A stretch of DNA of 64,000 nt from Ancylobacter koreensis (GTDB taxonomy: Bacteria > Pseudomonadota > Alphaproteobacteria > Rhizobiales > Xanthobacteraceae), in NCBI RefSeq assembly GCF_023016525.1, contig NZ_JALKCG010000002.1, forward strand, positions 190,001-254,000. The letters run 5' to 3'. Both the position numbers and the translations under genes were made by a program. The notes beneath the pieces are model-generated. The model was not told where the DNA came from. It saw only the letters and a program-made list of their open reading frames with translations, and did not search any database. Of the stretch, positions 1 to 64,000 are shown in pieces; the first letter of the stretch is position 1, and each line of letters starts with the position of its first letter.

Positions 1-510
1 GAAATAGCGGAAGATCACGCTGGAAAGCCCATGGGAGCGCTCGAACTGCTCCAGCATCTCCTCGATGGTGCGCTTGGAGGCGCCATAGGCATTGGTCGGG
101 CTGGTCGGGGTGTCCTCGTCGAGGCTCACGCCGTCGCGGTCCCCATAGACCGAGCAGGTGGATGAGAAGATGAAGCGCCGACAGCCGGAATCGAGCGCAG
201 CCTCGATGAGGTTGAGCGCGCCGACCACATTGGCGCGCCAGTATTTTCCGGGATCGCGCACCGATTCGCCGACTTCGCTGAAGGCGGCGAAGTGCATCAC
301 CGCCTGCGGCTGCCAGCGGGCGAAGACCTCGTCGAGCCGCGCGCGGTCGGCGAGGTCGCCAAACTCGAACGGGCCGTAGAGCACCGCATCCTGCCGGCCG
401 GTGACGAGATTGTCGAGGGTGACGGGGACATAGCCGGCGCGCATGAGCGCCTTGCAGGCATGCGAGCCCACATAGCCCGCACCCCCCGTCACAAGTATAT
501 GCCCGCTCAC
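1..510 (-). CDS. galE: UDP-glucose 4-epimerase, 5' part (runs off left edge)
   Basis: Extended SDR-family epimerase that would interconvert UDP-glucose and UDP-galactose in the cytoplasm. The visible 170 codons begin at a GTG at 510 (S-G-H-I-L-V-T-G-G follows). They show the NAD-binding motif GGAGYVGSH near residue 8, the conserved HFAAF segment, SSTCSVYG with the catalytic serine/threonine region, and YGASK, which is the Y-x3-K catalytic pair. The order and spacing match GalE. The C-terminal substrate domain lies outside the window, so a related nucleotide-sugar epimerase cannot be excluded. Because of the GTG start and truncation an ATG-only search would miss it. A GAAGG about 12 bases upstream is a possible, rather distant ribosome site. 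Confidence 0.85.
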   Translation of the reverse strand, partial: MSGHILVTGGAGYVGSHACKALMRAGYVPVTLDNLVTGRQDAVLYGPFEFGDLADRARLDEVFARWQPQAVMHFAAFSEVGESVRDPGKYWRANVVGALNLIEAALDSGCRRFIFSSTCSVYGDRDGVSLDEDTPTSPTNAYGASKRTIEEMLEQFERSHGLSSVIFRYF

Positions 511-884
511 TGTCCGTTCCCGCCTTCTCTCGCGACCGACATTCGTCCGTCGGTGCGCCCGTCTGCCAGCGCTTCGATAGCGAAAGTCCGGGGGGCAACG
601 CCAGAGGCTTGCCTCTGCCTTCCCGCAGATGCGGGTAAATGAGACGCCTTCGCCAGTCAAATTCGTGCGGCCGTCGGCGCGTGCAGCGTTCCATATGCCG
701 GCAGCGGGGTGAGGGGGCTTGACGAGGGGCTCTGGGCGAGGGGCTTTGGGCGAGGTCTGCACGCGCGTGCCGTTTCGTGCCATCAATGCCTCCCGCACGC
801 GGACCGGATCGGGGCCGCGCACGAGCCCGTACCGCCAAGCGACCGGCAACGGCCCAACCGCGCCAACCGGGCCAGGAGAGCGCC
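511..884. other. Intergenic region with short repeats
   Basis: Separates divergent galE and the YecE-like gene. No convincing gene is visible. It holds a 6-bp-stem hairpin (CAGAGG, loop CTTG, CCTCTG) at 602-617 and a direct repeat of 14 bases (CGAGGGGCTCTGGG, then the same with one T change) at 723-750, with the first five bases of a third copy. Their role is unknown. Confidence 0.5.
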
Positions 885-1685
885 ATGACGAAAAGCGGAC
901 CCATCCGGATAGGCGTCGGCGGCTGGACCTTCGAGCCGTGGCGCGGGACCTTCTACCCGCAAGGCCTCGCCCAGAAGCGCGAGCTGGAACATGCCAGCCG
1001 CCAGCTCACCGCCATCGAGATCAACGGCACCTATTACGGCTCGCAGAAGCCCGAGAGCTTCGCGAAATGGCATGCGGAGACGCCGGAGGGCTTTGTCTTC
1101 ACGCTGAAGGGGCCGCGCTTCACCACCAACCGCCGTATCCTCAGGGAGGCGGGCGAATCCATCGAGCGCTTCTTCACTTCGGGCGTCACCGAGCTGAAGG
1201 AGAAGCTCGGGCCGGTGAACTGGCAGTTCATGGCGACCAAGAAGTTCGACCCGGACGATTTCGAGGGCTTCCTCAAGCTGCTGCCGAAGCGCGTCGACGG
1301 ACGTGACATTCGCCACGCCGTGGAAGTGCGCCATGACAGCTTCAAGGCGAAGGCGTTCGTCGAGCTGGCGCGCGCGCATGGCGTCGCCATCGTCTTCGCC
1401 GGCGACAGCGAGTTTCCCTCCATCGCCGATGTGACGGCGCCCTTCGTCTATGCCCGCATCATGGGCACGCGGGAGGACGAGCCGCTCGGCTATTCCGGCC
1501 AGGCGCTGGACGGATGGGCGGAGGCCGCGAAGGCGTGGGCGCAGGGCAGGACGCCGCCGGCGCTGGAGAAGCTGCTCGTCGCGCCGCCGGCGGAGGTCGC
1601 GCCGCGTGAGGTGTTCCTCTTCGTCATCAGCGGCCACAAGGTCCGCAACCCCGCCGCCGCCACGGCGCTCATCGAGCGGGTGTGA
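885..1685 (+). CDS. DUF72 / YecE-family protein
   Basis: A 266-residue DUF72 protein, a TIM-barrel family of unsettled function seen in many bacteria. The N-terminus IRIGVGGWTF-PWRGTFYP is the family hallmark, followed by EINGTYYG, the PEGFVFTLKGPRF segment and a VEVRHDSF block. The family normally has about 240-300 residues, so it looks complete. The ATG at 885 is chosen because CAGGAGAG lies just upstream and the protein then begins right before the conserved core; an upstream in-frame ATG at 777 would add a low-complexity leader. It converges on the histidine kinase gene and their 3' ends overlap by 17 bases. Family call is firm; the function is unknown. Confidence 0.85.
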   Translation: MTKSGPIRIGVGGWTFEPWRGTFYPQGLAQKRELEHASRQLTAIEINGTYYGSQKPESFAKWHAETPEGFVFTLKGPRFTTNRRILREAGESIERFFTSGVTELKEKLGPVNWQFMATKKFDPDDFEGFLKLLPKRVDGRDIRHAVEVRHDSFKAKAFVELARAHGVAIVFAGDSEFPSIADVTAPFVYARIMGTREDEPLGYSGQALDGWAEAAKAWAQGRTPPALEKLLVAPPAEVAPREVFLFVISGHKVRNPAAATALIERV

Positions 1686-3051
1686 CGGGCGCGCGGACGA
1701 CCGTGCCCGTGAAGACCAGCCGCGCCTGCGTGCCCCTCGGCACGGCGCGGGCGATCTCGAAGCTGGCGCCGTGCAGCGCGGCGATGCGGCGGACGATCTC
1801 CAGCCCGATGCCGAGCCCGCCGGCGCGCTTGTAGTGCCCGGGAGCATCGGGGCTGTGGGTCGGATCGAAGCCGATGCCGTCGTCGCGCACGCCCAGTGCC
1901 GCCCCGGCACCGGGCGCCGTCTGCGTCTCCACCACGATGGCGACGCCCGGCCCGCCATGGCGCACGGCATTTTCGATCAGGTTGCGCACCGCGTCGCGGA
2001 GCAGCGCGGCATTGCCGGCGACGACCGGGTCGCCGGAGCCCTCGAAGGCGATGCTGGCGCCCTGCGCATAGACGAAGGGCGCCATGGCGGCCACGATCTC
2101 GCGCCCCAGCTCGTTGAGCGACAGGCGCGCGAAGCCGCTGCGGTCGACAGCCTCCAGCCGCGCCAGCGCTATGAGCTGCTCGACGAAATGGGTCAGCTCG
2201 TCGATCTCGGCGATGGTGCGCCGCGCGGCGGGATGCTCGATGCGCTCCAGCTCCAGCCGGATCACCGCCAGCGGCGTGCGAATTTCGTGCGCAATGGCGG
2301 AGGTGAACAGCTTCTGCGCGTTCATCAGTTCGCGGGTGCGGGCATAGGAGCGGTTCACTGCGCCGGCGAGCTGGGCGATCTCGCGCGGCATGCCGGCCTC
2401 CTCCAGCCGCGCGTCGGGGCTGAGCGAGTCGAGCCGCTCCGCCGCCTGCGCCGCCGCCGCCACCGGGCGCAGCGCTGCGCGGATCGAGAACAGCGTGGCG
2501 CCGAGCACGAAGACCAGCGTGAGGCTCATCGGCCACAGCATGTGGTCGAGCACCTCATGACCGAGCACGGTCCAGACCGCGTGCTGGCTGTCGCGCGTGA
2601 TGACGATCTCGAAGAAGACCAGCCGCTCGCCGCGTTCCACCGCGCGCCCGCCCGCGAAGGCGAGGGGATAGCCGGGCGAGAGGATGCGCAGCCAGAAGGA
2701 GGGCGGGTCGACTTCCAGCGGCAGGAACTGGCGGGCGCAGGCCTCGTCGCACTGCCCGAACAGCACAGCGCCTCCGGCGGTGCGCACCCGCGCCATATAG
2801 CCGGTGCCGGGCGTGGCGTAGCGCGCGGCGAGTTCGGGCGGCAGCTGGTAGGTGAGGCGGCCATTCGCCAGCGACAGTCCGCCGGCCAGCACGTTCGTCT
2901 CGCTCTCCAGCACCAGCTGGGCGAGATAGTCCGGATCGCTGCCATATTCGACCAGAACGGCGATCAACTGGCCGAGCATCGCCAGCAGCGCGAACAGCAT
3001 GACGCGGAGGGCGACGATGCGGCCGAGCGGGCGGGTGGCGCGCGCCGTCAT
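1669..3051 (-). CDS. Sensor histidine kinase (two-component system)
   Basis: Membrane histidine kinase of 460 residues, partner of the response regulator directly upstream. Visible parts: transmembrane helix at about 12-33, an extracytoplasmic sensor region with one CDEAC-type cysteine pair, a second helix at about 165-185, a HAMP-like linker, the HisKA segment AIAHEIRTP with the phospho-accepting His about residue 255, an N-box RNLIENAVRHG, and G-boxes DDGIGFD and GGLGIGLEIV. The ATG overlaps the regulator's stop (ATGA), so the two are translationally coupled. The signal is unknown. Because the operon also encodes a PepSY protein and cytochrome b561, an envelope redox or metal cue is a reasonable inference. 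QseC/PmrB-like is the closest general type. Confidence 0.88.
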   Translation of the reverse strand: MTARATRPLGRIVALRVMLFALLAMLGQLIAVLVEYGSDPDYLAQLVLESETNVLAGGLSLANGRLTYQLPPELAARYATPGTGYMARVRTAGGAVLFGQCDEACARQFLPLEVDPPSFWLRILSPGYPLAFAGGRAVERGERLVFFEIVITRDSQHAVWTVLGHEVLDHMLWPMSLTLVFVLGATLFSIRAALRPVAAAAQAAERLDSLSPDARLEEAGMPREIAQLAGAVNRSYARTRELMNAQKLFTSAIAHEIRTPLAVIRLELERIEHPAARRTIAEIDELTHFVEQLIALARLEAVDRSGFARLSLNELGREIVAAMAPFVYAQGASIAFEGSGDPVVAGNAALLRDAVRNLIENAVRHGGPGVAIVVETQTAPGAGAALGVRDDGIGFDPTHSPDAPGHYKRAGGLGIGLEIVRRIAALHGASFEIARAVPRGTQARLVFTGTVVRAPVTPAR

Positions 3052-3740
3052 GGGCCCGGTTCCGTCCCGGTCTCGCGCAGCAGGTAGCCGACCCCGCGCA
3101 CCGTCTCGATGGCGGTGCGCGTGTCGAAAGGCGCCAGCCGGCGGCGCAGGCGCGAGAGAACCACCTCGATGGCGTTGGGCGTCATCTCGCCGTCGAATTC
3201 GGACAGCTTCTCCTCCAGCCCGCGCTTGGGCACGACCCGCCCGGCATGGCGCAGCAGGATTTCCAGCGCCGCCCGTTCGCGCGGGGCGAGGGCGATGGCC
3301 TCGTCGCCGCAGCGCGCTTCCTGCGTCGCCGGATCGAAGCACAGCAGACCGGCTTCCAGCACCGGATCGGCGCAGAGCGGGGCGCGGCGCAGCAGGGCGC
3401 GGGCGCGGGCGAGCAGTTCGCCATTGTTGAACGGCTTGGCGAGGTAGTCGTCGGCGCCGGCATCGAGCCCGGCGATGCGCTCGTCCACCGCGCCGCGCGC
3501 GGTCAGCACCAGCACCGGGGTGCTGTCGCGGGCACGGCGCAGCCCGCGCAGCAGCTCCAGCCCGTCACCGTCGGGAAGGCCGAGATCGAGCAGCACGAGG
3601 TCGTAGCGCGTGGCGGCCAGCGCGTCCTGCGCCTCGGCGAGGCTCGACACCGCGTCGAGCCGCCAGCCGGCGGCGCGCACGGTGTCGCCCGTCAGTTCGC
3701 GCAGCCGCGCGCTGTCCTCGACCAGAAGCAGCCTCACCAC
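3048..3740 (-). CDS. OmpR-family response regulator
   Basis: A 230-residue DNA-binding response regulator. The receiver domain spans about 1-115 with the acidic pair E8-D9, phospho-acceptor D52 in the LLDLGLPDGDG block, the LTARG threonine and the YLAKPF lysine. The C-terminal winged-helix domain contains the NAIEVVLSRLRRRL recognition region and a terminal RGVGYLLRE, as in QseB/PmrA/CopR regulators. It starts four bases after the cytochrome b561 stop and overlaps the kinase start by ATGA, so the four genes 4595 to 1669 form one transcription unit. It probably controls this operon itself and unknown targets. Confidence 0.9.
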   Translation of the reverse strand: MVRLLLVEDSARLRELTGDTVRAAGWRLDAVSSLAEAQDALAATRYDLVLLDLGLPDGDGLELLRGLRRARDSTPVLVLTARGAVDERIAGLDAGADDYLAKPFNNGELLARARALLRRAPLCADPVLEAGLLCFDPATQEARCGDEAIALAPRERAALEILLRHAGRVVPKRGLEEKLSEFDGEMTPNAIEVVLSRLRRRLAPFDTRTAIETVRGVGYLLRETGTEPGP

Positions 3741-3744
3741 GCCC

Positions 3745-4323
3745 TCACGACCGGCTCCCCAGCGGCCTTTTGCGGCCGGTCACCATCGCCCAGACCAGAT
3801 TCTCGCGGTGGCGCCAGCTCTCGAAGAGGGCGGCGGCCGCATGCAGCAGGGCGAGCACGAGTATGCCATTGGCGAGCGCGCCGTGAAGCTCCTCCAGCCA
3901 GTCTTCGCCCCAGAAGGCGTCGAGCGTCGACATCCAGCCGGTGAGGCAGGTCAGCGCCATCAGAGCCATGAGAGACAGCATCATCGCCGCGCCGGCCGGG
4001 TTGTGGCCGAGCATGCGCGGCTCGCGCCCGCGTGCGAGCGCCCTGACATAGGAGGCCAGGCCCGCCGGTGTCGGCACGAAATCGGAAAAGCGGGCGTGCC
4101 GCGTGCCGACGAAGCCCCAGATGAGCCGGATGACGAGGACGGCGGCGACGGTGTAGCCGACATAGCGATGCGCGCGCTTGCCTTCCTCCAGTATGAACAG
4201 GTTCAGGACGCAGCCGGCGACGACGGTCCAGTGGAACAGGCGCACGACCGGATCCCACACCCGGACGCTGGCGCCGGCGGCCGGAGAGCGGTGCTCCCCG
4301 GTCTGAAGGGCGCGCGGCGCCAT
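3745..4323 (-). CDS. Cytochrome b561-type membrane protein
   Basis: A 192-residue integral membrane protein of the bacterial cytochrome b561/Ni-Fe hydrogenase b-subunit-like family, which moves electrons across the inner membrane through two haems b. Four helices are visible. Candidate haem-ligand histidines are in VRLFHWTVV, the HRYVGY segment, EELHGALAN and the LLHAAAA helix. Its ATG shares one base with the stop of the PepSY gene (TGATG), and it is four bases from the regulator gene. The pairing with a periplasmic PepSY protein suggests a small electron-transfer or reductase module. The electron donor and acceptor cannot be read from the sequence. Confidence 0.85.
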   Translation of the reverse strand: MAPRALQTGEHRSPAAGASVRVWDPVVRLFHWTVVAGCVLNLFILEEGKRAHRYVGYTVAAVLVIRLIWGFVGTRHARFSDFVPTPAGLASYVRALARGREPRMLGHNPAGAAMMLSLMALMALTCLTGWMSTLDAFWGEDWLEELHGALANGILVLALLHAAAALFESWRHRENLVWAMVTGRKRPLGSRS

Positions 4324-4595
4324 CAGTCGATCTCGGCCTTCACGACCGCGCCGGTGACCGGGTTGAAATAGACCTCGGCCTTCTTGTTGTCCTTGGTGTA
4401 GCCGTAGATCTCGTAGCAGGAGCCGGTGACCTTGAAGGTCTTGATCTTCTGGTAGCCCATCTCGGCGACCTTGGCCTGCATGGCCTGCTCGCTCATCCAC
4501 TTGTCCTTCGGCTCGCTGGTGCAGGCCGGGCTGGCGAAGGCCGCGACCGGGGCAAGCACGGAGGCGGCGACGAGGCCGGCGACGAACGTCTTCAT
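4323..4595 (-). CDS. Exported PepSY-domain protein
   Basis: A 90-residue protein: signal peptide (MKTFVAGLVAASVLAPVAAFA, cleavage near residue 21) followed by a single PepSY-type domain with YQKIKTFKVTGSCYEIYGYT and VYFNPVTGAVV. This resembles small periplasmic PepSY proteins encoded beside b-type cytochromes and two-component systems. The start is placed at 4595 because AAGGA lies six bases upstream and the signal peptide begins there; a longer frame to 4646 has a non-export leader. Two cysteines remain in the mature part. It is the first gene of the operon with cytochrome b561, regulator and kinase. It may be an accessory or sensing partner of the cytochrome. Confidence 0.8.
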   Translation of the reverse strand: MKTFVAGLVAASVLAPVAAFASPACTSEPKDKWMSEQAMQAKVAEMGYQKIKTFKVTGSCYEIYGYTKDNKKAEVYFNPVTGAVVKAEID

Positions 4596-4759
4596 CTCGA
4601 TGTCCTTGTTGTACGATCCGCCGTCAGCGGGGATCGACAGGGACATTAGGGAGCGAAGCTGTCCGTCGCCTTTCAGTCATCGAAGGTCGCGGCTCCCTTG
4701 CGCGGGAGGTCGCAGGATTACTTACGAGAGCGCTTCTTCTCGGCCATATTCCCGCAACG

Positions 4760-7132
4760 TTACTTGCTGCCCGACCATTTCCATTCCCGCACTTCCGGCA
4801 GGTCGACGCCGTGCGCGCGGATGTAGCGGGAATGTTCGTTCAGCTTGTCGCGCAGAGCCTGCCGGGCGTGCACCTTGCTGGCGAGCGCCGGAACGCGGTC
4901 GAGCACGTCGATGACGAGGTGGAAACGGTCCAGCCGGTTGCGCACCACCATGTCGAAGGGCGTAGTGGTCGAGCCTTCCTCGACATAGCCGCGCACATGC
5001 ATGTTGTCGTGGTTGGTTCGGCGATAGGCGAGGCGATGGATGAGCCAGGGATAGCCGTGATAGGCGAAGATCACCGGCTTGTCCCTGGTGAACAGCGCGT
5101 CGAAATCCGTGTCGGACAGGCCGTGCGGGTGCTCGGAATGCGGCTGCAGCGTCATCAGGTCGACGACGTTGATCACCCGCACCTTCAATTCGGGGAAGAA
5201 GTCGCGCAGCAGGTCGGCGGCGGCCAGCGTCTCCAGCGTCGGAACGTCGCCGGCACAGGCCAGCACCACGTCGGGCTCGCCGTCTCCATCGGTGCTCGCC
5301 CATTCCCAGATGCCGATGCCCTGCGCGCAGTGGCGGATGGCGGCGTCGATGTCGAGCCATTGCGGGGCCGGCTGCTTGCCGGCAACGATCACGTTCACCC
5401 GGTTCCATGAGCGCAGGCAATGGTCCGTGACACAGAGCAGCGTGTTGGCGTCCGGCGGCAGGTAGACCCGCACGATGTCCGCCTTCTTGTTCACCACATG
5501 GTCGATGAAGCCGGGGTCCTGATGGCTGAAGCCGTTATGGTCCTGCCGCCAGACATGCGAGGTGAGCAGGTAGTTGAGCGAGGAGATCGGCCGGCGCCAT
5601 TCCACCTCCCTGGAGGACTTCAGCCATTTGGCGTGCTGGTTGAACATCGAATCGACGATGTGGATGAACGCCTCGTAGCAGGAGAACAGCCCGTGCCGGC
5701 CGGTGAGCAGATAGCCCTCCAGCCAGCCCTGGCACATGTGCTCGGACAGCATCTCCATCACCCGCCCGTCGCGGGCGAGATGGTCGTCATAGGAGAACCT
5801 CTCGGCGTCCCACGCCCGGTCCGTTACCTCGAACAGCGCCTGCAGGCGGTTCGAGGCGGTCTCGTCGGGGCCGAAGACGCGGAAATTGCGGCTGGCGTCG
5901 TTCTCCTTCATCACGTCGCGCAGGAAGGTGCCCATGACGAAGGTGGATTCCAGCTCCACCCCGCCGGGCTGAGGAACCGCGACGGCGTAATCGGCGAAGT
6001 CGGGCAGGCGCAGCGGGCGGCGCAGCACGCCGCCATTGGCGTGCGGGTTCGCGCTCATGCGTCGGTCGCCCTCGGGCGACAGGGCGAGCAGGTCCGCGCG
6101 CAGCCGGCCGGCTTCGTCGAACAGCTCCTCGGGACGGTAGCTCTTCAGCCAGTCTTCCAGCAGCGTCAGGTGCTCGGGCTTCGACATGTCGGAGAACGGC
6201 ACCTGATGCGAGCGCCAGAAGCCCTCCGCCTTCTTGCCGTCCACCGTCTTCGGCCCGGTCCAGCCCTTCGGGCTGCGCAGGATGATCATCGGCCAGCGCG
6301 GGCGCTCCTCCATGCCCTCGCGCGCGGCCTTCTGGTTGGCGCGGATCGCCGCATAGGCCTCGTCGAGCGCCGCCGCCATGGCCTGGTGCATCGGCTCGGG
6401 CTCCTCGCCCTCGACGAAGATCGGCGCGTAGCCATAGCCCTCGAACAGGGCTTTCAACTCCTCGTGCGGGATGCGCGCCAGAACGGTCGGGTTGGCGATC
6501 TTGTAGCCGTTGAGGTGGAGGATCGGCAGCACCGCGCCGTCGTTGGCGGGGTTGAGGAACTTGTTGCCGTGCCAGGAGGTGGCGAGCGGCCCGGTCTCGG
6601 CCTCCCCGTCGCCGACCACGCAGGCGACGATCAGCTCGGGATTGTCGAGCACGGCGCCATAGGCGTGGCTAAGCGAATAGCCGAGTTCGCCGCCCTCATG
6701 GATCGAGCCCGGCGTCTCGGGCGCCGCGTGGCTGGGAATGCCGCCGGGAAAGGAGAACTGCCGGAACAGCTTGGCGAGGCCCTCCTCGTCCTGCGAGACG
6801 TCGGGATAGAGTTCGCTATAGGTGCCTTCCAGATAGGTCGAAGCCACCACGCCCGGCGCGCCATGGCCGGGACCGGCGATGAACAGCACGCTGGCGTCGG
6901 TCTGGCGGATCAGCCGGTTGAGATGGACATAGATGAAGTTCAGCCCCGGCGTGGTGCCCCAGTGGCCGAGCAGGCGCGGCTTGACATGCGCGAGGGTCAG
7001 CTTCTCGCGCAGCAGCGGGTTGTCGAGCAGGTAGATCTGGCCCACCGAGAGGAAGTTGGCCGCCCGCCACCACGCATTCATGCGCTCGGCCAGATCGGGG
7101 GCCAGCTTTTCCGTCGCCTGCTGCGTGGTCAT
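4760..7132 (-). CDS. xfp: Phosphoketolase (xylulose-5-P / fructose-6-P)
   Basis: TPP-dependent phosphoketolase of 790 residues, the full family length. It splits xylulose 5-phosphate (and often fructose 6-phosphate) with phosphate to acetyl phosphate plus glyceraldehyde 3-phosphate or erythrose 4-phosphate. Recognisable blocks include the N-terminal [30 protein letters not shown], the family signature [14 protein letters not shown], the TPP/Mg segment [20 protein letters not shown], and [21 protein letters not shown] lies eight bases before the ATG. It follows the alcohol dehydrogenase gene by 55 bases on the same strand, so both probably belong to one transcript driven from the FixK/FNR-type site upstream of that gene. 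No acetate kinase or phosphotransacetylase gene is in the window. Confidence 0.96.
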
Positions 7133-7187
7133 GCACCGTTCTCCCGGTCTCGTGTCCTAGGGTCAGTTAGGGCGGTTGCGCGCCGTG

Positions 7188-8171
7188 TCACGGCACAAGC
7201 ACCGCGGCGCCCTGGAACCGGCCGGCGCGCAGATCGGCGAGCGCCTCGTTGGCCTGTTCCAGCCTGTAGGTCGTGGTGGTGGCCTCGATGCCCGCGCGCG
7301 GCGCGATGTCGAGGAATTCCAGCGCATCGGCGCGGGTGAGGTTGGCAACCGAGAGCACCTGCCGCTCCTCCCACAGGATGGAATAGGGGAATTGCGGGAT
7401 GTCGCTCATGTGAATGCCGCCGCACACCACGCGCCCGCCTTTGCGCACCGCCCGCAGCGCCGTCGGCACCAGGTCGCCGACTGGGGCGAAGATCAGCGCC
7501 GCGTCGAGGGCCTCGGGCGGCGTCTCGCCGGAGGCGCCGGCCCAGCGGGCGCCGAGCGAGAGGGCAAGGCGCTGCGCGCCGGCGTCGCCTTCGCGGGTGA
7601 AGGCGTAGAATTCGCGGCCCTGCCAGCGGCAGATCTGGGCGATGAGATGGGCGGCGGCGCCGAAGCCGTAAATGCCCACGCGCCCGGCCTCGCCCGCCAG
7701 CTTGAGGGTTCGCCAGCCGATTAGCCCGGCGCACATCATCGGCGCGGCGGCGACCGGATCGGGAAAGGCGTCCAGCGGGAAGCAGTAGGCGGCGTCGGCC
7801 ACCACATGGCTGGCGAAGCCGCCGTCGCGCGAATAGCCGGTGAATTGCGGCGCGTCGCACAGGTTCTCCCGGTGCATGGCGCAGTAGGGGCACACGCCGC
7901 AGGTATGGCCGAGCCAGGGAATGCCGACCCGCGCGCCGACGGCGGGGGCGACGACGCCCGCCCCGCGCCCGTCGACGATGCCGACGATCTCGTGGCCGGG
8001 CACGATGGGCAGCGGGCCCGGCGGCAATTCGCCGTCGACCACGTGCAGGTCGGTGCGGCAGACCGCGCAGGCCTCGACCCGAACGCGGATCTCGCCGGGG
8101 CCCGGCACGGGCAGCGGGCGCTCCTCGAGCCGGAGCGCCTCGCCATAGGCATGCAGGACCATGGCCTTCAT
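7188..8171 (-). CDS. Zinc-dependent alcohol dehydrogenase
   Basis: A 327-residue medium-chain dehydrogenase. Catalytic zinc ligands are C38 (ACAVCRTDLH) and H60-E61 (PGHEIVG). The structural zinc loop is GVCPYCAMHRENLC, and the cofactor fold carries YGFGAAAHLI in place of the usual GxGxxG. FTGYSRDGGFASHV is typical of the AdhA-like branch that oxidises short alcohols with NAD(P). The start has GAGGTTTTCG in front of the ATG. It is the first gene of the unit with phosphoketolase. Together they could serve fermentative redox balance (acetyl units reduced to ethanol) or alcohol use under low oxygen; this physiological role is inference. Confidence 0.9.
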   Translation of the reverse strand: MKAMVLHAYGEALRLEERPLPVPGPGEIRVRVEACAVCRTDLHVVDGELPPGPLPIVPGHEIVGIVDGRGAGVVAPAVGARVGIPWLGHTCGVCPYCAMHRENLCDAPQFTGYSRDGGFASHVVADAAYCFPLDAFPDPVAAAPMMCAGLIGWRTLKLAGEAGRVGIYGFGAAAHLIAQICRWQGREFYAFTREGDAGAQRLALSLGARWAGASGETPPEALDAALIFAPVGDLVPTALRAVRKGGRVVCGGIHMSDIPQFPYSILWEERQVLSVANLTRADALEFLDIAPRAGIEATTTTYRLEQANEALADLRAGRFQGAAVLVP

Positions 8172-8228
8172 CGAAAACCTCGCGGCGTCGGGACGGCGCC
8201 ATCCAACACGTCATTTGCCGCCCGGGTG

Positions 8229-8242
8229 TTGATCATGGTCAA
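8229..8242 (-). promoter_or_regulatory. FixK/FNR-type binding site upstream of adh-xfp
   Basis: TTGATCATGGTCAA matches the TTGA-N6-TCAA consensus of alphaproteobacterial FixK/FNR regulators. Its centre is about 64 bases before the alcohol dehydrogenase start, compatible with class II activation of a transcript starting near 8194, and about 103 bases before the divergent HlyD gene. Only one such site is visible in the gap. Confidence 0.6.
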
Positions 8243-8338
8243 GACAGGCGCCTTCGATGGGGCTAACGTCCGCCGGCTTGGCGATAGCGGCCTCTCGCGC
8301 GATGCTGCGCACGGCGCGGTCCAGTCTATGGAGGTCAG

Positions 8339-9403
8339 ATGGCAATGCGGCGACGCAGGCCGATCGGTCTTTTCGTGGGAGCGCTGCTGTGCTTCGGCCT
8401 TGCCAGCGCGCCCGCTTCCGGCCCGGTGCGGGCGCAGGAAAGCGCCCCGGCGGCCTCGTCCGGCTTCGGCGCGCGCCTGCAGGCGCTGATCGCCCGGCTG
8501 ACCGGGCGCGGCCTGCCGGCGGGCCTGTTTTCCACCAACGGGCGGATCGAGGCCGAGCAGGTGCTGGTCGCCGCCAAGCTGGCGGGCCGCGTGCTCGCCG
8601 TGCTCGTCGTGGAGGGCCAGACGGTCGAGACCGGGCAGGTGGTCGCCCGCATGGATACCTCCGAGCTGGAGGCCCAGCTCGCCGGCGCGCAGGCGCAGGT
8701 GCGCCGCGCCGAGAAGGCCATCGCCGAGGCCGAGGCCGCCATCGCCCAGCGCGAGAGCGAGCATACCCTTGCCGAGCAGGAACACGAACGCGCCTCCAAG
8801 CTGAAGGAGAGCGGCTACGGCACCGCGCAGGCGCTCGACCTGCGCCAGAGCCAGCTCAATGTCGCGGTAGCCGCGCTCAAGGCCGCCAACGCCTCGCTGG
8901 ACGAGGCCCATGCGGCCGCCGACGCCGCCCGCGCCGAGGTGGCGCGCGTGCAGTCGCAGATCGACGATTCCACCCTCAAGGCGCCGCGTCGCGGACGGGT
9001 CGAGTACAAGCTCGTGCAGTCCGGCGAGGTGGTGGCGGCGGGCGCGCCCATCGTCACCCTGCTGGACCTCTCCGACGTCTACATGACCGTCTTCGTGCCC
9101 GCGCGCGTCGCCGGCCGTCTCGCCATGGGCGACGAGGCGCGCATCATCCTCGATCCGGCGCCCGACTATGTGGTGCCGGCGACGGTGAGCTTCGTCGCCA
9201 CCGGCGCGCAGTTCACCCCGAAATCGGTGGAGACCGCCGACGAGCGCGAGAAACTGATGTTCCGCGTCAAGCTGCGCATCGCGCCCGAGCTGCTGCGCCA
9301 ATACGAGGACCGGGTGAAGACGGGCGTGCGCGGCGTCGCCTATGTGCGCACCGATCCCGCCGCCGCCTGGCCGGAGGCGCTCACCGCCAAGCTGCCGCAA
9401 TGA
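8339..9403 (+). CDS. HlyD-family periplasmic adaptor of an ABC exporter
   Basis: A 354-residue membrane-fusion protein with an N-terminal signal/anchor (about 5-32), a biotinyl-lipoyl-like half domain (AAKLAGRVLAVLVVEGQTVETGQVVARMD), a long coiled-coil hairpin at about 100-210 (QAQVRRAEKAIAEAEAA, KAANASLDEAHAAADAARAEV), the second half-lipoyl block and a beta-barrel. It matches the YhiI/HlyD-D23 type that accompanies RbbA-like ATPases. GGAGG precedes the ATG by four bases; the ATG two codons on is also possible. Its stop overlaps the next gene's start (ATGA). Probably links the inner-membrane ABC pump to an outer-membrane channel encoded elsewhere. Confidence 0.88.
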   Translation: MAMRRRRPIGLFVGALLCFGLASAPASGPVRAQESAPAASSGFGARLQALIARLTGRGLPAGLFSTNGRIEAEQVLVAAKLAGRVLAVLVVEGQTVETGQVVARMDTSELEAQLAGAQAQVRRAEKAIAEAEAAIAQRESEHTLAEQEHERASKLKESGYGTAQALDLRQSQLNVAVAALKAANASLDEAHAAADAARAEVARVQSQIDDSTLKAPRRGRVEYKLVQSGEVVAAGAPIVTLLDLSDVYMTVFVPARVAGRLAMGDEARIILDPAPDYVVPATVSFVATGAQFTPKSVETADEREKLMFRVKLRIAPELLRQYEDRVKTGVRGVAYVRTDPAAAWPEALTAKLPQ

Positions 9404-12108
9404 GCGGGCCCGCCATCGCGCTTTCCGGCCTCGTCCACCGCTACGGCAAGACGCTCGCGCTCGACGGCGTGGAGCTATCGGTGCCGGCGGGCTGCATGGC
9501 GGGGCTTATCGGGCCGGACGGGGTGGGCAAGTCGACCCTGCTCGCGCTCGCCGCCGGCGTCACCCGCATCCAGCAGGGCAAGGTCGTCGTGCTCGGCGGC
9601 GACATGGCGGACCGGCACTGGCGCCGGCAGGCGGGCGGGCGAATCGCCTACATGCCGCAGGGGCTGGGGCGCAACCTTTACCCCACGCTCTCCATCGCCG
9701 AGAATCTCGACTTCTTCGCCCGCCTGTTCGGGCAGGGCGCGGGCGAGCGGGCCGAGCGCATCGAGGAACTGCTGGCCGCCACCGGACTGTCGCCCTTCGC
9801 GGCGCGCCCGGCCGGCAAGCTGTCGGGCGGCATGAAGCAGAAGCTCGGCATCTGCGCCGCGCTGATCCACGACCCCGATCTTGTCATCCTCGACGAGCCG
9901 ACCACCGGCATCGACCCGCTCTCGCGCCGGCAGTTCTGGGAGCTGATGGAGCGCCTGCGTGCCCGCCGCCCCGCGATGAGCGTCATCGTCGCCACCGCCT
10001 ATATGGAAGAGGCCGAGCGCTTCGACTGGCTGGCGGCGATGAGCGGGGGCCGCGTGCTCGCTACCGGCAGCCCGTCCGACATATTGCGGCAGGCCGGGGA
10101 GCCGACGCTGGAGCGCGCCTTCGTCGCCCTGCTGCCCGAGGCCGAGCGCGGGAAAAGCGCGCCGCTGCCGGAACTCACCCCGGTGGTGCATGAAGGCGAG
10201 CCGGCCATAGAGGCGACCGGGCTCACCCGCCGCTTCGGCGATTTCGTCGCCGTCGACCATGTGAATTTCCGCATCGCGCGCGGCGAGATCTTCGGCTTCC
10301 TCGGCTCCAACGGCTCGGGCAAGTCGACGACCATGAAGATGCTCACCGGCCTCCTGCCGGCGAGCGAGGGCGAGGCGAAGCTCTTCGGCGCGGCGCTGGC
10401 CGGCAACGACATGCAGACGCGCAAGCGCGTCGGCTACATGTCGCAGTCCTTCTCTCTCTATGCCGAACTCACCGTCCGCCAGAACCTCGTGCTGCACGCG
10501 CGCCTGTTCGACATCGCCGATGTGGACGGCCGGGTGGCCGAGATGGAGGCGCGCTTCGACCTCGCCGAGGTCGCCGATGTGCGCCCCGAAAGCCTGCCGC
10601 TCGGCATCCGCCAGCGCCTCCAGCTTGCGGTGGCGGTGATCCACAGGCCGGAAATTCTGATCCTTGATGAGCCGACCTCCGGCGTCGACCCGGTGGCGCG
10701 CGACGGCTTCTGGCGTACGCTGATCGAACTCTCGCGGCAGGACGGGGTGACGATCTTCCTCTCCACCCATTTCATGAACGAGGCGGAGCGCTGCGACCGT
10801 ATCTCGCTCATGCATGCGGGGCGCGTGCTCGCCATCGGCACCCCGGCCGAGCTGAAGCGCGCGCGCGGCATGGACACGCTGGAGGACGTGTTCATCGCGG
10901 TGCTGGAAGAAGCAGGTATGGGCCGCGAGGCGGGCGAGGTCGAACTGAAGGAGCGCCCGGCCGTGAGCGCCGCCATCCGCCGCTTCGACGCCGGCCGGCT
11001 CTGGGCCACGGCGCGGCGCGAGGCGCTCGAGATCATGCGCGATCCCGCCCGCCTCGCCTTTGCGCTGATCGGGCCGATCCTGCTGCTGTTCACCTTCGGC
11101 TACGGCATTTCCTTCGATGTCGAGAAGTTGCCCTACGCCGCCTTCGACCAGGACCAGAGCGCGCAGAGCCGCCAGCTTCTGGAGAGCTTCGAGGGCTCGC
11201 GCTATTTCGAGACCCACGCGCCGATCACCTCGCCGGATGAGCTCGACACGCGGCTGAAGAACGGCGAGCTGAAGCTTGCCATCGAGATTCCCCCGAATTT
11301 CGGGCGCGACCTGATGCGGGACCTGACCCCGGAGGTCGGCGTGTGGCTGGACGGCTCCATGCCGTTCCGCGCCGAGACCACGCGCGGCTATGTGCAAGGC
11401 ATCGCCCAGAGCTATCTCGCCGACGCCGAGCTACGCACCACCGGCCGGGCGAGCCCGCTCTACCCGTTCACCGTCGAGACCCGCTACCGCTACAATCAGG
11501 CGTTCAAGAGCGTGAACGCCATGGTGCCGAGCGTCATCATGCTGATGCTGGTGCTGATCCCGGCGATCATGACCGCGCTCGGCGTGGTGAAGGAGAAGGA
11601 GACCGGCTCCATCACCAATTTCCAGTCGACGCCGGTGACGAAGCTGGAATTCCTGCTCGGCAAGCAGCTTCCCTATATCGCCATCGCCTTCGTCAGCTTC
11701 CTCACCATGGTGGTGGCCGCGCGCCTCGTCTTCGACGTGCCGGTGAAGGGCTCCTTCGCCACGCTCGCCTTCGGCTCGCTGGTCTATGTGACGGCCACCA
11801 CCGCCTTCGGCCTGCTGGTGTCGAGCTTCGTGCAGAGCCAGGTCGCCGCCATCTTCGCCACCGCCATCATCGCCATCATCCCGGCGGTGAACTTCTCCGG
11901 GCTGCTGGTGCCGGTGTCCTCGCTGTCGGGCGGGGCGCGGCTGATGGGGCTGGCCTTCCCGGCGGCGTGGTACGAGCAGGTCAGCGTCGGCGCCTTCACC
12001 AAGGGGCTGGGCCTTGCCGAGCTGTGGACCGACATCGCCATGGTGTTCGTCCTCGCGCTGGTCTTCATCGGCCTCGCCATGCTGGCGCTGCGCAAGCAGG
12101 GGAGGTGA
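9400..12108 (+). CDS. RbbA/YhiH-like ABC transporter: two ATPase domains fused to ABC-2 permease
   Basis: A 902-residue fusion. ATPase 1 has Walker A GPDGVGKST (about residue 37), signature LSGGMKQKL and Walker B LVILDEPTTGID. ATPase 2 has GSNGSGKST (about 302), a non-canonical signature LPLGIRQRL and LILDEPTSGVD. From about residue 530 an ABC-2 type permease follows with one helix, a large extracytoplasmic loop and five further helices. The degenerate second signature is usual for this family rather than a lesion. In Escherichia coli the relative RbbA was linked to ribosomes, but the operon with an HlyD adaptor and a second permease points to export of an unknown compound. The ATGA overlap with the adaptor gene fixes the start. 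Confidence 0.9.
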   Translation: MSGPAIALSGLVHRYGKTLALDGVELSVPAGCMAGLIGPDGVGKSTLLALAAGVTRIQQGKVVVLGGDMADRHWRRQAGGRIAYMPQGLGRNLYPTLSIAENLDFFARLFGQGAGERAERIEELLAATGLSPFAARPAGKLSGGMKQKLGICAALIHDPDLVILDEPTTGIDPLSRRQFWELMERLRARRPAMSVIVATAYMEEAERFDWLAAMSGGRVLATGSPSDILRQAGEPTLERAFVALLPEAERGKSAPLPELTPVVHEGEPAIEATGLTRRFGDFVAVDHVNFRIARGEIFGFLGSNGSGKSTTMKMLTGLLPASEGEAKLFGAALAGNDMQTRKRVGYMSQSFSLYAELTVRQNLVLHARLFDIADVDGRVAEMEARFDLAEVADVRPESLPLGIRQRLQLAVAVIHRPEILILDEPTSGVDPVARDGFWRTLIELSRQDGVTIFLSTHFMNEAERCDRISLMHAGRVLAIGTPAELKRARGMDTLEDVFIAVLEEAGMGREAGEVELKERPAVSAAIRRFDAGRLWATARREALEIMRDPARLAFALIGPILLLFTFGYGISFDVEKLPYAAFDQDQSAQSRQLLESFEGSRYFETHAPITSPDELDTRLKNGELKLAIEIPPNFGRDLMRDLTPEVGVWLDGSMPFRAETTRGYVQGIAQSYLADAELRTTGRASPLYPFTVETRYRYNQAFKSVNAMVPSVIMLMLVLIPAIMTALGVVKEKETGSITNFQSTPVTKLEFLLGKQLPYIAIAFVSFLTMVVAARLVFDVPVKGSFATLAFGSLVYVTATTAFGLLVSSFVQSQVAAIFATAIIAIIPAVNFSGLLVPVSSLSGGARLMGLAFPAAWYEQVSVGAFTKGLGLAELWTDIAMVFVLALVFIGLAMLALRKQGR

Positions 12109-12110
12109 GC

Positions 12111-13274
12111 ATGCCCGCGCGCCTCTTTCCCGGCCTTCTGCCCCGCCTTGCCCGCGTCTTCCGCCTCGGCATCAAGGAGCTCTACAGCCTCAAGGCCGAC
12201 CCGGTGCTGGCGGGGCTGATCCTCTATACCTTCACCATCGCGGTCTACACGGTGTCGGTCGGCGCCAAGTTCGAGGTGGAGAACGCCGCCGTGGCCGTGG
12301 TCGACGAGGACCACAGCGCCCTGTCGCGCCGGCTGCGCGACGCGCTGCTCAAGCCCTTCTTCAAGGAACCGATGCTGATCGGCGCCGACGAGATCGACGA
12401 GGCCATGGATGCCGGCCGCTACGTGTTCGTGGTCGAGATTCCCCCGAAATTCGAGCACGACCTCATTGCCGGGCGCACCCCTGCGCTTCAGCTCGACATC
12501 GACGCCACCGCCATGTCGCAGGCGGGCAACGGCGCCTCCTACATACTGGCGATCGTGCAGCAGGAGGTGATGGCGGGGCTTTCCGAGAGTTCCGCCGCCA
12601 GCACATCGGCGGGTTCGGCGCCGGTGAACGTCGTGGTGCGCCCGCGCTTCAACCCGAACCTGTCCTCCGCCTGGTTCACCTCGGTGATGCAGGTGATCAA
12701 CAACGTCACCATGCTCTCCGTCATCCTCGCCGGCGCCGCGCTGATCCGCGAGCGCGAGCACGGCACCATCGAGCATCTGCTCGTCATGCCGGTCACGCCC
12801 AACGAGATCATGCTGGCGAAGATCTGGGCCAATGGCCTCGTCATCGTGGTGGCGGCGACGCTCTCGCTGCTCGTCGTGGTGGAGCGAGTGCTGAACGTGC
12901 CGGTGCAGGGCTCGGTGGCGCTCTTCGTCGCCTCCATGCTGGTCTACCAGTTCTCGGTGACGGCGCTCGGCATTCTGGTGGCCACCGTCTCCACCTCGAT
13001 GGCGCAGTTCGGTCTCATCGTGATGCCGGTGCTGATCGTGATGAACCTGCTCTCGGGCTCGACCACGCCGATGGAGAGCATGCCGGTCTGGCTGCAGAAC
13101 GTCATGCAGGTCTCGCCCTCCACGCATTTCGTGGCGCTGTCGCAGGCGGTGCTTTATCGCGGCGCCGGGCTCTCGGTGATCTGGCCCAATCTTCTGGCGC
13201 TGGCCGGCATCGGCGCCGCCTTCTTCGCGCTGGCGGCGCTGCGCTTCCGCAAGGCCCTGCAGGCCTCGCAATGA
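12111..13274 (+). CDS. ABC-2 type permease (YhhJ-like)
   Basis: A 387-residue ABC-2 membrane protein with an N-terminal helix at about 30-50, a periplasmic domain, and five C-terminal helices, including NNVTMLSVILAGAALIREREHGTIEHLLVMPVTP-type sequence, the family hallmark. It begins two bases after the RbbA-like gene, and GGAGGTGA directly precedes the ATG. The permease half of the fused gene and this one presumably form the heterodimeric channel. Its stop abuts the stop of the convergent flavin-reductase-like gene, with no terminator between them. Substrate unknown. Confidence 0.9.
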   Translation: MPARLFPGLLPRLARVFRLGIKELYSLKADPVLAGLILYTFTIAVYTVSVGAKFEVENAAVAVVDEDHSALSRRLRDALLKPFFKEPMLIGADEIDEAMDAGRYVFVVEIPPKFEHDLIAGRTPALQLDIDATAMSQAGNGASYILAIVQQEVMAGLSESSAASTSAGSAPVNVVVRPRFNPNLSSAWFTSVMQVINNVTMLSVILAGAALIREREHGTIEHLLVMPVTPNEIMLAKIWANGLVIVVAATLSLLVVVERVLNVPVQGSVALFVASMLVYQFSVTALGILVATVSTSMAQFGLIVMPVLIVMNLLSGSTTPMESMPVWLQNVMQVSPSTHFVALSQAVLYRGAGLSVIWPNLLALAGIGAAFFALAALRFRKALQASQ

Positions 13275-13820
13275 CTACGGCATGCGCGATTCCAGCGTGA
13301 CGATCTCGCCGTCCACCGCGAAGCGGCCGTAGCCGCGGTGGTGGATGGTCTTCGGGGCGTCCTGCGCCGGGTCCGTCCATTTCCTGTCCGTCCACGCCGC
13401 GACCACCTCGAGGACGAACAGGTTGTAGGCCGGCACCAGCGCGGTATCGACGACGCGGCATTCGAGATTGGCGAAGCACTCCTTCACCAGCGGCGCGGCG
13501 ACCGTGCCGGCAGGCGCCGGCGTCAGCCCGACGCAGGCGAACTTGTCGCCGTCGCGGCCCGAGCAGTTGCCGACGGCGACCACCTTCTCCGCCAGCTCTG
13601 CCGCCGGGACGGCGATGACGCATTCGCCCGTCGCCCTCAGGGCCCGGAAGCTGAAGTCGTTCTCGCTGACGATGCAGGCGATCCGCGGCGGCGTGAACTC
13701 CATCATCATGTGCCACGACATGGTCATCACGTTCGCCCGCCCGTCCTGCGCGGTGGTCAGCAGCACGACGGGCCCCGGCTCGATGAGCCGGTAGACGTCT
13801 TCGAGAGGGAGCTTGTGCAT
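13275..13820 (-). CDS. Flavin-reductase-like (FMN-binding split barrel) protein
   Basis: A 181-residue protein of the flavin reductase-like domain family, with the FMN-binding split-barrel pattern PVVLLTTAQDGRANVMTMSW and PPRIACIVSENDFS. Relatives include NADH:FMN reductases of two-component monooxygenases and uncharacterised flavoproteins. No monooxygenase partner lies nearby, so the function is open. The ATG at 13820 is preferred because GGAGAG lies six bases upstream; an in-frame start at 13880 adds only an alanine/glycine leader. The gene is single, convergent with the exporter operon and divergent from the CbbQ-like gene. Confidence 0.8.
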   Translation of the reverse strand: MHKLPLEDVYRLIEPGPVVLLTTAQDGRANVMTMSWHMMMEFTPPRIACIVSENDFSFRALRATGECVIAVPAAELAEKVVAVGNCSGRDGDKFACVGLTPAPAGTVAAPLVKECFANLECRVVDTALVPAYNLFVLEVVAAWTDRKWTDPAQDAPKTIHHRGYGRFAVDGEIVTLESRMP

Positions 13821-14039
13821 GGCGGGCTCTCCGGTTGCGGGGCCCATGCTAGCGCCGCCCGCGCGCGCCGCCTTCCGCAAACATCCTCTTGTGCGGCGCA
13901 GCGAAAGCCTCTCTAATGTACCCGCCGGGCGACAGAGCCGTCGCGCGGCGATGCGGCAGGGAGTGCCGACAGCCCTTCACGGGCCGTCCTTTCCTGCCCG
14001 TTGGGGAGGCGGCCCGCGTGACCTTTCGCGGAGACCCCC

Positions 14040-14852
14040 ATGCCGAGCGCCCCCGATCTTTCCGCCTACCGTATCGCGGTCGAGCCCTATTACCGGCCGG
14101 TCGGCGACGAGATCGCCGTGTTCGAGGCGGCGTGGCGGCACCGCCTGCCGGTGATGCTCAAGGGCCCGACCGGCTGCGGCAAGACGCGCTTCGTCGAATA
14201 CATGGCCTGGCGGCTCGGCCGACCGCTGATCACCGTCGCCGCGCATGAGGACATGACCGCCGCCGATCTCGCCGGGCGCTTCCTGCTCACCCCGGAGGGC
14301 ACGGTGTGGCACGACGGGCCGCTGACACAGGCGGTGCGCCATGGTGCCATCTGCTATCTCGACGAAATCGTCGAGGCGCGGCAGGACACCACCGTGGTTA
14401 TCCATCCGCTGACCGATGCGCGGCGCATGCTGCCGCTGGAGAAGCGCAACGAGCTGATCCCCGCGCATGCCGATTTCCAGCTCGTCATCTCCTACAACCC
14501 CGGCTACCAGAGCGCGGTGAAGGACCTGAAGGAGTCCACCAAGCAGCGCTTCGTCGCCATCGACTTCGACTATCCCGCCCCGGCGCTGGAAGCCGAGATC
14601 GTGATGCGCGAGGCGGGCGCCGACCTCGCGCTGGCCCGCACGTTGGTGGCGATTGCGGCGTGTTCGCGCAACCTGCGCGGACAGGGACTGGACGAGGGCG
14701 CCTCCACCCGCATGCTGATCCATACCGGGCGGCTGGCGGCGGGCGGCGTCTCGCTGGAGGCCGCCGTTCACGCCGGCATCGTGCTGCCGATCACCGACGA
14801 TGCCGATGTGCGCCAGGCGCTCGGTTCCGCCATCTCCGCCTGCCTCGTATGA
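14040..14852 (+). CDS. CbbQ/NirQ/NorQ-family AAA+ ATPase
   Basis: A 270-residue MoxR-group AAA+ ATPase. Walker A GPTGCGKT is at residues 42-49, Walker B ICYLDE ends at D108-E109, and the blocks EARQDTTVVIHPLTD, HADFQLVISYNPGYQS and STKQRFVAIDFDYP are those of CbbQ, NirQ, NorQ and GpvN. With a VWA-domain partner such ATPases remodel or activate a client metalloenzyme (Rubisco for CbbQO, nitric oxide reductase for NorQD). The next gene is that partner and overlaps by ATGA. No Rubisco or NO-reductase gene is in the window, so the client and the precise name cannot be given. CGGAGA precedes the ATG. Confidence 0.88.
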   Translation: MPSAPDLSAYRIAVEPYYRPVGDEIAVFEAAWRHRLPVMLKGPTGCGKTRFVEYMAWRLGRPLITVAAHEDMTAADLAGRFLLTPEGTVWHDGPLTQAVRHGAICYLDEIVEARQDTTVVIHPLTDARRMLPLEKRNELIPAHADFQLVISYNPGYQSAVKDLKESTKQRFVAIDFDYPAPALEAEIVMREAGADLALARTLVAIAACSRNLRGQGLDEGASTRMLIHTGRLAAGGVSLEAAVHAGIVLPITDDADVRQALGSAISACLV

Positions 14853-17140
14853 GCGAACTGCTCGACCGGGCCACCCCCGCGCTGGACCGGCTCGGCCGGC
14901 TGATGGAAGCGCGCGCGACGCTGGCCGCACGCTTCGAGGAGACGCGCGCGTCTCTCGCTCGCCGCCACGGGGCTCCCGCGCTGGAGCCGTGGGCCGCCGG
15001 CACGCTGGCGCTGGTCGACGTCAATGCCGGGGCCGGCGTGCTGCTCGCCTTCTGGCGCGCGAGCCTCGAACTGGCGCCGCGCCTCGATCCGGACGATCTG
15101 GCGGCTATGGCCCACGGCGCTGCCGCCCTGTGCCGGGAGGCGGGATCGGCCGCCACCGTCGCCGCGCTCGACGCTTTCGCCGGCCTCGAGCCGCGCCTCA
15201 CGGGCGCGGAGGGGCGGGCGATGTGGTGGCGCGCCCTGGCGCGGCTCGGGCAAGTGACGCCTGATTGCGTGGAGCTGGTCGCGGCGCAGGCGCACCGGCT
15301 CGTCGTGCCCGGCCACGCCATGGAATTCGAGGGTTTCATCGAGGCCGGGCTACGCGCCACGGGCCGCGACCGCGCTCGCCGGCGCGCCTTCTTCGCGCTG
15401 GAGGACCCGCTGGCGCTCACTCTGCTCGCGCGCATCGGCGCCGGGCCGGGCTTCGACGAGATGGAAGCCGAGCTGCGCATGGTGCTTGCCGCGCTCTGGG
15501 ACACGCGGCCGGAGCTTCAGCCGCTGCCGCCCGCCGGACCGGACATGCCACGCCGCGTCAACATCGCCGGGCCGGTGCTGCGGCTGCCCGCGGTGTTTCC
15601 CGGCATGGAGGGCGAGGGCGCACGCCGGCTCTACCTTGCAGCCACGCTCCATGCCGGCGCCCATCTCCATTTCGGCAATCCGCGCTTTCCGGTCCGCAAA
15701 TTCCGGCCGGTCCAGATCGCGCTCGCCACGCTGGTGGAGGATGCGCGGATCGAGGCGCTGGCGATGCGCCGCTTTCCCGGTCTGCGCCGGCTGTGGGGCG
15801 CCTACCATGTGGCGACGCCGGAAGACGGGCCGACGGTCGCCGCCCTGCTGCGCCGGGTGGCGCGCGGCCTGTTCGACCCCGCCTATGCCGATCCCGACGC
15901 GCTGGTCGGCAAGGCGCAGACGTTGTTCCGCGCCGCACGGGACCGGATCGAGGATCCCGCCATGAGCCTCGATATCGGCACAAGGCTCGCCAACGATGTC
16001 GGCCAGCGGCGCATCCGCTTCGACGCGCTCGGCCACGTCGCCGAGCCCGCCTATCGCGACGACGGGCTGGGAATCTGGGACTTCTCGGAGATCGATCCGG
16101 AGGTCTCGGATGACGTGCAAATGATGGTCGAGGCGGCGCGCCCGACGCCGCAGGAGGCCGATGACGCCGCGCCGCAGGACGGCCCGCCGGGCGAGGCGCC
16201 GGAACCTGTCGGCCGCGCCCGCCCCGCGCGCGGCCCGGATGAGGGCGTCATCGTCGCGGCCTACCCGGAATGGGACGCGGGCGCCGGCATCGAGCGGGCG
16301 GACTGGACCAGCGTGCGCGAGATGCCGGCGGCGGCGGGCGAGGTTCGCCCGCTGCTGCGCGCGCTGGAGCGGGCGGCGGCGCTGCGCGGGCGCGTCGCGC
16401 GGCTGGTCAAGGCGGCGAAGGTCGGCCGCGCCGCGCGGCTGAAGCGGCAGGCCGAGGGCCACGATCTCGACATCGACGCCGTCATCGAGGCCGCAATCGC
16501 CACAAGGGCCGGCGAGATGCCGGACCTCAGGGTGTTCCGCTCCTCGGCGCGGCTCCAGAGGGACCTCGCCGTTCTGGTGCTGGTCGACGTCTCGCACTCG
16601 ACCCGCGAGAGGCTGGCGGATGGGGCGAGCGTGCTCGACGTGGAGAGGCTCGCCGTGGCCATGCTGGCTGAGGCGCTGGAAAAGCTGGGCGACGATTTCG
16701 CGCTCCTCGCCTTCGCCTCCAGCGGGCGCGGCGACGTGCGGGTGACGCCGGTGAAGAGCTTCGCCGAGCCCTATGACGCCGCCGCGCTGGCGCGGCTCGC
16801 GGGGCTGCAAGCGGGCCTGTCGACCCGGCTGGGGGCGGCGCTGCGCCATGCCGGCGCGCAGATCGCCCGCGTGCGCGCCTTCCGCAAGCTGGTGCTGGTG
16901 CTGACCGACGGCGAGCCCTCCGACATCGACGTCGCGGCGGGTGACCTCGTGCAGGATGCGCGGCGCGTGGTGCTGCAACTGAGGGCGCAGGGCATCGACA
17001 CCTTCGGCGTCACGCTGGACCCCGCCGGCGTCGGCTCGGCGCCGGCGATCTTCGGCAAGACCAATGCGATGCCGGTTCGGCGGGTGGAGGACCTGCCGGA
17101 GCGGCTCTCCGAGCTCTACTTCCGGCTGGCGCGGCGCTGA
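14849..17140 (+). CDS. CbbO/NorD-like VWA-domain activator protein
   Basis: A 763-residue protein with a long helical N-terminal part, a conserved RKFRPVQIALATLVEDARIEAL-like core around residue 285, an acidic linker near 430-460, and a C-terminal von Willebrand A domain. The MIDAS metal site DVSHS is at about residue 578, with a second conserved aspartate block LVLTDGEPSD. This is the CbbO/NorD layout. The VWA domain usually docks on the client enzyme while the AAA+ ring encoded upstream supplies force. The start is fixed by the ATGA overlap. The 3' end overlaps the convergent HxlR gene by 25 bases. The client enzyme is not identified. Confidence 0.87.
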   Translation: MSELLDRATPALDRLGRLMEARATLAARFEETRASLARRHGAPALEPWAAGTLALVDVNAGAGVLLAFWRASLELAPRLDPDDLAAMAHGAAALCREAGSAATVAALDAFAGLEPRLTGAEGRAMWWRALARLGQVTPDCVELVAAQAHRLVVPGHAMEFEGFIEAGLRATGRDRARRRAFFALEDPLALTLLARIGAGPGFDEMEAELRMVLAALWDTRPELQPLPPAGPDMPRRVNIAGPVLRLPAVFPGMEGEGARRLYLAATLHAGAHLHFGNPRFPVRKFRPVQIALATLVEDARIEALAMRRFPGLRRLWGAYHVATPEDGPTVAALLRRVARGLFDPAYADPDALVGKAQTLFRAARDRIEDPAMSLDIGTRLANDVGQRRIRFDALGHVAEPAYRDDGLGIWDFSEIDPEVSDDVQMMVEAARPTPQEADDAAPQDGPPGEAPEPVGRARPARGPDEGVIVAAYPEWDAGAGIERADWTSVREMPAAAGEVRPLLRALERAAALRGRVARLVKAAKVGRAARLKRQAEGHDLDIDAVIEAAIATRAGEMPDLRVFRSSARLQRDLAVLVLVDVSHSTRERLADGASVLDVERLAVAMLAEALEKLGDDFALLAFASSGRGDVRVTPVKSFAEPYDAAALARLAGLQAGLSTRLGAALRHAGAQIARVRAFRKLVLVLTDGEPSDIDVAAGDLVQDARRVVLQLRAQGIDTFGVTLDPAGVGSAPAIFGKTNAMPVRRVEDLPERLSELYFRLARR

Positions 17141-17553
17141 TCCTCGGCTGCGCGCTGCGCGAAGACGCGTGTCACCTCGACGAGGTTCGCCTCCCCCCAG
17201 TTGCAGAGCGGCACCAGGGCCTGCGCGAGGCTCCGGCCCAGCGGGGTGAGGCTGTAGTCGACCCGCGGCGGGACTTCCTTGTAGTCGGTGCGTTTCACGA
17301 GGCCGTCGGCTTCGAGCTCCTTGAGCTGCTGGATCAGCATCTTGTCGCTCACGTCGCGTACCGCGCGGCGCAGTTCGCCATAGCGGGTGGGCCCGCCCTG
17401 AGCGAGGAAATACAGGATCAGCGGCTTCCATTTGCCGGCGACGACGCGCAGCGTCGCATCGAGCCCGCAGGTGAAGCCGGGCAGGACCGGCGTGCAGGTT
17501 CGGGCCGGGAGGTCGGTGTCGGCAGTTGGCGGCAGGTTCGGACGATCTGACAT
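17116..17553 (-). CDS. HxlR-family transcriptional regulator
   Basis: A 145-residue winged-helix regulator. TPVLPGFTCGLDATLRVVAGKWKPLILYFL with one conserved cysteine near the N-terminus, GELRRAVRDVSDKMLIQQLKELEADGLV (helix-turn-helix) and the wing PPRVDYSLTPLGRSL are typical of HxlR/YodB-like factors, many of which sense quinones or electrophiles through that cysteine. It is divergent from an SDR gene, its probable target. The ATG at 17553 is chosen because it leaves a promoter region with direct repeats; in-frame ATGs at 17589 and 17601 would put those repeats inside the gene. None of the candidates has a strong ribosome site. Confidence 0.82.
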   Translation of the reverse strand: MSDRPNLPPTADTDLPARTCTPVLPGFTCGLDATLRVVAGKWKPLILYFLAQGGPTRYGELRRAVRDVSDKMLIQQLKELEADGLVKRTDYKEVPPRVDYSLTPLGRSLAQALVPLCNWGEANLVEVTRVFAQRAAEDQRRASRK

Positions 17554-17559
17554 TTTCTG

Positions 17560-17583
17560 ATACTTACCAAAAGGTGCATACTT
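17560..17583. promoter_or_regulatory. Direct repeat ATACTT-N12-ATACTT in the HxlR/SDR divergent promoter
   Basis: Two ATACTT copies at 17560-17565 and 17578-17583, 18 bases apart, i.e. nearly two helical turns. A small dyad ACC-AAAA-GGT lies between them. Position between divergent genes suggests an operator for the HxlR regulator. Not verified; the start codon of the regulator decides whether it is intergenic. Confidence 0.4.
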
Positions 17584-17637
17584 GTCCATAGGTGTGTGCA
17601 CCGCCAGCTCTGTGCAACCTCAACGAAGGAGCACATC

Positions 17638-18372
17638 ATGAGCAGGCTACAGGGCAAGACGGCGGTGGTGACAGGCGGCGGCAGCGGCATCGGTCTCGGC
17701 GCCGCCCGGCGGTTCGTCGAAGAAGGCGCGTTTGTCTATCTCTTCGGGCGGCGGCAGGAGGCGCTCGACGCCGCGGTCGCGGAGCTGGGATCCTCGGCGC
17801 GGGCGATACGCGGCTCGGTCACCGATCTCGCCGACCTCGACCGGCTGTACGCGACGGTGAAGGCCGAGCGGGGCGGCATCGACATCGTCTTCGCCAACGC
17901 CGGGACCGGGTCTTTCGCGCCGCTCGGCGAGATCACTTTGGAGCACTACGAGCAGACCTTCGACGTCAATGTGAAGGGTGTGATCTTCACAGTGCAGAAG
18001 GCGCTGCCGCTGCTGAAGGACGGGGCGTCGATCATCCTCACCGGCTCGACCACGGGCGTGATGGGGACGCCGGCATTCAGCATCTACAGCGCGACCAAGG
18101 CGGCGGTACGCAATCTGGCGCGCAGCTGGGCGCTCGACCTGCGCAACACCGGCATCCGCGTCAACGTGCTCTCCCCGGGCCCGATCAAGACCGACCTCGC
18201 GATGGAGGTTGTGGGCGAGGAGGCGTTCGTTGCGTTGGGGGCGACGACGCCGGCCGGCCGCATCGGCGAACCGGCGGAGACGGGTGCGGTGGCCGCCTTC
18301 CTCGCCTCGTCGGACAGCAGCTTCATGACCGGAGGCGAGGTGTTCGTGGACGGCGGTTTCGCGCAGGTCTGA
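17638..18372 (+). CDS. Short-chain dehydrogenase/reductase
   Basis: A 244-residue classical SDR. Cofactor motif TGGGSGIGLG at about 12-21, FGRR after beta-2 (favouring NADPH), NAGTG, the catalytic serine in LTGSTTG, Y-x3-K as YSATK, and SPGPIKTD. AAGGAG sits seven bases before the ATG at 17638, so the upstream in-frame ATG at 17596 is disfavoured. Substrate unknown; the divergent HxlR gene suggests induction by reactive carbonyls or quinones, which is inference from other HxlR-SDR pairs. Confidence 0.92.
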   Translation: MSRLQGKTAVVTGGGSGIGLGAARRFVEEGAFVYLFGRRQEALDAAVAELGSSARAIRGSVTDLADLDRLYATVKAERGGIDIVFANAGTGSFAPLGEITLEHYEQTFDVNVKGVIFTVQKALPLLKDGASIILTGSTTGVMGTPAFSIYSATKAAVRNLARSWALDLRNTGIRVNVLSPGPIKTDLAMEVVGEEAFVALGATTPAGRIGEPAETGAVAAFLASSDSSFMTGGEVFVDGGFAQV

Positions 18373-18394
18373 CGCGATGATGCGGTAGGGCCTG

Positions 18395-18446
18395 GCGAGA
18401 AGGCTTTGCGAGAAGGCTTGGCGCGAAGGCTTGGCGCGAGGACTTC
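18395..18446. repeat. Four tandem 13-bp repeats
   Basis: Four contiguous 13-base copies: GCGAGAAGGCTTT, GCGAGAAGGCTTG, GCGCGAAGGCTTG and GCGCGAGGACTTC. They lie in the 274-base gap between the convergent SDR and amidase genes. The last copy merges into the left arm of the perfect hairpin next to it. The rest of the gap (18467-18646) shows no gene. Confidence 0.75.
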
Positions 18447-18466
18447 GGCAGTCGCCGAAGTCCTCG
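18437..18466. terminator. Perfect 13-bp hairpin between convergent genes (possible terminator without T-run)
   Basis: Arms CGAGGACTTCGGC (18437-18449) and GCCGAAGTCCTCG (18454-18466) pair perfectly around a four-base loop AGTC. No T-tract follows on either strand, so it may be a transcript-end structure or a mobile palindrome rather than a standard intrinsic terminator. Confidence 0.45.
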
Positions 18467-18646
18467 ACGCGCAACGCCGGGTCTCGTCGTCGCGCGCCCA
18501 CGCGGCCGAATACGCCGGCCGACGATCGGCCGATCGGAAACGCGCAGCCGGATCCATCGCTGGACCCGGCTGTGCATTCGGGGCGCGCTCCCGGCGCTTC
18601 GCTTCGCTGCGCTCCGGCCGGGAGGACGACGGAAGGTCGATGCCGC

Positions 18647-19684
18647 TCACCGATGCGTGGTCTCGGGGTTGGGGATGCCCTCGATGGGGCATTCCTCGGT
18701 GCCGACGGTCGAGCGGGTGAAGGATTCCACCATCTCGCGCGTGCCCTCCGGGTCGGCGATCCACTTGGCGTAGAAGTCGTAGGGGCAGGCGGCGACGCCC
18801 TTGTCACCCTCGCCGGAATTGATCAGGCCGGTATAGCCGCGGTGCACCAGCTTGAAGAGGTGGTTCTCCGACTGCATGTTCTTGCGGGCGTCGCGGATGA
18901 GCGAGGTGGAGAGCGCGGCGTACTGGATGCCGTACTCCTCCTCGCCGCATTCGCCGAGCGTGCGGCCGTCGAAGCCGATGATCGCCGAATGGCCGAAATA
19001 GGAATAGACGCCGTCGAAGCCGGCGGCGTTGGCGACCGCCACATAGGAGTTGTTGGCGAAGGCCATGGCCTTCGACATCAGGATCTGCTGCTCCTTGGCC
19101 GGGTACATGTAGCCCTGGCAGCGCACGATCAGCTCGGCGCCCTTCATCGCGCAGTCGCGCCAGATTTCGGGATAATTGCCGTCGTCGCAGATGATGAGCG
19201 AGATTTTCAGGCCCTTGGGGCCTTCCGAGACATAGGTGCAGTTGCCGGGATACCAGCCCTCGATCGGCACCCAGGGCATGATCTTGCGGTACTTCTGGAC
19301 GATCTCGCCCTTGTCGTTCATCAGGATGAGCGTGTTGTAGGGCGCCTTGTTCGGGTGCTCCTCATGGCGCTCGCCGGTGAGCGAGAACACGCCCCACACC
19401 TTCGCCTTGCGGCAGGCCTCGGCGAAGATTTCCGTCTCGTCGCCCGGCACGGTCGAGGCCGTCTCGTACATCTCCTTGGAATCGTACATGATTCCGTGGG
19501 TCGAATATTCCGGGAAGATCACCAGGTCCATGCCCGGCAGGCCGGTCTTCATGCCGACGATCATGTCGGCGATCTTGCGGGCATTGTCGAGAACCTCGGC
19601 CTTGCTGTGCAGCCGGGGCATCTTGTAGTTCACGACGGCTACGCCGACCGTGTCCTTGCTGCTGGAAACGTCGCCGTGATGCAT
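18647..19684 (-). CDS. amiE: Aliphatic amidase
   Basis: A 345-residue nitrilase-superfamily amidase that hydrolyses short aliphatic amides (acetamide, propionamide) to the acid and ammonia. Catalytic residues fall at the same numbers as in Pseudomonas aeruginosa AmiE: E59 (FPEYS), K134 (KYRKIMPW) and C166 ([13 protein letters not shown]). Length is within one residue of that enzyme. AAGGAG precedes the ATG at 19684 by nine bases. It is the last gene of amiC-amiR-amiE but separated from amiR by a 407-base leader containing an intrinsic terminator, so expression is expected to need AmiR antitermination. No amide-channel gene amiS is adjacent. Confidence 0.96.
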
Positions 19685-20091
19685 GGGTGAGTTCTCCTTG
19701 GGTGGGCGCGACGGTGCTTTCGCAAGCGGCCGCGCCATTGCGTTTCTGGGGAATGGGTCATGTCGGCGGCGGACAGGCTCGCCGGCCGGGGCTGCGCACG
19801 GAGCGGGCGGAACCGCGCTGTCCCGCCGGAGCGAAGGCACAAAAAAAGCCCGACAGGCTCTCGCGAGCCTTCCGGGCTACACCGCCGCACCCGATCAACG
19901 GCCTTGGTGACCGGGCAAATGACGCCTCGCGCGGCGATGTGCCCGCAAAGCGTCCATGCCCGGCATCTAATCATCGCGCCGGGACCAGTTCAAGCGCGGA
20001 GCGCCTCCGACATGGCCTGTGCACCCCCGGCAAATACCGGTGTTGCCGATGCGGCACGCCCCGTGACGCGCGGCCGCCGGCCGCCGCGCAT
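19685..20091 (-). promoter_or_regulatory. amiE leader: attenuator region for AmiR antitermination
   Basis: The amiR-amiE gap has no gene. Read on the minus strand it holds a candidate upstream hairpin (CCCGGTCA at 19915-19908 pairing with TGATCGGG at 19897-19890, one G-T pair) and then a strong terminator at 19878-19841, about 157 bases before amiE. This is the layout of an ANTAR-regulated leader. The exact hexaloop pair bound by ANTAR proteins could not be assigned by eye. A promoter within the gap is possible but not identified. Confidence 0.6.
19841..19878 (-). terminator. Intrinsic terminator in the amiE leader
   Basis: On the minus strand AGCCCG pairs with CGGGCT, and inside it AGGCTC pairs with GAGCCT around a GCGA tetraloop. 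Two-base strands (GA and GT) form a small internal loop. Seven T residues follow directly (19847-19841). It lies upstream of amiE in the same transcript orientation, so it acts as an attenuator rather than an end-of-operon signal. Confidence 0.85.
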
Positions 20092-20694
20092 CTAGCTGCG
20101 CGGGCGGAAATTCAGCAGCTCTGCCGCGTTGATGATGGAAACCGCCATGTCCTCCATCGGCACGCGCTTGGCCATCGCCTGCCGGCGGATGCTCTGATAG
20201 GCCTCCTCCTCGCTCAGCCCCTGGTTCTCCATCAGGATCGACTTGGCCTTCTGGATCTTCTGGATGCCGGAGAGCTTGCGCTCCAGCTTGGCGAAGCGCT
20301 TTCTCGCTTCCTCGCGCTCCAGCCATAGGCTGCGGGCGATGGTGAGGTTGGTGAGCAGGCCGAAGGGGCGGATCGGCCGCTCCACCACGGCGACCGCGCC
20401 CGATTCCAGCACGAGCTGCAGCGTCGAGGGATTCTCGTAGCCGACCACGGCGATCAGGGTCGGACGGCTGTGCGGGTCGCTTTTCAGCAGCCGGACGATC
20501 TCGGCCCGCGCGTCCTGCTCGATGGCGAGCAGCACGATGTCGGCGGCGGGCCAGTCGGCCGGCACCGGCCACGTGGTCTCGACGCTGCAGCCGATGCGGC
20601 GCAGATGTTCCGTGAGGCTGGTGCGCTCCTCGTCCGGCGGGTGGATGACGTGGACCCGCAGGCCGCGCAAATCCTTGAGGATCTGGATCGCCAT
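20092..20694 (-). CDS. amiR: ANTAR-domain antiterminator AmiR
   Basis: A 200-residue RNA-binding regulator. The N-terminal half is a pseudo-receiver domain lacking the usual phosphorylation aspartate set (LRVHVIHPPDEER, VLLAIEQDA). A coiled-coil follows near 125-145, then the C-terminal ANTAR helices: IQKAKSILMENQGLSEEEAYQSIRRQAMAKR. Size and layout match Pseudomonas AmiR (196 residues). It is nine bases downstream of amiC, its presumed inhibitor that releases it when amide binds. Its likely target is the terminator in the leader immediately downstream. Confidence 0.93.
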   Translation of the reverse strand: MAIQILKDLRGLRVHVIHPPDEERTSLTEHLRRIGCSVETTWPVPADWPAADIVLLAIEQDARAEIVRLLKSDPHSRPTLIAVVGYENPSTLQLVLESGAVAVVERPIRPFGLLTNLTIARSLWLEREEARKRFAKLERKLSGIQKIQKAKSILMENQGLSEEEAYQSIRRQAMAKRVPMEDMAVSIINAAELLNFRPRS

Positions 20695-20703
20695 CGCGCC
20701 GCC

Positions 20704-21882
20704 TCACCCCGCTCCGCCGGGCAGGCCGTCCGCCGACCAGTCGTCGAGGCTCTGCACCACGCAATAAGGATCGGGCTTCACCCGCGTGCCGGGGTTCCAG
20801 ACGATCTGGAACTGCCCCTTGGCGTCGAGGCGCGCGACGCGCGGCCACAGGAAGGTGTGGTTGTTCTGGGCGTCGATGCGCACGCGGCCCTGCGGCGCGT
20901 CGAACTCGCTGTCGTGAAGCTGGCTCAGAAGCTGGTCGGGCGCGTCCGTGCCCGCCCTGGCCAGCGCGCGCATGGCGAGGTGCACCTGGAAATAGGCCGC
21001 CTCGGCGGCGGCGGTGACGGGCGCGGCCTCGCCGTTGCGGCGCCGGAAGGCGGCGACGAAGCGGCGGGCCGCGGGCGTCGCCAGCGTCTCGAAGAAGGGG
21101 GCGGCGGTGATGTGGCCGGCCGCCGCTTCGGGCGACATCAGCGCCACCTCGGCCTCGCCGGTGGTGAGGCTGGCGATGGGAAGCGTCGCGGCATCGAGCC
21201 CGGCGGCGCGGTGCGCCTCATAGAGGGTGGCGGTGTCCGAGCCGACGACGGTGGAAAAGATCACGTCGGGCGCCGCCTTGCGCACCCGCGCCATCACGCG
21301 CGCGAACTCCTCCGGGCCGGCGCCGAGCGGGACATACACCTCGTCGAGCACCTTGCCCCGCGACTGGATGACGAAATCGCTCATGATGCGGTTCGACTCG
21401 TAGGGGAACACGTAGTTCGAGCCGATCATGAAGAAGCGGTTGCCATAGGTGCCCAGCAGGTACTTGGCGAGCTGGATCGAATTCTGGTTCGGCGCCGCCC
21501 CGGTGTAGATGCAGTGGCGGGAATATTCGAAGCCCTCATAGAGGGTCGGGTAGAACAGCAGCCCCCGCCCGGCCTCGACCACCGGCAGAATTGCCTTGCG
21601 GGTGGAGGACATGTAGCAGCCGAAAATGAGCCGCACGCCGTCCTCGGCGAGCAGCTTCTCGGCGTAGCGGCGGAAGGATTTCGGATCGGAGGCGGGATCG
21701 TAGACCACCGCTTCGACCGGGCGGCCGAGCACGCCGCCGGCCTCGTTGATCTCGTCGATGGCGAGCAGCGTGCCGCCGAGCTGCGAGGTCTCGACCGCCG
21801 CCGTCACCCCGGTGGCGGAGAACAGCACCCCGATGCGCCAGGGCCGCGCGGACGAACTGCCCACCGAAGAATCGAACGTCAT
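20704..21882 (-). CDS. amiC: Amide-sensing negative regulator AmiC
   Basis: A 392-residue protein with the type I periplasmic-binding fold but no signal peptide, as expected for AmiC, which holds AmiR inactive in the cytoplasm until amide binds. Blocks shared with Pseudomonas AmiC include GCYMSSTRKAILPVVE, YEGFEYS, APNQNS, VFSTVVG, PIASLTTGEAEVA and the C-terminal DPYCVVQSLDDWSA. The ATG at 21882 gives the length nearest the 385-residue relative; an in-frame ATG at 21912 has no ribosome site. The order amiC-amiR-amiE is the reverse of the Pseudomonas order, in which amiE comes first. Confidence 0.92.
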   Translation of the reverse strand: MTFDSSVGSSSARPWRIGVLFSATGVTAAVETSQLGGTLLAIDEINEAGGVLGRPVEAVVYDPASDPKSFRRYAEKLLAEDGVRLIFGCYMSSTRKAILPVVEAGRGLLFYPTLYEGFEYSRHCIYTGAAPNQNSIQLAKYLLGTYGNRFFMIGSNYVFPYESNRIMSDFVIQSRGKVLDEVYVPLGAGPEEFARVMARVRKAAPDVIFSTVVGSDTATLYEAHRAAGLDAATLPIASLTTGEAEVALMSPEAAAGHITAAPFFETLATPAARRFVAAFRRRNGEAAPVTAAAEAAYFQVHLAMRALARAGTDAPDQLLSQLHDSEFDAPQGRVRIDAQNNHTFLWPRVARLDAKGQFQIVWNPGTRVKPDPYCVVQSLDDWSADGLPGGAG

Positions 21883-21963
21883 GCCCGCAACGCACTCCGG
21901 CACCCGAACCACATGCGGACCATGTGGACGGGCGGGCGCAAGGCGCGCAATACGGCGTTTGCC

Positions 21964-22530
21964 TCAGACGCCGGAGGAGCGGGAGAGTTGGCGGCACACG
22001 ATATCGAGGATATCGGCCGACATCTCGGGATCGCCGGCGGCGACGCCGCGCGCCATGGTGAGGGCGCCGATCATTGAGGCCATGGTCGCCACCGCCTGAC
22101 GGTGCCGCTCTTCCGGCGTTTCGCCTTTCATGTGCCGCTCCAGCGCGGCGATGAAGCTTTTCAGCCCCTGCGCATAGCCCTTCTGCAGGTCCGCAGACTG
22201 GCGCGCCACCTCAGGGCCGAGCGCGGAGAGGGCGCAGCCGCCGGCCGGGTCGTCGCGATGGGCGGTGGTGAGATAGCGGTCGAGAATCTCGGTGAGGTCG
22301 GCGGATTTCAGCCAGCGCTCCAGCCCCTCGGCGCAGGCGTCGCGGCAGGCCTCGTCCGCAAGGTCCGCCTTGGAGCGGAAATGGCCGTAGAAGGCGCCGT
22401 GGGTGAGGCCGCTCGCCTGCATGATCTCGGCGACGCCGACATCCCTGAAGCCGCGCTCGCGGAACAGCCGCGAGGCGGAGGACAGGATGGAGCGGCGGTG
22501 CTCGGCGACCTTGGTTTTCGTGACCCGCAA
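21964..22530 (-). CDS. TetR/AcrR-family regulator
   Basis: A 188-residue TetR-type repressor. The N-terminal helix-turn-helix reads AEHRRSILSSASRLFRERGFRDVGVAEIMQASGLTHGAFYGHF. The ligand domain has the GGCALSALGPEVAR block of the YxaF/LmrA-like subgroup with a conserved cysteine. A TTG start at 22530 is proposed because GGAG lies eight bases upstream and the protein then begins MRVTKTK, the usual subgroup start; ATG-initiated readings require a long non-homologous leader. It lies 81 bases upstream of amiC on the same strand and 119 bases before the AKR stop. Its target is unknown. Confidence 0.87.
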   Translation of the reverse strand: MRVTKTKVAEHRRSILSSASRLFRERGFRDVGVAEIMQASGLTHGAFYGHFRSKADLADEACRDACAEGLERWLKSADLTEILDRYLTTAHRDDPAGGCALSALGPEVARQSADLQKGYAQGLKSFIAALERHMKGETPEERHRQAVATMASMIGALTMARGVAAGDPEMSADILDIVCRQLSRSSGV

Positions 22531-22649
22531 TGAAGTGTCTCCTTCGTGGCCGCGCCGTTCCCGCGCGGCCGCGAAGTATACCTGATGATGATCAGAAATG
22601 AACCGGAGCGCCGGCGGGATGGCGCTCCGGCCGTGCACATCGTCGTGCG

Positions 22650-23480
22650 TCAGGCGGCGTCCCATTCCGGGGCGAGGCGGGCCGGGCTGACGATGCGCCC
22701 GTCGGGCCGCGCCAGCCCATGGATCGCCGCCATCTCCTGCGGCGACAGTTCGAAGTCGAAGATGGCGAGGTTCTCGGCGGCACGCTCCTCGCCGGCGGTC
22801 TTGGACAGCGCCACCAGCCCGTCCTGCTGGATCACCCAGCGCAGCACGGTCTGGGCGACGCTCTTCCCATGGGCGGCGGCGATGTCCTTCAGCACGGGAT
22901 CGGTGAACACCTTGCCGTCCGCCATGGCGTAATAGGCCGTCACCGACAGGCCGGCGGCGCGGGCGGCGCCGATCACCGGGCTCTGGTCGAGATAGGGGTG
23001 GTACTCGACCTGATTGGTGACGAGCGGGGCTTCGCTCAGCGCGATGGCCTCCTTCATCTGCGCGACGTTGAAGTTCGACACGCCGATATGGCGCACCTTG
23101 CCGGCCTTCACGACCTCGTTGAGCGCGGCCACCGGTTCGGGCAGAGGCTGGCCGGCCGGCCAGTGCAGCAGCAGCAGGTCGACATAGTCGGTCTTAAGCT
23201 TGCTGAGGCTCTCGTCGACCGAGGCGATCAGGGCGTCGCGGCCATATTTGTCGACCCACACCTTGGTGGTGAGGAAGATGTCGGCGCGCTTGACGCCCGA
23301 GCGGGCGATGCCCTCGCCGACCTCGGCCTCGTTGCCGTAGATCTGCGCGGTGTCGATGTGGCGGAAGCCGAGCTTGAGCACATGGGGCACCATGCGCAGC
23401 GTGTCGGGGCCGGGCAGGCGGAAGGTGCCGTAGCCCAGCGCGGGAATTTTCGCGCCATTGGCGCTGACGAGGTTCTGCAT
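22650..23480 (-). CDS. Aldo/keto reductase
   Basis: A 276-residue AKR with the full catalytic tetrad D43, Y48 (IDTAQIYGNE), K73 (TTKVW) and H106 (LLLLHWP), and the NADPH-binding C-terminal motif as LSKTAGEERAAENLAIFDFELS. It resembles the 2,5-diketo-D-gluconate reductase/DkgA-YeaE group acting on short aldehydes, methylglyoxal and ketones. AGGAG precedes the ATG. It is 30 bases downstream of the MFS gene, so they are probably co-transcribed and controlled by the divergent LysR regulator. Confidence 0.93.
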   Translation of the reverse strand: MQNLVSANGAKIPALGYGTFRLPGPDTLRMVPHVLKLGFRHIDTAQIYGNEAEVGEGIARSGVKRADIFLTTKVWVDKYGRDALIASVDESLSKLKTDYVDLLLLHWPAGQPLPEPVAALNEVVKAGKVRHIGVSNFNVAQMKEAIALSEAPLVTNQVEYHPYLDQSPVIGAARAAGLSVTAYYAMADGKVFTDPVLKDIAAAHGKSVAQTVLRWVIQQDGLVALSKTAGEERAAENLAIFDFELSPQEMAAIHGLARPDGRIVSPARLAPEWDAA

Positions 23481-23510
23481 GGAAATCTCCTGAAGAATGA
23501 GGCCGGCGGC

Positions 23511-24707
23511 TCAGGCGGTGCGCAGCGCCAGAGTCTCGCGGCGATCGAGCATCCCGCTCCAGATAGTCAGTCCGAGCGCGCCGGCAACGAGGAGGGCGCC
23601 GACCCAGGGCGTCGCGCCGAGCCCCAGCGGGGAGGCGACGACCAGCCCGCCGACCCAGGCGCCGATGGCGATGCCGAGGTTGAAGGCGGCGATGTTGAGC
23701 GCCGAGGCGACGTCGACCGCGCCGGGGCGCACCTTCTTCGCCAGCTCGACGACATAGATCTGCAGGCCCGGCACATTGGCGAAGGACAGGAAGCCGAGCG
23801 CGGCCAGCGTCGGCAGGGTGAGCCAGGGCGAAACGGCGGTGAAGGTGAACAGCGCCAGCACCAGCGCCTGCGCCAGGAAGATGAGGGTGAGCGCGCGCAC
23901 CGGGTCGCGGTCGGCGACCTTGCCGCCGGCGATATTGCCGGCCGCGATGGCGAGCCCGTAGACCACGAGCAGCAGGCTGACGCTCGACGCGGCGAAGCCG
24001 GTGATGTGTTCGAGGATCGAGGCGAGATAGGTGAAGGCGACGAAGGTGCCGCCATAGCCGAGCGCGGTCATGCCATAGACGATGAGCAGGCGGCCCGAGC
24101 CGAGCACGCGAAGCTGGTCGAGAAGCCGGGCCGGGGCGGGGCGCGACAGGCTGGCGGGCAGCAGCGCGGCGATGGCGAGGAAGGCGACGACGCCAAGGCC
24201 CGACACCGCCCAGAAGGTCGCGCGCCAGCCGAAGCTCTGGCCGATGAAGGTGCCGAGCGGCACGCCGGTGACGATGGCGACCGTCAGCCCCATGAACATC
24301 AGCGCGATGGCCGAGGCCCGCCGGTCGGCCGGCACGAGGTCGGCGGCGATGGTTGCGCCGACCGAGAAGAACACGCCATGGGCGAAGGCGGAGAGCACCC
24401 GGGCGACGAGCAGCGTCTCGTAACTCGGGCTGAGCGCGGCGGCGGCATTGCCGGCGACGAACAGCGCCATCAGGCCCATCAGGAGAGGCTTGCGCGGGAC
24501 CCGCCCGGTGAGCGCGGTGAGCACCGGCGCGCCGAAGGTGACGCCAAGCGCATAGACGCTGACGATGAGGCCGGCGAGCGGCAGGTCGATGTGAAGATCG
24601 GCCGCCACGGTCGGCAGCAGCCCGACGATGACGAACTCCGTGGTGCCGATGGCATAGGCGGCGATGGTGAGCGCGAAAAGCGCGAGCGGCATTCTGGCGA
24701 AGGACAT
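23511..24707 (-). CDS. MFS transporter (DHA1, AraJ/YdhP-like)
   Basis: A 398-residue twelve-helix major facilitator. LTIAAYAIGTTEFVIVGLLP opens helix 1, the loop 2-3 motif is TALTGRVPRKPLL, and helix 5 carries GVPLGTFIGQSFGWRATFW, all typical of the DHA1 drug/sugar efflux branch. GGAG lies seven bases before the ATG. It heads a two-gene unit with the aldo/keto reductase and is divergent from a LysR gene. The substrate is unknown. Confidence 0.9.
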   Translation of the reverse strand: MSFARMPLALFALTIAAYAIGTTEFVIVGLLPTVAADLHIDLPLAGLIVSVYALGVTFGAPVLTALTGRVPRKPLLMGLMALFVAGNAAAALSPSYETLLVARVLSAFAHGVFFSVGATIAADLVPADRRASAIALMFMGLTVAIVTGVPLGTFIGQSFGWRATFWAVSGLGVVAFLAIAALLPASLSRPAPARLLDQLRVLGSGRLLIVYGMTALGYGGTFVAFTYLASILEHITGFAASSVSLLLVVYGLAIAAGNIAGGKVADRDPVRALTLIFLAQALVLALFTFTAVSPWLTLPTLAALGFLSFANVPGLQIYVVELAKKVRPGAVDVASALNIAAFNLGIAIGAWVGGLVVASPLGLGATPWVGALLVAGALGLTIWSGMLDRRETLALRTA

Positions 24708-24838
24708 GACGGGACTCCGCGCCTGCGGCCCGTACAGGGCGCGGCGACGAGGGTGTGACGGGTGCCGGCAGCCGGCAGGTTACGCCGAATATGAGGGGAG
24801 CCGGCTTGCGCGGGAAGCGCATATGTCGGACCAATAGA

Positions 24839-24855
24839 TGTGAAGTCAGTTCACA
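24839..24855. promoter_or_regulatory. Palindromic LysR-type operator
   Basis: TGTGAAGTCAGTTCACA is a perfect 6-bp inverted repeat with five-base spacer. It contains the LysR signature T-N11-A (TGAAGTCAGTTCA). It lies 32 bases before the LysR start and 132 bases before the MFS start, where a divergent LysR regulator would bind. Confidence 0.65.
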
Positions 24856-24886
24856 GATGCGCCGGTGTGCGGGTGCGGAGGAGCGC

Positions 24887-25810
24887 ATGGACAATCGCGC
24901 GGGCGAGATGCAGGTGCTGGTCGAGGCGGTGGATCGCGGCAGCTTTTCCGCCGCCGGGCGCCGGCTCGGCCTGTCGCCCTCGGCGGTCAGCAAGCTGGTG
25001 ACGCGGCTGGAGGAGCGGCTCGGCGCGCGGCTTCTGGTGCGTTCCACCCGCGCCATCGTACTGACGCCGGAGGGCGAGGCTTATGCGGCGCGGGCCCGGC
25101 GCATCCTTGCCGAGATCGAGGAGGCGGAACGGCAGATCGCCGCCGGTGCGGCCGCCGTGCCGCGCGGCCGGCTGCGGGTGAGCGCCACGGTCGGTTTCGG
25201 CGAACTGTGCCTCGTGCCGCTGGTGCCGGAATTCCTCGCCCTCTATCCCGAGGTGCAGCTTGACCTGTCGCTTACCGACGAGGTGATCGATCTCGTGGCG
25301 GAACGGGCCGATATCGCGCTGCGCGCCGGGCCGCTGCGCGATTCGACGCTGAAGGCGCGCAAGGTGCTGGAGAGCCGGCGCGTCGTGGTGGCCTCGCCCG
25401 CCTATCTCGCCCGCCACGGTACGCCGCAGACGCCGCAGGAACTCACCGGCCACAACTGCCTGCGCTTCAACTTCCGCCGTTCCATGGACGACTGGCCCTT
25501 CGTCGACCCGGCGACGGGCGAGGCCTATGCGGTGGCGGTGTCGGGAAATCTGGAGGGGAACAGCGGCTCCATGGTGCGGCGCCTTGCGCTCGACGGGCTG
25601 GGCCTCGCCCGTATTGCCCGCTATGTCGCCGAGCCGGAGATCCGCGCCGGCCGTCTGGTGCCGGTGCTGGAGACGTATAACGGGCGCGACATCGAGATGC
25701 TGCACGCGGTCTTTCTCGGGCACGATCATCTCGTCGCCCGCATACGCGCCTTCGTCGACTTCCTGGTGGCGCGCATCGGCCACCGCCAGGAGCCGGCAGC
25801 GGCAGGCTAG
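24887..25810 (+). CDS. LysR-family transcriptional regulator
   Basis: A 307-residue LysR regulator of the CrgA/DmlR-like group. The N-terminal helix-turn-helix contains FSAAGRRLGLSPSAVSKLVTRLEERLGARLLVRSTR, followed by the RGRLRVSATVGFGE inducer-domain entry. GGAGGAGCGC precedes the ATG at 24887. It is divergent from the MFS-aldo/keto reductase unit, with a palindrome of LysR type between them, so it most likely controls that unit and itself. Its stop overlaps the stop of the convergent cellulose-locus gene by four bases (CTAG). Confidence 0.92.
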   Translation: MDNRAGEMQVLVEAVDRGSFSAAGRRLGLSPSAVSKLVTRLEERLGARLLVRSTRAIVLTPEGEAYAARARRILAEIEEAERQIAAGAAAVPRGRLRVSATVGFGELCLVPLVPEFLALYPEVQLDLSLTDEVIDLVAERADIALRAGPLRDSTLKARKVLESRRVVVASPAYLARHGTPQTPQELTGHNCLRFNFRRSMDDWPFVDPATGEAYAVAVSGNLEGNSGSMVRRLALDGLGLARIARYVAEPEIRAGRLVPVLETYNGRDIEMLHAVFLGHDHLVARIRAFVDFLVARIGHRQEPAAAG

Positions 25811-28101
25811 CCGCTGCGCACCTTGCGGGTTTCCTGGTCGATGGCGTTGATGCCGTTGCGGCCTTCTGTGTTGCCCTGCAGTTCCAGCGCCCGGAAGATG
25901 CGCTCGGCCGAGCGCAGGTCGCGGATCTTGAAGTAGCACCAGGCGCGCATGACCATCAGGTCCTGCTGTTCGGGCGCGATGCGCGAGCGCTCGTCGAGGG
26001 CGATGAGCGCTTCGACGTAGCGCTTGTCCTTGTAGGCGGCGAGCGCGCGCTGGGCGAGCAGGTCACCGCTGAGCTGGACGGCACGGCGCGGATTCTGCGG
26101 CGCTTCCAGCGCGGCGGCCTGGGCGCGGTTGGTCATGCCCATGCGCAGATAGGCGAGCGACTTGCCGTAGGCGGCGTCCTCGGAGACGCGGCCGGTGCCG
26201 CGCGCCAGCCCCTCGTCGAAGGCCTTCACCGCTTCCATCGGACGGTCGAGGTCCATCAGGCGCCAGCCGCGCGCCACGGCGGCACTGGCCGCGCTGCTGG
26301 TGGTTTCGGGCTGCGTGTTGCCGGTGCGGGCGACGGAGCGGGCGGTCGGACGCCGGCGCGGGGTGGGCACCGCGTCGAGGTCGCCGGCCTGCGCATACTG
26401 GCCGGAATAGGAGGGCTGGGCCGGCAGGCCCGAGCCCGCAGGGAAGATGGTGGTGCCGGGCAGCCCGCCCGCCTGCTGCTGGTAGGCGAGGGCGGAGGAG
26501 GGCACGCCGCCGGCCTGCGGGACGGGCTGGAACTGCGTCTGGCCGTACTGGCTGGCACCCGGCAGCGGCACGAAGCCGGTGGCGGCGCCCTGCTGGTAGG
26601 CGCGGGCATTACCGGCCATCGGCGCGCCGAGCGGGGGCGGCTGCAGGCTCGGGGTCGGCGTGAGGCGGGCGGCGGCGGCGACCAGCGGGTCAATGCGCAG
26701 CCCGGCGAGACTGGTTTGGGCGTTGCGCGCCTCCAGCCGGGCCCGGACGGCCGGGTCGACCAGGGCGACGATGCGCTCGGAGCGCGGACCCCAGCTCTGC
26801 ACCATCGCGTTGACGCGGGCGATGTCACGCAGGCGCCAGTAGGTGAGGGCGAGGCCGTAGGCGGAGGGCTCGTCATTCGGGTCCCAGTTCAGCGCGGTCT
26901 CGAACCAGGACTGGGCGGTGACGATCTGCCCGGTATTGTAGGCGTACCAGCCCAGCGCCTGCGCGCCCGGCACGTATTTGTCGCGCATCACCACCGGGCT
27001 GAAGCGCGAGAGCACGATCTCGTCGAGCACCGGGGGCGGATCGGCGGTCAGCAGAGCGATGACGACGTCGAGATAGGCCTTGTTGTTCTCGGGCGCCGCG
27101 TTGCGCCACTCATAGGCGATCGGCTCGGCTTCCAGCGAACGGCCGAGGAAGTTCAGCGCCAGCACATAGCCTTCCGCCGACTTCGGGCCGCCCTTGCGGT
27201 CGAGCGCCAGCTTGAACCATTCGAGCGCGCGCGAGGCCTCGTCATGGCGGAACAGGTACCAGCCGAGCAACAGCGGGTCGCCCGGCGTGGTCTCCTTGCG
27301 CGCCAGTTCCTCCATCCGCTTGATGTCGGAATCGGGCACCGAATATTCCGGGTTCTCGGCCGCGTGGCCCATGCGGCGGCGGATCAGGTCGTCGCGCAGC
27401 GCGGCGAATTCCGGGTTGCCGGCGTCGTCCTTGCGCTCCAGCTTGAGCAGCGTCTGGATCTGGTCGTCGGTCAGCAGCGGCATCGCCTTCTGCACGGTGG
27501 CGAGGCGCTCGCCGGCGTCGTTGCAGTTGTTCAGCACATAGGTGTAGGCGTCGACCGCGCGGGCGGTCTGGTCGGTCTTGGCGAACGCCTCGGCGACGCG
27601 CCAGAGAATGTCGATGTTCATGCAGGTGAGCATGCCGGGCGCATCGGTGGCGAGGCGCAGCACGGTGTTCCACTGCTCGGCGTCGGAGGCGTTGATCAGG
27701 CGGCGGCGGTTCTCGGCCTCGGTGAGGCGGGCGACCAGGTCCGGCGGCGGCTGCCACGACGGATCGGAGGCCTGGCGCATGGAGATGGCGCTGCGCACGT
27801 CGCCATACTTGCCCTCGGCATAGAGCTTCCACATGCGCTGGAGCTCGACGTCGGTCTGCGGGCCGAACAGGTCGTCCGGCGGGGTCCAGTCCGGGTAGAG
27901 GGCGCGCAGGCGGGCGATTTCGGCTTCGAGGCGGCGCGTGTCGCCCTGGGAGGCGAAGTAGCGCAGCGCGGTCTCGTCGACCTTGGGGCGGGAAGCGTTT
28001 CCGGCGTCGGTGCCACGGCCGGGGAGCTCGATCTGCTGGCCGATCGCGGGGACGACGGCGCCCCCGAGCATGACCAGCAGAATGGCTCTCTTCAAAGACA
28101 T
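25807..28101 (-). CDS. bcsK: Tetratricopeptide-repeat protein of the cellulose operon (BcsK-like)
   Basis: A 764-residue exported protein: signal peptide about 1-21, then many TPR-like helical pairs (for example AVDAYTYVLNNCNDAGERLA, PGDPLLLGWYLFRHDEASRALEWFKLAL, ESALNWDPNDEPSAYGLALTYW-type). A Pro/Gln/Ala-rich linker follows at about 480-590, and further TPRs lie near the C-terminus. There is no outer-membrane barrel of BcsC type. Last gene of bcsA-bcsB-bcsZ, overlapping bcsZ by ten bases. In rhizobial (type III) cellulose operons a TPR protein called BcsK takes this place. The name rests on position and architecture rather than on a specific motif. Confidence 0.72.
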   Translation of the reverse strand: MSLKRAILLVMLGGAVVPAIGQQIELPGRGTDAGNASRPKVDETALRYFASQGDTRRLEAEIARLRALYPDWTPPDDLFGPQTDVELQRMWKLYAEGKYGDVRSAISMRQASDPSWQPPPDLVARLTEAENRRRLINASDAEQWNTVLRLATDAPGMLTCMNIDILWRVAEAFAKTDQTARAVDAYTYVLNNCNDAGERLATVQKAMPLLTDDQIQTLLKLERKDDAGNPEFAALRDDLIRRRMGHAAENPEYSVPDSDIKRMEELARKETTPGDPLLLGWYLFRHDEASRALEWFKLALDRKGGPKSAEGYVLALNFLGRSLEAEPIAYEWRNAAPENNKAYLDVVIALLTADPPPVLDEIVLSRFSPVVMRDKYVPGAQALGWYAYNTGQIVTAQSWFETALNWDPNDEPSAYGLALTYWRLRDIARVNAMVQSWGPRSERIVALVDPAVRARLEARNAQTSLAGLRIDPLVAAAARLTPTPSLQPPPLGAPMAGNARAYQQGAATGFVPLPGASQYGQTQFQPVPQAGGVPSSALAYQQQAGGLPGTTIFPAGSGLPAQPSYSGQYAQAGDLDAVPTPRRRPTARSVARTGNTQPETTSSAASAAVARGWRLMDLDRPMEAVKAFDEGLARGTGRVSEDAAYGKSLAYLRMGMTNRAQAAALEAPQNPRRAVQLSGDLLAQRALAAYKDKRYVEALIALDERSRIAPEQQDLMVMRAWCYFKIRDLRSAERIFRALELQGNTEGRNGINAIDQETRKVRSG

Positions 28102-29144
28102 CTCGGGTATCGCTCCGCGACCAGCGCCCAGCCCAGTAGATACAGTGTCGACGGGTAATAGAGCGTTGGCTCAAACCGCCGTAGGTCTTCCGGGATCGGG
28201 GTGGCATTCAGAGCACATGCCAGAACCGCGCCGAGCATCCGATAGCCCGGTTCGGTCAGTCGCGTGAGCACGCGTCCGGTGGGTATGTCGACGATCGCCG
28301 GGGTTCCCCCGTTCTCGATCAGCCAGTTCCGCCGGAATGGTTCCTGTAATGCCGTGTTGTCGATCCCTGCACGCAAAAGGTAAAGAGATATCCTTAACGA
28401 ATTGTAACCAAAGACCGGGGGGAACCCCTCCGCCAGCGTTACCGGCTTGCCCGGCGGCGCCGAGATCCAGTCCGGCGGTAGCCGCGCGGGGCCGAGCTGG
28501 GCGATGCCCAGAAGTTCCAGTCCGGTATTGGTGACGCCCGCCCAGTCGAATTCCGGCGCCAGACGCGCCATGACTGGAAACGTCTCGAATATCCAGTAGG
28601 AGAGATTCAGCACCGGCCCGTCGGGCCGGTCGCTTTCCGAGAAACCATTGACGCCGGGCAGCAGAATCTTGCGGTTGCCGGAAATGACGATCAGCTTCTG
28701 ACCGATGGAGCGGGCGATTTTCCGCGCGGATTCGATATAGGGCGGAATATTCCACGCGGCTCCGGCCCTCGCCAGCGCATAGGCGATCAACAGATCCCCA
28801 TCGCTCGCCGCATTTACGTCGGTGACGTGAGGTGTGGAGTTCGGGTCCCAACGCCATGCCGCGAGTCCATCGTCGCGAATCAGTAATTCCGTCCGTGTAA
28901 AACTCCATATGCGTTCGAAGTTGCTTCTGTCACCTGCTAAAAGGGCCAGAAGCATTCCGTAACCTTGACTCTCGCTGTGGCTGATGCCGCCATTGGCGCC
29001 GTCGACGACCCGCCCGCTGTCCTCGACGAATCGCTCCATATAGGCGGCCCAGGCAGGCGCCGGTATCTGGATGGCGGACTGGGCGCGGACCGGTAGGCTG
29101 GCGCAGGCGAGGAGCAGCAGGGCGGCCAGCAGCGCCCGCATCAT
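28092..29144 (-). CDS. bcsZ: Cellulose-operon endoglucanase (GH8)
   Basis: A 350-residue glycoside hydrolase family 8 endo-beta-1,4-glucanase with a signal peptide (about 1-22), acting in the periplasm on nascent cellulose. The proton donor is E58 in the SHSESQGYGML block, and the second conserved acid is D115 in NAASDGDLLIAYAL. TEPGYR and the YYPSTLYLLGW end also fit BcsZ. Its ATG overlaps the bcsB stop (ATGA). Base composition is visibly less GC-rich than the flanking genes, particularly around 28340-28430 and 28860-28970, and codon choice there is more mixed. The reading frame is intact. Confidence 0.92.
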   Translation of the reverse strand: MMRALLAALLLLACASLPVRAQSAIQIPAPAWAAYMERFVEDSGRVVDGANGGISHSESQGYGMLLALLAGDRSNFERIWSFTRTELLIRDDGLAAWRWDPNSTPHVTDVNAASDGDLLIAYALARAGAAWNIPPYIESARKIARSIGQKLIVISGNRKILLPGVNGFSESDRPDGPVLNLSYWIFETFPVMARLAPEFDWAGVTNTGLELLGIAQLGPARLPPDWISAPPGKPVTLAEGFPPVFGYNSLRISLYLLRAGIDNTALQEPFRRNWLIENGGTPAIVDIPTGRVLTRLTEPGYRMLGAVLACALNATPIPEDLRRFEPTLYYPSTLYLLGWALVAERYPRCL

Positions 29145-32062
29145 GTCGGGCGCCCCAGCCGGCGCAGCAGGAGGGCGGTCGCGATGCCCAGAAGCGTGCC
29201 GGCGCACAGCAGCATCAGCGCATAGGGCACGATGTTGATGGACAGCCAGTTGGCCGCGATCATGCGGAAATTGCCGATGGTCAGCGGCTGGGTGATGATG
29301 AACTGGAAGCTGCGTATGTCGCGCCGGTCGATGTCGCCGGACGCCACCTGATAGGCGACGGCCTGCCCGCCCACCCGGTTCCACACGCCATCGGAGGTGA
29401 AGCGGGGCATGGCGGCGGCGAGCGATTCGGGCGTGCGGCCGGCGACCATGGTCCAGGCGGAGTTGCCCGACGGGTTCATCGCCTGCGCCATCAGCACCGA
29501 GGTGCGCGGCGGCGGTTCGAAATAGCTGCGCCGGCCTTCCTGAATGCGCAGCGAATCGAAGCTGATCGAGAAGGTGCTCTGCAGCCAGCGCTCGAAGCCC
29601 TCCAGCAGGCCGTAGACATTGTTGCGGCCGTGCACGTTGTCGCGCCAGCGCTGGTAGATCTCGGGCGTGTTCTCGCTCTCTCGCGTTGCAGCGGCGGCGG
29701 ACGGCGTCTCCTCGCCGACCTGCCGCTGGCGGAAGCGCTGGAGCACGTTGTCATACTCGTCGCGGTTCGCATTCCCCTCCGGCTCGTCGGCCGAGACGAC
29801 CCATTTCGAGCGCACATTCTCGGCGACGCCGACCTGGTCGAGAATCCCCGGCGAAATGTAGTCGATGCCGCCGACGAAGATGGTGTTGCGGTCGCCGAGC
29901 GTCGCCGAGGCAGGCGAGGCGTCGATCGCCAGCGGCGTGCCGTTGGCGAGGGCGAGGCGCGAGATCAGCGTGGCGGCGGCGGCGAGGGTCGCCGAATCCT
30001 GCCGCGCCAGCACCACCGCCAGCGGGTTGTCGTCGAGATTGTAGGGGAAGGCGGCCGCGGCGAAGGCGGCGAGGTCCGGCAGCCGGCCGATGCGCGCGAA
30101 ATCGTCCATCGCGAACTCGGTGGAATCGAACAGCACGAAGCGGTCCTCGGCCGGCAGCGTGGCGCCGGGCAGGCAGCGGGCGTCGGATTCGGTGTCGAGC
30201 ACCACTTCCAGCCAGATGTGGTTCACGCCGGGGCGGAAATTGCGCAGCGGGATCTGCATCGGCTCGTTCTGCAGAAGGCCGCCGCCGCTGGTGGTGATCG
30301 GCAGGTTCGAGGCGATCTGCTCGTTCACATAGACGTCGAGATGGCTGCCGGGCCGCACGGCGGCGGTGAAGGCGGCGTCCACCAGCAGCCTCGCCCGGCC
30401 ATAGGCCTGCGCGTAGAAATCGTCGGGAAGCGCGATCTGGAACTCGATGCGGAAGCGCCGGCCGGAGAACTCCTGCGTCGACACGCCGAGATCGGCCAGC
30501 CGGATCGAACGCGCGCCGGTGAACATCGGCGCGTCGGGGGCGAACACGGTCGAGGTGCTGACCGCATTGTTCTGCGGGATGGAGATGGCGTTCAGCCGGT
30601 CGATGGCGCGGTCGACATCGGCGGGCGTCGGGCCGGAGATCACCAGCGTCGGCGCGCCGAAGCGGTCGTCCTCGATCAGCGTGGTGATGGGGCGCTGGCG
30701 CGCTTCGTTCGGCACCGAGGCCATCAGCCGGGGCAGTTCGGAGGCGGTGCCGACCACCACCGTCAGACCGCCCTTCGGCGTCGGGCCGGGCTGGCTGTCG
30801 CCGACCGAGACGGTGGGATTGGGGAACTGGCCGCGCACCGCCAGCCCCTGCACCGCGCGCAGCACGCGCGTGCTGCCGCCGCCTTCGATCGGGCCGGGGG
30901 TGACGAGGCGGATCGGGGTCACGCCGAAGCGGTCGACGCCGACCGAGGCGATGTCGTCGAGGCCGCCGGAGAGCGGTGGCTGTCCGCCGGTGAAGGAGAT
31001 GCCGGTGCCCTCATTGTTGATTTCGGTCCACAGCTCGTAGGTGGCCGTCACCGCGCAGTCGGTGCGGTGGCGCTGCACGACGTCGATGCGCACGATATTG
31101 GCGCCGGGACGCAGCGTGCCGCGCTGGATCGGGGCCTCGAAATGCGCCGGCTCCTGCGAGGCGGCGATGGCCCGCTCGATGACCGGCTGGCCGTTGATGC
31201 TCACGCGGATGCGCGAGGTCTCCGGCATCACCACGACCGAGGAGAGGTAGCTGAGCAGGAAGCTGGAGGCGCGGTTGGCCTCCTCCTGCGTCGCGTAGAT
31301 CACCCAGGCGCGCGAGGCGACCTCGCCGGCGAAGATCATGCGCCGCTGGGGAATGATGAAGCGGTCCGGCTGCCGGGGGCCGGCCGGCCGTGCTGCCGTG
31401 GCGACGGGTGCGGGAGCCGGGGCGGGCTGGCCGGGCACCATCTGGAACGGCGCGGCGGTGGAGGGCGGCGCGCTGGGCGCGGCGGGCAGCGCGAAGTTGG
31501 GTGCGGGCAGCGGTGCAGCGGGTGCCGAAGGCGAGGCTGCGGGCGGGGCGGCCGGCTCGGGCGGGAGCTGCGCGGTGGAAGCCGGGGGAGCGGGAATCCA
31601 GTCCGGCGCGGCCGCCGGGGCGGCCGGCCGGGCCGGAGCGGGCGTGCCCCCGCCCGGCATCCCCCCACCCGGCATGGCGAAGGGCGTGGAGGAGGTGCTC
31701 GGCTGCAGCGGCGGCAGCGATGGCACGGCGAAGGTGCGCTCGGGCGGAGCGGCGGCCGGTTCGTCGGCGTAGCCCGGCGCCGTCGCGGGCGCATTGTCGG
31801 GCTGGGCGCCCGGAGGGCTGGCCGGGGCGCCGCCCGACGCATTGCCCGAAGGCAGCGTCATGGGGATGGAGACCGGCGGCGGGCCGCCCTGCTTGCTCCC
31901 CTTGTCGCCCTCGGCCGGCATCGGTGGCGTCATCGAGAAGCCGGTGCCCTGGCCCGCCGAAATCTGGGCGAAGGCGGGGGCCGGGAGAAGATCGGTAAAG
32001 AAGGCGAGCGCGAGCAGCAGGCCGGCGGCGGTGAGGCGAATGAATGCACCCATCGTCGTCAT
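29141..32062 (-). CDS. bcsB: Cellulose synthase periplasmic subunit BcsB
   Basis: A 973-residue BcsB: signal peptide about 1-32, a very long Pro/Ala-rich region at about 35-225, then the beta-sandwich/flavodoxin-like repeats of BcsB (RTDCAVTATYELWTEI, DARCLPG, LPDDFYAQAYGRARLLVD) and a C-terminal membrane anchor (PYALMLLCAGTLLGIATALLL) that docks on BcsA. Most BcsB proteins are about 750-800 residues; the extra length is the proline-rich segment. ATGA overlaps with bcsA upstream and bcsZ downstream indicate tight coupling. It guides the glucan chain through the periplasm. Confidence 0.93.
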   Translation of the reverse strand: MTTMGAFIRLTAAGLLLALAFFTDLLPAPAFAQISAGQGTGFSMTPPMPAEGDKGSKQGGPPPVSIPMTLPSGNASGGAPASPPGAQPDNAPATAPGYADEPAAAPPERTFAVPSLPPLQPSTSSTPFAMPGGGMPGGGTPAPARPAAPAAAPDWIPAPPASTAQLPPEPAAPPAASPSAPAAPLPAPNFALPAAPSAPPSTAAPFQMVPGQPAPAPAPVATAARPAGPRQPDRFIIPQRRMIFAGEVASRAWVIYATQEEANRASSFLLSYLSSVVVMPETSRIRVSINGQPVIERAIAASQEPAHFEAPIQRGTLRPGANIVRIDVVQRHRTDCAVTATYELWTEINNEGTGISFTGGQPPLSGGLDDIASVGVDRFGVTPIRLVTPGPIEGGGSTRVLRAVQGLAVRGQFPNPTVSVGDSQPGPTPKGGLTVVVGTASELPRLMASVPNEARQRPITTLIEDDRFGAPTLVISGPTPADVDRAIDRLNAISIPQNNAVSTSTVFAPDAPMFTGARSIRLADLGVSTQEFSGRRFRIEFQIALPDDFYAQAYGRARLLVDAAFTAAVRPGSHLDVYVNEQIASNLPITTSGGGLLQNEPMQIPLRNFRPGVNHIWLEVVLDTESDARCLPGATLPAEDRFVLFDSTEFAMDDFARIGRLPDLAAFAAAAFPYNLDDNPLAVVLARQDSATLAAAATLISRLALANGTPLAIDASPASATLGDRNTIFVGGIDYISPGILDQVGVAENVRSKWVVSADEPEGNANRDEYDNVLQRFRQRQVGEETPSAAAATRESENTPEIYQRWRDNVHGRNNVYGLLEGFERWLQSTFSISFDSLRIQEGRRSYFEPPPRTSVLMAQAMNPSGNSAWTMVAGRTPESLAAAMPRFTSDGVWNRVGGQAVAYQVASGDIDRRDIRSFQFIITQPLTIGNFRMIAANWLSINIVPYALMLLCAGTLLGIATALLLRRLGRPT

Positions 32063-34266
32063 CCGCGTTTCGCCGGCGCCAGCACCGGGCGGCGGCGCCT
32101 TTCGCGCCAGAGCTTCTGCAGGTGGATCAGATAGGACAGGCCGCGTCCCGTCTGGAAGATCGCCGTGCGCACGAATCGTATCGTCCCAAGCAGTACACCG
32201 GGATTGGTGCGGCGCGAATCCTGGAATTTCTTCCACTCGTTGGAATTGGCGAAGATGAGGTCGGCGATCAGCCGGTAGTGCAGCGGCTGGTCGGGCTGGA
32301 ACTGGCAGCCGATCAGCAGTCCGTCGGCCGTGCGCTCGACATTGCGGATGGTCACGGGCAGCGTGTCGATGGGGATGTTCTCGGCGAGCGGGCGGAAGCG
32401 CAGGCTGACCACGCGCCCGCGCTCCAGCTCCGGCAGCACGACATTGGCGGCGGGGCGCACCCGCGCGCCGCCCAGCGAACCGTCGTCGATGGTTGCCGCG
32501 TAGGCCTCGCCGTCGACGAGGATATCGCAGCGGCGCAGCAGGTCGACGCGATGCGAGCGGCGGCGGTTGCGGCGCTCCGACACCACGCCGAGCGCGCAGC
32601 CGGCCAGCAGCAGGTTGAGCAGGTTCCAGCCGCCCACCACCACGATGATGTCGTGGTTGAACGGCTCGGTGACCAGCCGCCAGCCGGTCACCCCGACGCC
32701 GATCAGCAGGATGCCGAAGATGATGAAGAAGGGCCGGCCGATCTCGGAGACATGGCCCTCGTCCATCGTCTCGCCCTTGGCGGTCACATTGAAGGTCGGC
32801 TTGTTCGGGTTGGCGAGCACCGAGATGATGGCCGGCATCAGATAGACGGCCTGGATGTACTCGTAGATCTCCGACACCCACGGCCATCGGTAATGGCCGT
32901 AGAGGTAGTTCTGCATCAGCAGGTTCACCATCATGTAGGTGGTGGTGTAGGCGAGGAACTCGGCGCCCGAGGCGTTGAAGATCTCAAGCGAGAAGAACAG
33001 GTAGAACAGCGGCGAGATGAGGAACATCAGCCGCGGGTAGGAAAACAGCCAGAAGAAGGTGCTGGAGCAGTAGCACAGGCGCTGCGGCAGGGTGAGCCCG
33101 CGCTTTCCCGGCGGGAAGTGGAACAGCAGGATCTGCATCATGCCCTGCGCCCAGCGCGAGCGCTGGCCGATGAAGCTGGCGAAGGTCTCCGGTTGCAGGC
33201 CGGCGATCATCGGCTTGTCGACATAGATCGAGTGCCAGCCGCGCGAGTGGAGTTCGAGCGCGGTCTCCGCGTCCTCGGTGATGGTGATGCCCGAGAAGCC
33301 GTTGGTCTCGCCGAGCGCGCGGCGGCTGAGCACCGCTGCCGAGCCGCAGAAGAAGGCGGCGTCCCATTTGTCGAGGCCGCGCTGGATGATGCCGTAGAAC
33401 ATCTCGTTCTCGGACGGCATGAAGTCGAACGTGCCGAGATTACGCTCCAGCGGATCGGGATTGATGAAGAAGTGCGGCGTCTGCACGAGAAACAGGTTCT
33501 CGTCCTGCAGGAAATAGCCGACCGTATTGGTCAGGAAGTCGCGCGTCGGGGCGTGGTCGGCGTCGAACACGACCACGAGGTCGCCGCTGGAGAATTTCAG
33601 CCCGTTATTGAGGTTGCCCGCCTTGGCGTGCTCGTTGCGGGCGCGGGTGAGATAGTTGACCCCGAGGCCCTCGCACAGCTTCTGGAGATCGGCGCGGCGC
33701 TGCATGGCCGCCGCCGCCTTCTCGGGGTCGTCCTGCTGGCACTTCTGGTCCGAGCCGCCGTCGTCGAGCAGCCAGATGGTCAGCTTGTCGGCGGGATAGT
33801 CCATCGAGAGCGCCGCCGACACGGTGGAGGCGAGCAGCTCCGGCTCCTCGTTATAGGTTGGGATGAACACATCGACCGTGGGGTGCTCGCCGGGCGGAAT
33901 GGGCGGCGCCTTGCGCGGCGCCATCGGCGCCGACACCACGAAGAGGCTGAGGAAGAGCATGAAGACGCTGTACATCTCGGCGAGGTACAGCATGAAGCCG
34001 GGGATGAAGTCTTCGAGCTGGCTGATCGGCGGCAGCGTGCTGGTGGTGCGCCAATACACGTAACGCAGCACGATGGCGGTGCCGAGCGCGAGCGCGATCT
34101 TGCGCAGCACGCTCGTCGCGGGCCCGAACGTCTTCAGTATGGCCATCGCGACGACGACGATGCAGCCGGCGATGAGATGCGCCTGAAGGCTGATCGGCAG
34201 CGTGATCAGAAATACAACCACCACGGACGCAATGGCCCAGAGTGTGGCGATCCATGCTTTCCGCAT
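32059..34266 (-). CDS. bcsA: Cellulose synthase catalytic subunit (UDP-forming)
   Basis: A 735-residue GT2 synthase that polymerises UDP-glucose into beta-1,4-glucan and extrudes it. Four N-terminal helices precede the catalytic core: PTYNE, DDG at 168-170, DAD at 235-237, TED at 330-332 and QRSRW at 368-372. More helices follow, then a PilZ domain with RRSHR (569-573) and DGSLGG (595-600), so allosteric activation by cyclic di-GMP is expected. AGGGA lies six bases before the ATG at 34266. First gene of the operon bcsA-bcsB-bcsZ-TPR. No bcsD, bcsQ or diguanylate cyclase gene is present here. Confidence 0.97.
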   Translation of the reverse strand: MRKAWIATLWAIASVVVVFLITLPISLQAHLIAGCIVVVAMAILKTFGPATSVLRKIALALGTAIVLRYVYWRTTSTLPPISQLEDFIPGFMLYLAEMYSVFMLFLSLFVVSAPMAPRKAPPIPPGEHPTVDVFIPTYNEEPELLASTVSAALSMDYPADKLTIWLLDDGGSDQKCQQDDPEKAAAAMQRRADLQKLCEGLGVNYLTRARNEHAKAGNLNNGLKFSSGDLVVVFDADHAPTRDFLTNTVGYFLQDENLFLVQTPHFFINPDPLERNLGTFDFMPSENEMFYGIIQRGLDKWDAAFFCGSAAVLSRRALGETNGFSGITITEDAETALELHSRGWHSIYVDKPMIAGLQPETFASFIGQRSRWAQGMMQILLFHFPPGKRGLTLPQRLCYCSSTFFWLFSYPRLMFLISPLFYLFFSLEIFNASGAEFLAYTTTYMMVNLLMQNYLYGHYRWPWVSEIYEYIQAVYLMPAIISVLANPNKPTFNVTAKGETMDEGHVSEIGRPFFIIFGILLIGVGVTGWRLVTEPFNHDIIVVVGGWNLLNLLLAGCALGVVSERRNRRRSHRVDLLRRCDILVDGEAYAATIDDGSLGGARVRPAANVVLPELERGRVVSLRFRPLAENIPIDTLPVTIRNVERTADGLLIGCQFQPDQPLHYRLIADLIFANSNEWKKFQDSRRTNPGVLLGTIRFVRTAIFQTGRGLSYLIHLQKLWRERRRRPVLAPAKRG

Positions 34267-34498
34267 CGATTTCCCTGCTTCTTCAGCCCCCGCCGAAACC
34301 AGCACCTCAGTGTGTCTTAAAGCTCAGAAGTTGAAGAAACCTATCCATTTTCGAAACTTGCGTCTTGCGCACGATTCCACCCCGGGAGTCGGCAAGCTAA
34401 AGTCAGCCTGCACAAGTGATTCGGTCCGGGCTGGGCCGTGATCCATGGGTTGCCGCAGCGTGGGGGCGCCATCCGCAAGCGCGAGCGTCGAAGGGGCT
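34267..34498. promoter_or_regulatory. Divergent promoter region bcsA / bcsN
   Basis: A 232-base gap between divergent cellulose genes. Its first half, near bcsA, is distinctly richer in A and T than the surroundings, as expected of promoters. No operator could be defined by eye. Confidence 0.45.
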
Positions 34499-35701
34499 AT
34501 GACGGGACGGAACACGCGCAAATTTCTGTCCGGATGCCTGGTCGCATCGGTTGCGCTCGTCGCGTCGGGCTGTGCCATGTATCCGTTGCAGATGCCGTGG
34601 TCGGGCGGGCAGGACCCCAAGGTCGCCAGCCTCAGCTCCGAGGTCGAGGTCTCCGATGCCCTCGTGCTGCCGGAGCCGGGTTCGACCCCTCCCGTCATCG
34701 CCGTGGTGCAGACCAATTTCCTCAACGCCATCGAGCAGGAGATCGTGCTGGGCACGAACTCGCACTCGCGCGGCCAGAACGCCCTCTACGTCGTCTTCTT
34801 TGGCCCGGTGCCGGGCCGCACCGGCTGGGAGAACACCCGCGCCGATGATTTCCTCAATACGGAAGTCATCGACCAGGAGATGCTCGACCGCATGCCGGGC
34901 GTGACGATGTACACGTCGAACTACTTCGTCCAGAACCGCTACGGGCCGTTCAACTATGCGATTGGCAATGCCGGCGGCGGCGAGCTCTGCATCTATGGCT
35001 GGCAGCGCATCCAGTCGCAGGTGCCGATGTTCCTCACCTTCCGCGACCGCGGCTCGATGTCGATCCGGCTGCGCCTGTGCCAGATCGGCGCCACCGAGCA
35101 GGATCTGCTGAGGGTGATGTACCGCTATTCCATCAACGCCTATTTCCTTCCCCATGTCTGGCAGCCCTATGGGCGCCCGCTCGGGGAGCCGGAGGGCATC
35201 GGGCGCATCGGCGGCCCGCTCGCCTATCCCTCGGGCCTGCAGGGCGACGGCACGGTGCTCGACGGCTGGATGGGCAGCGACGTCACCGGCTCGGTGCCGC
35301 CGGCGGCGGAGGCCGCGCCGGTTGCCGCGCCGCGCCGCGCCCGGCCGCGCTATGGCAGCCAGGTCCCGCAGGCCGAAACCGTCTATCAGGGCGGCGGCTA
35401 CGGCGCGCCGCGCGGCAATCTGGTCGACCCCTATGAGGGCTATCCGCAGGTGCCCGGTCCGGCCGGTTCGGCCCAGCTTGCCCCGAGCACGCAGCCAAGC
35501 GTCGTGCAGGGTCGCCCGCCCGCCGGCGCGGTGGTCGATCAGGCCCCGGCCCGTCCGGTGAACTCGCCGGCGCAGAACTCGCCCTTCTCGGCGCCGCCGA
35601 CCCTGCCCGGCGTGACGCCCATGGGCGGGTCGCGCTCGTCGGTCGGCGATCCGGTCCGGCTGGTGCCCGGCGCGAGCAGCTATCCCGCCCCGGCGCAGTG
35701 A
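34499..35701 (+). CDS. bcsN: Cellulose biosynthesis lipoprotein BcsN
   Basis: A 400-residue lipoprotein with lipobox LVASGC (cysteine about residue 23), a conserved globular part (FLNAIEQEIVLGTNSHSRGQNALYV, NTRADDFLNTEVIDQEM, CIYGWQRI) and a proline/alanine/glycine-rich tail from about residue 260. BcsN occurs next to bcsA in Hyphomicrobiales and is needed for or supports cellulose production; its molecular role is not settled. AAGGGG precedes the ATG at 34499; the longer in-frame start at 34445 would spoil the signal peptide. It is divergent from bcsA. Confidence 0.85.
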   Translation: MTGRNTRKFLSGCLVASVALVASGCAMYPLQMPWSGGQDPKVASLSSEVEVSDALVLPEPGSTPPVIAVVQTNFLNAIEQEIVLGTNSHSRGQNALYVVFFGPVPGRTGWENTRADDFLNTEVIDQEMLDRMPGVTMYTSNYFVQNRYGPFNYAIGNAGGGELCIYGWQRIQSQVPMFLTFRDRGSMSIRLRLCQIGATEQDLLRVMYRYSINAYFLPHVWQPYGRPLGEPEGIGRIGGPLAYPSGLQGDGTVLDGWMGSDVTGSVPPAAEAAPVAAPRRARPRYGSQVPQAETVYQGGGYGAPRGNLVDPYEGYPQVPGPAGSAQLAPSTQPSVVQGRPPAGAVVDQAPARPVNSPAQNSPFSAPPTLPGVTPMGGSRSSVGDPVRLVPGASSYPAPAQ

Positions 35702-35776
35702 ACGGCGCGTCGCTTTTGTTTCTTCGGGATTGAAACCGGGCGTTTCCCGGACGACGGCTGCCTTGCCGCGCGCCGT

Positions 35777-36928
35777 TCAGGAGGCGGCCAGCCACGCCCT
35801 CGCCCGGCGGCGGATTGCCTTGAGCCCGGCCAGCACGGGCCGTTCCACCGCGATGAGGAAGAGCTGCCCGAGCGCCAGCGTGGCGAGGCAGGTGCCGAGG
35901 AACAGCATCGCCAGTCCCGAGGCCGAGACGGGCGCGTAGCTCACGAAGATCGCCGAGGCCGGCGCCACGATCAGCGGCACGTGCACGAGATAGATCGGGA
36001 AGGACAGCTCGCCCAGCCGCTGCAGCGGCGCGGTTTCCAGCACGCGCCGCAGCGGCGGCGTGATCAGCACCGCCACCAGCAGCAGCAGCGCGCCGGCCTG
36101 CCGCGGCCCGTCCCGGCCGAGGGAGGCGACGAACTGGCTCGCGAGGTCCTCGCCCGCCGCGCGGCCGGGATAGGTGGCGCCCAGCACCAGCCCGGCGAGG
36201 CCGAGGGCGGCGCCGAGCCACAGATGGTCGCGCAGCCGTCCGCGCAGCTCATAGACCAGCGCGCCGCCGCAGAAGGCGGCGAGGTAGAACAGGCCGAGCG
36301 CGGGAAAGACGACGAGGCCGAGCGCCATGGCAAGCGGCCGCGCGCCTCCGCGCAGCAGCGCGTAGCCGCCATAGATGAGCAGCGAGCCGAAGAACTCTGC
36401 CTGCATGGTCCAGAGCGGGTTGTTGAAGCGGGTGGTGCCCTCGACGAAAACGCCGATGGCGCCCTCCCAGATCGCCTGGCTCAGCGGGGGGATGGGCGGC
36501 TGGTAGGTCCAGCGGAACCACGGGCTGCCGGTGAGCGCCTGCACTTCGCGCGCGGCGTCGGGAAAGCTGACCAGCCAGGCCCAGGCGAGGATGGAGGAGG
36601 CGAGCGCCGGCACGCCGAGGCGCAGATAGCGCAGGCCGATCATCAGCGGCGCCTCGCGCGTGCTTTTCGGCGCGGAGGCGGCGAGCACGAAGCCGGACAG
36701 CACGAAGAACACCGCGACGGCGAAATGGCCGTTCCAGAAAAAGGCGAGCGGCGTGTCGAACAGGGAGAAGCCGGTGCGCGCCTTGTCGGCGAAGGGGCCG
36801 GGCGTGAAGGCGTAGAAGAAGTGGAAGACCACCACTGCGCAGGCGGCGACGCCGCGCAGCCCGTCGAGGCAGACCACCCGCGCCGTGCCCGCCGGCGCCT
36901 GGGGTGTTTCGGCGGCAAGCAGCGGCAT
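35777..36928 (-). CDS. Acyltransferase family 3 (OafA/YrhL-like) membrane protein
   Basis: A 383-residue acyltransferase-3 protein with about ten helices. It begins with the family start block VCLDGLRGVAACAVVVFHFF containing the conserved histidine, then FFVLSGFVL and NPLWTMQAEFFGSLL. Such enzymes move acetyl or other acyl groups onto extracytoplasmic sugars or lipids. It converges on bcsN and lies beside the cellulose genes, so acylation of an exopolysaccharide is a reasonable guess but not shown. The ATG at 36928 lacks a clear ribosome site; a longer in-frame start at 37027 is less like the family. Confidence 0.83.
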   Translation of the reverse strand: MPLLAAETPQAPAGTARVVCLDGLRGVAACAVVVFHFFYAFTPGPFADKARTGFSLFDTPLAFFWNGHFAVAVFFVLSGFVLAASAPKSTREAPLMIGLRYLRLGVPALASSILAWAWLVSFPDAAREVQALTGSPWFRWTYQPPIPPLSQAIWEGAIGVFVEGTTRFNNPLWTMQAEFFGSLLIYGGYALLRGGARPLAMALGLVVFPALGLFYLAAFCGGALVYELRGRLRDHLWLGAALGLAGLVLGATYPGRAAGEDLASQFVASLGRDGPRQAGALLLLVAVLITPPLRRVLETAPLQRLGELSFPIYLVHVPLIVAPASAIFVSYAPVSASGLAMLFLGTCLATLALGQLFLIAVERPVLAGLKAIRRRARAWLAAS

Positions 36929-37037
36929 TCGCGGCCCGGTTCGGCAATAAGGCGGGAGGGACGGGAGGGAGAAGACGGAGAGGCCGGAGAACAGGAGGCG
37001 GGGCGCCGCATGGCGCCCCGACAGCACAGCCCGGCGG

Positions 37038-37775
37038 CTACTGGCCCGAGGTGAGCGTGGCGACGTCGCGGCCGCCGTTGATCTTCTTGAGCTCGTTCAC
37101 ATAGTCTTCCGGGTACATCATGTGCCACGGGGTCTTCAGGCCCATGAAGGACGCCACCTGCCCGATGAACCAGGTGCAGTTGGTGGTCGTCGCGTTCCAG
37201 AACGGCGTCGTCTTCTGCAGCTTCTGGATATAGGCGAAGACCTTCGGCGCATCCTGATCGCTCAGATAGACGCGGTAATTGGCGAGCAGATATTCCTCGT
37301 CGAGATCGCCATAGGAAGCGCCGGTCTCCGAGGGCACCGGCATGACATGGCCGAGCACGTAGGGAACCGGGCTGTCGGTGGCCGGATGCAGGCCGGCGAC
37401 CTCGACCTCGCGCTCGCTCGACTTGCCGTACCACAGGAAGGCATGGCCGTAGCTGGCGGCGGTGCGGGCGCGGAAATCGACGTAATAGGGGCCGCGCGGC
37501 TGGGCGGCGCCGGGCTTGGAGGGGCCGGCGGCGGCGAGCGAGCTCGCGTCGGTCTTCTTGCGCGGCGTGGCCTGCGCGGCGGCGGCGGGCGGGGCGGTCG
37601 CGGCCTGTGCGGCCGTGGTCTGGGCGCCCTCCGCCTGCGCGTCACCGGTGGTGGCTGCCGGGGTCGTGCTGTCGGTCACGGCGGCGGCCGGCGAGATGCC
37701 GACGGCCAGGGCCGAAAAAGCGCAAAGCGCCACTGCGAGACAGCGGCGCTTTGCCTGGAGCGTAAATGTCATCAT
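37038..37775 (-). CDS. Exported protein of unknown function, possibly DUF4105/Lnb-like
   Basis: A 245-residue protein: signal peptide about 1-33, an Ala/Thr/Pro-rich spacer to about residue 95, then a compact domain with DFRARTAASYGHAFLWYG, HPATDSPVPYVLGHVMPVPSE and TTTNCTWFIGQVASFMGL. The conserved His (YGHAF) and Cys (NCTWF) could form a thiol catalytic pair, as in DUF4105/Lnb-like proteins, but this is only suggestive. GAGGTG precedes the ATG by eight bases. It follows the acyltransferase gene's upstream end by about 109 bases on the same strand. Confidence 0.6.
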   Translation of the reverse strand: MMTFTLQAKRRCLAVALCAFSALAVGISPAAAVTDSTTPAATTGDAQAEGAQTTAAQAATAPPAAAAQATPRKKTDASSLAAAGPSKPGAAQPRGPYYVDFRARTAASYGHAFLWYGKSSEREVEVAGLHPATDSPVPYVLGHVMPVPSETGASYGDLDEEYLLANYRVYLSDQDAPKVFAYIQKLQKTTPFWNATTTNCTWFIGQVASFMGLKTPWHMMYPEDYVNELKKINGGRDVATLTSGQ

Positions 37776-37879
37776 GCCAGCACCTCGTCGCTTCTCGTTC
37801 TGGATCGCATGCAGGATCGGGCCCGCCGCGGTCATGTCAAACAAGACGCGACAACCGGGAGCGGGCCCGATGCCGAAAA

Positions 37880-38047
37880 TCAGCCCTTGGTGACGACCGG
37901 CGACTTGCCGACCGGGGTCTTGCCGATCGGGGCCTTGCCGATCGGGGCGGCTTCAGCCTTGACCGGCTGCGGCTGCGGGAGGTCGGCGGCCAGGGCGCCA
38001 CCCACCATGAGAACCGACACGGACGCGACGAGCAGAGTCTTGATCAT
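37880..38047 (-). CDS. Small exported protein with PIGK repeats
   Basis: A 55-residue protein: signal peptide MIKTLLVASVSVLMVGGALA, then a short mature part with three near-repeats APIGK, APIGK, TPVGK and a basic end. The repeats are visible in the DNA as 15-base copies. AGAAGG lies nine bases before the ATG at 38047. Function unknown; the frame extends upstream to 38200 but the signal peptide fixes the start. Confidence 0.6.
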   Translation of the reverse strand: MIKTLLVASVSVLMVGGALAADLPQPQPVKAEAAPIGKAPIGKTPVGKSPVVTKG

Positions 38048-38293
38048 AGGTGAATACCTTCTATTGGTAAGGTTAACGGCCGGCCTACGGGGCAACCGAG
38101 GTCTCGTCGGGACCAAGAAATAATCCGTCCCGGCAACGCGTGCAATTGAACCGGCGGCGCCACGCCGGGATGCACCGGTGGTTTTGTCCGACTGTTGCAA
38201 AAATGGCGCGAAACCCTGTCGTTACGCCATGTCTAGCGATACGGGGGCGGTCGTGCGGGGCTGTTTCTGGTATCAACCGGCCATCGCCCTTCG

Positions 38294-38833
38294 ATGAGCC
38301 CGGACATGACCATGCGTAAGTTTTCCATGCTTGCCGCGCTCGCGGCATCGCTTTTCCTCGCCGCTTCCGGCGCGGCCCCCGAGGCGCTGGCGCGCGAGAC
38401 GGTCGCCTTCGAGAAGCCGGGCTATGCCCCCGGCACCATCGTCGTCAGCACGCGCGAGCGCCGGCTCTATCTCGTGCTCGGCGAGGGCAAGGCGCTGCGC
38501 TATCCGGTGGCGGTGGGCCGCCAGGGCAAGCAGTGGCAGGGCACGGTGCGCATCGACGGCAAATATGTCCGCCCCGCCTGGTCGCCCCCGGAGGAAATCC
38601 GCCGCGACAATCCCAAGCTTCCGGACGTCATCCCCGGCGGCACGCCGGAAAATCCGATGGGCGAGCGCGCCATGACGCTTTCCGGCGGCGGGCAATACGC
38701 GATCCACGGCACCAACCGGCCGAAGTCGATCGGCACCTATGCGTCCTATGGCTGCGTGCGCATGCATAATGACGACATCATCGACCTGTTCGGCCGCGTC
38801 GGCGTCGGCACGCCGGTGGTGATGCTGCCCTGA
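38294..38833 (+). CDS. L,D-transpeptidase (ErfK/YbiS/YcfS/YnhG family)
   Basis: A 179-residue exported YkuD-domain protein. Signal peptide to about residue 34 (AALAASLFLAASGAAPEALA), substrate-binding strand TIVVSTRERRLYLV, and the catalytic block HGTNRPKSIGTYASYGCVRM with the active cysteine. It would form 3-3 peptidoglycan cross-links or attach proteins to peptidoglycan in the periplasm. Three in-frame ATGs (38294, 38306, 38312) fit a signal peptide and no ribosome site separates them. A bidirectional terminator follows. Confidence 0.9.
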   Translation: MSPDMTMRKFSMLAALAASLFLAASGAAPEALARETVAFEKPGYAPGTIVVSTRERRLYLVLGEGKALRYPVAVGRQGKQWQGTVRIDGKYVRPAWSPPEEIRRDNPKLPDVIPGGTPENPMGERAMTLSGGGQYAIHGTNRPKSIGTYASYGCVRMHNDDIIDLFGRVGVGTPVVMLP

Positions 38834-38897
38834 AGCGAGGCCGGCGGCTAGGTTCGGTTCATCTTCCGAGCCGGGCCCCCACTGGACCCGCCGAACG

Positions 38898-38930
38898 AAA
38901 AAGGCCCGCGCGAGCGGGCCTTTCTGTTTG
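38898..38930. terminator. Bidirectional intrinsic terminator
   Basis: AAGGCCCGC and GCGGGCCTT pair perfectly around a GCGA loop, with a run of A on one side and T on the other. It lies between the convergent L,D-transpeptidase and pyruvate kinase genes and should serve both. Confidence 0.8.
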
Positions 38931-38953
38931 GAGAGCGTGGCGCCGACGCCGGC

Positions 38954-40501
38954 TCAGTCCGCCTTGGCGCGGACCGGCGCCGAGCGAACGGCATCGCCGC
39001 CGGCGCTCTTGGCGGCGGCGCGCGGGCGAACCGTGTCGGTGCTGTCCTCGCCCTGCGGCTTGCGGGCGGTCATGGTCTTGTCGACGGTGACGAGGCGCAG
39101 CACGTTGGTGGTGCCGGGGGTAGCGAAGGGCACGCCGGCGGTGATGGCGATCTTGTCGCCCTCCTTGGCGAAGCCGTGGTCTACCGTCACCTGCGTCGCC
39201 TTGGCGGCCATCTCGCCGAAGGTGTGGATCTCCTCCGGAGCGTGCACCACGTGGACGCCATAGGACATCACGAGGCGGCGGGCGGTGGAGAGCTGGCTGG
39301 CGATGCCGATGATCGGGATGCGCGGGCGCTCGCGCGCCGCGTGCAGCGTGGTGGTGCCCGACAGCGTGTAGGTGACGATGGCGGCGGCATCGATCGACAG
39401 CGCGGCCTGGTAGGCGGCCTGCGTCACCGCGTCGGCCACCGAGTGGCCGGCATCGGGACGCTGCGATTCGATGATGGCGCGGTAGCCTTCGTCGCGCTCC
39501 ACCTGCTTGATGATCTGGTCCATCATCGCCACGGCCTCGACCGGATACTGGCCGGCCGCGCTTTCGGCGGAGAGCATCACCGCGTCGGCGCCGTCATAGA
39601 CGGCGGTGGCGACGTCGGAGACCTCGGCGCGGGTCGGCACCGGGGCGCTGATCATCGATTCGAGCATCTGCGTCGCCACGATCACCGGCTTGCCGAGGCG
39701 GCGGGATTCGCGGATGACGCGCTTCTGCAGCGCCGGGATTTCGGGCAGCGAGAGCTCCACGCCGAGATCGCCGCGCGCCACCATGATGCTGTCGGACAGC
39801 TCGGTGAGGCGGGTGAGGTGCTCGACCGCCAGCGGCTTCTCCAGCTTCAGGTTCACCTGGGCGCGGCCCTGGATGAGTTCCTTGGCCTCGATCACGTCCT
39901 CGGGGCGCTGCACGAAGGAGAGGGCGATCCATTCGACGCCGAGGTCGAGCGCGAAGAACAGGTCCGAGCGGTCCTTGTCGGTGAGCGCCGAGACCGGCAG
40001 CAGCACGTCGGGGACGTTGAAGCCCTTGTTGTTGGAGAGCTTGGTGCCGGCGACCACCTCGGCCTCGATGAAGCCGGCGCCCTTCTTGACGACGCGCACG
40101 CGCACCTTGCCGTCGTCGAGCAGGACGGTGGAGCCCTCATGCAGGGCTTCGAGGATTTCCGGGTGCGGGATCGGCACGCGCTTCTCGTCGCCGGGCGTCG
40201 TGTCGGTGTCGAAGCGCAGCGTGGTGCCGGGGGTCAGGTTGATGAAGCCGTCGACGAAGCGGCCGAGGCGCAGCTTCGGGCCCTGAAGGTCGGCCAGCAC
40301 GCCGATGGGGCGGCCGACGTCCTTTTCCAGCGCGCGGACGGCGCCGAGCACGCGGCCATGGTTCTCCTGAGTGCCGTGGCTGAAGTTCAGCCGGAACACG
40401 TCGACCCCGGCCTCGTAAAGGGCCTTGATCTTGTCCGGGCTTGAAGAAGCCGGACCCAGCGTCGCCACGATCTTGGTCGCGCGTCCACGCTTGCTCACCA
40501 T
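38954..40501 (-). CDS. pyk: Pyruvate kinase
   Basis: A 515-residue pyruvate kinase, converting phosphoenolpyruvate and ADP to pyruvate and ATP. TKIVATLGPASSS, FRLNFSHGT, the catalytic lysine region with VARGDLGVE, the signature LGKPVIVATQMLESMI and AVMLSAESAAGQYPVEAV are all present, and GTTTLHAARERPR is in the C-terminal domain. About 35 residues beyond the usual end (TARKPQGEDSTDTVRPRAAA) form a charged, low-complexity tail. GGAGG lies five bases before the ATG at 40501. Divergent from pyruvate carboxylase, so the two main pyruvate reactions share a control region. Confidence 0.96.
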   Translation of the reverse strand: MVSKRGRATKIVATLGPASSSPDKIKALYEAGVDVFRLNFSHGTQENHGRVLGAVRALEKDVGRPIGVLADLQGPKLRLGRFVDGFINLTPGTTLRFDTDTTPGDEKRVPIPHPEILEALHEGSTVLLDDGKVRVRVVKKGAGFIEAEVVAGTKLSNNKGFNVPDVLLPVSALTDKDRSDLFFALDLGVEWIALSFVQRPEDVIEAKELIQGRAQVNLKLEKPLAVEHLTRLTELSDSIMVARGDLGVELSLPEIPALQKRVIRESRRLGKPVIVATQMLESMISAPVPTRAEVSDVATAVYDGADAVMLSAESAAGQYPVEAVAMMDQIIKQVERDEGYRAIIESQRPDAGHSVADAVTQAAYQAALSIDAAAIVTYTLSGTTTLHAARERPRIPIIGIASQLSTARRLVMSYGVHVVHAPEEIHTFGEMAAKATQVTVDHGFAKEGDKIAITAGVPFATPGTTNVLRLVTVDKTMTARKPQGEDSTDTVRPRAAAKSAGGDAVRSAPVRAKAD

Positions 40502-40929
40502 GATATCCTCCGTCGTGCCTGCGCCGATGCGCGGCACCGGCTCGTCCTCATATGGACCAAAAGTAGGGTCCTGTCTCCCGGATGTTATCTTGCACCGCAG
40601 CGTGTCCGTTTCGCGACGCGGCGGGGACCGTCGGGGCTCTGCGCACCGCTCTTTACGCCTCGCGAGGCCAGCAGCGGCGCCGTTTTGCGGCAGACGGACG
40701 GCAGCGGCGCGAGCGCCGGATTCTCCTTGCTGGTATTCGGAATTCTGTATACCAATAGAAGGGTCACGCGTGGGTCTTCGGCCTCCGCCCCGCGGTATTC
40801 CGGCATGGCTGATGCATCGGCCACGGGGATTCCGGCGGCGGCGGGCACAGCGCCCCATAGTCCGCAGCCAGATGCAGGTTTCGACGTTTCCGCCAACTCG
40901 CAGACCGCAACCTAAAGGCATCGGCAGCC
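40502..40929. promoter_or_regulatory. pyk / pyc divergent control region with palindrome
   Basis: A 428-base gap without a convincing gene. It contains the inverted repeat TGGTAT (40731-40736), 12-base spacer, ATACCA (40749-40754). These half-sites resemble GntR-family operators of the TTGGTATACCAA kind, though the spacer is wider. The site is 177 bases before pyc and 231 before pyk. Confidence 0.45.
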
Positions 40930-44397
<3,468 letters not shown>

Positions 44398-44484
44398 GGC
44401 GGCGACGACATGACGTGCCTCCGGACCGGCAAGGCCCGCAGGCAAGAAACATAATCGGCTAACGACCTTCTTGGGAGGAAGGCA

Positions 44485-45636
44485 ATGCGTCTGGCAGTAC
44501 TGAAGGAAGACCTGACCGTCGAACCGCGCGTGGCGGGCTCGCCGGATACGGTCCGGCGCTATCTTGGTCTTGGAGCGGAGGTTTTTGTCGCGTCGGGTGC
44601 GGGATTGGCGTCTGGGATCGGCGACGGGGAGTATGAGGGGGCGGGGGCGAAGGTGGTGGCGGACAACGCTGCGGCGGTCGCCGGGGCGGATATCGTGCTC
44701 GGTGTGCGGCGTCCGGCGGCGGCGGCGCTTGCCGGGGCGAACCGGGGCGCGCTGGTGATCGCCATCGCCGACCCGCACGGGCAGGAGGCGGCGCTGGGCG
44801 AGATCGCCGGCACGGGCGTCTCGCTGTTCGCGATGGAGCTGATGCCGCGCATCACCCGCGCGCAGGTGATGGACGTGCTGTCCAGCCAGGCGAACCTCGC
44901 CGGCTACCGGGCGGTGGTGGACGCGGCGGCCGAGTTCGGCCGGGCCTTCCCGATGATGATGACGGCGGCGGGCACGGTGCCGGCGGCGCGGGTGTTCGTG
45001 ATGGGCGCGGGCGTGGCCGGCCTTCAGGCGATCGCCACGGCGCGGCGCCTTGGCGCGGTGGTCTCGGCCACCGACGTGCGCCCGGCCTCGAAGGAGCAGG
45101 TGGAGAGCCTCGGGGCCAAGTTCATCGCGGTCGAGGACGAGGAGTTCAAGCAGGCCGAGACGGCCGGCGGCTACGCCAAGGCGATGTCGGCGGAGTACCA
45201 GGCCAAGCAGGCGGCGCTGACGGCGAGCCATATCGCCAAGCAGGACATCGTCATCACCACGGCGCTGATCCCCGGCCGGGCGGCGCCGAAGCTGGTGTCG
45301 GCCGACATGGTGGCGTCGATGAAGCCGGGCTCGGTGCTGATCGACCTGGCGGTGGAGCGCGGCGGCAATGTCGAGGGCGCGGTCGCGGGGGACGTCGTCA
45401 CCACGGCGAACGGCGTGAAGATCGTCGGGCATCTCAACGTGCCGGGGCGGCTCGCGGCGACGGCCTCGCAGCTCTACGCCAAGAACCTGTACGCCTTCGT
45501 GGAGACGCTGGTGGACAAGGGCACGAAGAGCCTGGCGGTGAAGTGGGACGACGAGCTGGTGAAGGCGACGCTGCTGACGCGGGACGGCGCGGTGGTGCAC
45601 CCGTCCTTCGCGCCGGCGGCAGTGACGGCGGCCTAG
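44485..45636 (+). CDS. pntAA: NAD(P) transhydrogenase subunit alpha part 1
   Basis: A 383-residue NAD(H)-binding component (domain I) of the proton-translocating transhydrogenase. LKEDLTVEPRVAGSPDTV, PMMMTAAGTVPAARVFVMGAGVAGLQAIATARRLGA (Rossmann fold), DVRPASKEQVESLGAKF and KPGSVLIDLAVERGGN are hallmark blocks. It is split from the membrane part, as in Rhodospirillum and most alphaproteobacteria. GGGAGGAAGGC precedes the ATG. Codon use leans to GGG, GCG, GTG and CGG, unlike the GCC/GGC-rich neighbours. Confidence 0.95.
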   Translation: MRLAVLKEDLTVEPRVAGSPDTVRRYLGLGAEVFVASGAGLASGIGDGEYEGAGAKVVADNAAAVAGADIVLGVRRPAAAALAGANRGALVIAIADPHGQEAALGEIAGTGVSLFAMELMPRITRAQVMDVLSSQANLAGYRAVVDAAAEFGRAFPMMMTAAGTVPAARVFVMGAGVAGLQAIATARRLGAVVSATDVRPASKEQVESLGAKFIAVEDEEFKQAETAGGYAKAMSAEYQAKQAALTASHIAKQDIVITTALIPGRAAPKLVSADMVASMKPGSVLIDLAVERGGNVEGAVAGDVVTTANGVKIVGHLNVPGRLAATASQLYAKNLYAFVETLVDKGTKSLAVKWDDELVKATLLTRDGAVVHPSFAPAAVTAA

Positions 45637-45766
45637 GCCGCGCCGGAGCGAGCTGAACCTGCGGGCGCGCGCGGCGCGCGCCCGGCGCAGAGCGATGATG
45701 AAGAGGCGGGCGGCGCGGGCAGGCGCGGCACGCGCCTCGTGAACAGACGTCAGGGGATTGAGGGAA

Positions 45767-46246
45767 ATGGCCAATCCGGCAACGGGCGACGCGGTCGCCC
45801 AGAACGCGGTCGAGGGAGCGCGCATGGCGGCCGAGGTGGCGCGCCAGGCGGCCCAGGCGGCGCAGGCCTATGCGGAAGCGGCGGCGCAGAACTATGCGGA
45901 GATCGCGGGACAGGCGGCGGGCGCGGCGGCGCACGCGCTCACCGGCGGGGCGATCGACCCGTTCGTGTTCCGGCTCGCCATCTTCGTGCTGGCGGTGTGC
46001 GTCGGCTATTACGTGGTGTGGTCGGTGACGCCGGCGCTGCACACGCCGCTGATGAGCGTGACCAACGCGATCTCCTCGGTGATCGTGGTGGGCGCGCTCC
46101 TCGCGGTGGGCGTCGACACGGTAGCCGAGGGCACGGAATGGGCGCGCGGCTTCGGCTTTGTCGGGCTCGTGCTGGCGGCGGTGAACATCTTCGGCGGGTT
46201 CCTGGTGACCAGCCGGATGCTCGCCATGTACTCGAAGAAGAAGTGA
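45767..46246 (+). CDS. pntAB: NAD(P) transhydrogenase subunit alpha part 2
   Basis: A 159-residue membrane component. An alanine-rich N-terminal extension of about 60 residues (VARQAAQAAQAYAEAAAQ, probably an amphipathic helix) precedes IDPFVFRLAIFVLAVCVGYYVV, PLMSVTNAISSVIVVGALLAVG and a third helix ending VTSRMLAMY, all conserved in PntAB. The ATG at 45767 has GAGGGA just upstream; a TTG at 45758 is unnecessary. The usual protein is about 100-140 residues, so the Ala-rich extension is longer than average. Ten bases before pntB. Confidence 0.93.
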   Translation: MANPATGDAVAQNAVEGARMAAEVARQAAQAAQAYAEAAAQNYAEIAGQAAGAAAHALTGGAIDPFVFRLAIFVLAVCVGYYVVWSVTPALHTPLMSVTNAISSVIVVGALLAVGVDTVAEGTEWARGFGFVGLVLAAVNIFGGFLVTSRMLAMYSKKK

Positions 46247-46256
46247 GGGCGCCCCG

Positions 46257-47660
46257 ATGAACGCCAATCTGGTCGCGCTTCTGTACCTCGTCTCGGGGGT
46301 GCTGTTCATCCTGGCGCTGCGCGGGCTGTCGAGCCCGGTGACGTCCCGCCAGGGCAATCTGTTCGGCATGGTCGGCATGACCATCGCCATCGTGACGACG
46401 CTGGCGGCCTCGCCGCCGGCGGGTCTGGGCGGCTGGGCGCTGGTGCTCGGCGGCCTCGCCATCGGCGGCGGGCTAGGGGCGGTGATCGCGCGCAAGATCG
46501 CGATGACGCAGATGCCCCAGCTTGTGGCGGCCTTCCACTCGCTGGTGGGCCTCGCGGCGGTGATGGTGGCGGCGGCGGCGCTCTACGCGCCGGGCGCCTT
46601 CGGCATCGGCGCGCCGGGCGAGATCCACGCGCAGGCGCTGATCGAGATGAGCCTGGGCGTCGCCATCGGCGCCATCACCTTTACAGGTTCCGTGATCGCG
46701 TTTGCCAAGCTGAACGGCAATATGAGCGGCAAGCCGATCCTGCTGCCGGGCCGGCACGTCATCAATGCGGGCCTCGCCCTGCTGATCGTGGTGCTGATCG
46801 GCGTGCTCACCATGACCGAGAGCCACACGGTGTTCTGGCTGATCGTGATCGCCAGCCTGGTGTTCGGCGGCCTGCTGATCATCCCGATCGGCGGCGCCGA
46901 CATGCCGGTGGTGGTGTCGATGCTGAACTCCTACTCGGGCTGGGCGGCGGCGGGCATCGGCTTCACGCTGGGCAACACGGCGCTGATCATCACCGGCGCG
47001 CTGGTGGGCTCCTCGGGCGCGATCCTGTCCTACATCATGTGCAAGGGCATGAACCGCTCCTTCGTCTCGGTGATCCTGGGCGGGTTCGGCGGCGACAGCG
47101 CCTCCGGCCCGGCGGGGGCGGCGGAGACGCGGCCCGTCAAGCAGGGCTCGGCCGAGGACGCGGCCTTCATCATGAAGAACGCGGCGAAGGTGATCATCGT
47201 GCCGGGCTACGGCATGGCGGTGGCGCAGGCGCAGCACGCGCTGCGCGAGATGGCGGACAAGCTGAAGGAGGAGGGCGTCGAGGTGAAATACGCCATCCAT
47301 CCGGTGGCGGGCCGCATGCCCGGGCACATGAACGTGCTGCTGGCGGAAGCCAACGTTCCCTATGACGAGGTGTTCGAGCTGGAGGACATCAACTCGGAGT
47401 TCGCGCAGGCGGATGTGGCCTTCGTCATCGGCGCCAACGACGTGACCAACCCGGCGGCGAAGACCGACCCAACCTCGGCGATCTACGGCATGCCGATCCT
47501 GGACGTGGAGAAGGCCAAGACCGTGCTGTTCATCAAGCGCGGCATGGCGGCCGGCTATGCCGGCGTCGAGAACGAGCTGTTCTTCCGCGACAACACCATG
47601 ATGCTCTTCGCCGACGCCAAGAAAATGGTCGAGGACGTCGTCAAGAACCTCAATCACTGA
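46257..47660 (+). CDS. pntB: NAD(P) transhydrogenase subunit beta
   Basis: A 467-residue subunit: nine or so membrane helices that form the proton channel (DMPVVVSMLNSYSGWAAAGIGF), then the NADP(H)-binding domain III (VIIVPGYGMAVAQAQHAL, HPVAGRMPGHMNVLLAEA, DVAFVIGANDVTNPAA, IYGMPILDVEKAKTV). Complete for the family. Ends the pntAA-pntAB-pntB operon and is followed by a strong terminator. It supplies NADPH from NADH using the proton gradient. Confidence 0.97.
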   Translation: MNANLVALLYLVSGVLFILALRGLSSPVTSRQGNLFGMVGMTIAIVTTLAASPPAGLGGWALVLGGLAIGGGLGAVIARKIAMTQMPQLVAAFHSLVGLAAVMVAAAALYAPGAFGIGAPGEIHAQALIEMSLGVAIGAITFTGSVIAFAKLNGNMSGKPILLPGRHVINAGLALLIVVLIGVLTMTESHTVFWLIVIASLVFGGLLIIPIGGADMPVVVSMLNSYSGWAAAGIGFTLGNTALIITGALVGSSGAILSYIMCKGMNRSFVSVILGGFGGDSASGPAGAAETRPVKQGSAEDAAFIMKNAAKVIIVPGYGMAVAQAQHALREMADKLKEEGVEVKYAIHPVAGRMPGHMNVLLAEANVPYDEVFELEDINSEFAQADVAFVIGANDVTNPAAKTDPTSAIYGMPILDVEKAKTVLFIKRGMAAGYAGVENELFFRDNTMMLFADAKKMVEDVVKNLNH

Positions 47661-47681
47661 CACGGGCCGGGACTCAAGGAC

Positions 47682-47720
47682 AAGGGCGGCCGGGAGCCAT
47701 TCCGGCCGCCCTTTTCTTTT
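47682..47720 (+). terminator. Intrinsic terminator after pntB
   Basis: AAGGGCGGCCGG pairs with CCGGCCGCCCTT around an eight-base loop, followed by TTTTCTTTT. Ends the transhydrogenase operon. Confidence 0.9.
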
Positions 47721-47781
47721 ATGTGGCGCTGCGGCAGGCCGCTTAACCCGCTGTCAACCAAACCCCGCGTAGCGTCCGCTC

Positions 47782-49212
47782 ATGACGCGCGGCGTTTCCT
47801 GGTTTCTCGTAGCCCCGCTCGTCCTTCTGGGGCTTTCCGGTTGCAAGTTCGGGCTCGAGCAGCGCGAACCCTGGCGCTCGGAAGCTGAGGAACGGTGCCT
47901 GGCGGAGGGCCGCGTGAAGCCCTCCGCCTTCATCGTCCAGGACAGGGCGCTCGACGGTCCCGGCACCTGCGGCATGGACCATGCCTTCCGCATCACCGCC
48001 TTTGCCGAAGGCTCCGTGGAAGTCGCGCCCCGCGCCACGCTCGCCTGCCCGATGACCTCCGCCGTCGACCAGTGGCTCTCGCACGACGTGCAGGGTGCCG
48101 CCATGGCCTGGTTCGGCCAGCCGGTGGTGAAGGTGAAGCAGATGTCCTCCTATTCCTGCCGGCGCATGAACGGGGCGGCCACCGGCAAGACCTCCGAGCA
48201 CGCCTATGGGAACGGGCTGGATATCGGCGCCTTCATTCTCGCCGACGGGCGCGAGATCTCGGTGAAGAAGGACTGGAAGGGCGCCGCCGATGCGCGCGGC
48301 TTCCTGCGCACCGTGCAGGCGGATGCCTGCGAGCGCTTTACCGTGGTGCTGGCGCCGGGCTCCAACATCTACCATTACGACCACATCCATATCGACCTGA
48401 TGCGCCGCGCCTCCGGCAGCACGACCTGCAAGCCGCGCGCGGAGCGGCCGGTGCCGCCGCGCCTGCCGGTCTACAAGGCGCCGCCCTACAAGGCGCCCTA
48501 TGGCGGGGGCTGGCAGGCGGGCCCAATGTCCGCGTCTCCCGAGAGCGAGACCGGCGGCGACGCGGCGGAGGGCTTCGACGGCGATTACGGCGCGGGCCCG
48601 GAAGCGTCGGCGCAGGTTTATGGCGCGCCCCCCGGTCGCGGTGCTCCGGTTTACGGAACGCCGCCGGCCGCGCCGGCACGGCCTGTCGAGGCGCGGATGG
48701 CGCCGGCAAATCCCTATCCCGCGCCCAGCCGCGCGCCCGCACCGGCCTATCCTGCCGGCGGCGCGCCGATGGTGCTTTCGCCGCCGCCGGACACGTATGG
48801 CGTGACGGCGCCCGGCTATCCCGCGCAGTCCTATCCCGCCCAGTCCTATCCGGCGCCCGGCTACCCCGCACAGGGCTACCCGGCCCAGGGCTACCCCGCT
48901 CAGGCGGCGCCCTCGACCTATCCCGCGCCCGGTGCCTATCCCGCCGCGTCGGACTATCCCGCGCCGGCGAGCCCATACCCCGCCAATCGCTACCCGGCGG
49001 CGCCCTACCCTGCGGCCGCCCCGGCCCCGGTGCCGCCGGCGGGCCGCAAGAATCCGCCGGGCCTGCTGCCGCCGGCCAGCGTGCCGCTTGCGAAGTGGCT
49101 GGGGCTCGACCCGACGCCGACCGGCTCGACGGGGAATGTGCGCTCCTTCACCACGGAGCGCGAATTCGCCAGCCCGATCCCTGCGCCGGGCGAAAGGCTG
49201 CGCCGCGACTGA
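47782..49212 (+). CDS. Extensin-like C-terminal domain lipoprotein
   Basis: A 476-residue lipoprotein (lipobox GLSGC, cysteine about residue 21). Residues about 35-215 form the extensin-like ExtC domain, related to M15-type peptidases, with VVKVKQMSSYSCRRMNG, the metal-site-like SEHAYGNGLDIGAF and YHYDHIHIDLMRR. A long low-complexity tail follows with many Y-P-A-Q/Y-P-A-P repeats (about 340-430). The zinc-ligand-like H/D/H pattern suggests a peptidoglycan peptidase activity, but activity is not established for most members. It follows the pntB terminator. Confidence 0.85.
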   Translation: MTRGVSWFLVAPLVLLGLSGCKFGLEQREPWRSEAEERCLAEGRVKPSAFIVQDRALDGPGTCGMDHAFRITAFAEGSVEVAPRATLACPMTSAVDQWLSHDVQGAAMAWFGQPVVKVKQMSSYSCRRMNGAATGKTSEHAYGNGLDIGAFILADGREISVKKDWKGAADARGFLRTVQADACERFTVVLAPGSNIYHYDHIHIDLMRRASGSTTCKPRAERPVPPRLPVYKAPPYKAPYGGGWQAGPMSASPESETGGDAAEGFDGDYGAGPEASAQVYGAPPGRGAPVYGTPPAAPARPVEARMAPANPYPAPSRAPAPAYPAGGAPMVLSPPPDTYGVTAPGYPAQSYPAQSYPAPGYPAQGYPAQGYPAQAAPSTYPAPGAYPAASDYPAPASPYPANRYPAAPYPAAAPAPVPPAGRKNPPGLLPPASVPLAKWLGLDPTPTGSTGNVRSFTTEREFASPIPAPGERLRRD

Positions 49213-49222
49213 GCCGGCGGGC

Positions 49223-50032
49223 TCAGTCGAGCAGCGTGTCGAGGCCGCGCTTCACGCCCACCCAGCCCTGCACCCTGCGTGCCGCCAGCAGCGTGCCGGC
49301 GACATAGGGCGCGGCCGAGGAGCCGGCATCGTGGCGCAGGGTGAGGCGCTCGTCCGGCGCACCGAAGATGGCTTCCACCCCGAGCACGAAGGAAGGCAGG
49401 CGCAGCGCGTGCACGCGCACCTCGCGCGCGCCCTCGCCGAAGGCGCCGCCGCGCGTCGCCGCCACGCCGACCACCTCGGAGACCGGGCGGCTGGTGGCCG
49501 GCTGGCGGATGCCGGCCAGCGTCTCGGCGAGCTCGCGGCCGGTGCCCGAGGGCGCGTCGATCTTGCCCGGCGAGGCGTAGTCGATCAGCTCGACATCGGC
49601 GACGTATTTCGCCGCCTCCAGCGTGAAGCGCTTGAGCAGCGTCGCGGTGATGGAGAAATTGCCGGCCGCGAGCAGGCCGACGCCCTTCGTGCGCGCCACT
49701 TCGTCGAGCTCGGCATAGTCCTCGGCGCCGAGGCCGGAGGTGCCGATGACGACGGCGAGCCGGGCCTCCAGCGCGGCGCGCGCATTGGCCTTCACGACGC
49801 CCGGCTTGGTGTAGTCGATCAGCACGTCGGCGGGCACGTCCAGCGCCTCGGCGACGCTGGCGAAGACCGGCACGCCGCTCGCCGCGCCGCCCTGCGCGAT
49901 CCCGAGATCGGCGCCGGCATGGCTGCGGGCGATGCCGGCGACCAGTTCGAGGTCGGGTGCGGCGGCGATGGCGGGGGCGAGCGCGCGGCCGACCCAGCCG
50001 GTGGCGCCGGCGAGGATGATGCGGATGGCCAT
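49223..50032 (-). CDS. dapB: 4-hydroxy-tetrahydrodipicolinate reductase (DapB family)
   Basis: A 269-residue DapB-type reductase for the meso-diaminopimelate/lysine pathway. GTSGL, the ANFSI-like block GNFSITATLL and KIDAPSGTGRELAE (catalytic lysine region) are present, as is a C-terminal GVKRGLDTLL. The nucleotide-binding loop is GATGWVGRAL rather than the usual GAxGRMG, and the substrate-site HH motif region reads differently. It may be a divergent paralogue with another canonical dapB elsewhere. AAGGAG lies nine bases before the ATG at 50032. Converges on the ExtC gene with a ten-base gap. Confidence 0.82.
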   Translation of the reverse strand: MAIRIILAGATGWVGRALAPAIAAAPDLELVAGIARSHAGADLGIAQGGAASGVPVFASVAEALDVPADVLIDYTKPGVVKANARAALEARLAVVIGTSGLGAEDYAELDEVARTKGVGLLAAGNFSITATLLKRFTLEAAKYVADVELIDYASPGKIDAPSGTGRELAETLAGIRQPATSRPVSEVVGVAATRGGAFGEGAREVRVHALRLPSFVLGVEAIFGAPDERLTLRHDAGSSAAPYVAGTLLAARRVQGWVGVKRGLDTLLD

Positions 50033-50127
50033 GGCGGTTCGCTCCTTGCGCGGAAGAGGGGAGCGCAGCAGTAGCAAAGCGCCCGCGCCTGCGCCATGCA
50101 CGGCGAGCGCGGGACAGCGCGGGGAAG

Positions 50128-50522
50128 GTGCCAGCCGGCCTGTAAGCCGGGTTCTGTATGGCGGGATTTCTCCCACGTGACGGCCATTCCTCTGGGACGC
50201 CGGTTGCCCGGCGCCTCGAGCAGTCAACCCGGGCGGCTGTCCGAAGACGGGACCTGAAGCAGAGCCATCTCTGGCCGCCTCGCGCCACCCCTATACGACT
50301 TTGCTCCCGGTGGGGTTTGCCGTGCCGCTTCCGTTGCCGGACGCGCGGTGCGCTCTTACCGCACCGTTTCACCCTTGCCGCGGGCGAACCCGAGGCGGTC
50401 TGATTTCTGTGGCACTTTCCCTGGGGTCGCCCCCGCCGGACGTTATCCGGCACCGTGTCTCCGTGGAGCCCGGACTTTCCTCGGCGTCCTTGCGGACGAC
50501 GCGGCCGTCCGGCCGGCTGGCG
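50128..50522 (-). ncRNA. rnpB: RNase P RNA (bacterial class A)
   Basis: The catalytic RNA of RNase P, about 395 bases, removing 5' leaders from tRNA precursors. On the minus strand the conserved core GAGGAAAGTCCGGGCTCC (near the 5' end), the ACAGAAATCAGACC segment, and a 3' end with AGAACCCGGCTTACAGGCC are all visible. The terminal helix P1 pairs CCAGCCGGCC (50520-50511) with GGCCGGCTGG (50140-50131) perfectly. End points are therefore good to within a few bases. Lies between the transglycosylase and dapB genes, on the same strand as both. Confidence 0.95.
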
Positions 50523-50631
50523 GGGGAGCAATGGGGGAGGCGGGGCGCCGCGTCAACCCCGCGGCCGGGACGGCGTGAGGGACGCGCGGGCGGGGCGACG
50601 CGAAACAGGAATGCCCCGCCGCGCGGATCAA

Positions 50632-51147
50632 TCAGTTCGAGGCCATGATGGTGCGGGCCTTGGAGCAGTAGCTGCGCGCCGCCGAGGACATGCGCGTGGC
50701 GCCATGGCCGCCCTGATAGCGCATCACGGTGCCGCAGGTGTCGCCGCCGGCGAGGCGATAGGCGCCGGCGAGGTAGCGCATGCCGTAGCGGATGTTGTTG
50801 GCGGGTTCGTAAAGCGCGGCGCGGCTGCCGATGTAGCCGACCCCGCGCGCGGTCTGGTGCTTGATCTGCATGAGGCCAACCTCGCCGGCGCGGCCGGTGA
50901 GGCGCGTGTTCCAGTTGCTTTCGATGCGCACCACCGCGCGGGCCAGCGCCACCGGCACGCCATTGGCGCGGGCCTCGCGGTCGACAAGGGCGGCGAGGCT
51001 GTTGGCTGACGATGTGTTGCGGGAGGAAGAAGAGGCCTCGACTTCGGAAGATTTCTCGAAGATCGACCTGGCACTGGCGATGTCCGCGCCGGAGAAGACG
51101 ATGAGGGCGACGGTGAGCGAAGCACCGAGGAGGCGATAAACATTCAT
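50632..51147 (-). CDS. Lytic transglycosylase (SLT domain)
   Basis: A 171-residue exported protein: signal peptide about 1-26, then a family 1 SLT domain. The catalytic glutamate is in VVRIESNWN, followed by GEVGLMQIKHQTARGVG and NNIRYGMRYLAGAY. It cleaves the glycan strands of peptidoglycan with anhydro-muramic acid formation. A serine-rich spacer (SEVEASSSSRNTSSANS) links signal and domain. It has two cysteines near the C-terminus (DTCGTVM, SYCSKA) that may pair in the periplasm. Single gene upstream of rnpB. Confidence 0.9.
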   Translation of the reverse strand: MNVYRLLGASLTVALIVFSGADIASARSIFEKSSEVEASSSSRNTSSANSLAALVDREARANGVPVALARAVVRIESNWNTRLTGRAGEVGLMQIKHQTARGVGYIGSRAALYEPANNIRYGMRYLAGAYRLAGGDTCGTVMRYQGGHGATRMSSAARSYCSKARTIMASN

Positions 51148-51299
51148 TACGCAGCGGTGGCCTTTTCATCCGGTTACGATGGCCGGAGAAAATCATTTCA
51201 AATCTGTCTCGAATGAGGCTGGATTTCAGCGAGAATTGCCACAGACGATAATCCTGCGACGGATCTACGCAGGGTGTACCGGCCGGTTGTGGCGCAACT

Positions 51300-51323
51300 G
51301 CAACGATCATGAACGATCGTTGC
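51300..51323. repeat. 9-bp perfect inverted repeat
   Basis: GCAACGATC and GATCGTTGC separated by ATGAAC, in the 240-base gap between the amidase and transglycosylase genes. No T-run follows, so an operator is more likely than a terminator. It lies about 153 bases before the transglycosylase start. Confidence 0.6.
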
Positions 51324-51387
51324 GCATATCGCAGGTCGCGCGACCTATCCTGTCGCGGCCTGCTCAAATTATCCGCGTGCGACTATT

Positions 51388-52167
51388 TCAGGCGTCGGCC
51401 GGACGCGCGGCGCTCAGCGCGTAGAGCGTCGCCAGCGTCGAGACGTCGGCGATGCCGTCGACCCGCGAGCGGCGGAAATGGCGCTGGAAGGCGCGCACCG
51501 CCGCCTCGGTCTGCCCGCAATAGGTGCCGCTGACCGGCACGCCGTAGCCATAGAGCGCCAGCATGGCCTGCAGCGCCTCGATGGGCTGGCCATGCTCGCC
51601 GCGCATGAAGAAGCGTCCGTCGCTGGGCGGCACCTCCGCGACGAAATGGCCGACGCCGAAGCGGTGCAGCACCTCCCAGGGGAATTTCTCGCCGGGGTCG
51701 TTCTTGCGCGCGGGGGCGACGTCGGAATGGGCGAGCACGCGGTCGGGCGGGATGGGGTGCCGCGAAAGAATGTCCCTGGCAAGCGCGGTCACGGCCTCGA
51801 TCTGGATCGCCGGAAAGGGCGGATAGCCGAAATCGTGCCCCGGATTGGCGATCTCGATGCCGATGGAGTGCGAGTTGATGTCGGTGGCGCCGGCCCAGAA
51901 GGAGGCGCCGGCATGCCAGGCGCGCCGTGCCTCCGGCACGAGCTGGGCGATGCGGCCGTCCTCGAACACCACGTAATGGGCGGAGACCTGCCGCTCCGGC
52001 GCGCGCAGCCACGCCACCGCCTCGGGCGTCGATTCCATGCCGGTATAGTGCAGCAGCAGCATGTCCGGGCCGGCGACGCCGAGGCGCTCGCCATGGTTGG
52101 GCGAGGGCAGGATCTGCGCCACGAGGGGCGAGTCGGGCGGGAAGGGGGCGTCGGGCAAGTCGCTCAT
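51388..52167 (-). CDS. N-acetylmuramoyl-L-alanine amidase (AmiD-like, amidase 2 + PG-binding domain)
   Basis: A 259-residue amidase. Zinc ligands are expected in LLLHYTGM, the HSD of VLAHSDVAPARKNDPG and the nearby AWHAG histidine; SHSIGIEIANPGHD and KFPWEVL are typical of the AmiD/AmpD group. The C-terminal 60 residues form a peptidoglycan-binding-1 domain (MLALYGYGVPVSGTYCGQTEAAVRAFQRHFR). AGGGGAT precedes the ATG at 52167. No signal peptide is evident, so it may act in the cytoplasm on recycled anhydro-muropeptides like AmpD or be exported by another route. Confidence 0.88.
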   Translation of the reverse strand: MSDLPDAPFPPDSPLVAQILPSPNHGERLGVAGPDMLLLHYTGMESTPEAVAWLRAPERQVSAHYVVFEDGRIAQLVPEARRAWHAGASFWAGATDINSHSIGIEIANPGHDFGYPPFPAIQIEAVTALARDILSRHPIPPDRVLAHSDVAPARKNDPGEKFPWEVLHRFGVGHFVAEVPPSDGRFFMRGEHGQPIEALQAMLALYGYGVPVSGTYCGQTEAAVRAFQRHFRRSRVDGIADVSTLATLYALSAARPADA

Positions 52168-52310
52168 ATCCCCTGCGGTAAGACCGGCGGCAGGCCGATT
52201 CAACAGATTCTTAAGGTTCATGGGGCGTTAATCGCCAATCGCCGGCCGCGGCGGAATCAGCGCGTCGAGACCGCTCGGCGCTGGGGTTCCGCGACGGCTG
52301 TTCCATTGAC

Positions 52311-52345
52311 GCCCAGTATATCCCATGGTATCCCAAATCATCCCG
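52311..52345. promoter_or_regulatory. MraZ box: four repeats every 10 bp
   Basis: GCCCA, TCCCA, TCCCA and TCCCG start at 52311, 52321, 52331 and 52341, exactly ten bases apart (TGGGN on the other strand). MraZ proteins bind such TGGG repeats in front of their own operon. The site is 116 bases before mraZ, so it should lie in the dcw promoter. Confidence 0.75.
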
Positions 52346-52460
52346 TTGCAGTACCGAGTGAGCGAAGCCGAGGGCGCCGTTGCCGCGTCCCTCGCGGGGC
52401 TTCGTTCGTCCGGTGCAAGTCCTGCGGCGGGGCGTGTTTGCGTAGGGGCGTACCGGGCCG

Positions 52461-52940
52461 ATGGAACGTTTCGTATCGACCTATGCGATGCGGCTCGATT
52501 CCAAGGGCCGGATGTCGATCCCGGCGCCGTATCGCGCGCTCATCGCGCGGGACGGGCTGGAGCATGTCTACTGCCATCCCGCGCTCGAACGGCCGGCCTT
52601 GCAGGCGGGCGGGGCGCGGCTGATGACGGGGATCGACGCCCTGATCGAGCGCTATCCGCCCTATTCGGAAGCGCGCGAGCAACTGGCGGGCGCGCTCTAT
52701 GGGGCGATCGAGATCCTCAAGCTCGACCCGGAGGGCCGCGTGATGCTGAGCGAGGGGCTGAAGAGCCACGCGCATATCGGGAACGAGGCCGTGCTTGTCG
52801 GCCTCGGAGACAGTTTTCGGATCTGGGAGCCCGGCCGCTTCCGGGCGCATCTCGCGGAGGCCACTGCGAAGCTGCGCGCGCTGAAGGCGGAGATCGGCTC
52901 CCGGGGGGCGACGGGCAATACCCGCGCCGACGGGGCATGA
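52461..52940 (+). CDS. mraZ: Transcriptional regulator MraZ
   Basis: A 159-residue AbrB-like DNA-binding protein that opens the dcw cluster and represses it from a repeat array. The two MraZ half domains are visible: [22 protein letters not shown] near the start and [23 protein letters not shown] in the second half, then [13 protein letters not shown]. The MraZ box lies 116 bases upstream. Its stop overlaps the rsmH start (ATGA). Confidence 0.95.
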
Positions 52941-53974
52941 TGGCGGGTCGCGGTGGTCCGGAGACGGACGCTGCCGGCGGACCGGCCCGCCATCTGCCTG
53001 TCCTGCTCAGCGAAGTTCTCCATTATCTCGCGCCGAAGGATGGCGGCGTCTATGTCGACGGCACCTTCGGCGCCGGCGGCTATACTCGCGCCATCCTCGC
53101 CCGCGCCGACTGCCGGGTGATCGCCATCGACCGCGACCCCAACGCCATCCGCGACGGGCAGGCGCTGGTGGCCGAAAGCGCCGGCCGGCTCGCGCTGATG
53201 CATGAGCGCTTCGGCGCGCTGGACGAGGCCGCCGCCGGGGCGGGCGCGCCGCAGGTGGACGGGGTGGTGCTCGACATCGGCGTCTCCTCCATGCAGATCG
53301 ACGAGGGCGAGCGCGGCTTCTCCTTCCGCCGCGACGGGCCGCTCGACATGCGCATGTCGCAGGACGGCCCCTCGGCCGCCGACCTCGTGGCCAAGCTCTC
53401 CGAGACCGACCTCGCCAACCTCATCTACCGCTTCGGCGAGGAGCGCCGCTCGCGCGCGGTGGCGCGGGCCATCGTCGAGGCGCGGGCGACGGCCCCCATC
53501 GAGCGCACGCTCCAGCTCGCCGACATTGTCGCCAAGGTGGTGTGGGCGAAGCCCCATGAGCCGCATCCGGCGACGCGCACCTTCCAGGCGCTGCGCATCG
53601 CGGTGAATGACGAGCTGGGCGAACTGGCGCGGGCGCTGTCCGCCGCCGAGCGCATCCTCAGGCCCGGCGGGCGGCTGGTGATCGTCACCTTCCATTCGCT
53701 GGAGGACCGCATCGTGAAGAACTTCCTCGCCAACCGCGCCAAGGCGTCCGGCGGCTCGCGCCACATGCCGGCGGTCGCCGGTGCCGCGCCCAGCTTCACG
53801 CTGGTGGCGCGCGGCGCCGTCGAGCCGGGGGAGGGCGAGCTTGCCGCCAATCCCCGCGCCCGCTCGGCCAAGCTGCGGGCCGGCGAGCGCACCTCGGCAC
53901 CCGCCCATCCTGCCGGCGATCTTTCCTCGCTGCTGCCGCCCCTTCCGGTCCTGGACGCCCACCGCCGCCGCTGA
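52937..53974 (+). CDS. rsmH: 16S rRNA (cytosine-1402-N4)-methyltransferase
   Basis: A 345-residue MraW/RsmH methyltransferase modifying C1402 of 16S rRNA with S-adenosylmethionine. [28 protein letters not shown] (SAM site), [31 protein letters not shown], and [13 protein letters not shown] are the family blocks. The first of two adjacent ATGs (52937) overlaps the mraZ stop; the second (52940) is equally possible. Confidence 0.96.
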
Positions 53975-53983
53975 GGTCGAGAC

Positions 53984-54586
53984 ATGTTCCGCGTACTCAA
54001 TGCCGTCTCGGTCATCGCCCTGCTCGCCGCGGCCGGCGCCGTCTATCACGTGAAATACTCCTCGGCCTTCGAGGCGCAGGAGATCGCCAGGCTGCGCACC
54101 GAGATCCGCCAGGAGCGCGACCGTATCGCGCTGATGCATGCCGAATGGGCGCGCCGCACCGCGCCGGACCGCATACAGGCGCTGGCCGAGAAGCATCTCG
54201 ACATGCAGCCCCTCGACGTCGACCACATGGACCGGCTCGCCAGCCTGCCCGCCAAGCCCGAGCGGAATGACGACGTGCTCGGCGGCATGATCGAGGCCCT
54301 CGTCGACGGGCCCTCGACCAACCCGGAGGCCAAGGCGGCGCCCGGCCCCGCTGCGGCCAAGCCCGCCGCGAAACCCAAGCCCGCCGCCGCGGCGCGGCTG
54401 CCCGACGACGCGCCGCTGCGCGAGGAGACCTATTCCGGCGAGCCGCTGCCGCTCTCGGCCATGCCGTCCGCCGGGGCGATGGTGCCGCAGCGTCCGCCGC
54501 TCGCCGGCCCGCAGGGCGTGCTCGGCGCGCCGCTCGATCCCGTGGCCGGCGACCCGCTGCTGCCGCCCGGCACCGTCGGCCAGTAG
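53984..54586 (+). CDS. ftsL: Cell division protein FtsL
   Basis: A 200-residue bitopic protein: short cytoplasmic start, transmembrane helix about 5-25, a coiled-coil leucine-zipper-like stretch (EIARLRTEIRQERDRIALMHAEWARRTAPDRIQALAEKHLDM) and an alanine/proline-rich tail from about residue 100. FtsL scaffolds the FtsQLB complex that activates FtsW-FtsI. The low-complexity tail makes it longer than enterobacterial FtsL. Position between rsmH and ftsI supports the call. Confidence 0.9.
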   Translation: MFRVLNAVSVIALLAAAGAVYHVKYSSAFEAQEIARLRTEIRQERDRIALMHAEWARRTAPDRIQALAEKHLDMQPLDVDHMDRLASLPAKPERNDDVLGGMIEALVDGPSTNPEAKAAPGPAAAKPAAKPKPAAAARLPDDAPLREETYSGEPLPLSAMPSAGAMVPQRPPLAGPQGVLGAPLDPVAGDPLLPPGTVGQ

Positions 54587-54601
54587 TCAGGGAGGAGCGA
54601 C

Positions 54602-56464
54602 ATGAACGAGACCCCCGCGCCCCACCTCACCCATTCCCTCGCGCAGGAGGCCGACGGGCGCACGGCGCCGCCGCCGCCAGCGCCGTCCCGCCTCGGTCGC
54701 TTCTGGCGGCGCCTGCCGCGCCATCTGCTGAGCCTCGTCCTGCTGCCGCCGCGCATCGTCATCGGCGTGGTGCGCGCCGCCTTCGGGCGCGGCCGGCCGG
54801 AGGCGCATGCGGTGGCGCGCGCGCGCATCCTGCTGTGCATGATGGTGTTCGCCGGAGCCTATCTCGCCATTGCCGGACGGCTCGCCCTGTTCGCCTCGGC
54901 GCCGGAAGGCGCGGCGGCGCGGCGCACCGTCGCCTCCGACGCGGTCGCCTCGGCACGGCCGGACATTCTCGACCGCAACGGGCTGGTGCTCGCCACAGAC
55001 GTGCGCTCCGCCTCGCTCTACGGCGAGCCGCGCCGGCTGATCGACGTCGACGAGGCCGTCGAGGCGCTGACCGCCGTGCTGCCGGACCTCGACGCCAATG
55101 AGCTGCGCCAGCGCCTCTCCACCAATCGCGGCTTCGTCTGGCTCAAGCGCGACATCACCCCCCAGCAGCAGCGCGAGATCCACAATCTCGGCCTGCCGGG
55201 CATCGGCTTCATGACCGAGAACCGCCGCATCTATCCCGGCGGCACGCTCGGCGCGCATGTGCTCGGCTCGACCAACATCGACAACCAGGGCATCGCCGGC
55301 GTCGAGAAGTGGGTGGATACGCGCGGCCTCGCCGAGCTGCACCTCGCCGGTTTCGCTTCCGACCGCCAGCAGGAGCCGGTGGAGCTGGCGCTGGACCTGC
55401 GCGTGCAGCATGTGCTGCGCGACGAACTTTTCACCGCCAAGGAGAAGTTCAAGGCGATCGCCGCCGCCGGCACGGTGGTGGACGTGCGCACCGGCGAGAT
55501 CATCGCCATGGTGTCGCTGCCCGACTTCGACGCCAACGACCCGGCCCGCTCGCTCGATGCCAAGAACCTCAACCGCCTGACCACCGGCGTGTTCGAGATG
55601 GGCTCCACCTTCAAGGCGCTGACCTTCGCCATGGCGCTGGACAGCGGGCGCTTCAACATAAACTCGACGCTGGACGCGCGCGCCGCGCTGCAGTTCGGGC
55701 GTTTCAAGATCCATGATTACCACGCCGAGAACCGCGTGCTGACGCTGCCCGAGGTGTTCCTCTATTCCTCGAACATCGGCACCGCGAAGATGGCGCTGGC
55801 GCTGGGCGTCGACGCGCACAAGGCGTTCCTCGCCAAGGCCGGCCAGCTCGACCGGCTGCGCACCGAGCTGCCGGAAAGCGCGGCCCCCATCGTGCCCAAG
55901 CGCTGGGGCGAGCTGAACACCGCCACCATCGCCTTCGGCCATGGTCTGGCGGTGGCGCCGCTGCAGGCGGTGATGGCGGTCAATGCGCTGGTGAATGGCG
56001 GCTACCTCATTCCGCCGACCTTCCTGAAGCGCACGCCGCAGGAGGCGCAGGCGCTCGCCACCCGCATCATCAAGCCCGAGACCAGCGCCAAGATGCGCTA
56101 CCTGCTGCGGCTCAACGCCGAGAAGGGCTCGGCCAAGAAGGTCAACGTCCCCGGCTTCTACGCCGGCGGCAAGACCGGCACGGCCGAGAAGGTGATCGGC
56201 GGGCGCTATTCCAAGACCAAGCTGCTGACCACCTTCACCGGCGTGTTCCCGATGGACAACCCGCATTATCTCGTGCTGGTCATCCTCGACGAGCCGCAGG
56301 CGGTAGAAGGCACATATGGCTTCGCCACCTCCGGCTGGAACGCCGCCCCGACCACCGGCAAGATCATCACCCGTATCGGTCCGATGCTGGGCATCATGCC
56401 GCGTACCGACGTGCCGCCGGCGGAAAGCCTGCTGACCAACACCACGCTGGCGCAGGCCCAGTAA
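54602..56464 (+). CDS. ftsI: Peptidoglycan D,D-transpeptidase FtsI (PBP3)
   Basis: A 620-residue septal class B penicillin-binding protein. Cytoplasmic start of about 75 residues, one membrane helix about 76-97, PBP dimer domain (RPDILDRNGLVLATDV), then the transpeptidase domain with S335-T-F-K338, S389-S-N391 and K524-T-G526. GGAGGAGCGAC precedes the ATG at 54602. It forms the septal cross-linking machine with FtsW, which is encoded at the right edge. The N-terminal cytoplasmic part, rich in Pro and Arg, is longer than in E. coli. Confidence 0.96.
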   Translation: MNETPAPHLTHSLAQEADGRTAPPPPAPSRLGRFWRRLPRHLLSLVLLPPRIVIGVVRAAFGRGRPEAHAVARARILLCMMVFAGAYLAIAGRLALFASAPEGAAARRTVASDAVASARPDILDRNGLVLATDVRSASLYGEPRRLIDVDEAVEALTAVLPDLDANELRQRLSTNRGFVWLKRDITPQQQREIHNLGLPGIGFMTENRRIYPGGTLGAHVLGSTNIDNQGIAGVEKWVDTRGLAELHLAGFASDRQQEPVELALDLRVQHVLRDELFTAKEKFKAIAAAGTVVDVRTGEIIAMVSLPDFDANDPARSLDAKNLNRLTTGVFEMGSTFKALTFAMALDSGRFNINSTLDARAALQFGRFKIHDYHAENRVLTLPEVFLYSSNIGTAKMALALGVDAHKAFLAKAGQLDRLRTELPESAAPIVPKRWGELNTATIAFGHGLAVAPLQAVMAVNALVNGGYLIPPTFLKRTPQEAQALATRIIKPETSAKMRYLLRLNAEKGSAKKVNVPGFYAGGKTGTAEKVIGGRYSKTKLLTTFTGVFPMDNPHYLVLVILDEPQAVEGTYGFATSGWNAAPTTGKIITRIGPMLGIMPRTDVPPAESLLTNTTLAQAQ

Positions 56465-56584
56465 AGTGGAAACGCCGATTTCCGGTGCGTCAACCGCCTG
56501 GAATCGGCTATCTCGAAGACGGTCGGCGCCGCCCGGCCGGGATGCGGCCGGCGCCGACGCCGGGAGAGACGCCGGGATTGCGCG

Positions 56585-58072
56585 ATGTCCGATCCGATAC
56601 GACCCACGGCCGACTGTTCGCGAACCCTCACCCTGCGCGGGCTGGTGGGCGAGGATGCCGATTATGCCGGCGCCGATCCCGCCATCGAGGTGAGCGAGCC
56701 GGCGCTCGACAGCCGCCGGGCGCGGGCGGGTGACGTGTTTTTCGCCCTCTCGGGCAGCAAGGCCGACGGCATGGCCTTCGCGGCCGACGCCCTCAAGCGG
56801 GGTGCCGTCGCCGTCGTGGCGGAAAGCGAGCGGCCGGGCTGGCTCGATCCCGCCGTCTCCTATGTCCGGGTCGGCAATGCCCGGCGCGCCGTCGCGCTCG
56901 CCGCCGCGCGCGCCTTTCCACGCCAGCCGGAGACCATCGCCGCTGTCACCGGCACCTCGGGCAAGACCTCGGTCGCCGCCTTCGCAAGGCAGCTCTGGCA
57001 GGGGCTGGGTCATGCCAGCGCCAGCCTCGGTACGCTCGGCGTGGTGAAACCCTCCGGCGAGGTCTACGGGTCGCTGACCACGCCGGATCCCATCGAACTG
57101 CATCGCACGCTGCACGCGCTCGCGGGCGAAGGTGTCACCCATCTGTGCCTGGAGGCCTCCTCGCACGGGCTCGACCAGCACCGGCTCGACGGCGTGCGGC
57201 TGAAGGCGGGCGCCTTCACCAATCTCTCGCGCGACCATCTCGACTACCACCCGACCATGGACGCCTATCTCGACGCCAAGATGCGGCTGTTCCGCGATCT
57301 GGTGCCGCGCGGCGGCGGGGCGGCGGTGTGGGTGGACACCACCGAGGGTAGCCATGTCGCGCAGGTCGCCGCCGATCACGAGCTGGAGGTGCTCGGCATC
57401 GGCGTCGCGGGCGCAGGCATCGCGCTGCTGTCGCGCGCCGACGAGGGGCTCGGCCAGCGTCTGGAGGTCGAGGTCGAAGGCGCGCGCTACGTGCTGCGCC
57501 TGCCGCTGGTCGGCGCGTTCCAGGCTTGCAACGCACTGGTGGCCGCCGGGCTCGCCATGCTCACCGGGGCGAGCGCACGCGCGGTGCTGCCGCTGCTGGA
57601 AAAGCTCGCCGTGGTGCCGGGCCGGCTGGAACTGGTGGGCACGAAGGACGGTGCCGGCGTGTTCGTCGACTACGCGCACAAGCCCGACGCGCTCGCCAAC
57701 GCGCTCGACGCGCTGCGCCCCTATGCCAGCGGCCGGCTGATCGTGGTGTTCGGCTGCGGCGGCGACCGCGACCGCGGCAAGCGTCCCCTGATGGGCGCCA
57801 TCGCCGCCGCGAAGGCCGATGTGGTGATCGTCACCGACGACAATCCGCGCAGCGAGACCCCGGCGGCGATCCGCGCCGCCATCCTGGCGAGCGTACCGGG
57901 CGCGCGCGAGATCGGCGACCGCGCCGAGGCGATTTCCGCCGCCATCGCCATGGCACATGCCGGGGATGTCGTGCTGATCGCCGGCAAGGGCCATGAAACC
58001 GGCCAGATCGTGGGCGACCGGACGCTGCCTTTCTCGGACCGCGACGTCGCGGTCGCGCTGCTGGAGGAATGA
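56585..58072 (+). CDS. murE: UDP-MurNAc-L-Ala-D-Glu:meso-DAP ligase
   Basis: A 495-residue Mur ligase adding meso-diaminopimelate to the stem peptide. ATP loop TGTSGKTSVAAF, SSHGLDQHRLDGV, DHLDYHPTMDAYLDAK and DYAHKPDAL are present. TDDNPRSE is the DNPR motif that selects meso-DAP. No clear ribosome site precedes the ATG at 56585. A 120-base gap separates it from ftsI. The stop overlaps the murF start (ATGA). Confidence 0.96.
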   Translation: MSDPIRPTADCSRTLTLRGLVGEDADYAGADPAIEVSEPALDSRRARAGDVFFALSGSKADGMAFAADALKRGAVAVVAESERPGWLDPAVSYVRVGNARRAVALAAARAFPRQPETIAAVTGTSGKTSVAAFARQLWQGLGHASASLGTLGVVKPSGEVYGSLTTPDPIELHRTLHALAGEGVTHLCLEASSHGLDQHRLDGVRLKAGAFTNLSRDHLDYHPTMDAYLDAKMRLFRDLVPRGGGAAVWVDTTEGSHVAQVAADHELEVLGIGVAGAGIALLSRADEGLGQRLEVEVEGARYVLRLPLVGAFQACNALVAAGLAMLTGASARAVLPLLEKLAVVPGRLELVGTKDGAGVFVDYAHKPDALANALDALRPYASGRLIVVFGCGGDRDRGKRPLMGAIAAAKADVVIVTDDNPRSETPAAIRAAILASVPGAREIGDRAEAISAAIAMAHAGDVVLIAGKGHETGQIVGDRTLPFSDRDVAVALLEE

Positions 58073-59523
58073 TCGACATGCTCGCCGCCCCGTCGCCGCT
58101 CTGGACCCCCGAGGCCCTCGCCGCCGCGACCGGCGGCACGCTGACGGGCGGGCCGGCCGGTCCCGTCGGCGGCGTGTCCATCGACACCCGCACGCTGAAG
58201 GCCGGCGACGTGTTCTTCGCCATTCGCGGCGACAACAGCGACGGCCATGCCTATGTCGGCAGGGCGGCGGAGAACGGCGCCGCGCTCAGCCTGGTGGAGC
58301 GCGGCCGGCTCGGCGAGATGCCGGAAGGCGTCGCCCTGCTCGCCGTGGACGACGTGCTCGGCGCGCTGCAGGCCGCCGGCCGCGCGGCGCGGGCGCGCAC
58401 GGCGGCGCGCATCGTCGGCGTCACCGGCTCGGTCGGCAAGACCACGACCAAGGAGGCGCTGGCCCTCGCGCTCGGCGCCGACGGGCCGACCCATGCTTCG
58501 GCCGCTTCCTACAACAACCATTGGGGCGTGCCGCTCTCGCTCGCCCGCATGCCGGAGGCGAGCGCTTATGGCGTGTTCGAGCTCGGCATGAACCATGCCG
58601 GCGAGATCGGCCCGCTCAGCGCCATGGTGCGCCCGCATGTGGCGGTGATCACCACGGTCGAGCCGGTGCACATCGCCCAGTTCCCCAATGTGGAGGCCAT
58701 CGCCGACGCCAAGGCGGAGATTTTCGCCGGCGTCGAGCCCGGCGGAGCGGCGGTGCTCAACCGCGACAATCCCCATTTCGAGCGCCTCGCACAGGCCGCG
58801 AAGGCGGCCGGCATCGGCACGGTGATCGGCTTCGGCGAGGCGGGGGATGCGCAGGTGCGCCTCCTCAGCGTGGCGCTGCAGGCGCAGGGCTCCACCGCCC
58901 TCGCCGACGTGATGGGCCAGACGGTCAGCTTCAAGATCGGCCTGCCGGGCCGGCATATCGTGCAGAACGCGCTCGCCGTGCTGGCGGCGGCCAAGCTGAC
59001 GGGGGCGGACCTGTGCCTCGCCGCGATGGCGCTGTCCTCGCTCGGCCCGCCGCCCGGACGCGGCGTGCGCACCCGGCTCGCGGTGAAGGGCGGCGTCGCG
59101 ACGCTGATCGACGAGAGCTACAACGCCAACACCGCCTCCATGCGCGCCGCCCTCGCCGTGCTCGGCACCACGCCGGTCGCCGGGCGCGGGCGGCGCATCG
59201 CCGTGCTCGGCGACATGCTGGAACTCGGCACGGCGGGGGAGGCGATGCACCGCGACCTCGCCCCCGCCGCCGCGACGGCCGATCTCGTCTTCTGCGCCGG
59301 CCCGCTGATGCGCGCGCTGTGGGAGGCGCTGCCGGAAGCGCGGCGCGGCGCCTGGGCGCCCGACGCGGCGGCGCTGCTGCCGCTGGTGGCCGAGCGGCTG
59401 CGCGGCGACGACGTCATCATGGTCAAGGGCTCGAACGGCAGCCGCATGGGCCCGCTGGTGCGCGCGCTGGCCGAGCGCTTTCCCGCGCCGAGCCTTGCCG
59501 AAGCGGCGGATTCGTCCGAATGA
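58069..59523 (+). CDS. murF: UDP-MurNAc-tripeptide:D-Ala-D-Ala ligase
   Basis: A 484-residue Mur ligase that adds the D-alanyl-D-alanine dipeptide, completing the pentapeptide. VSIDTRTLKAGDVFFAIRGD, ATP loop VTGSVGKTTTKEAL, NNHWGVPLSLA, FELGMNHAGEI and DESYNANTASMRAAL are the family blocks. The first ATG overlaps the murE stop; an ATG three codons on (58078) has GGAGG at a more usual distance. Confidence 0.96.
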   Translation: MIDMLAAPSPLWTPEALAAATGGTLTGGPAGPVGGVSIDTRTLKAGDVFFAIRGDNSDGHAYVGRAAENGAALSLVERGRLGEMPEGVALLAVDDVLGALQAAGRAARARTAARIVGVTGSVGKTTTKEALALALGADGPTHASAASYNNHWGVPLSLARMPEASAYGVFELGMNHAGEIGPLSAMVRPHVAVITTVEPVHIAQFPNVEAIADAKAEIFAGVEPGGAAVLNRDNPHFERLAQAAKAAGIGTVIGFGEAGDAQVRLLSVALQAQGSTALADVMGQTVSFKIGLPGRHIVQNALAVLAAAKLTGADLCLAAMALSSLGPPPGRGVRTRLAVKGGVATLIDESYNANTASMRAALAVLGTTPVAGRGRRIAVLGDMLELGTAGEAMHRDLAPAAATADLVFCAGPLMRALWEALPEARRGAWAPDAAALLPLVAERLRGDDVIMVKGSNGSRMGPLVRALAERFPAPSLAEAADSSE

Positions 59524-59612
59524 GGCCTGCCGGCCGCCGCTCTCCGATTCGATGCCTTGCTGCCCGGCGACATGCCGGCGTGCCGACCCGTTCCTCCGAA
59601 GGTTGATCCCCC

Positions 59613-60698
59613 ATGCTGCAATGGCTTGCCGAACTCCAGGGAAGCGTCCCGGCAGTTAACGTCTTCCGCTACATCACCTTCCGCACCGGCGGCGCCATCA
59701 TCACCGCCCTGCTCTTCGTCTTCATGTTCGGCCCGGCGATCATCGCGCTGTTGAGGCTGAAGCAGGGCAAGGGCCAGCCGATCCGCACCGACGGGCCGCA
59801 GTCGCACCTGCTCACCAAGAAGGGCACGCCCACCATGGGCGGGCTGATGATCTTCTCCGGGCTGATGGTGGCGACGCTGCTGTGGGGGAACCTCTCAAAC
59901 CCCTATGTCTGGGTGGTGCTGTTCGTCACCATCGGCTTCGGGCTGATCGGCTTTTACGACGACTATCTGAAAGTGACGAAGCAGACCCATAACGGGCTCT
60001 CCGGCCGGGCACGCCTCGCCATCGAGGCGCTGATCGCCGGCACGGCGGCGGTGGTCATCATGCATGTCGGGCGCGAGCCGCTGTCCTCCTCGCTCGCCTT
60101 TCCGTTCTTCAAGGACCTGCTGATCGACCTCTCCTGGTTCTTTGTCGTGTTCGGCGCCTTCGTCATCGTGGCGGCCGGCAATGCGGTGAACCTCACCGAC
60201 GGGCTCGACGGGCTCGCCATCGTGCCGGTCATGGTGGCGGCGGCCTCCTTCGGGATGATCTCGTATCTCTCGGGCAACGTGCTGTTCGCCGACTACCTGC
60301 AGATCCACTATGTCGCGGGGGTGGGCGAGCTGGCGGTGATCTGCGGCGCCATCATCGGGGCGGGCATCGGCTTCCTGTGGTTCAACGCCCCGCCGGCGCA
60401 GATCTTCATGGGCGACACCGGCTCGCTGGCGCTGGGCGGCCTGCTCGGCACCATCGCGGTGGCCACCAAGCATGAGATCGTGCTGGCGGTGATCGGCGGG
60501 CTGTTCGTGCTGGAGGCGGTGTCGGTGATCGTGCAGGTGGCCTCGTTCAAGCTCACCGGCAAGCGCGTGTTCAGGATGGCGCCGATCCACCACCATTTCG
60601 AGCAGAAGGGCTGGACCGAGCCGCAGATCGTCATCCGTTTCTGGATCATCGCGGTGGTGCTGGCGCTGATCGGGCTGTCCACGCTCAAGCTGCGGTGA
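59613..60698 (+). CDS. mraY: Phospho-MurNAc-pentapeptide transferase
   Basis: A 361-residue polytopic enzyme that makes lipid I from UDP-MurNAc-pentapeptide and undecaprenyl phosphate. [36 protein letters not shown] with the catalytic aspartates, [33 protein letters not shown] and [12 protein letters not shown] are diagnostic. Ten helices expected. Last gene of the left half of the cluster before the palindrome and the opposite-strand gene. Confidence 0.97.
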
Positions 60699-60757
60699 GT
60701 TTTTCGTCATTCCGGCCGGTCGGCCGTTCCGGGAGGACCGGCAATCCCTGAAAACGC

Positions 60758-60849
60758 CGTCATGGCCGGGCTTGACCCGGCCATCCACGTCCTGGGGCCG
60801 GGGCACGGGAACAACGCCGTGGATCCCCGGGTCAAGCCCGGGGATGACG
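60758..60849. repeat. Large palindromic intergenic element
   Basis: Two 32-base segments, 60758-60789 and 60818-60849, are near-perfect reverse complements of each other, and each is itself a hairpin (GGCCGGG...GACCCGGCC and CCCCGGGTC...GGGG). The 28-base centre is also GC-rich. The few differences between arms preserve pairing within each hairpin (GGCC/GGCC against CCCC/GGGG). It resembles the dispersed palindromic repeats of alphaproteobacteria. It sits between convergent mraY and the metallo-beta-lactamase-fold gene. Confidence 0.8.
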
Positions 60850-60883
60850 TCGTACGAAAGGGATGGGCGAGGCGCCTGCCGCC

Positions 60884-61819
60884 TCACCCGGGCAGCGCCA
60901 GCACCTTCTTCACATTGTTGGCGTGAACCTCCTCATAGGGCGCGAAATAGGTCAGCGCACCGGAGGCGATGTCCTCGGCGATGAAGGTGGAGAGGTCCTG
61001 GTCGGCCAGCGCCATGTCGGCGCGGGTGTAGAGCAGCTTCTTCACATAGCGGATCGTCGCGTCGATCAGCTCCGGCCCGTAGCCGCCCGCCGCGATCACC
61101 TCCGGCGCGCCATGATTGGGCAGGATGCGGGGATAGCCCCATGCCTTGATGCGCTTGAGCTCCTCCACATGCACGGCGAGCCGCTCGGGCTCGGCGACAT
61201 AGGTGATCGGCTCCTCCAGCGTGTCGCCGGCCAGCATCAGGCCGAGCTCGGGCAGCAGCAGGATCAGCCCGTCATGGCTGTGGATCTCGGCCGGCTCCAG
61301 CTTCACCGTGAGCGCGCCGACCTTGAGTTCGGTCGGCCCGGTGATAACGCGGTTGGGCAGCACCAGCGGAAAGATCGGGGGATCGCCGTTCTCCAGCGCG
61401 ATGCGGTGGCCGGCGAGCGCCTGCTCGGTGCGGTCGAGCGCGATGATCTCGCCGTCGGCGAACACCTCGTTGCCCGCCACATGGTCGTCGTGCCAGTGGC
61501 TCAGCACGACGCGGATCGAGGTGACGCCGGCGTCCTTCAGCGCGCGGCGCACGAGGCGGGCGTGCGGGATGGAGATGTGGGTGTCGTAGAGGATCGCCTC
61601 CGCGCCATCGACCACCGCATAGACGCACACGCCCAGCGCATAGGCGCCGTCGTCGAGCCAGTTGGGCGCGGCGGAATGGGCGCGCGCGCCCTCGATCCGC
61701 CCGTCATAGAAGGCGTAGACATTGGGATGCGGGCGCAGCACGCGCATCGTCGATCCGAGGGGAAGCAAGGCGGGCGCGGCCATCGCGGGCGACTCGTAAA
61801 GGGGTGAAGCGCCGATCAT
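60884..61819 (-). CDS. Metallo-beta-lactamase-fold hydrolase
   Basis: A 311-residue MBL-fold hydrolase. The zinc motif H-x-H-x-D-H is [12 protein letters not shown]; further ligands are in [21 protein letters not shown] and LPNHGAPE. Resembles quinoprotein-relay and glyoxalase II-like hydrolases, but the substrate cannot be read. Coded opposite to and between mraY and murD, with its start 66 bases from the murD start. The first ATG (61819) is used; an ATG 12 codons later (61783) is possible and neither has a clear ribosome site. No signal peptide. Confidence 0.85.
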
Positions 61820-61885
61820 TTCATCGGCCCCCGAAATGCGCTAGCCAGATGTGCCCATAACGGGCCTATCCGAGGTCGCGCGTCC

Positions 61886-63274
61886 ATGATTCCCGTCAGT
61901 TCCTTCAATGGCCGTCCCGTCGCCCTGTTCGGGCTCGGCGGCTCCGGCCTCGCCACCGCCCGCGCGCTCGTTGCCGGCGGGGCGCGGGTGACGGCGTGGG
62001 ACGATTCGCCCGCCTCCGTCGAGAAGGCGGCGGCGGAAGGCATCGCGACCGGCGACCTGCGGGCGGCCGACTGGTCCGCCTTCGCCGCGCTGGTGCTGGC
62101 GCCGGGCGTGCCGTTGACCCATCCCGAGCCGCACTGGAGCGTGAGGCTGGCGCAGGCGGCCGGCGTCGAGGTGATCGGCGACATCGAGCTGTTCTGCCGC
62201 GAGCGCCGCGCCGCCACACGCCGCCCGCCCTTCGCCGCCATCACCGGGACCAATGGCAAGTCGACGACGACCGCATTGCTCGCCCACCTGATGCGGGTCG
62301 GCGGACGCGACGCGCAGATCGGCGGCAATTTCGGCCCGGCCATCCTTGGGCTGGAGCCGTGGAAGCAGGGACGGGTCTATGTGATCGAGTGCTCCTCCTA
62401 CCAGATCGACCTCGCGCCGAGCCTCGACCCGGCGGTCGGCATCCTGCTCAACCTCTCGCCCGATCACATCGACCGGCACGGCACGATGGAGCATTACGCG
62501 CAGGTGAAGGAGCGCCTCATCGCCGGCATCGAGGCGGGAGGCACGGCGGTGGTCGGCGTCGACGACGACTGGGCTCGCGCCATCGCCGAGCGGGCGGAAG
62601 CGGCCGGCAAGAACGTGGTGCGCATTTCCGTGCGCGAAAAACTCGACGACGGCATCTGGCTCGACGGCACCGATCTCGCGGTCAGCGCGAAGGGCGTGCG
62701 CGTCTTTACCCTGCCGCTCGCCGGCATAGGTTCGCTGCGCGGCGCCCACAACGCGCAGAATGCGGCCGCCGCTTTCGCGAGCGCCCGCGCGCTCGGCCTC
62801 GCACCGGAGGTGATCGCGGCCGGCATGGCCAGCTTCCCCGGCCTCGCGCACCGCATGGAGCAGGTGCGCACGCTTCGCGGCGTGCTGTTCGTCAACGATT
62901 CCAAGGCCACCAATGCCGACGCCGCCGAGCGGGCGCTGACCTCCTTCGACGACATTTTCTGGATCGCCGGCGGCAAGCCGAAGGAGGGCGGCATCGCGCC
63001 GCTGCGGCCGTATTTCCCGCGCGTTCGAAAGGCCTACCTGATCGGGGTCGCGGCGGAGGAATTCGCCGCCACGCTGGGCGATGACGTCCCGTTCGAGATG
63101 AGCGGCACGCTCGACGTCGCGGTGGCGAGCGCGGCGCGCGATGCCGCCGCCTCCGGCCTGCCGCACCCGGTGGTGCTGCTGTCGCCGGCCTGCGCCAGCT
63201 TCGACCAGTACCGCAATTTCGAAGTGCGCGGCGATGCCTTCCGCGATCTCGTCAACGCGCTGCCGGTGGGCTGA
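61886..63274 (+). CDS. murD: UDP-MurNAc-L-Ala:D-Glu ligase
   Basis: A 462-residue Mur ligase adding D-glutamate to UDP-MurNAc-L-alanine. N-terminal [16 protein letters not shown] loop [40 protein letters not shown]-like LAHRMEQV and [10 protein letters not shown] are present. Separated from mraY by the opposite-strand MBL gene, so it needs its own promoter or a read-through transcript. Confidence 0.96.
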
Positions 63275-63345
63275 CCCGGCGCCATTAAGCCGGCGTCAAC
63301 CTTAACCGTCCGATACTCCGGCATCTGTTTCCCGGAGTGGCGTAC

Positions 63346-64000
63346 ATGATCTCGCGTGCCGAACGGACGGTGGTCGGTGAGTGGTGGTGGACCATCGACC
63401 GGCTTCTGCTTGGGGCTCTCGCGGCGCTGATGATCATCGGCATCGTGCTGGCGCTGGCGGCGAGCCCGCCGGTGGCGGCGCGCCTCGGCATCGCCGATCC
63501 GTTCCATTTCGTGAACCGGCAGGTGATGTTCCTTGTGCCGGCGCTGATCGTGCTGATCGCGACGTCCTTCCTGTCGCCGCGCAACATACGCCGCATCTCG
63601 CTGGTGCTGTTCGTCGTGTTCCTGGCGCTGGTCTGCGCGACGCTGGTCATCGGCCCGGAGGTGAAGGGTGCCCGGCGCTGGCTCACCGTCGCCGGCATCA
63701 CCGTGCAGCCTTCCGAGTTCCTGAAGCCTTCCTTCGTCATCATCGCCGCCTGGCTGTTCTCGGAGAGCGTGCGCCGGCCGGAAATGCCGGGGCAGTTCCT
63801 CGCCATCGGCCTTCTGGGCATGGTGGTGACGCCGCTGGTGATGCAGCCGGACTTCGGCCAGACCATGCTGTCGTCGCTGGTGTGGGGCAGCTTGTTCTTC
63901 CTCGCCGGGCTGCGCATCATCTGGGTGATCGGCCTCGCCGGCATCGGCGCGGCCGGGCTGTTCGTCGCCTATACGATGGTGCCGCACGTGACGGCGCGCA
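63346..64000 (+). CDS. ftsW: Septal peptidoglycan glycosyltransferase FtsW, 5' part (runs off right edge)
   Basis: The first 218 codons of a SEDS-family protein that polymerises septal glycan strands from lipid II together with FtsI. Visible blocks are ERTVVGEWWWTIDR at the start, helix 1 (LLLGALAALMIIGIVLAL), NRQVMF, KGARRWLTVAG, QPSEFLKPSFVI and MQPDFGQTML, which are the FtsW/RodA signatures. GGAG lies eight bases before the ATG at 63346. The C-terminal part and later dcw genes (murG, murC) are outside the window. Confidence 0.95.
   Translation, partial: MISRAERTVVGEWWWTIDRLLLGALAALMIIGIVLALAASPPVAARLGIADPFHFVNRQVMFLVPALIVLIATSFLSPRNIRRISLVLFVVFLALVCATLVIGPEVKGARRWLTVAGITVQPSEFLKPSFVIIAAWLFSESVRRPEMPGQFLAIGLLGMVVTPLVMQPDFGQTMLSSLVWGSLFFLAGLRIIWVIGLAGIGAAGLFVAYTMVPHVTAR

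Follow-up and report, generated by a model that had tools for sequence, protein, structure and literature searches.

The closest described systems belong to the FixK regulons of related bacteria. Table 1 of Dufour et al. (2010) contains a phosphoketolase, a zinc-binding alcohol dehydrogenase, HlyD and ABC subunits in the predicted FixK regulon (PMC2908626), which, in the available part of this source, is best defined for Nitrobacter, Bradyrhizobium and Rhodopseudomonas. For B. diazoefficiens, deletion of fixK2 is reported to change the expression of bll2518 by -10.0 fold and of bll2517 by -10.2 fold, and the FixK2 box of bll2518, TTGACCTCACGCAA, is listed at position -89 (PMC9104804). In the accessible part of a further study, bll2518 was up in microoxia, but was not marked as a direct FixK2 target (PMC6515984). 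Of six growth conditions compared for a fixK mutant of R. palustris, one, growth on Fe(II), showed a clear decrease of the phosphoketolase (9.4-fold) (PMC3050613). A different kind of control is described for S. elongatus, whose phosphoketolase senses ATP; ATP control of carbon fixation was shown there, and the available part of this source describes no low-oxygen regulator (PMC10365998).

Compared to these systems, the locus investigated here comprises the same kinds of genes as the regulon of Dufour et al. (PMC2908626), arranged so that one box is shared by two operons, an arrangement not found in the parts of that source available. With bll2518-bll2517 it has in common a phosphoketolase carrying a FixK2-type box, the FixK2-dependent expression being that of Bradyrhizobium. 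In B. diazoefficiens the box is TTGACCTCACGCAA and the partner gene encodes acetate kinase (PMC9104804); the locus here has the full TTGA-N6-TCAA, which faces hlyD-rbbA-yhhJ as well, and a zinc alcohol dehydrogenase as the partner. The first-pass annotation had considered the link between phosphoketolase, alcohol dehydrogenase and low oxygen as unusual. This is not supported, since the link is already part of the FixK regulon, both as a prediction (PMC2908626) and with experimental support (PMC9104804 and, in one of six conditions, PMC3050613; all as far as these sources were available). A literature search pairing Ancylobacter with phosphoketolase returned no publication.

The window, i.e. 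the whole analysed stretch of 64,000 nucleotides (G000:C12:190001-254000), is part of a genome of 4.06 Mb, and positions are given in window numbering (Table 1). As described before by the first-pass annotation, adh and xfp form an operon on the minus strand, with 55 nt between the two genes. The encoded phosphoketolase is of full length, with the domains XFP_N, XFP and XFP_C, and the nearest named phosphoketolase among the matches listed is that of Ancylobacter moscoviensis (88% identical). Overlooked in the first-pass annotation was that the box also faces the export operon hlyD-rbbA-yhhJ on the plus strand. Downstream of xfp (1669-4646) follow a PepSY_2 gene, a cytochrome b561 gene and a two-component pair of regulator and kinase, an order shared by 13 of the 29 genus loci; the first three of these genes (3048-4646) are conserved neighbours and at most putative members of the operon. 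Elsewhere in the window, an AmiR/ANTAR regulator adjoins an UrtA-like binding protein (20092-21912), resembling an AmiC-AmiR pair, and the minus strand carries a bacterial class A RNase P RNA (50127-50520).

Table 1. Features of the adh-xfp locus in window numbering, and the variant box upstream of pta-ackA.
Feature	Position	Strand	Remarks
OmpR-type response regulator	3048-3740	-	conserved neighbour downstream of xfp
Cytochrome b561	3745-4500	-	conserved neighbour downstream of xfp
PepSY_2 protein	4323-4646	-	conserved neighbour downstream of xfp
xfp, xylulose-5-P/fructose-6-P phosphoketolase, 790 aa	4760-7132	-	domain families; ATP-regulatory motif at residues 695-746
adh, zinc-binding alcohol dehydrogenase, first operon gene	7188-8171	-	TIGR02822 adh_fam_2, 343.6 bits (cut-off 283.5); ADH_N
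TTGGAT, predicted -10-like hexamer, adh side, 22 nt after box	8201-8206	-	same hexamer and distance in 10/14 hlyD-adjacent loci
FixK/FNR-type box TTGATCATGGTCAA	8229-8242	.	faces two divergent operons; exact box in 23/29 genus xfp loci
CTAACG, possible -10-like hexamer, hlyD side, 20 nt after box	8263-8268	+	predicted; CTA at that distance in 17/24 loci
hlyD-type periplasmic adaptor, divergent from adh	8339-9403	+	domain/family match
rbbA-type double ABC ATPase/permease	9400-12108	+	NF033858, 1450.8 bits (cut-off 1050)
yhhJ-type ABC-2 permease, start approximate	12111-13274	+	ABC2_membrane_3 within ORF 11343-13274; conserved order
Variant box TTGATCCCGCGCAA upstream of pta-ackA	L221 3737-3750 (G000:C17)		same place in 9/30 genus genomes

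The TTGA-N6-TCAA site claimed by the first-pass annotation was found exactly as described, and it is the sole match to this pattern within the window. Taken alone, its presence is weak evidence, since 0.16 matches per window are expected and at least one was obtained in 15 of 100 shuffled windows. On the scale of the genome the loose pattern was likewise not enriched (16 places vs 14 for the reversed control). A different picture emerged for the tight form TTGAYN4RTCAA, which was found at 9 places vs 2 for the control and includes the site at 8229-8242. Since the genomes of the genus contain only 8-24 tight boxes each (control 0-5), a match in any particular promoter is unlikely to arise by chance.

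Apart from the site studied, tight boxes of the same genome precede a COX1-family gene, which we take to be ccoN, a Usp gene (uspA) and an OmpW-family gene (ompW); one lies where the reading frame of a cytochrome oxidase subunit II begins, and the remaining ones have no obvious low-oxygen gene. The box before the OmpW-family gene (L007, G000:C12:489538) is TTGATCGAGATCAA, and OmpW is named as a target in published FNR/FixK regulons, according to the parts of the sources available (PMC2908626, PMC3050613). The box TTGATCTCGATCAA (L006, G000:C12:389947) precedes a ferredoxin-reductase-type gene beside a frame that reads as Rieske-oxygenase-like. Both G100 and G102 contain at least one identical 14-mer, and the box may be used by another regulator. 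The site in the 5' part of the subunit II frame, TTGATCCTCATCAA (L009, G000:C15:225975), also has an identical 14-mer in G100 and possibly reflects oxygen-linked control of an oxidase.

The conservation of the box was determined in a sample of 30 genomes of the Ancylobacter-like genus, from 27 of which 29 phosphoketolase loci were fetched with their surroundings. Two weak matches of 29% identity (G123:C2 and G102:C46, one of them L079) were left out as non-xfp, and in one locus (L188) the xfp copy is split between two frames. The first-pass annotation had made its proposal dependent on conservation among related genomes, and the exact TTGA-N6-TCAA was indeed present in the adh-xfp or xfp promoter at 23 of the 29 loci. 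Restricted to the orthologous xfp copies (82-100% identical), these are 23 of 25, the two others (L180 and L183) having a one-mismatch site. The one-mismatch scan covered 700 nt in these two loci only, and with about 0.26 sites expected per stretch by chance according to our own estimate, both sites are weak. L183 also has an exact box beyond a divergent CRP/FNR gene, which was left out of the 23; the offset analysis below, of 24 loci, includes this locus. The four divergent xfp copies of the genus (64-70% identity) showed no box in the promoter.

In the conserved loci the box keeps a defined place, and its N6 core is variable and its flanks have diverged. This conservation is regarded as the decisive evidence for the predicted site. 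A chance palindrome without function would agree with the shuffled windows and the loose genome-wide count, neither of which would have excluded chance. The retention at 23 of 29 loci, at a defined place and between diverged flanks, largely refutes this origin and leaves it a negligible probability.

Since one box faces two operons, the composition of the neighbourhood was compared between the loci. The adh gene precedes xfp in 19 of 29 loci and is absent from the stretch fetched in 6 of the 25 orthologous loci; in four loci without adh (L167, L175, L179 and L184) the box lies directly before xfp. On the opposite side, 16 of 29 loci have hlyD as the divergent neighbour, at no more than about 300 nt from the box. 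In L176, L177, L178, L181 and L182 this place is taken by an AdhP-like dehydrogenase (89-100% identical to the L181 protein, for which the Pfam assignment was made), in L179 by an amino-acid permease and in L184 by what reads as a small membrane protein. In the genomes of L181 and L182, hlyD-rbbA is located elsewhere and has its own box upstream of hlyD.

The frequency of hlyD next to the box, the separate box before hlyD in L181 and L182 and the prediction of HlyD and ABC genes as FixK targets (PMC2908626, as far as available) would fit a box that mainly drives the export operon, with adh-xfp being near by position only. Against this explanation, to which we assign a small probability, stand the seven exact-box loci named above with a divergent neighbour other than hlyD, in which the box is still found before adh-xfp or xfp; the constant partner of the box is xfp. 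Since hlyD-rbbA nevertheless has its own box where the two operons lie apart, both are argued to be targets, and it is most likely that adh-xfp and hlyD-rbbA-yhhJ are both controlled by FixK.

The genes of the corresponding regulatory cascade are present in the genome. Consecutive genes encode a PAS histidine kinase, presumably FixL, a LuxR-type response regulator, presumably FixJ, a receiver-only protein and FixK. The latter aligns to B. diazoefficiens FixK2 (4i2o, E 5.3e-31) with an identical LGLTLETVSRA segment. A FixK of at least 77% identity was found in 26 of the 30 genus genomes; among these 30, no close FixK was found in G101, G104 and G117, with best relatives of 33-39% identity, and none at all in G108. 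In G062, G113 and G118, FixK is present together with xfp copies that are only of the divergent, box-less type.

Binding of the box by another CRP/FNR protein of FNR-, DNR- or CRP-like type, responding to a signal other than oxygen sensed by FixL, would explain why G101, G104 and G117 carry an orthologous xfp without a close FixK, two of them (G101 and G117) with the exact box; in these three genomes another CRP/FNR protein would have to act. For the genome studied here such a regulator is very improbable, as only two proteins exceed the HTH_Crp_2 cut-off, namely FixK and one with the recognition helix GVGRSYISRVI, which has no ETVSR motif. Altogether, the classification as a FixK/FNR-type site by the first-pass annotation agrees with the conserved box, the encoded FixL-FixJ-FixK and the tight boxes before ccoN, uspA and ompW, and a FixK-driven induction of adh-xfp at low oxygen is considered very likely.

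The geometry of the promoter region was compared with this prediction. The distance from the box end to the adh ATG is 57 nt, and that from the other end to the ATG of hlyD 96 nt. FixK2 uses class II promoters, in which the box is centred near -41.5 of the transcription start. The hexamer TTGGAT on the adh side is spaced as it would be if the box were centred at -41.5, and it matches TATAAT weakly, at 3 of 6 positions. For all 24 loci on this side, an offset of 22 gave the best mean match to TATAAT (2.5/6), but an offset of 41 was slightly better when the 10 loci other than the 14 hlyD-adjacent ones were taken alone. On the hlyD side, the 14 loci gave a best offset of 19 and the other loci one of 21. 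Since the matches are weak and the loci are related, a class II placement of the predicted FixK box is plausible only.

The box was also sought in xfp and adh loci beyond those of the genus. Within the best 80 named xfp loci among the matches listed, five of which have less than 350 nt upstream, an exact box was found within 350 nt upstream of xfp in two (L081, L083) and before adh-xfp in one (L080), all three alphaproteobacterial. A general FNR box on xfp of all bacteria is therefore unsupported. Over their whole lengths of 3.6-14.4 kb these 80 loci contained 45 exact sites vs 5 for the control, mostly not near xfp. In two alphaproteobacterial loci (L082, L151) an exact box precedes the neighbouring adh. 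In L082, from Bradyrhizobium sp. dw_78, the box is flanked by a gene of this adh family on one side and by an Hsp20 gene on the other, and the vicinity also contains xfp, a CBS-BON gene and an ATP-synthase-type gene. For the adh family itself, 10 of the 30 best loci, three of them from the genus, showed an exact box within 400 nt upstream (control 0/30). Among 20 xfp loci of the bacterial family outside the genus, taken from a larger number listed, an exact box within 350 nt was present in 4 and a site with at most one mismatch in 9 (control 0 and 1). Three family loci (L265, L268 and L270) have the box TTGACCTCACGCAA and an acetate kinase gene downstream, matching the Bradyrhizobium arrangement.

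A second possible level of control is indicated by the protein. The best PDB match of Xfp is the ATP-sensing phosphoketolase of S. elongatus (8io8, 1196.6 bits), with which it shares the same eight-residue ATP motif as given in the available part of PMC10365998. This motif, PWX2HX3YRX7HXRX31R, which is reported to underlie inhibition by ATP, is complete in Xfp. Of the 29 genus copies, 22 contain its strict form and 3 a form with K for R, and 4 lack it; accordingly, all 25 orthologous copies carry it, and the four divergent copies have neither box nor motif. In a wider survey, in which L158 had no C-terminal match, 89 of the other 108 copies contained the strict motif. Allowing K, it was found in 3 of the 20 family loci outside the genus. 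RuBisCO-family genes are present in all 30 genus genomes.

The genome encodes one acetate kinase and two phosphotransacetylase-family matches, one of them directly before ackA. An exact TTGA-N6-TCAA was not found within 1.5 kb of the acetate kinase gene of this genome. A post hoc search revealed a TTGC-N6-TCAA variant upstream of this pta, at a distance of 1067-1118 nt from ackA. Of the 30 genus genomes, 9 have it, the one studied among them (control 0/30), and 21 lack it. The FixK2 box of bll2518, as listed in the accessible part of PMC9104804, has this variant half-site as well.

Combining these data, we regard it as highly probable that the site at 8229-8242 is a FixK site in a divergent promoter, through which FixK would activate both adh-xfp and hlyD-rbbA-yhhJ at low oxygen and open a route via acetyl-phosphate. 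According to the mechanism we infer, FixL would phosphorylate FixJ under low oxygen, FixJ would induce fixK, and FixK, once bound to the box, would switch on adh-xfp to the left and hlyD-rbbA-yhhJ to the right. By cleavage of xylulose-5-P or fructose-6-P, the phosphoketolase would then form acetyl-phosphate at no redox cost, from which acetate kinase, encoded in the pta-ackA operon with its own variant box, could produce ATP when respiration is limited. The binding of FixK, the direction of control, the oxygen response and the flux are proposed, and what the dehydrogenase would oxidise or reduce is likewise a matter of interpretation. The disposal of reducing equivalents, which the first-pass annotation had assigned to the dehydrogenase, is a putative role, for a gene that 6 of the 25 orthologous loci lack in the part fetched.

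The predicted FixK control of adh-xfp is thus a well-supported new example of a regulation already predicted for related bacteria and in part demonstrated there. New here are the shared divergent box, a partner gene for a dehydrogenase rather than acetate kinase, the pta-ackA variant box and the complete ATP-sensing motif. Box and ATP motif together would allow a two-layer control by oxygen and ATP in a RuBisCO-bearing bacterium, and this combination of predicted FixK control with the motif is seen as the most interesting point. As a speculative and rather unlikely extension, the phosphoketolase could act as an oxygen- and energy-gated brake of the Calvin cycle: FixK would cause the enzyme to be made at low oxygen, the ATP site would release the enzyme at falling ATP, and xylulose-5-P would be diverted from the regeneration of RuBP to acetyl-phosphate and then to ATP via the partly co-regulated Pta-AckA.

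For the biology of the genus, the finding would extend the FixK control of phosphoketolase to RuBisCO-bearing Ancylobacter-like bacteria, in which a dehydrogenase takes the place that acetate kinase has in Bradyrhizobium-type loci, and a single conserved box faces two operons. Provided that the ATP motif functions as it does in cyanobacteria, the sensing of oxygen and of energy would be combined in a single enzyme, placed where carbon fixation and the route to acetyl-phosphate part.
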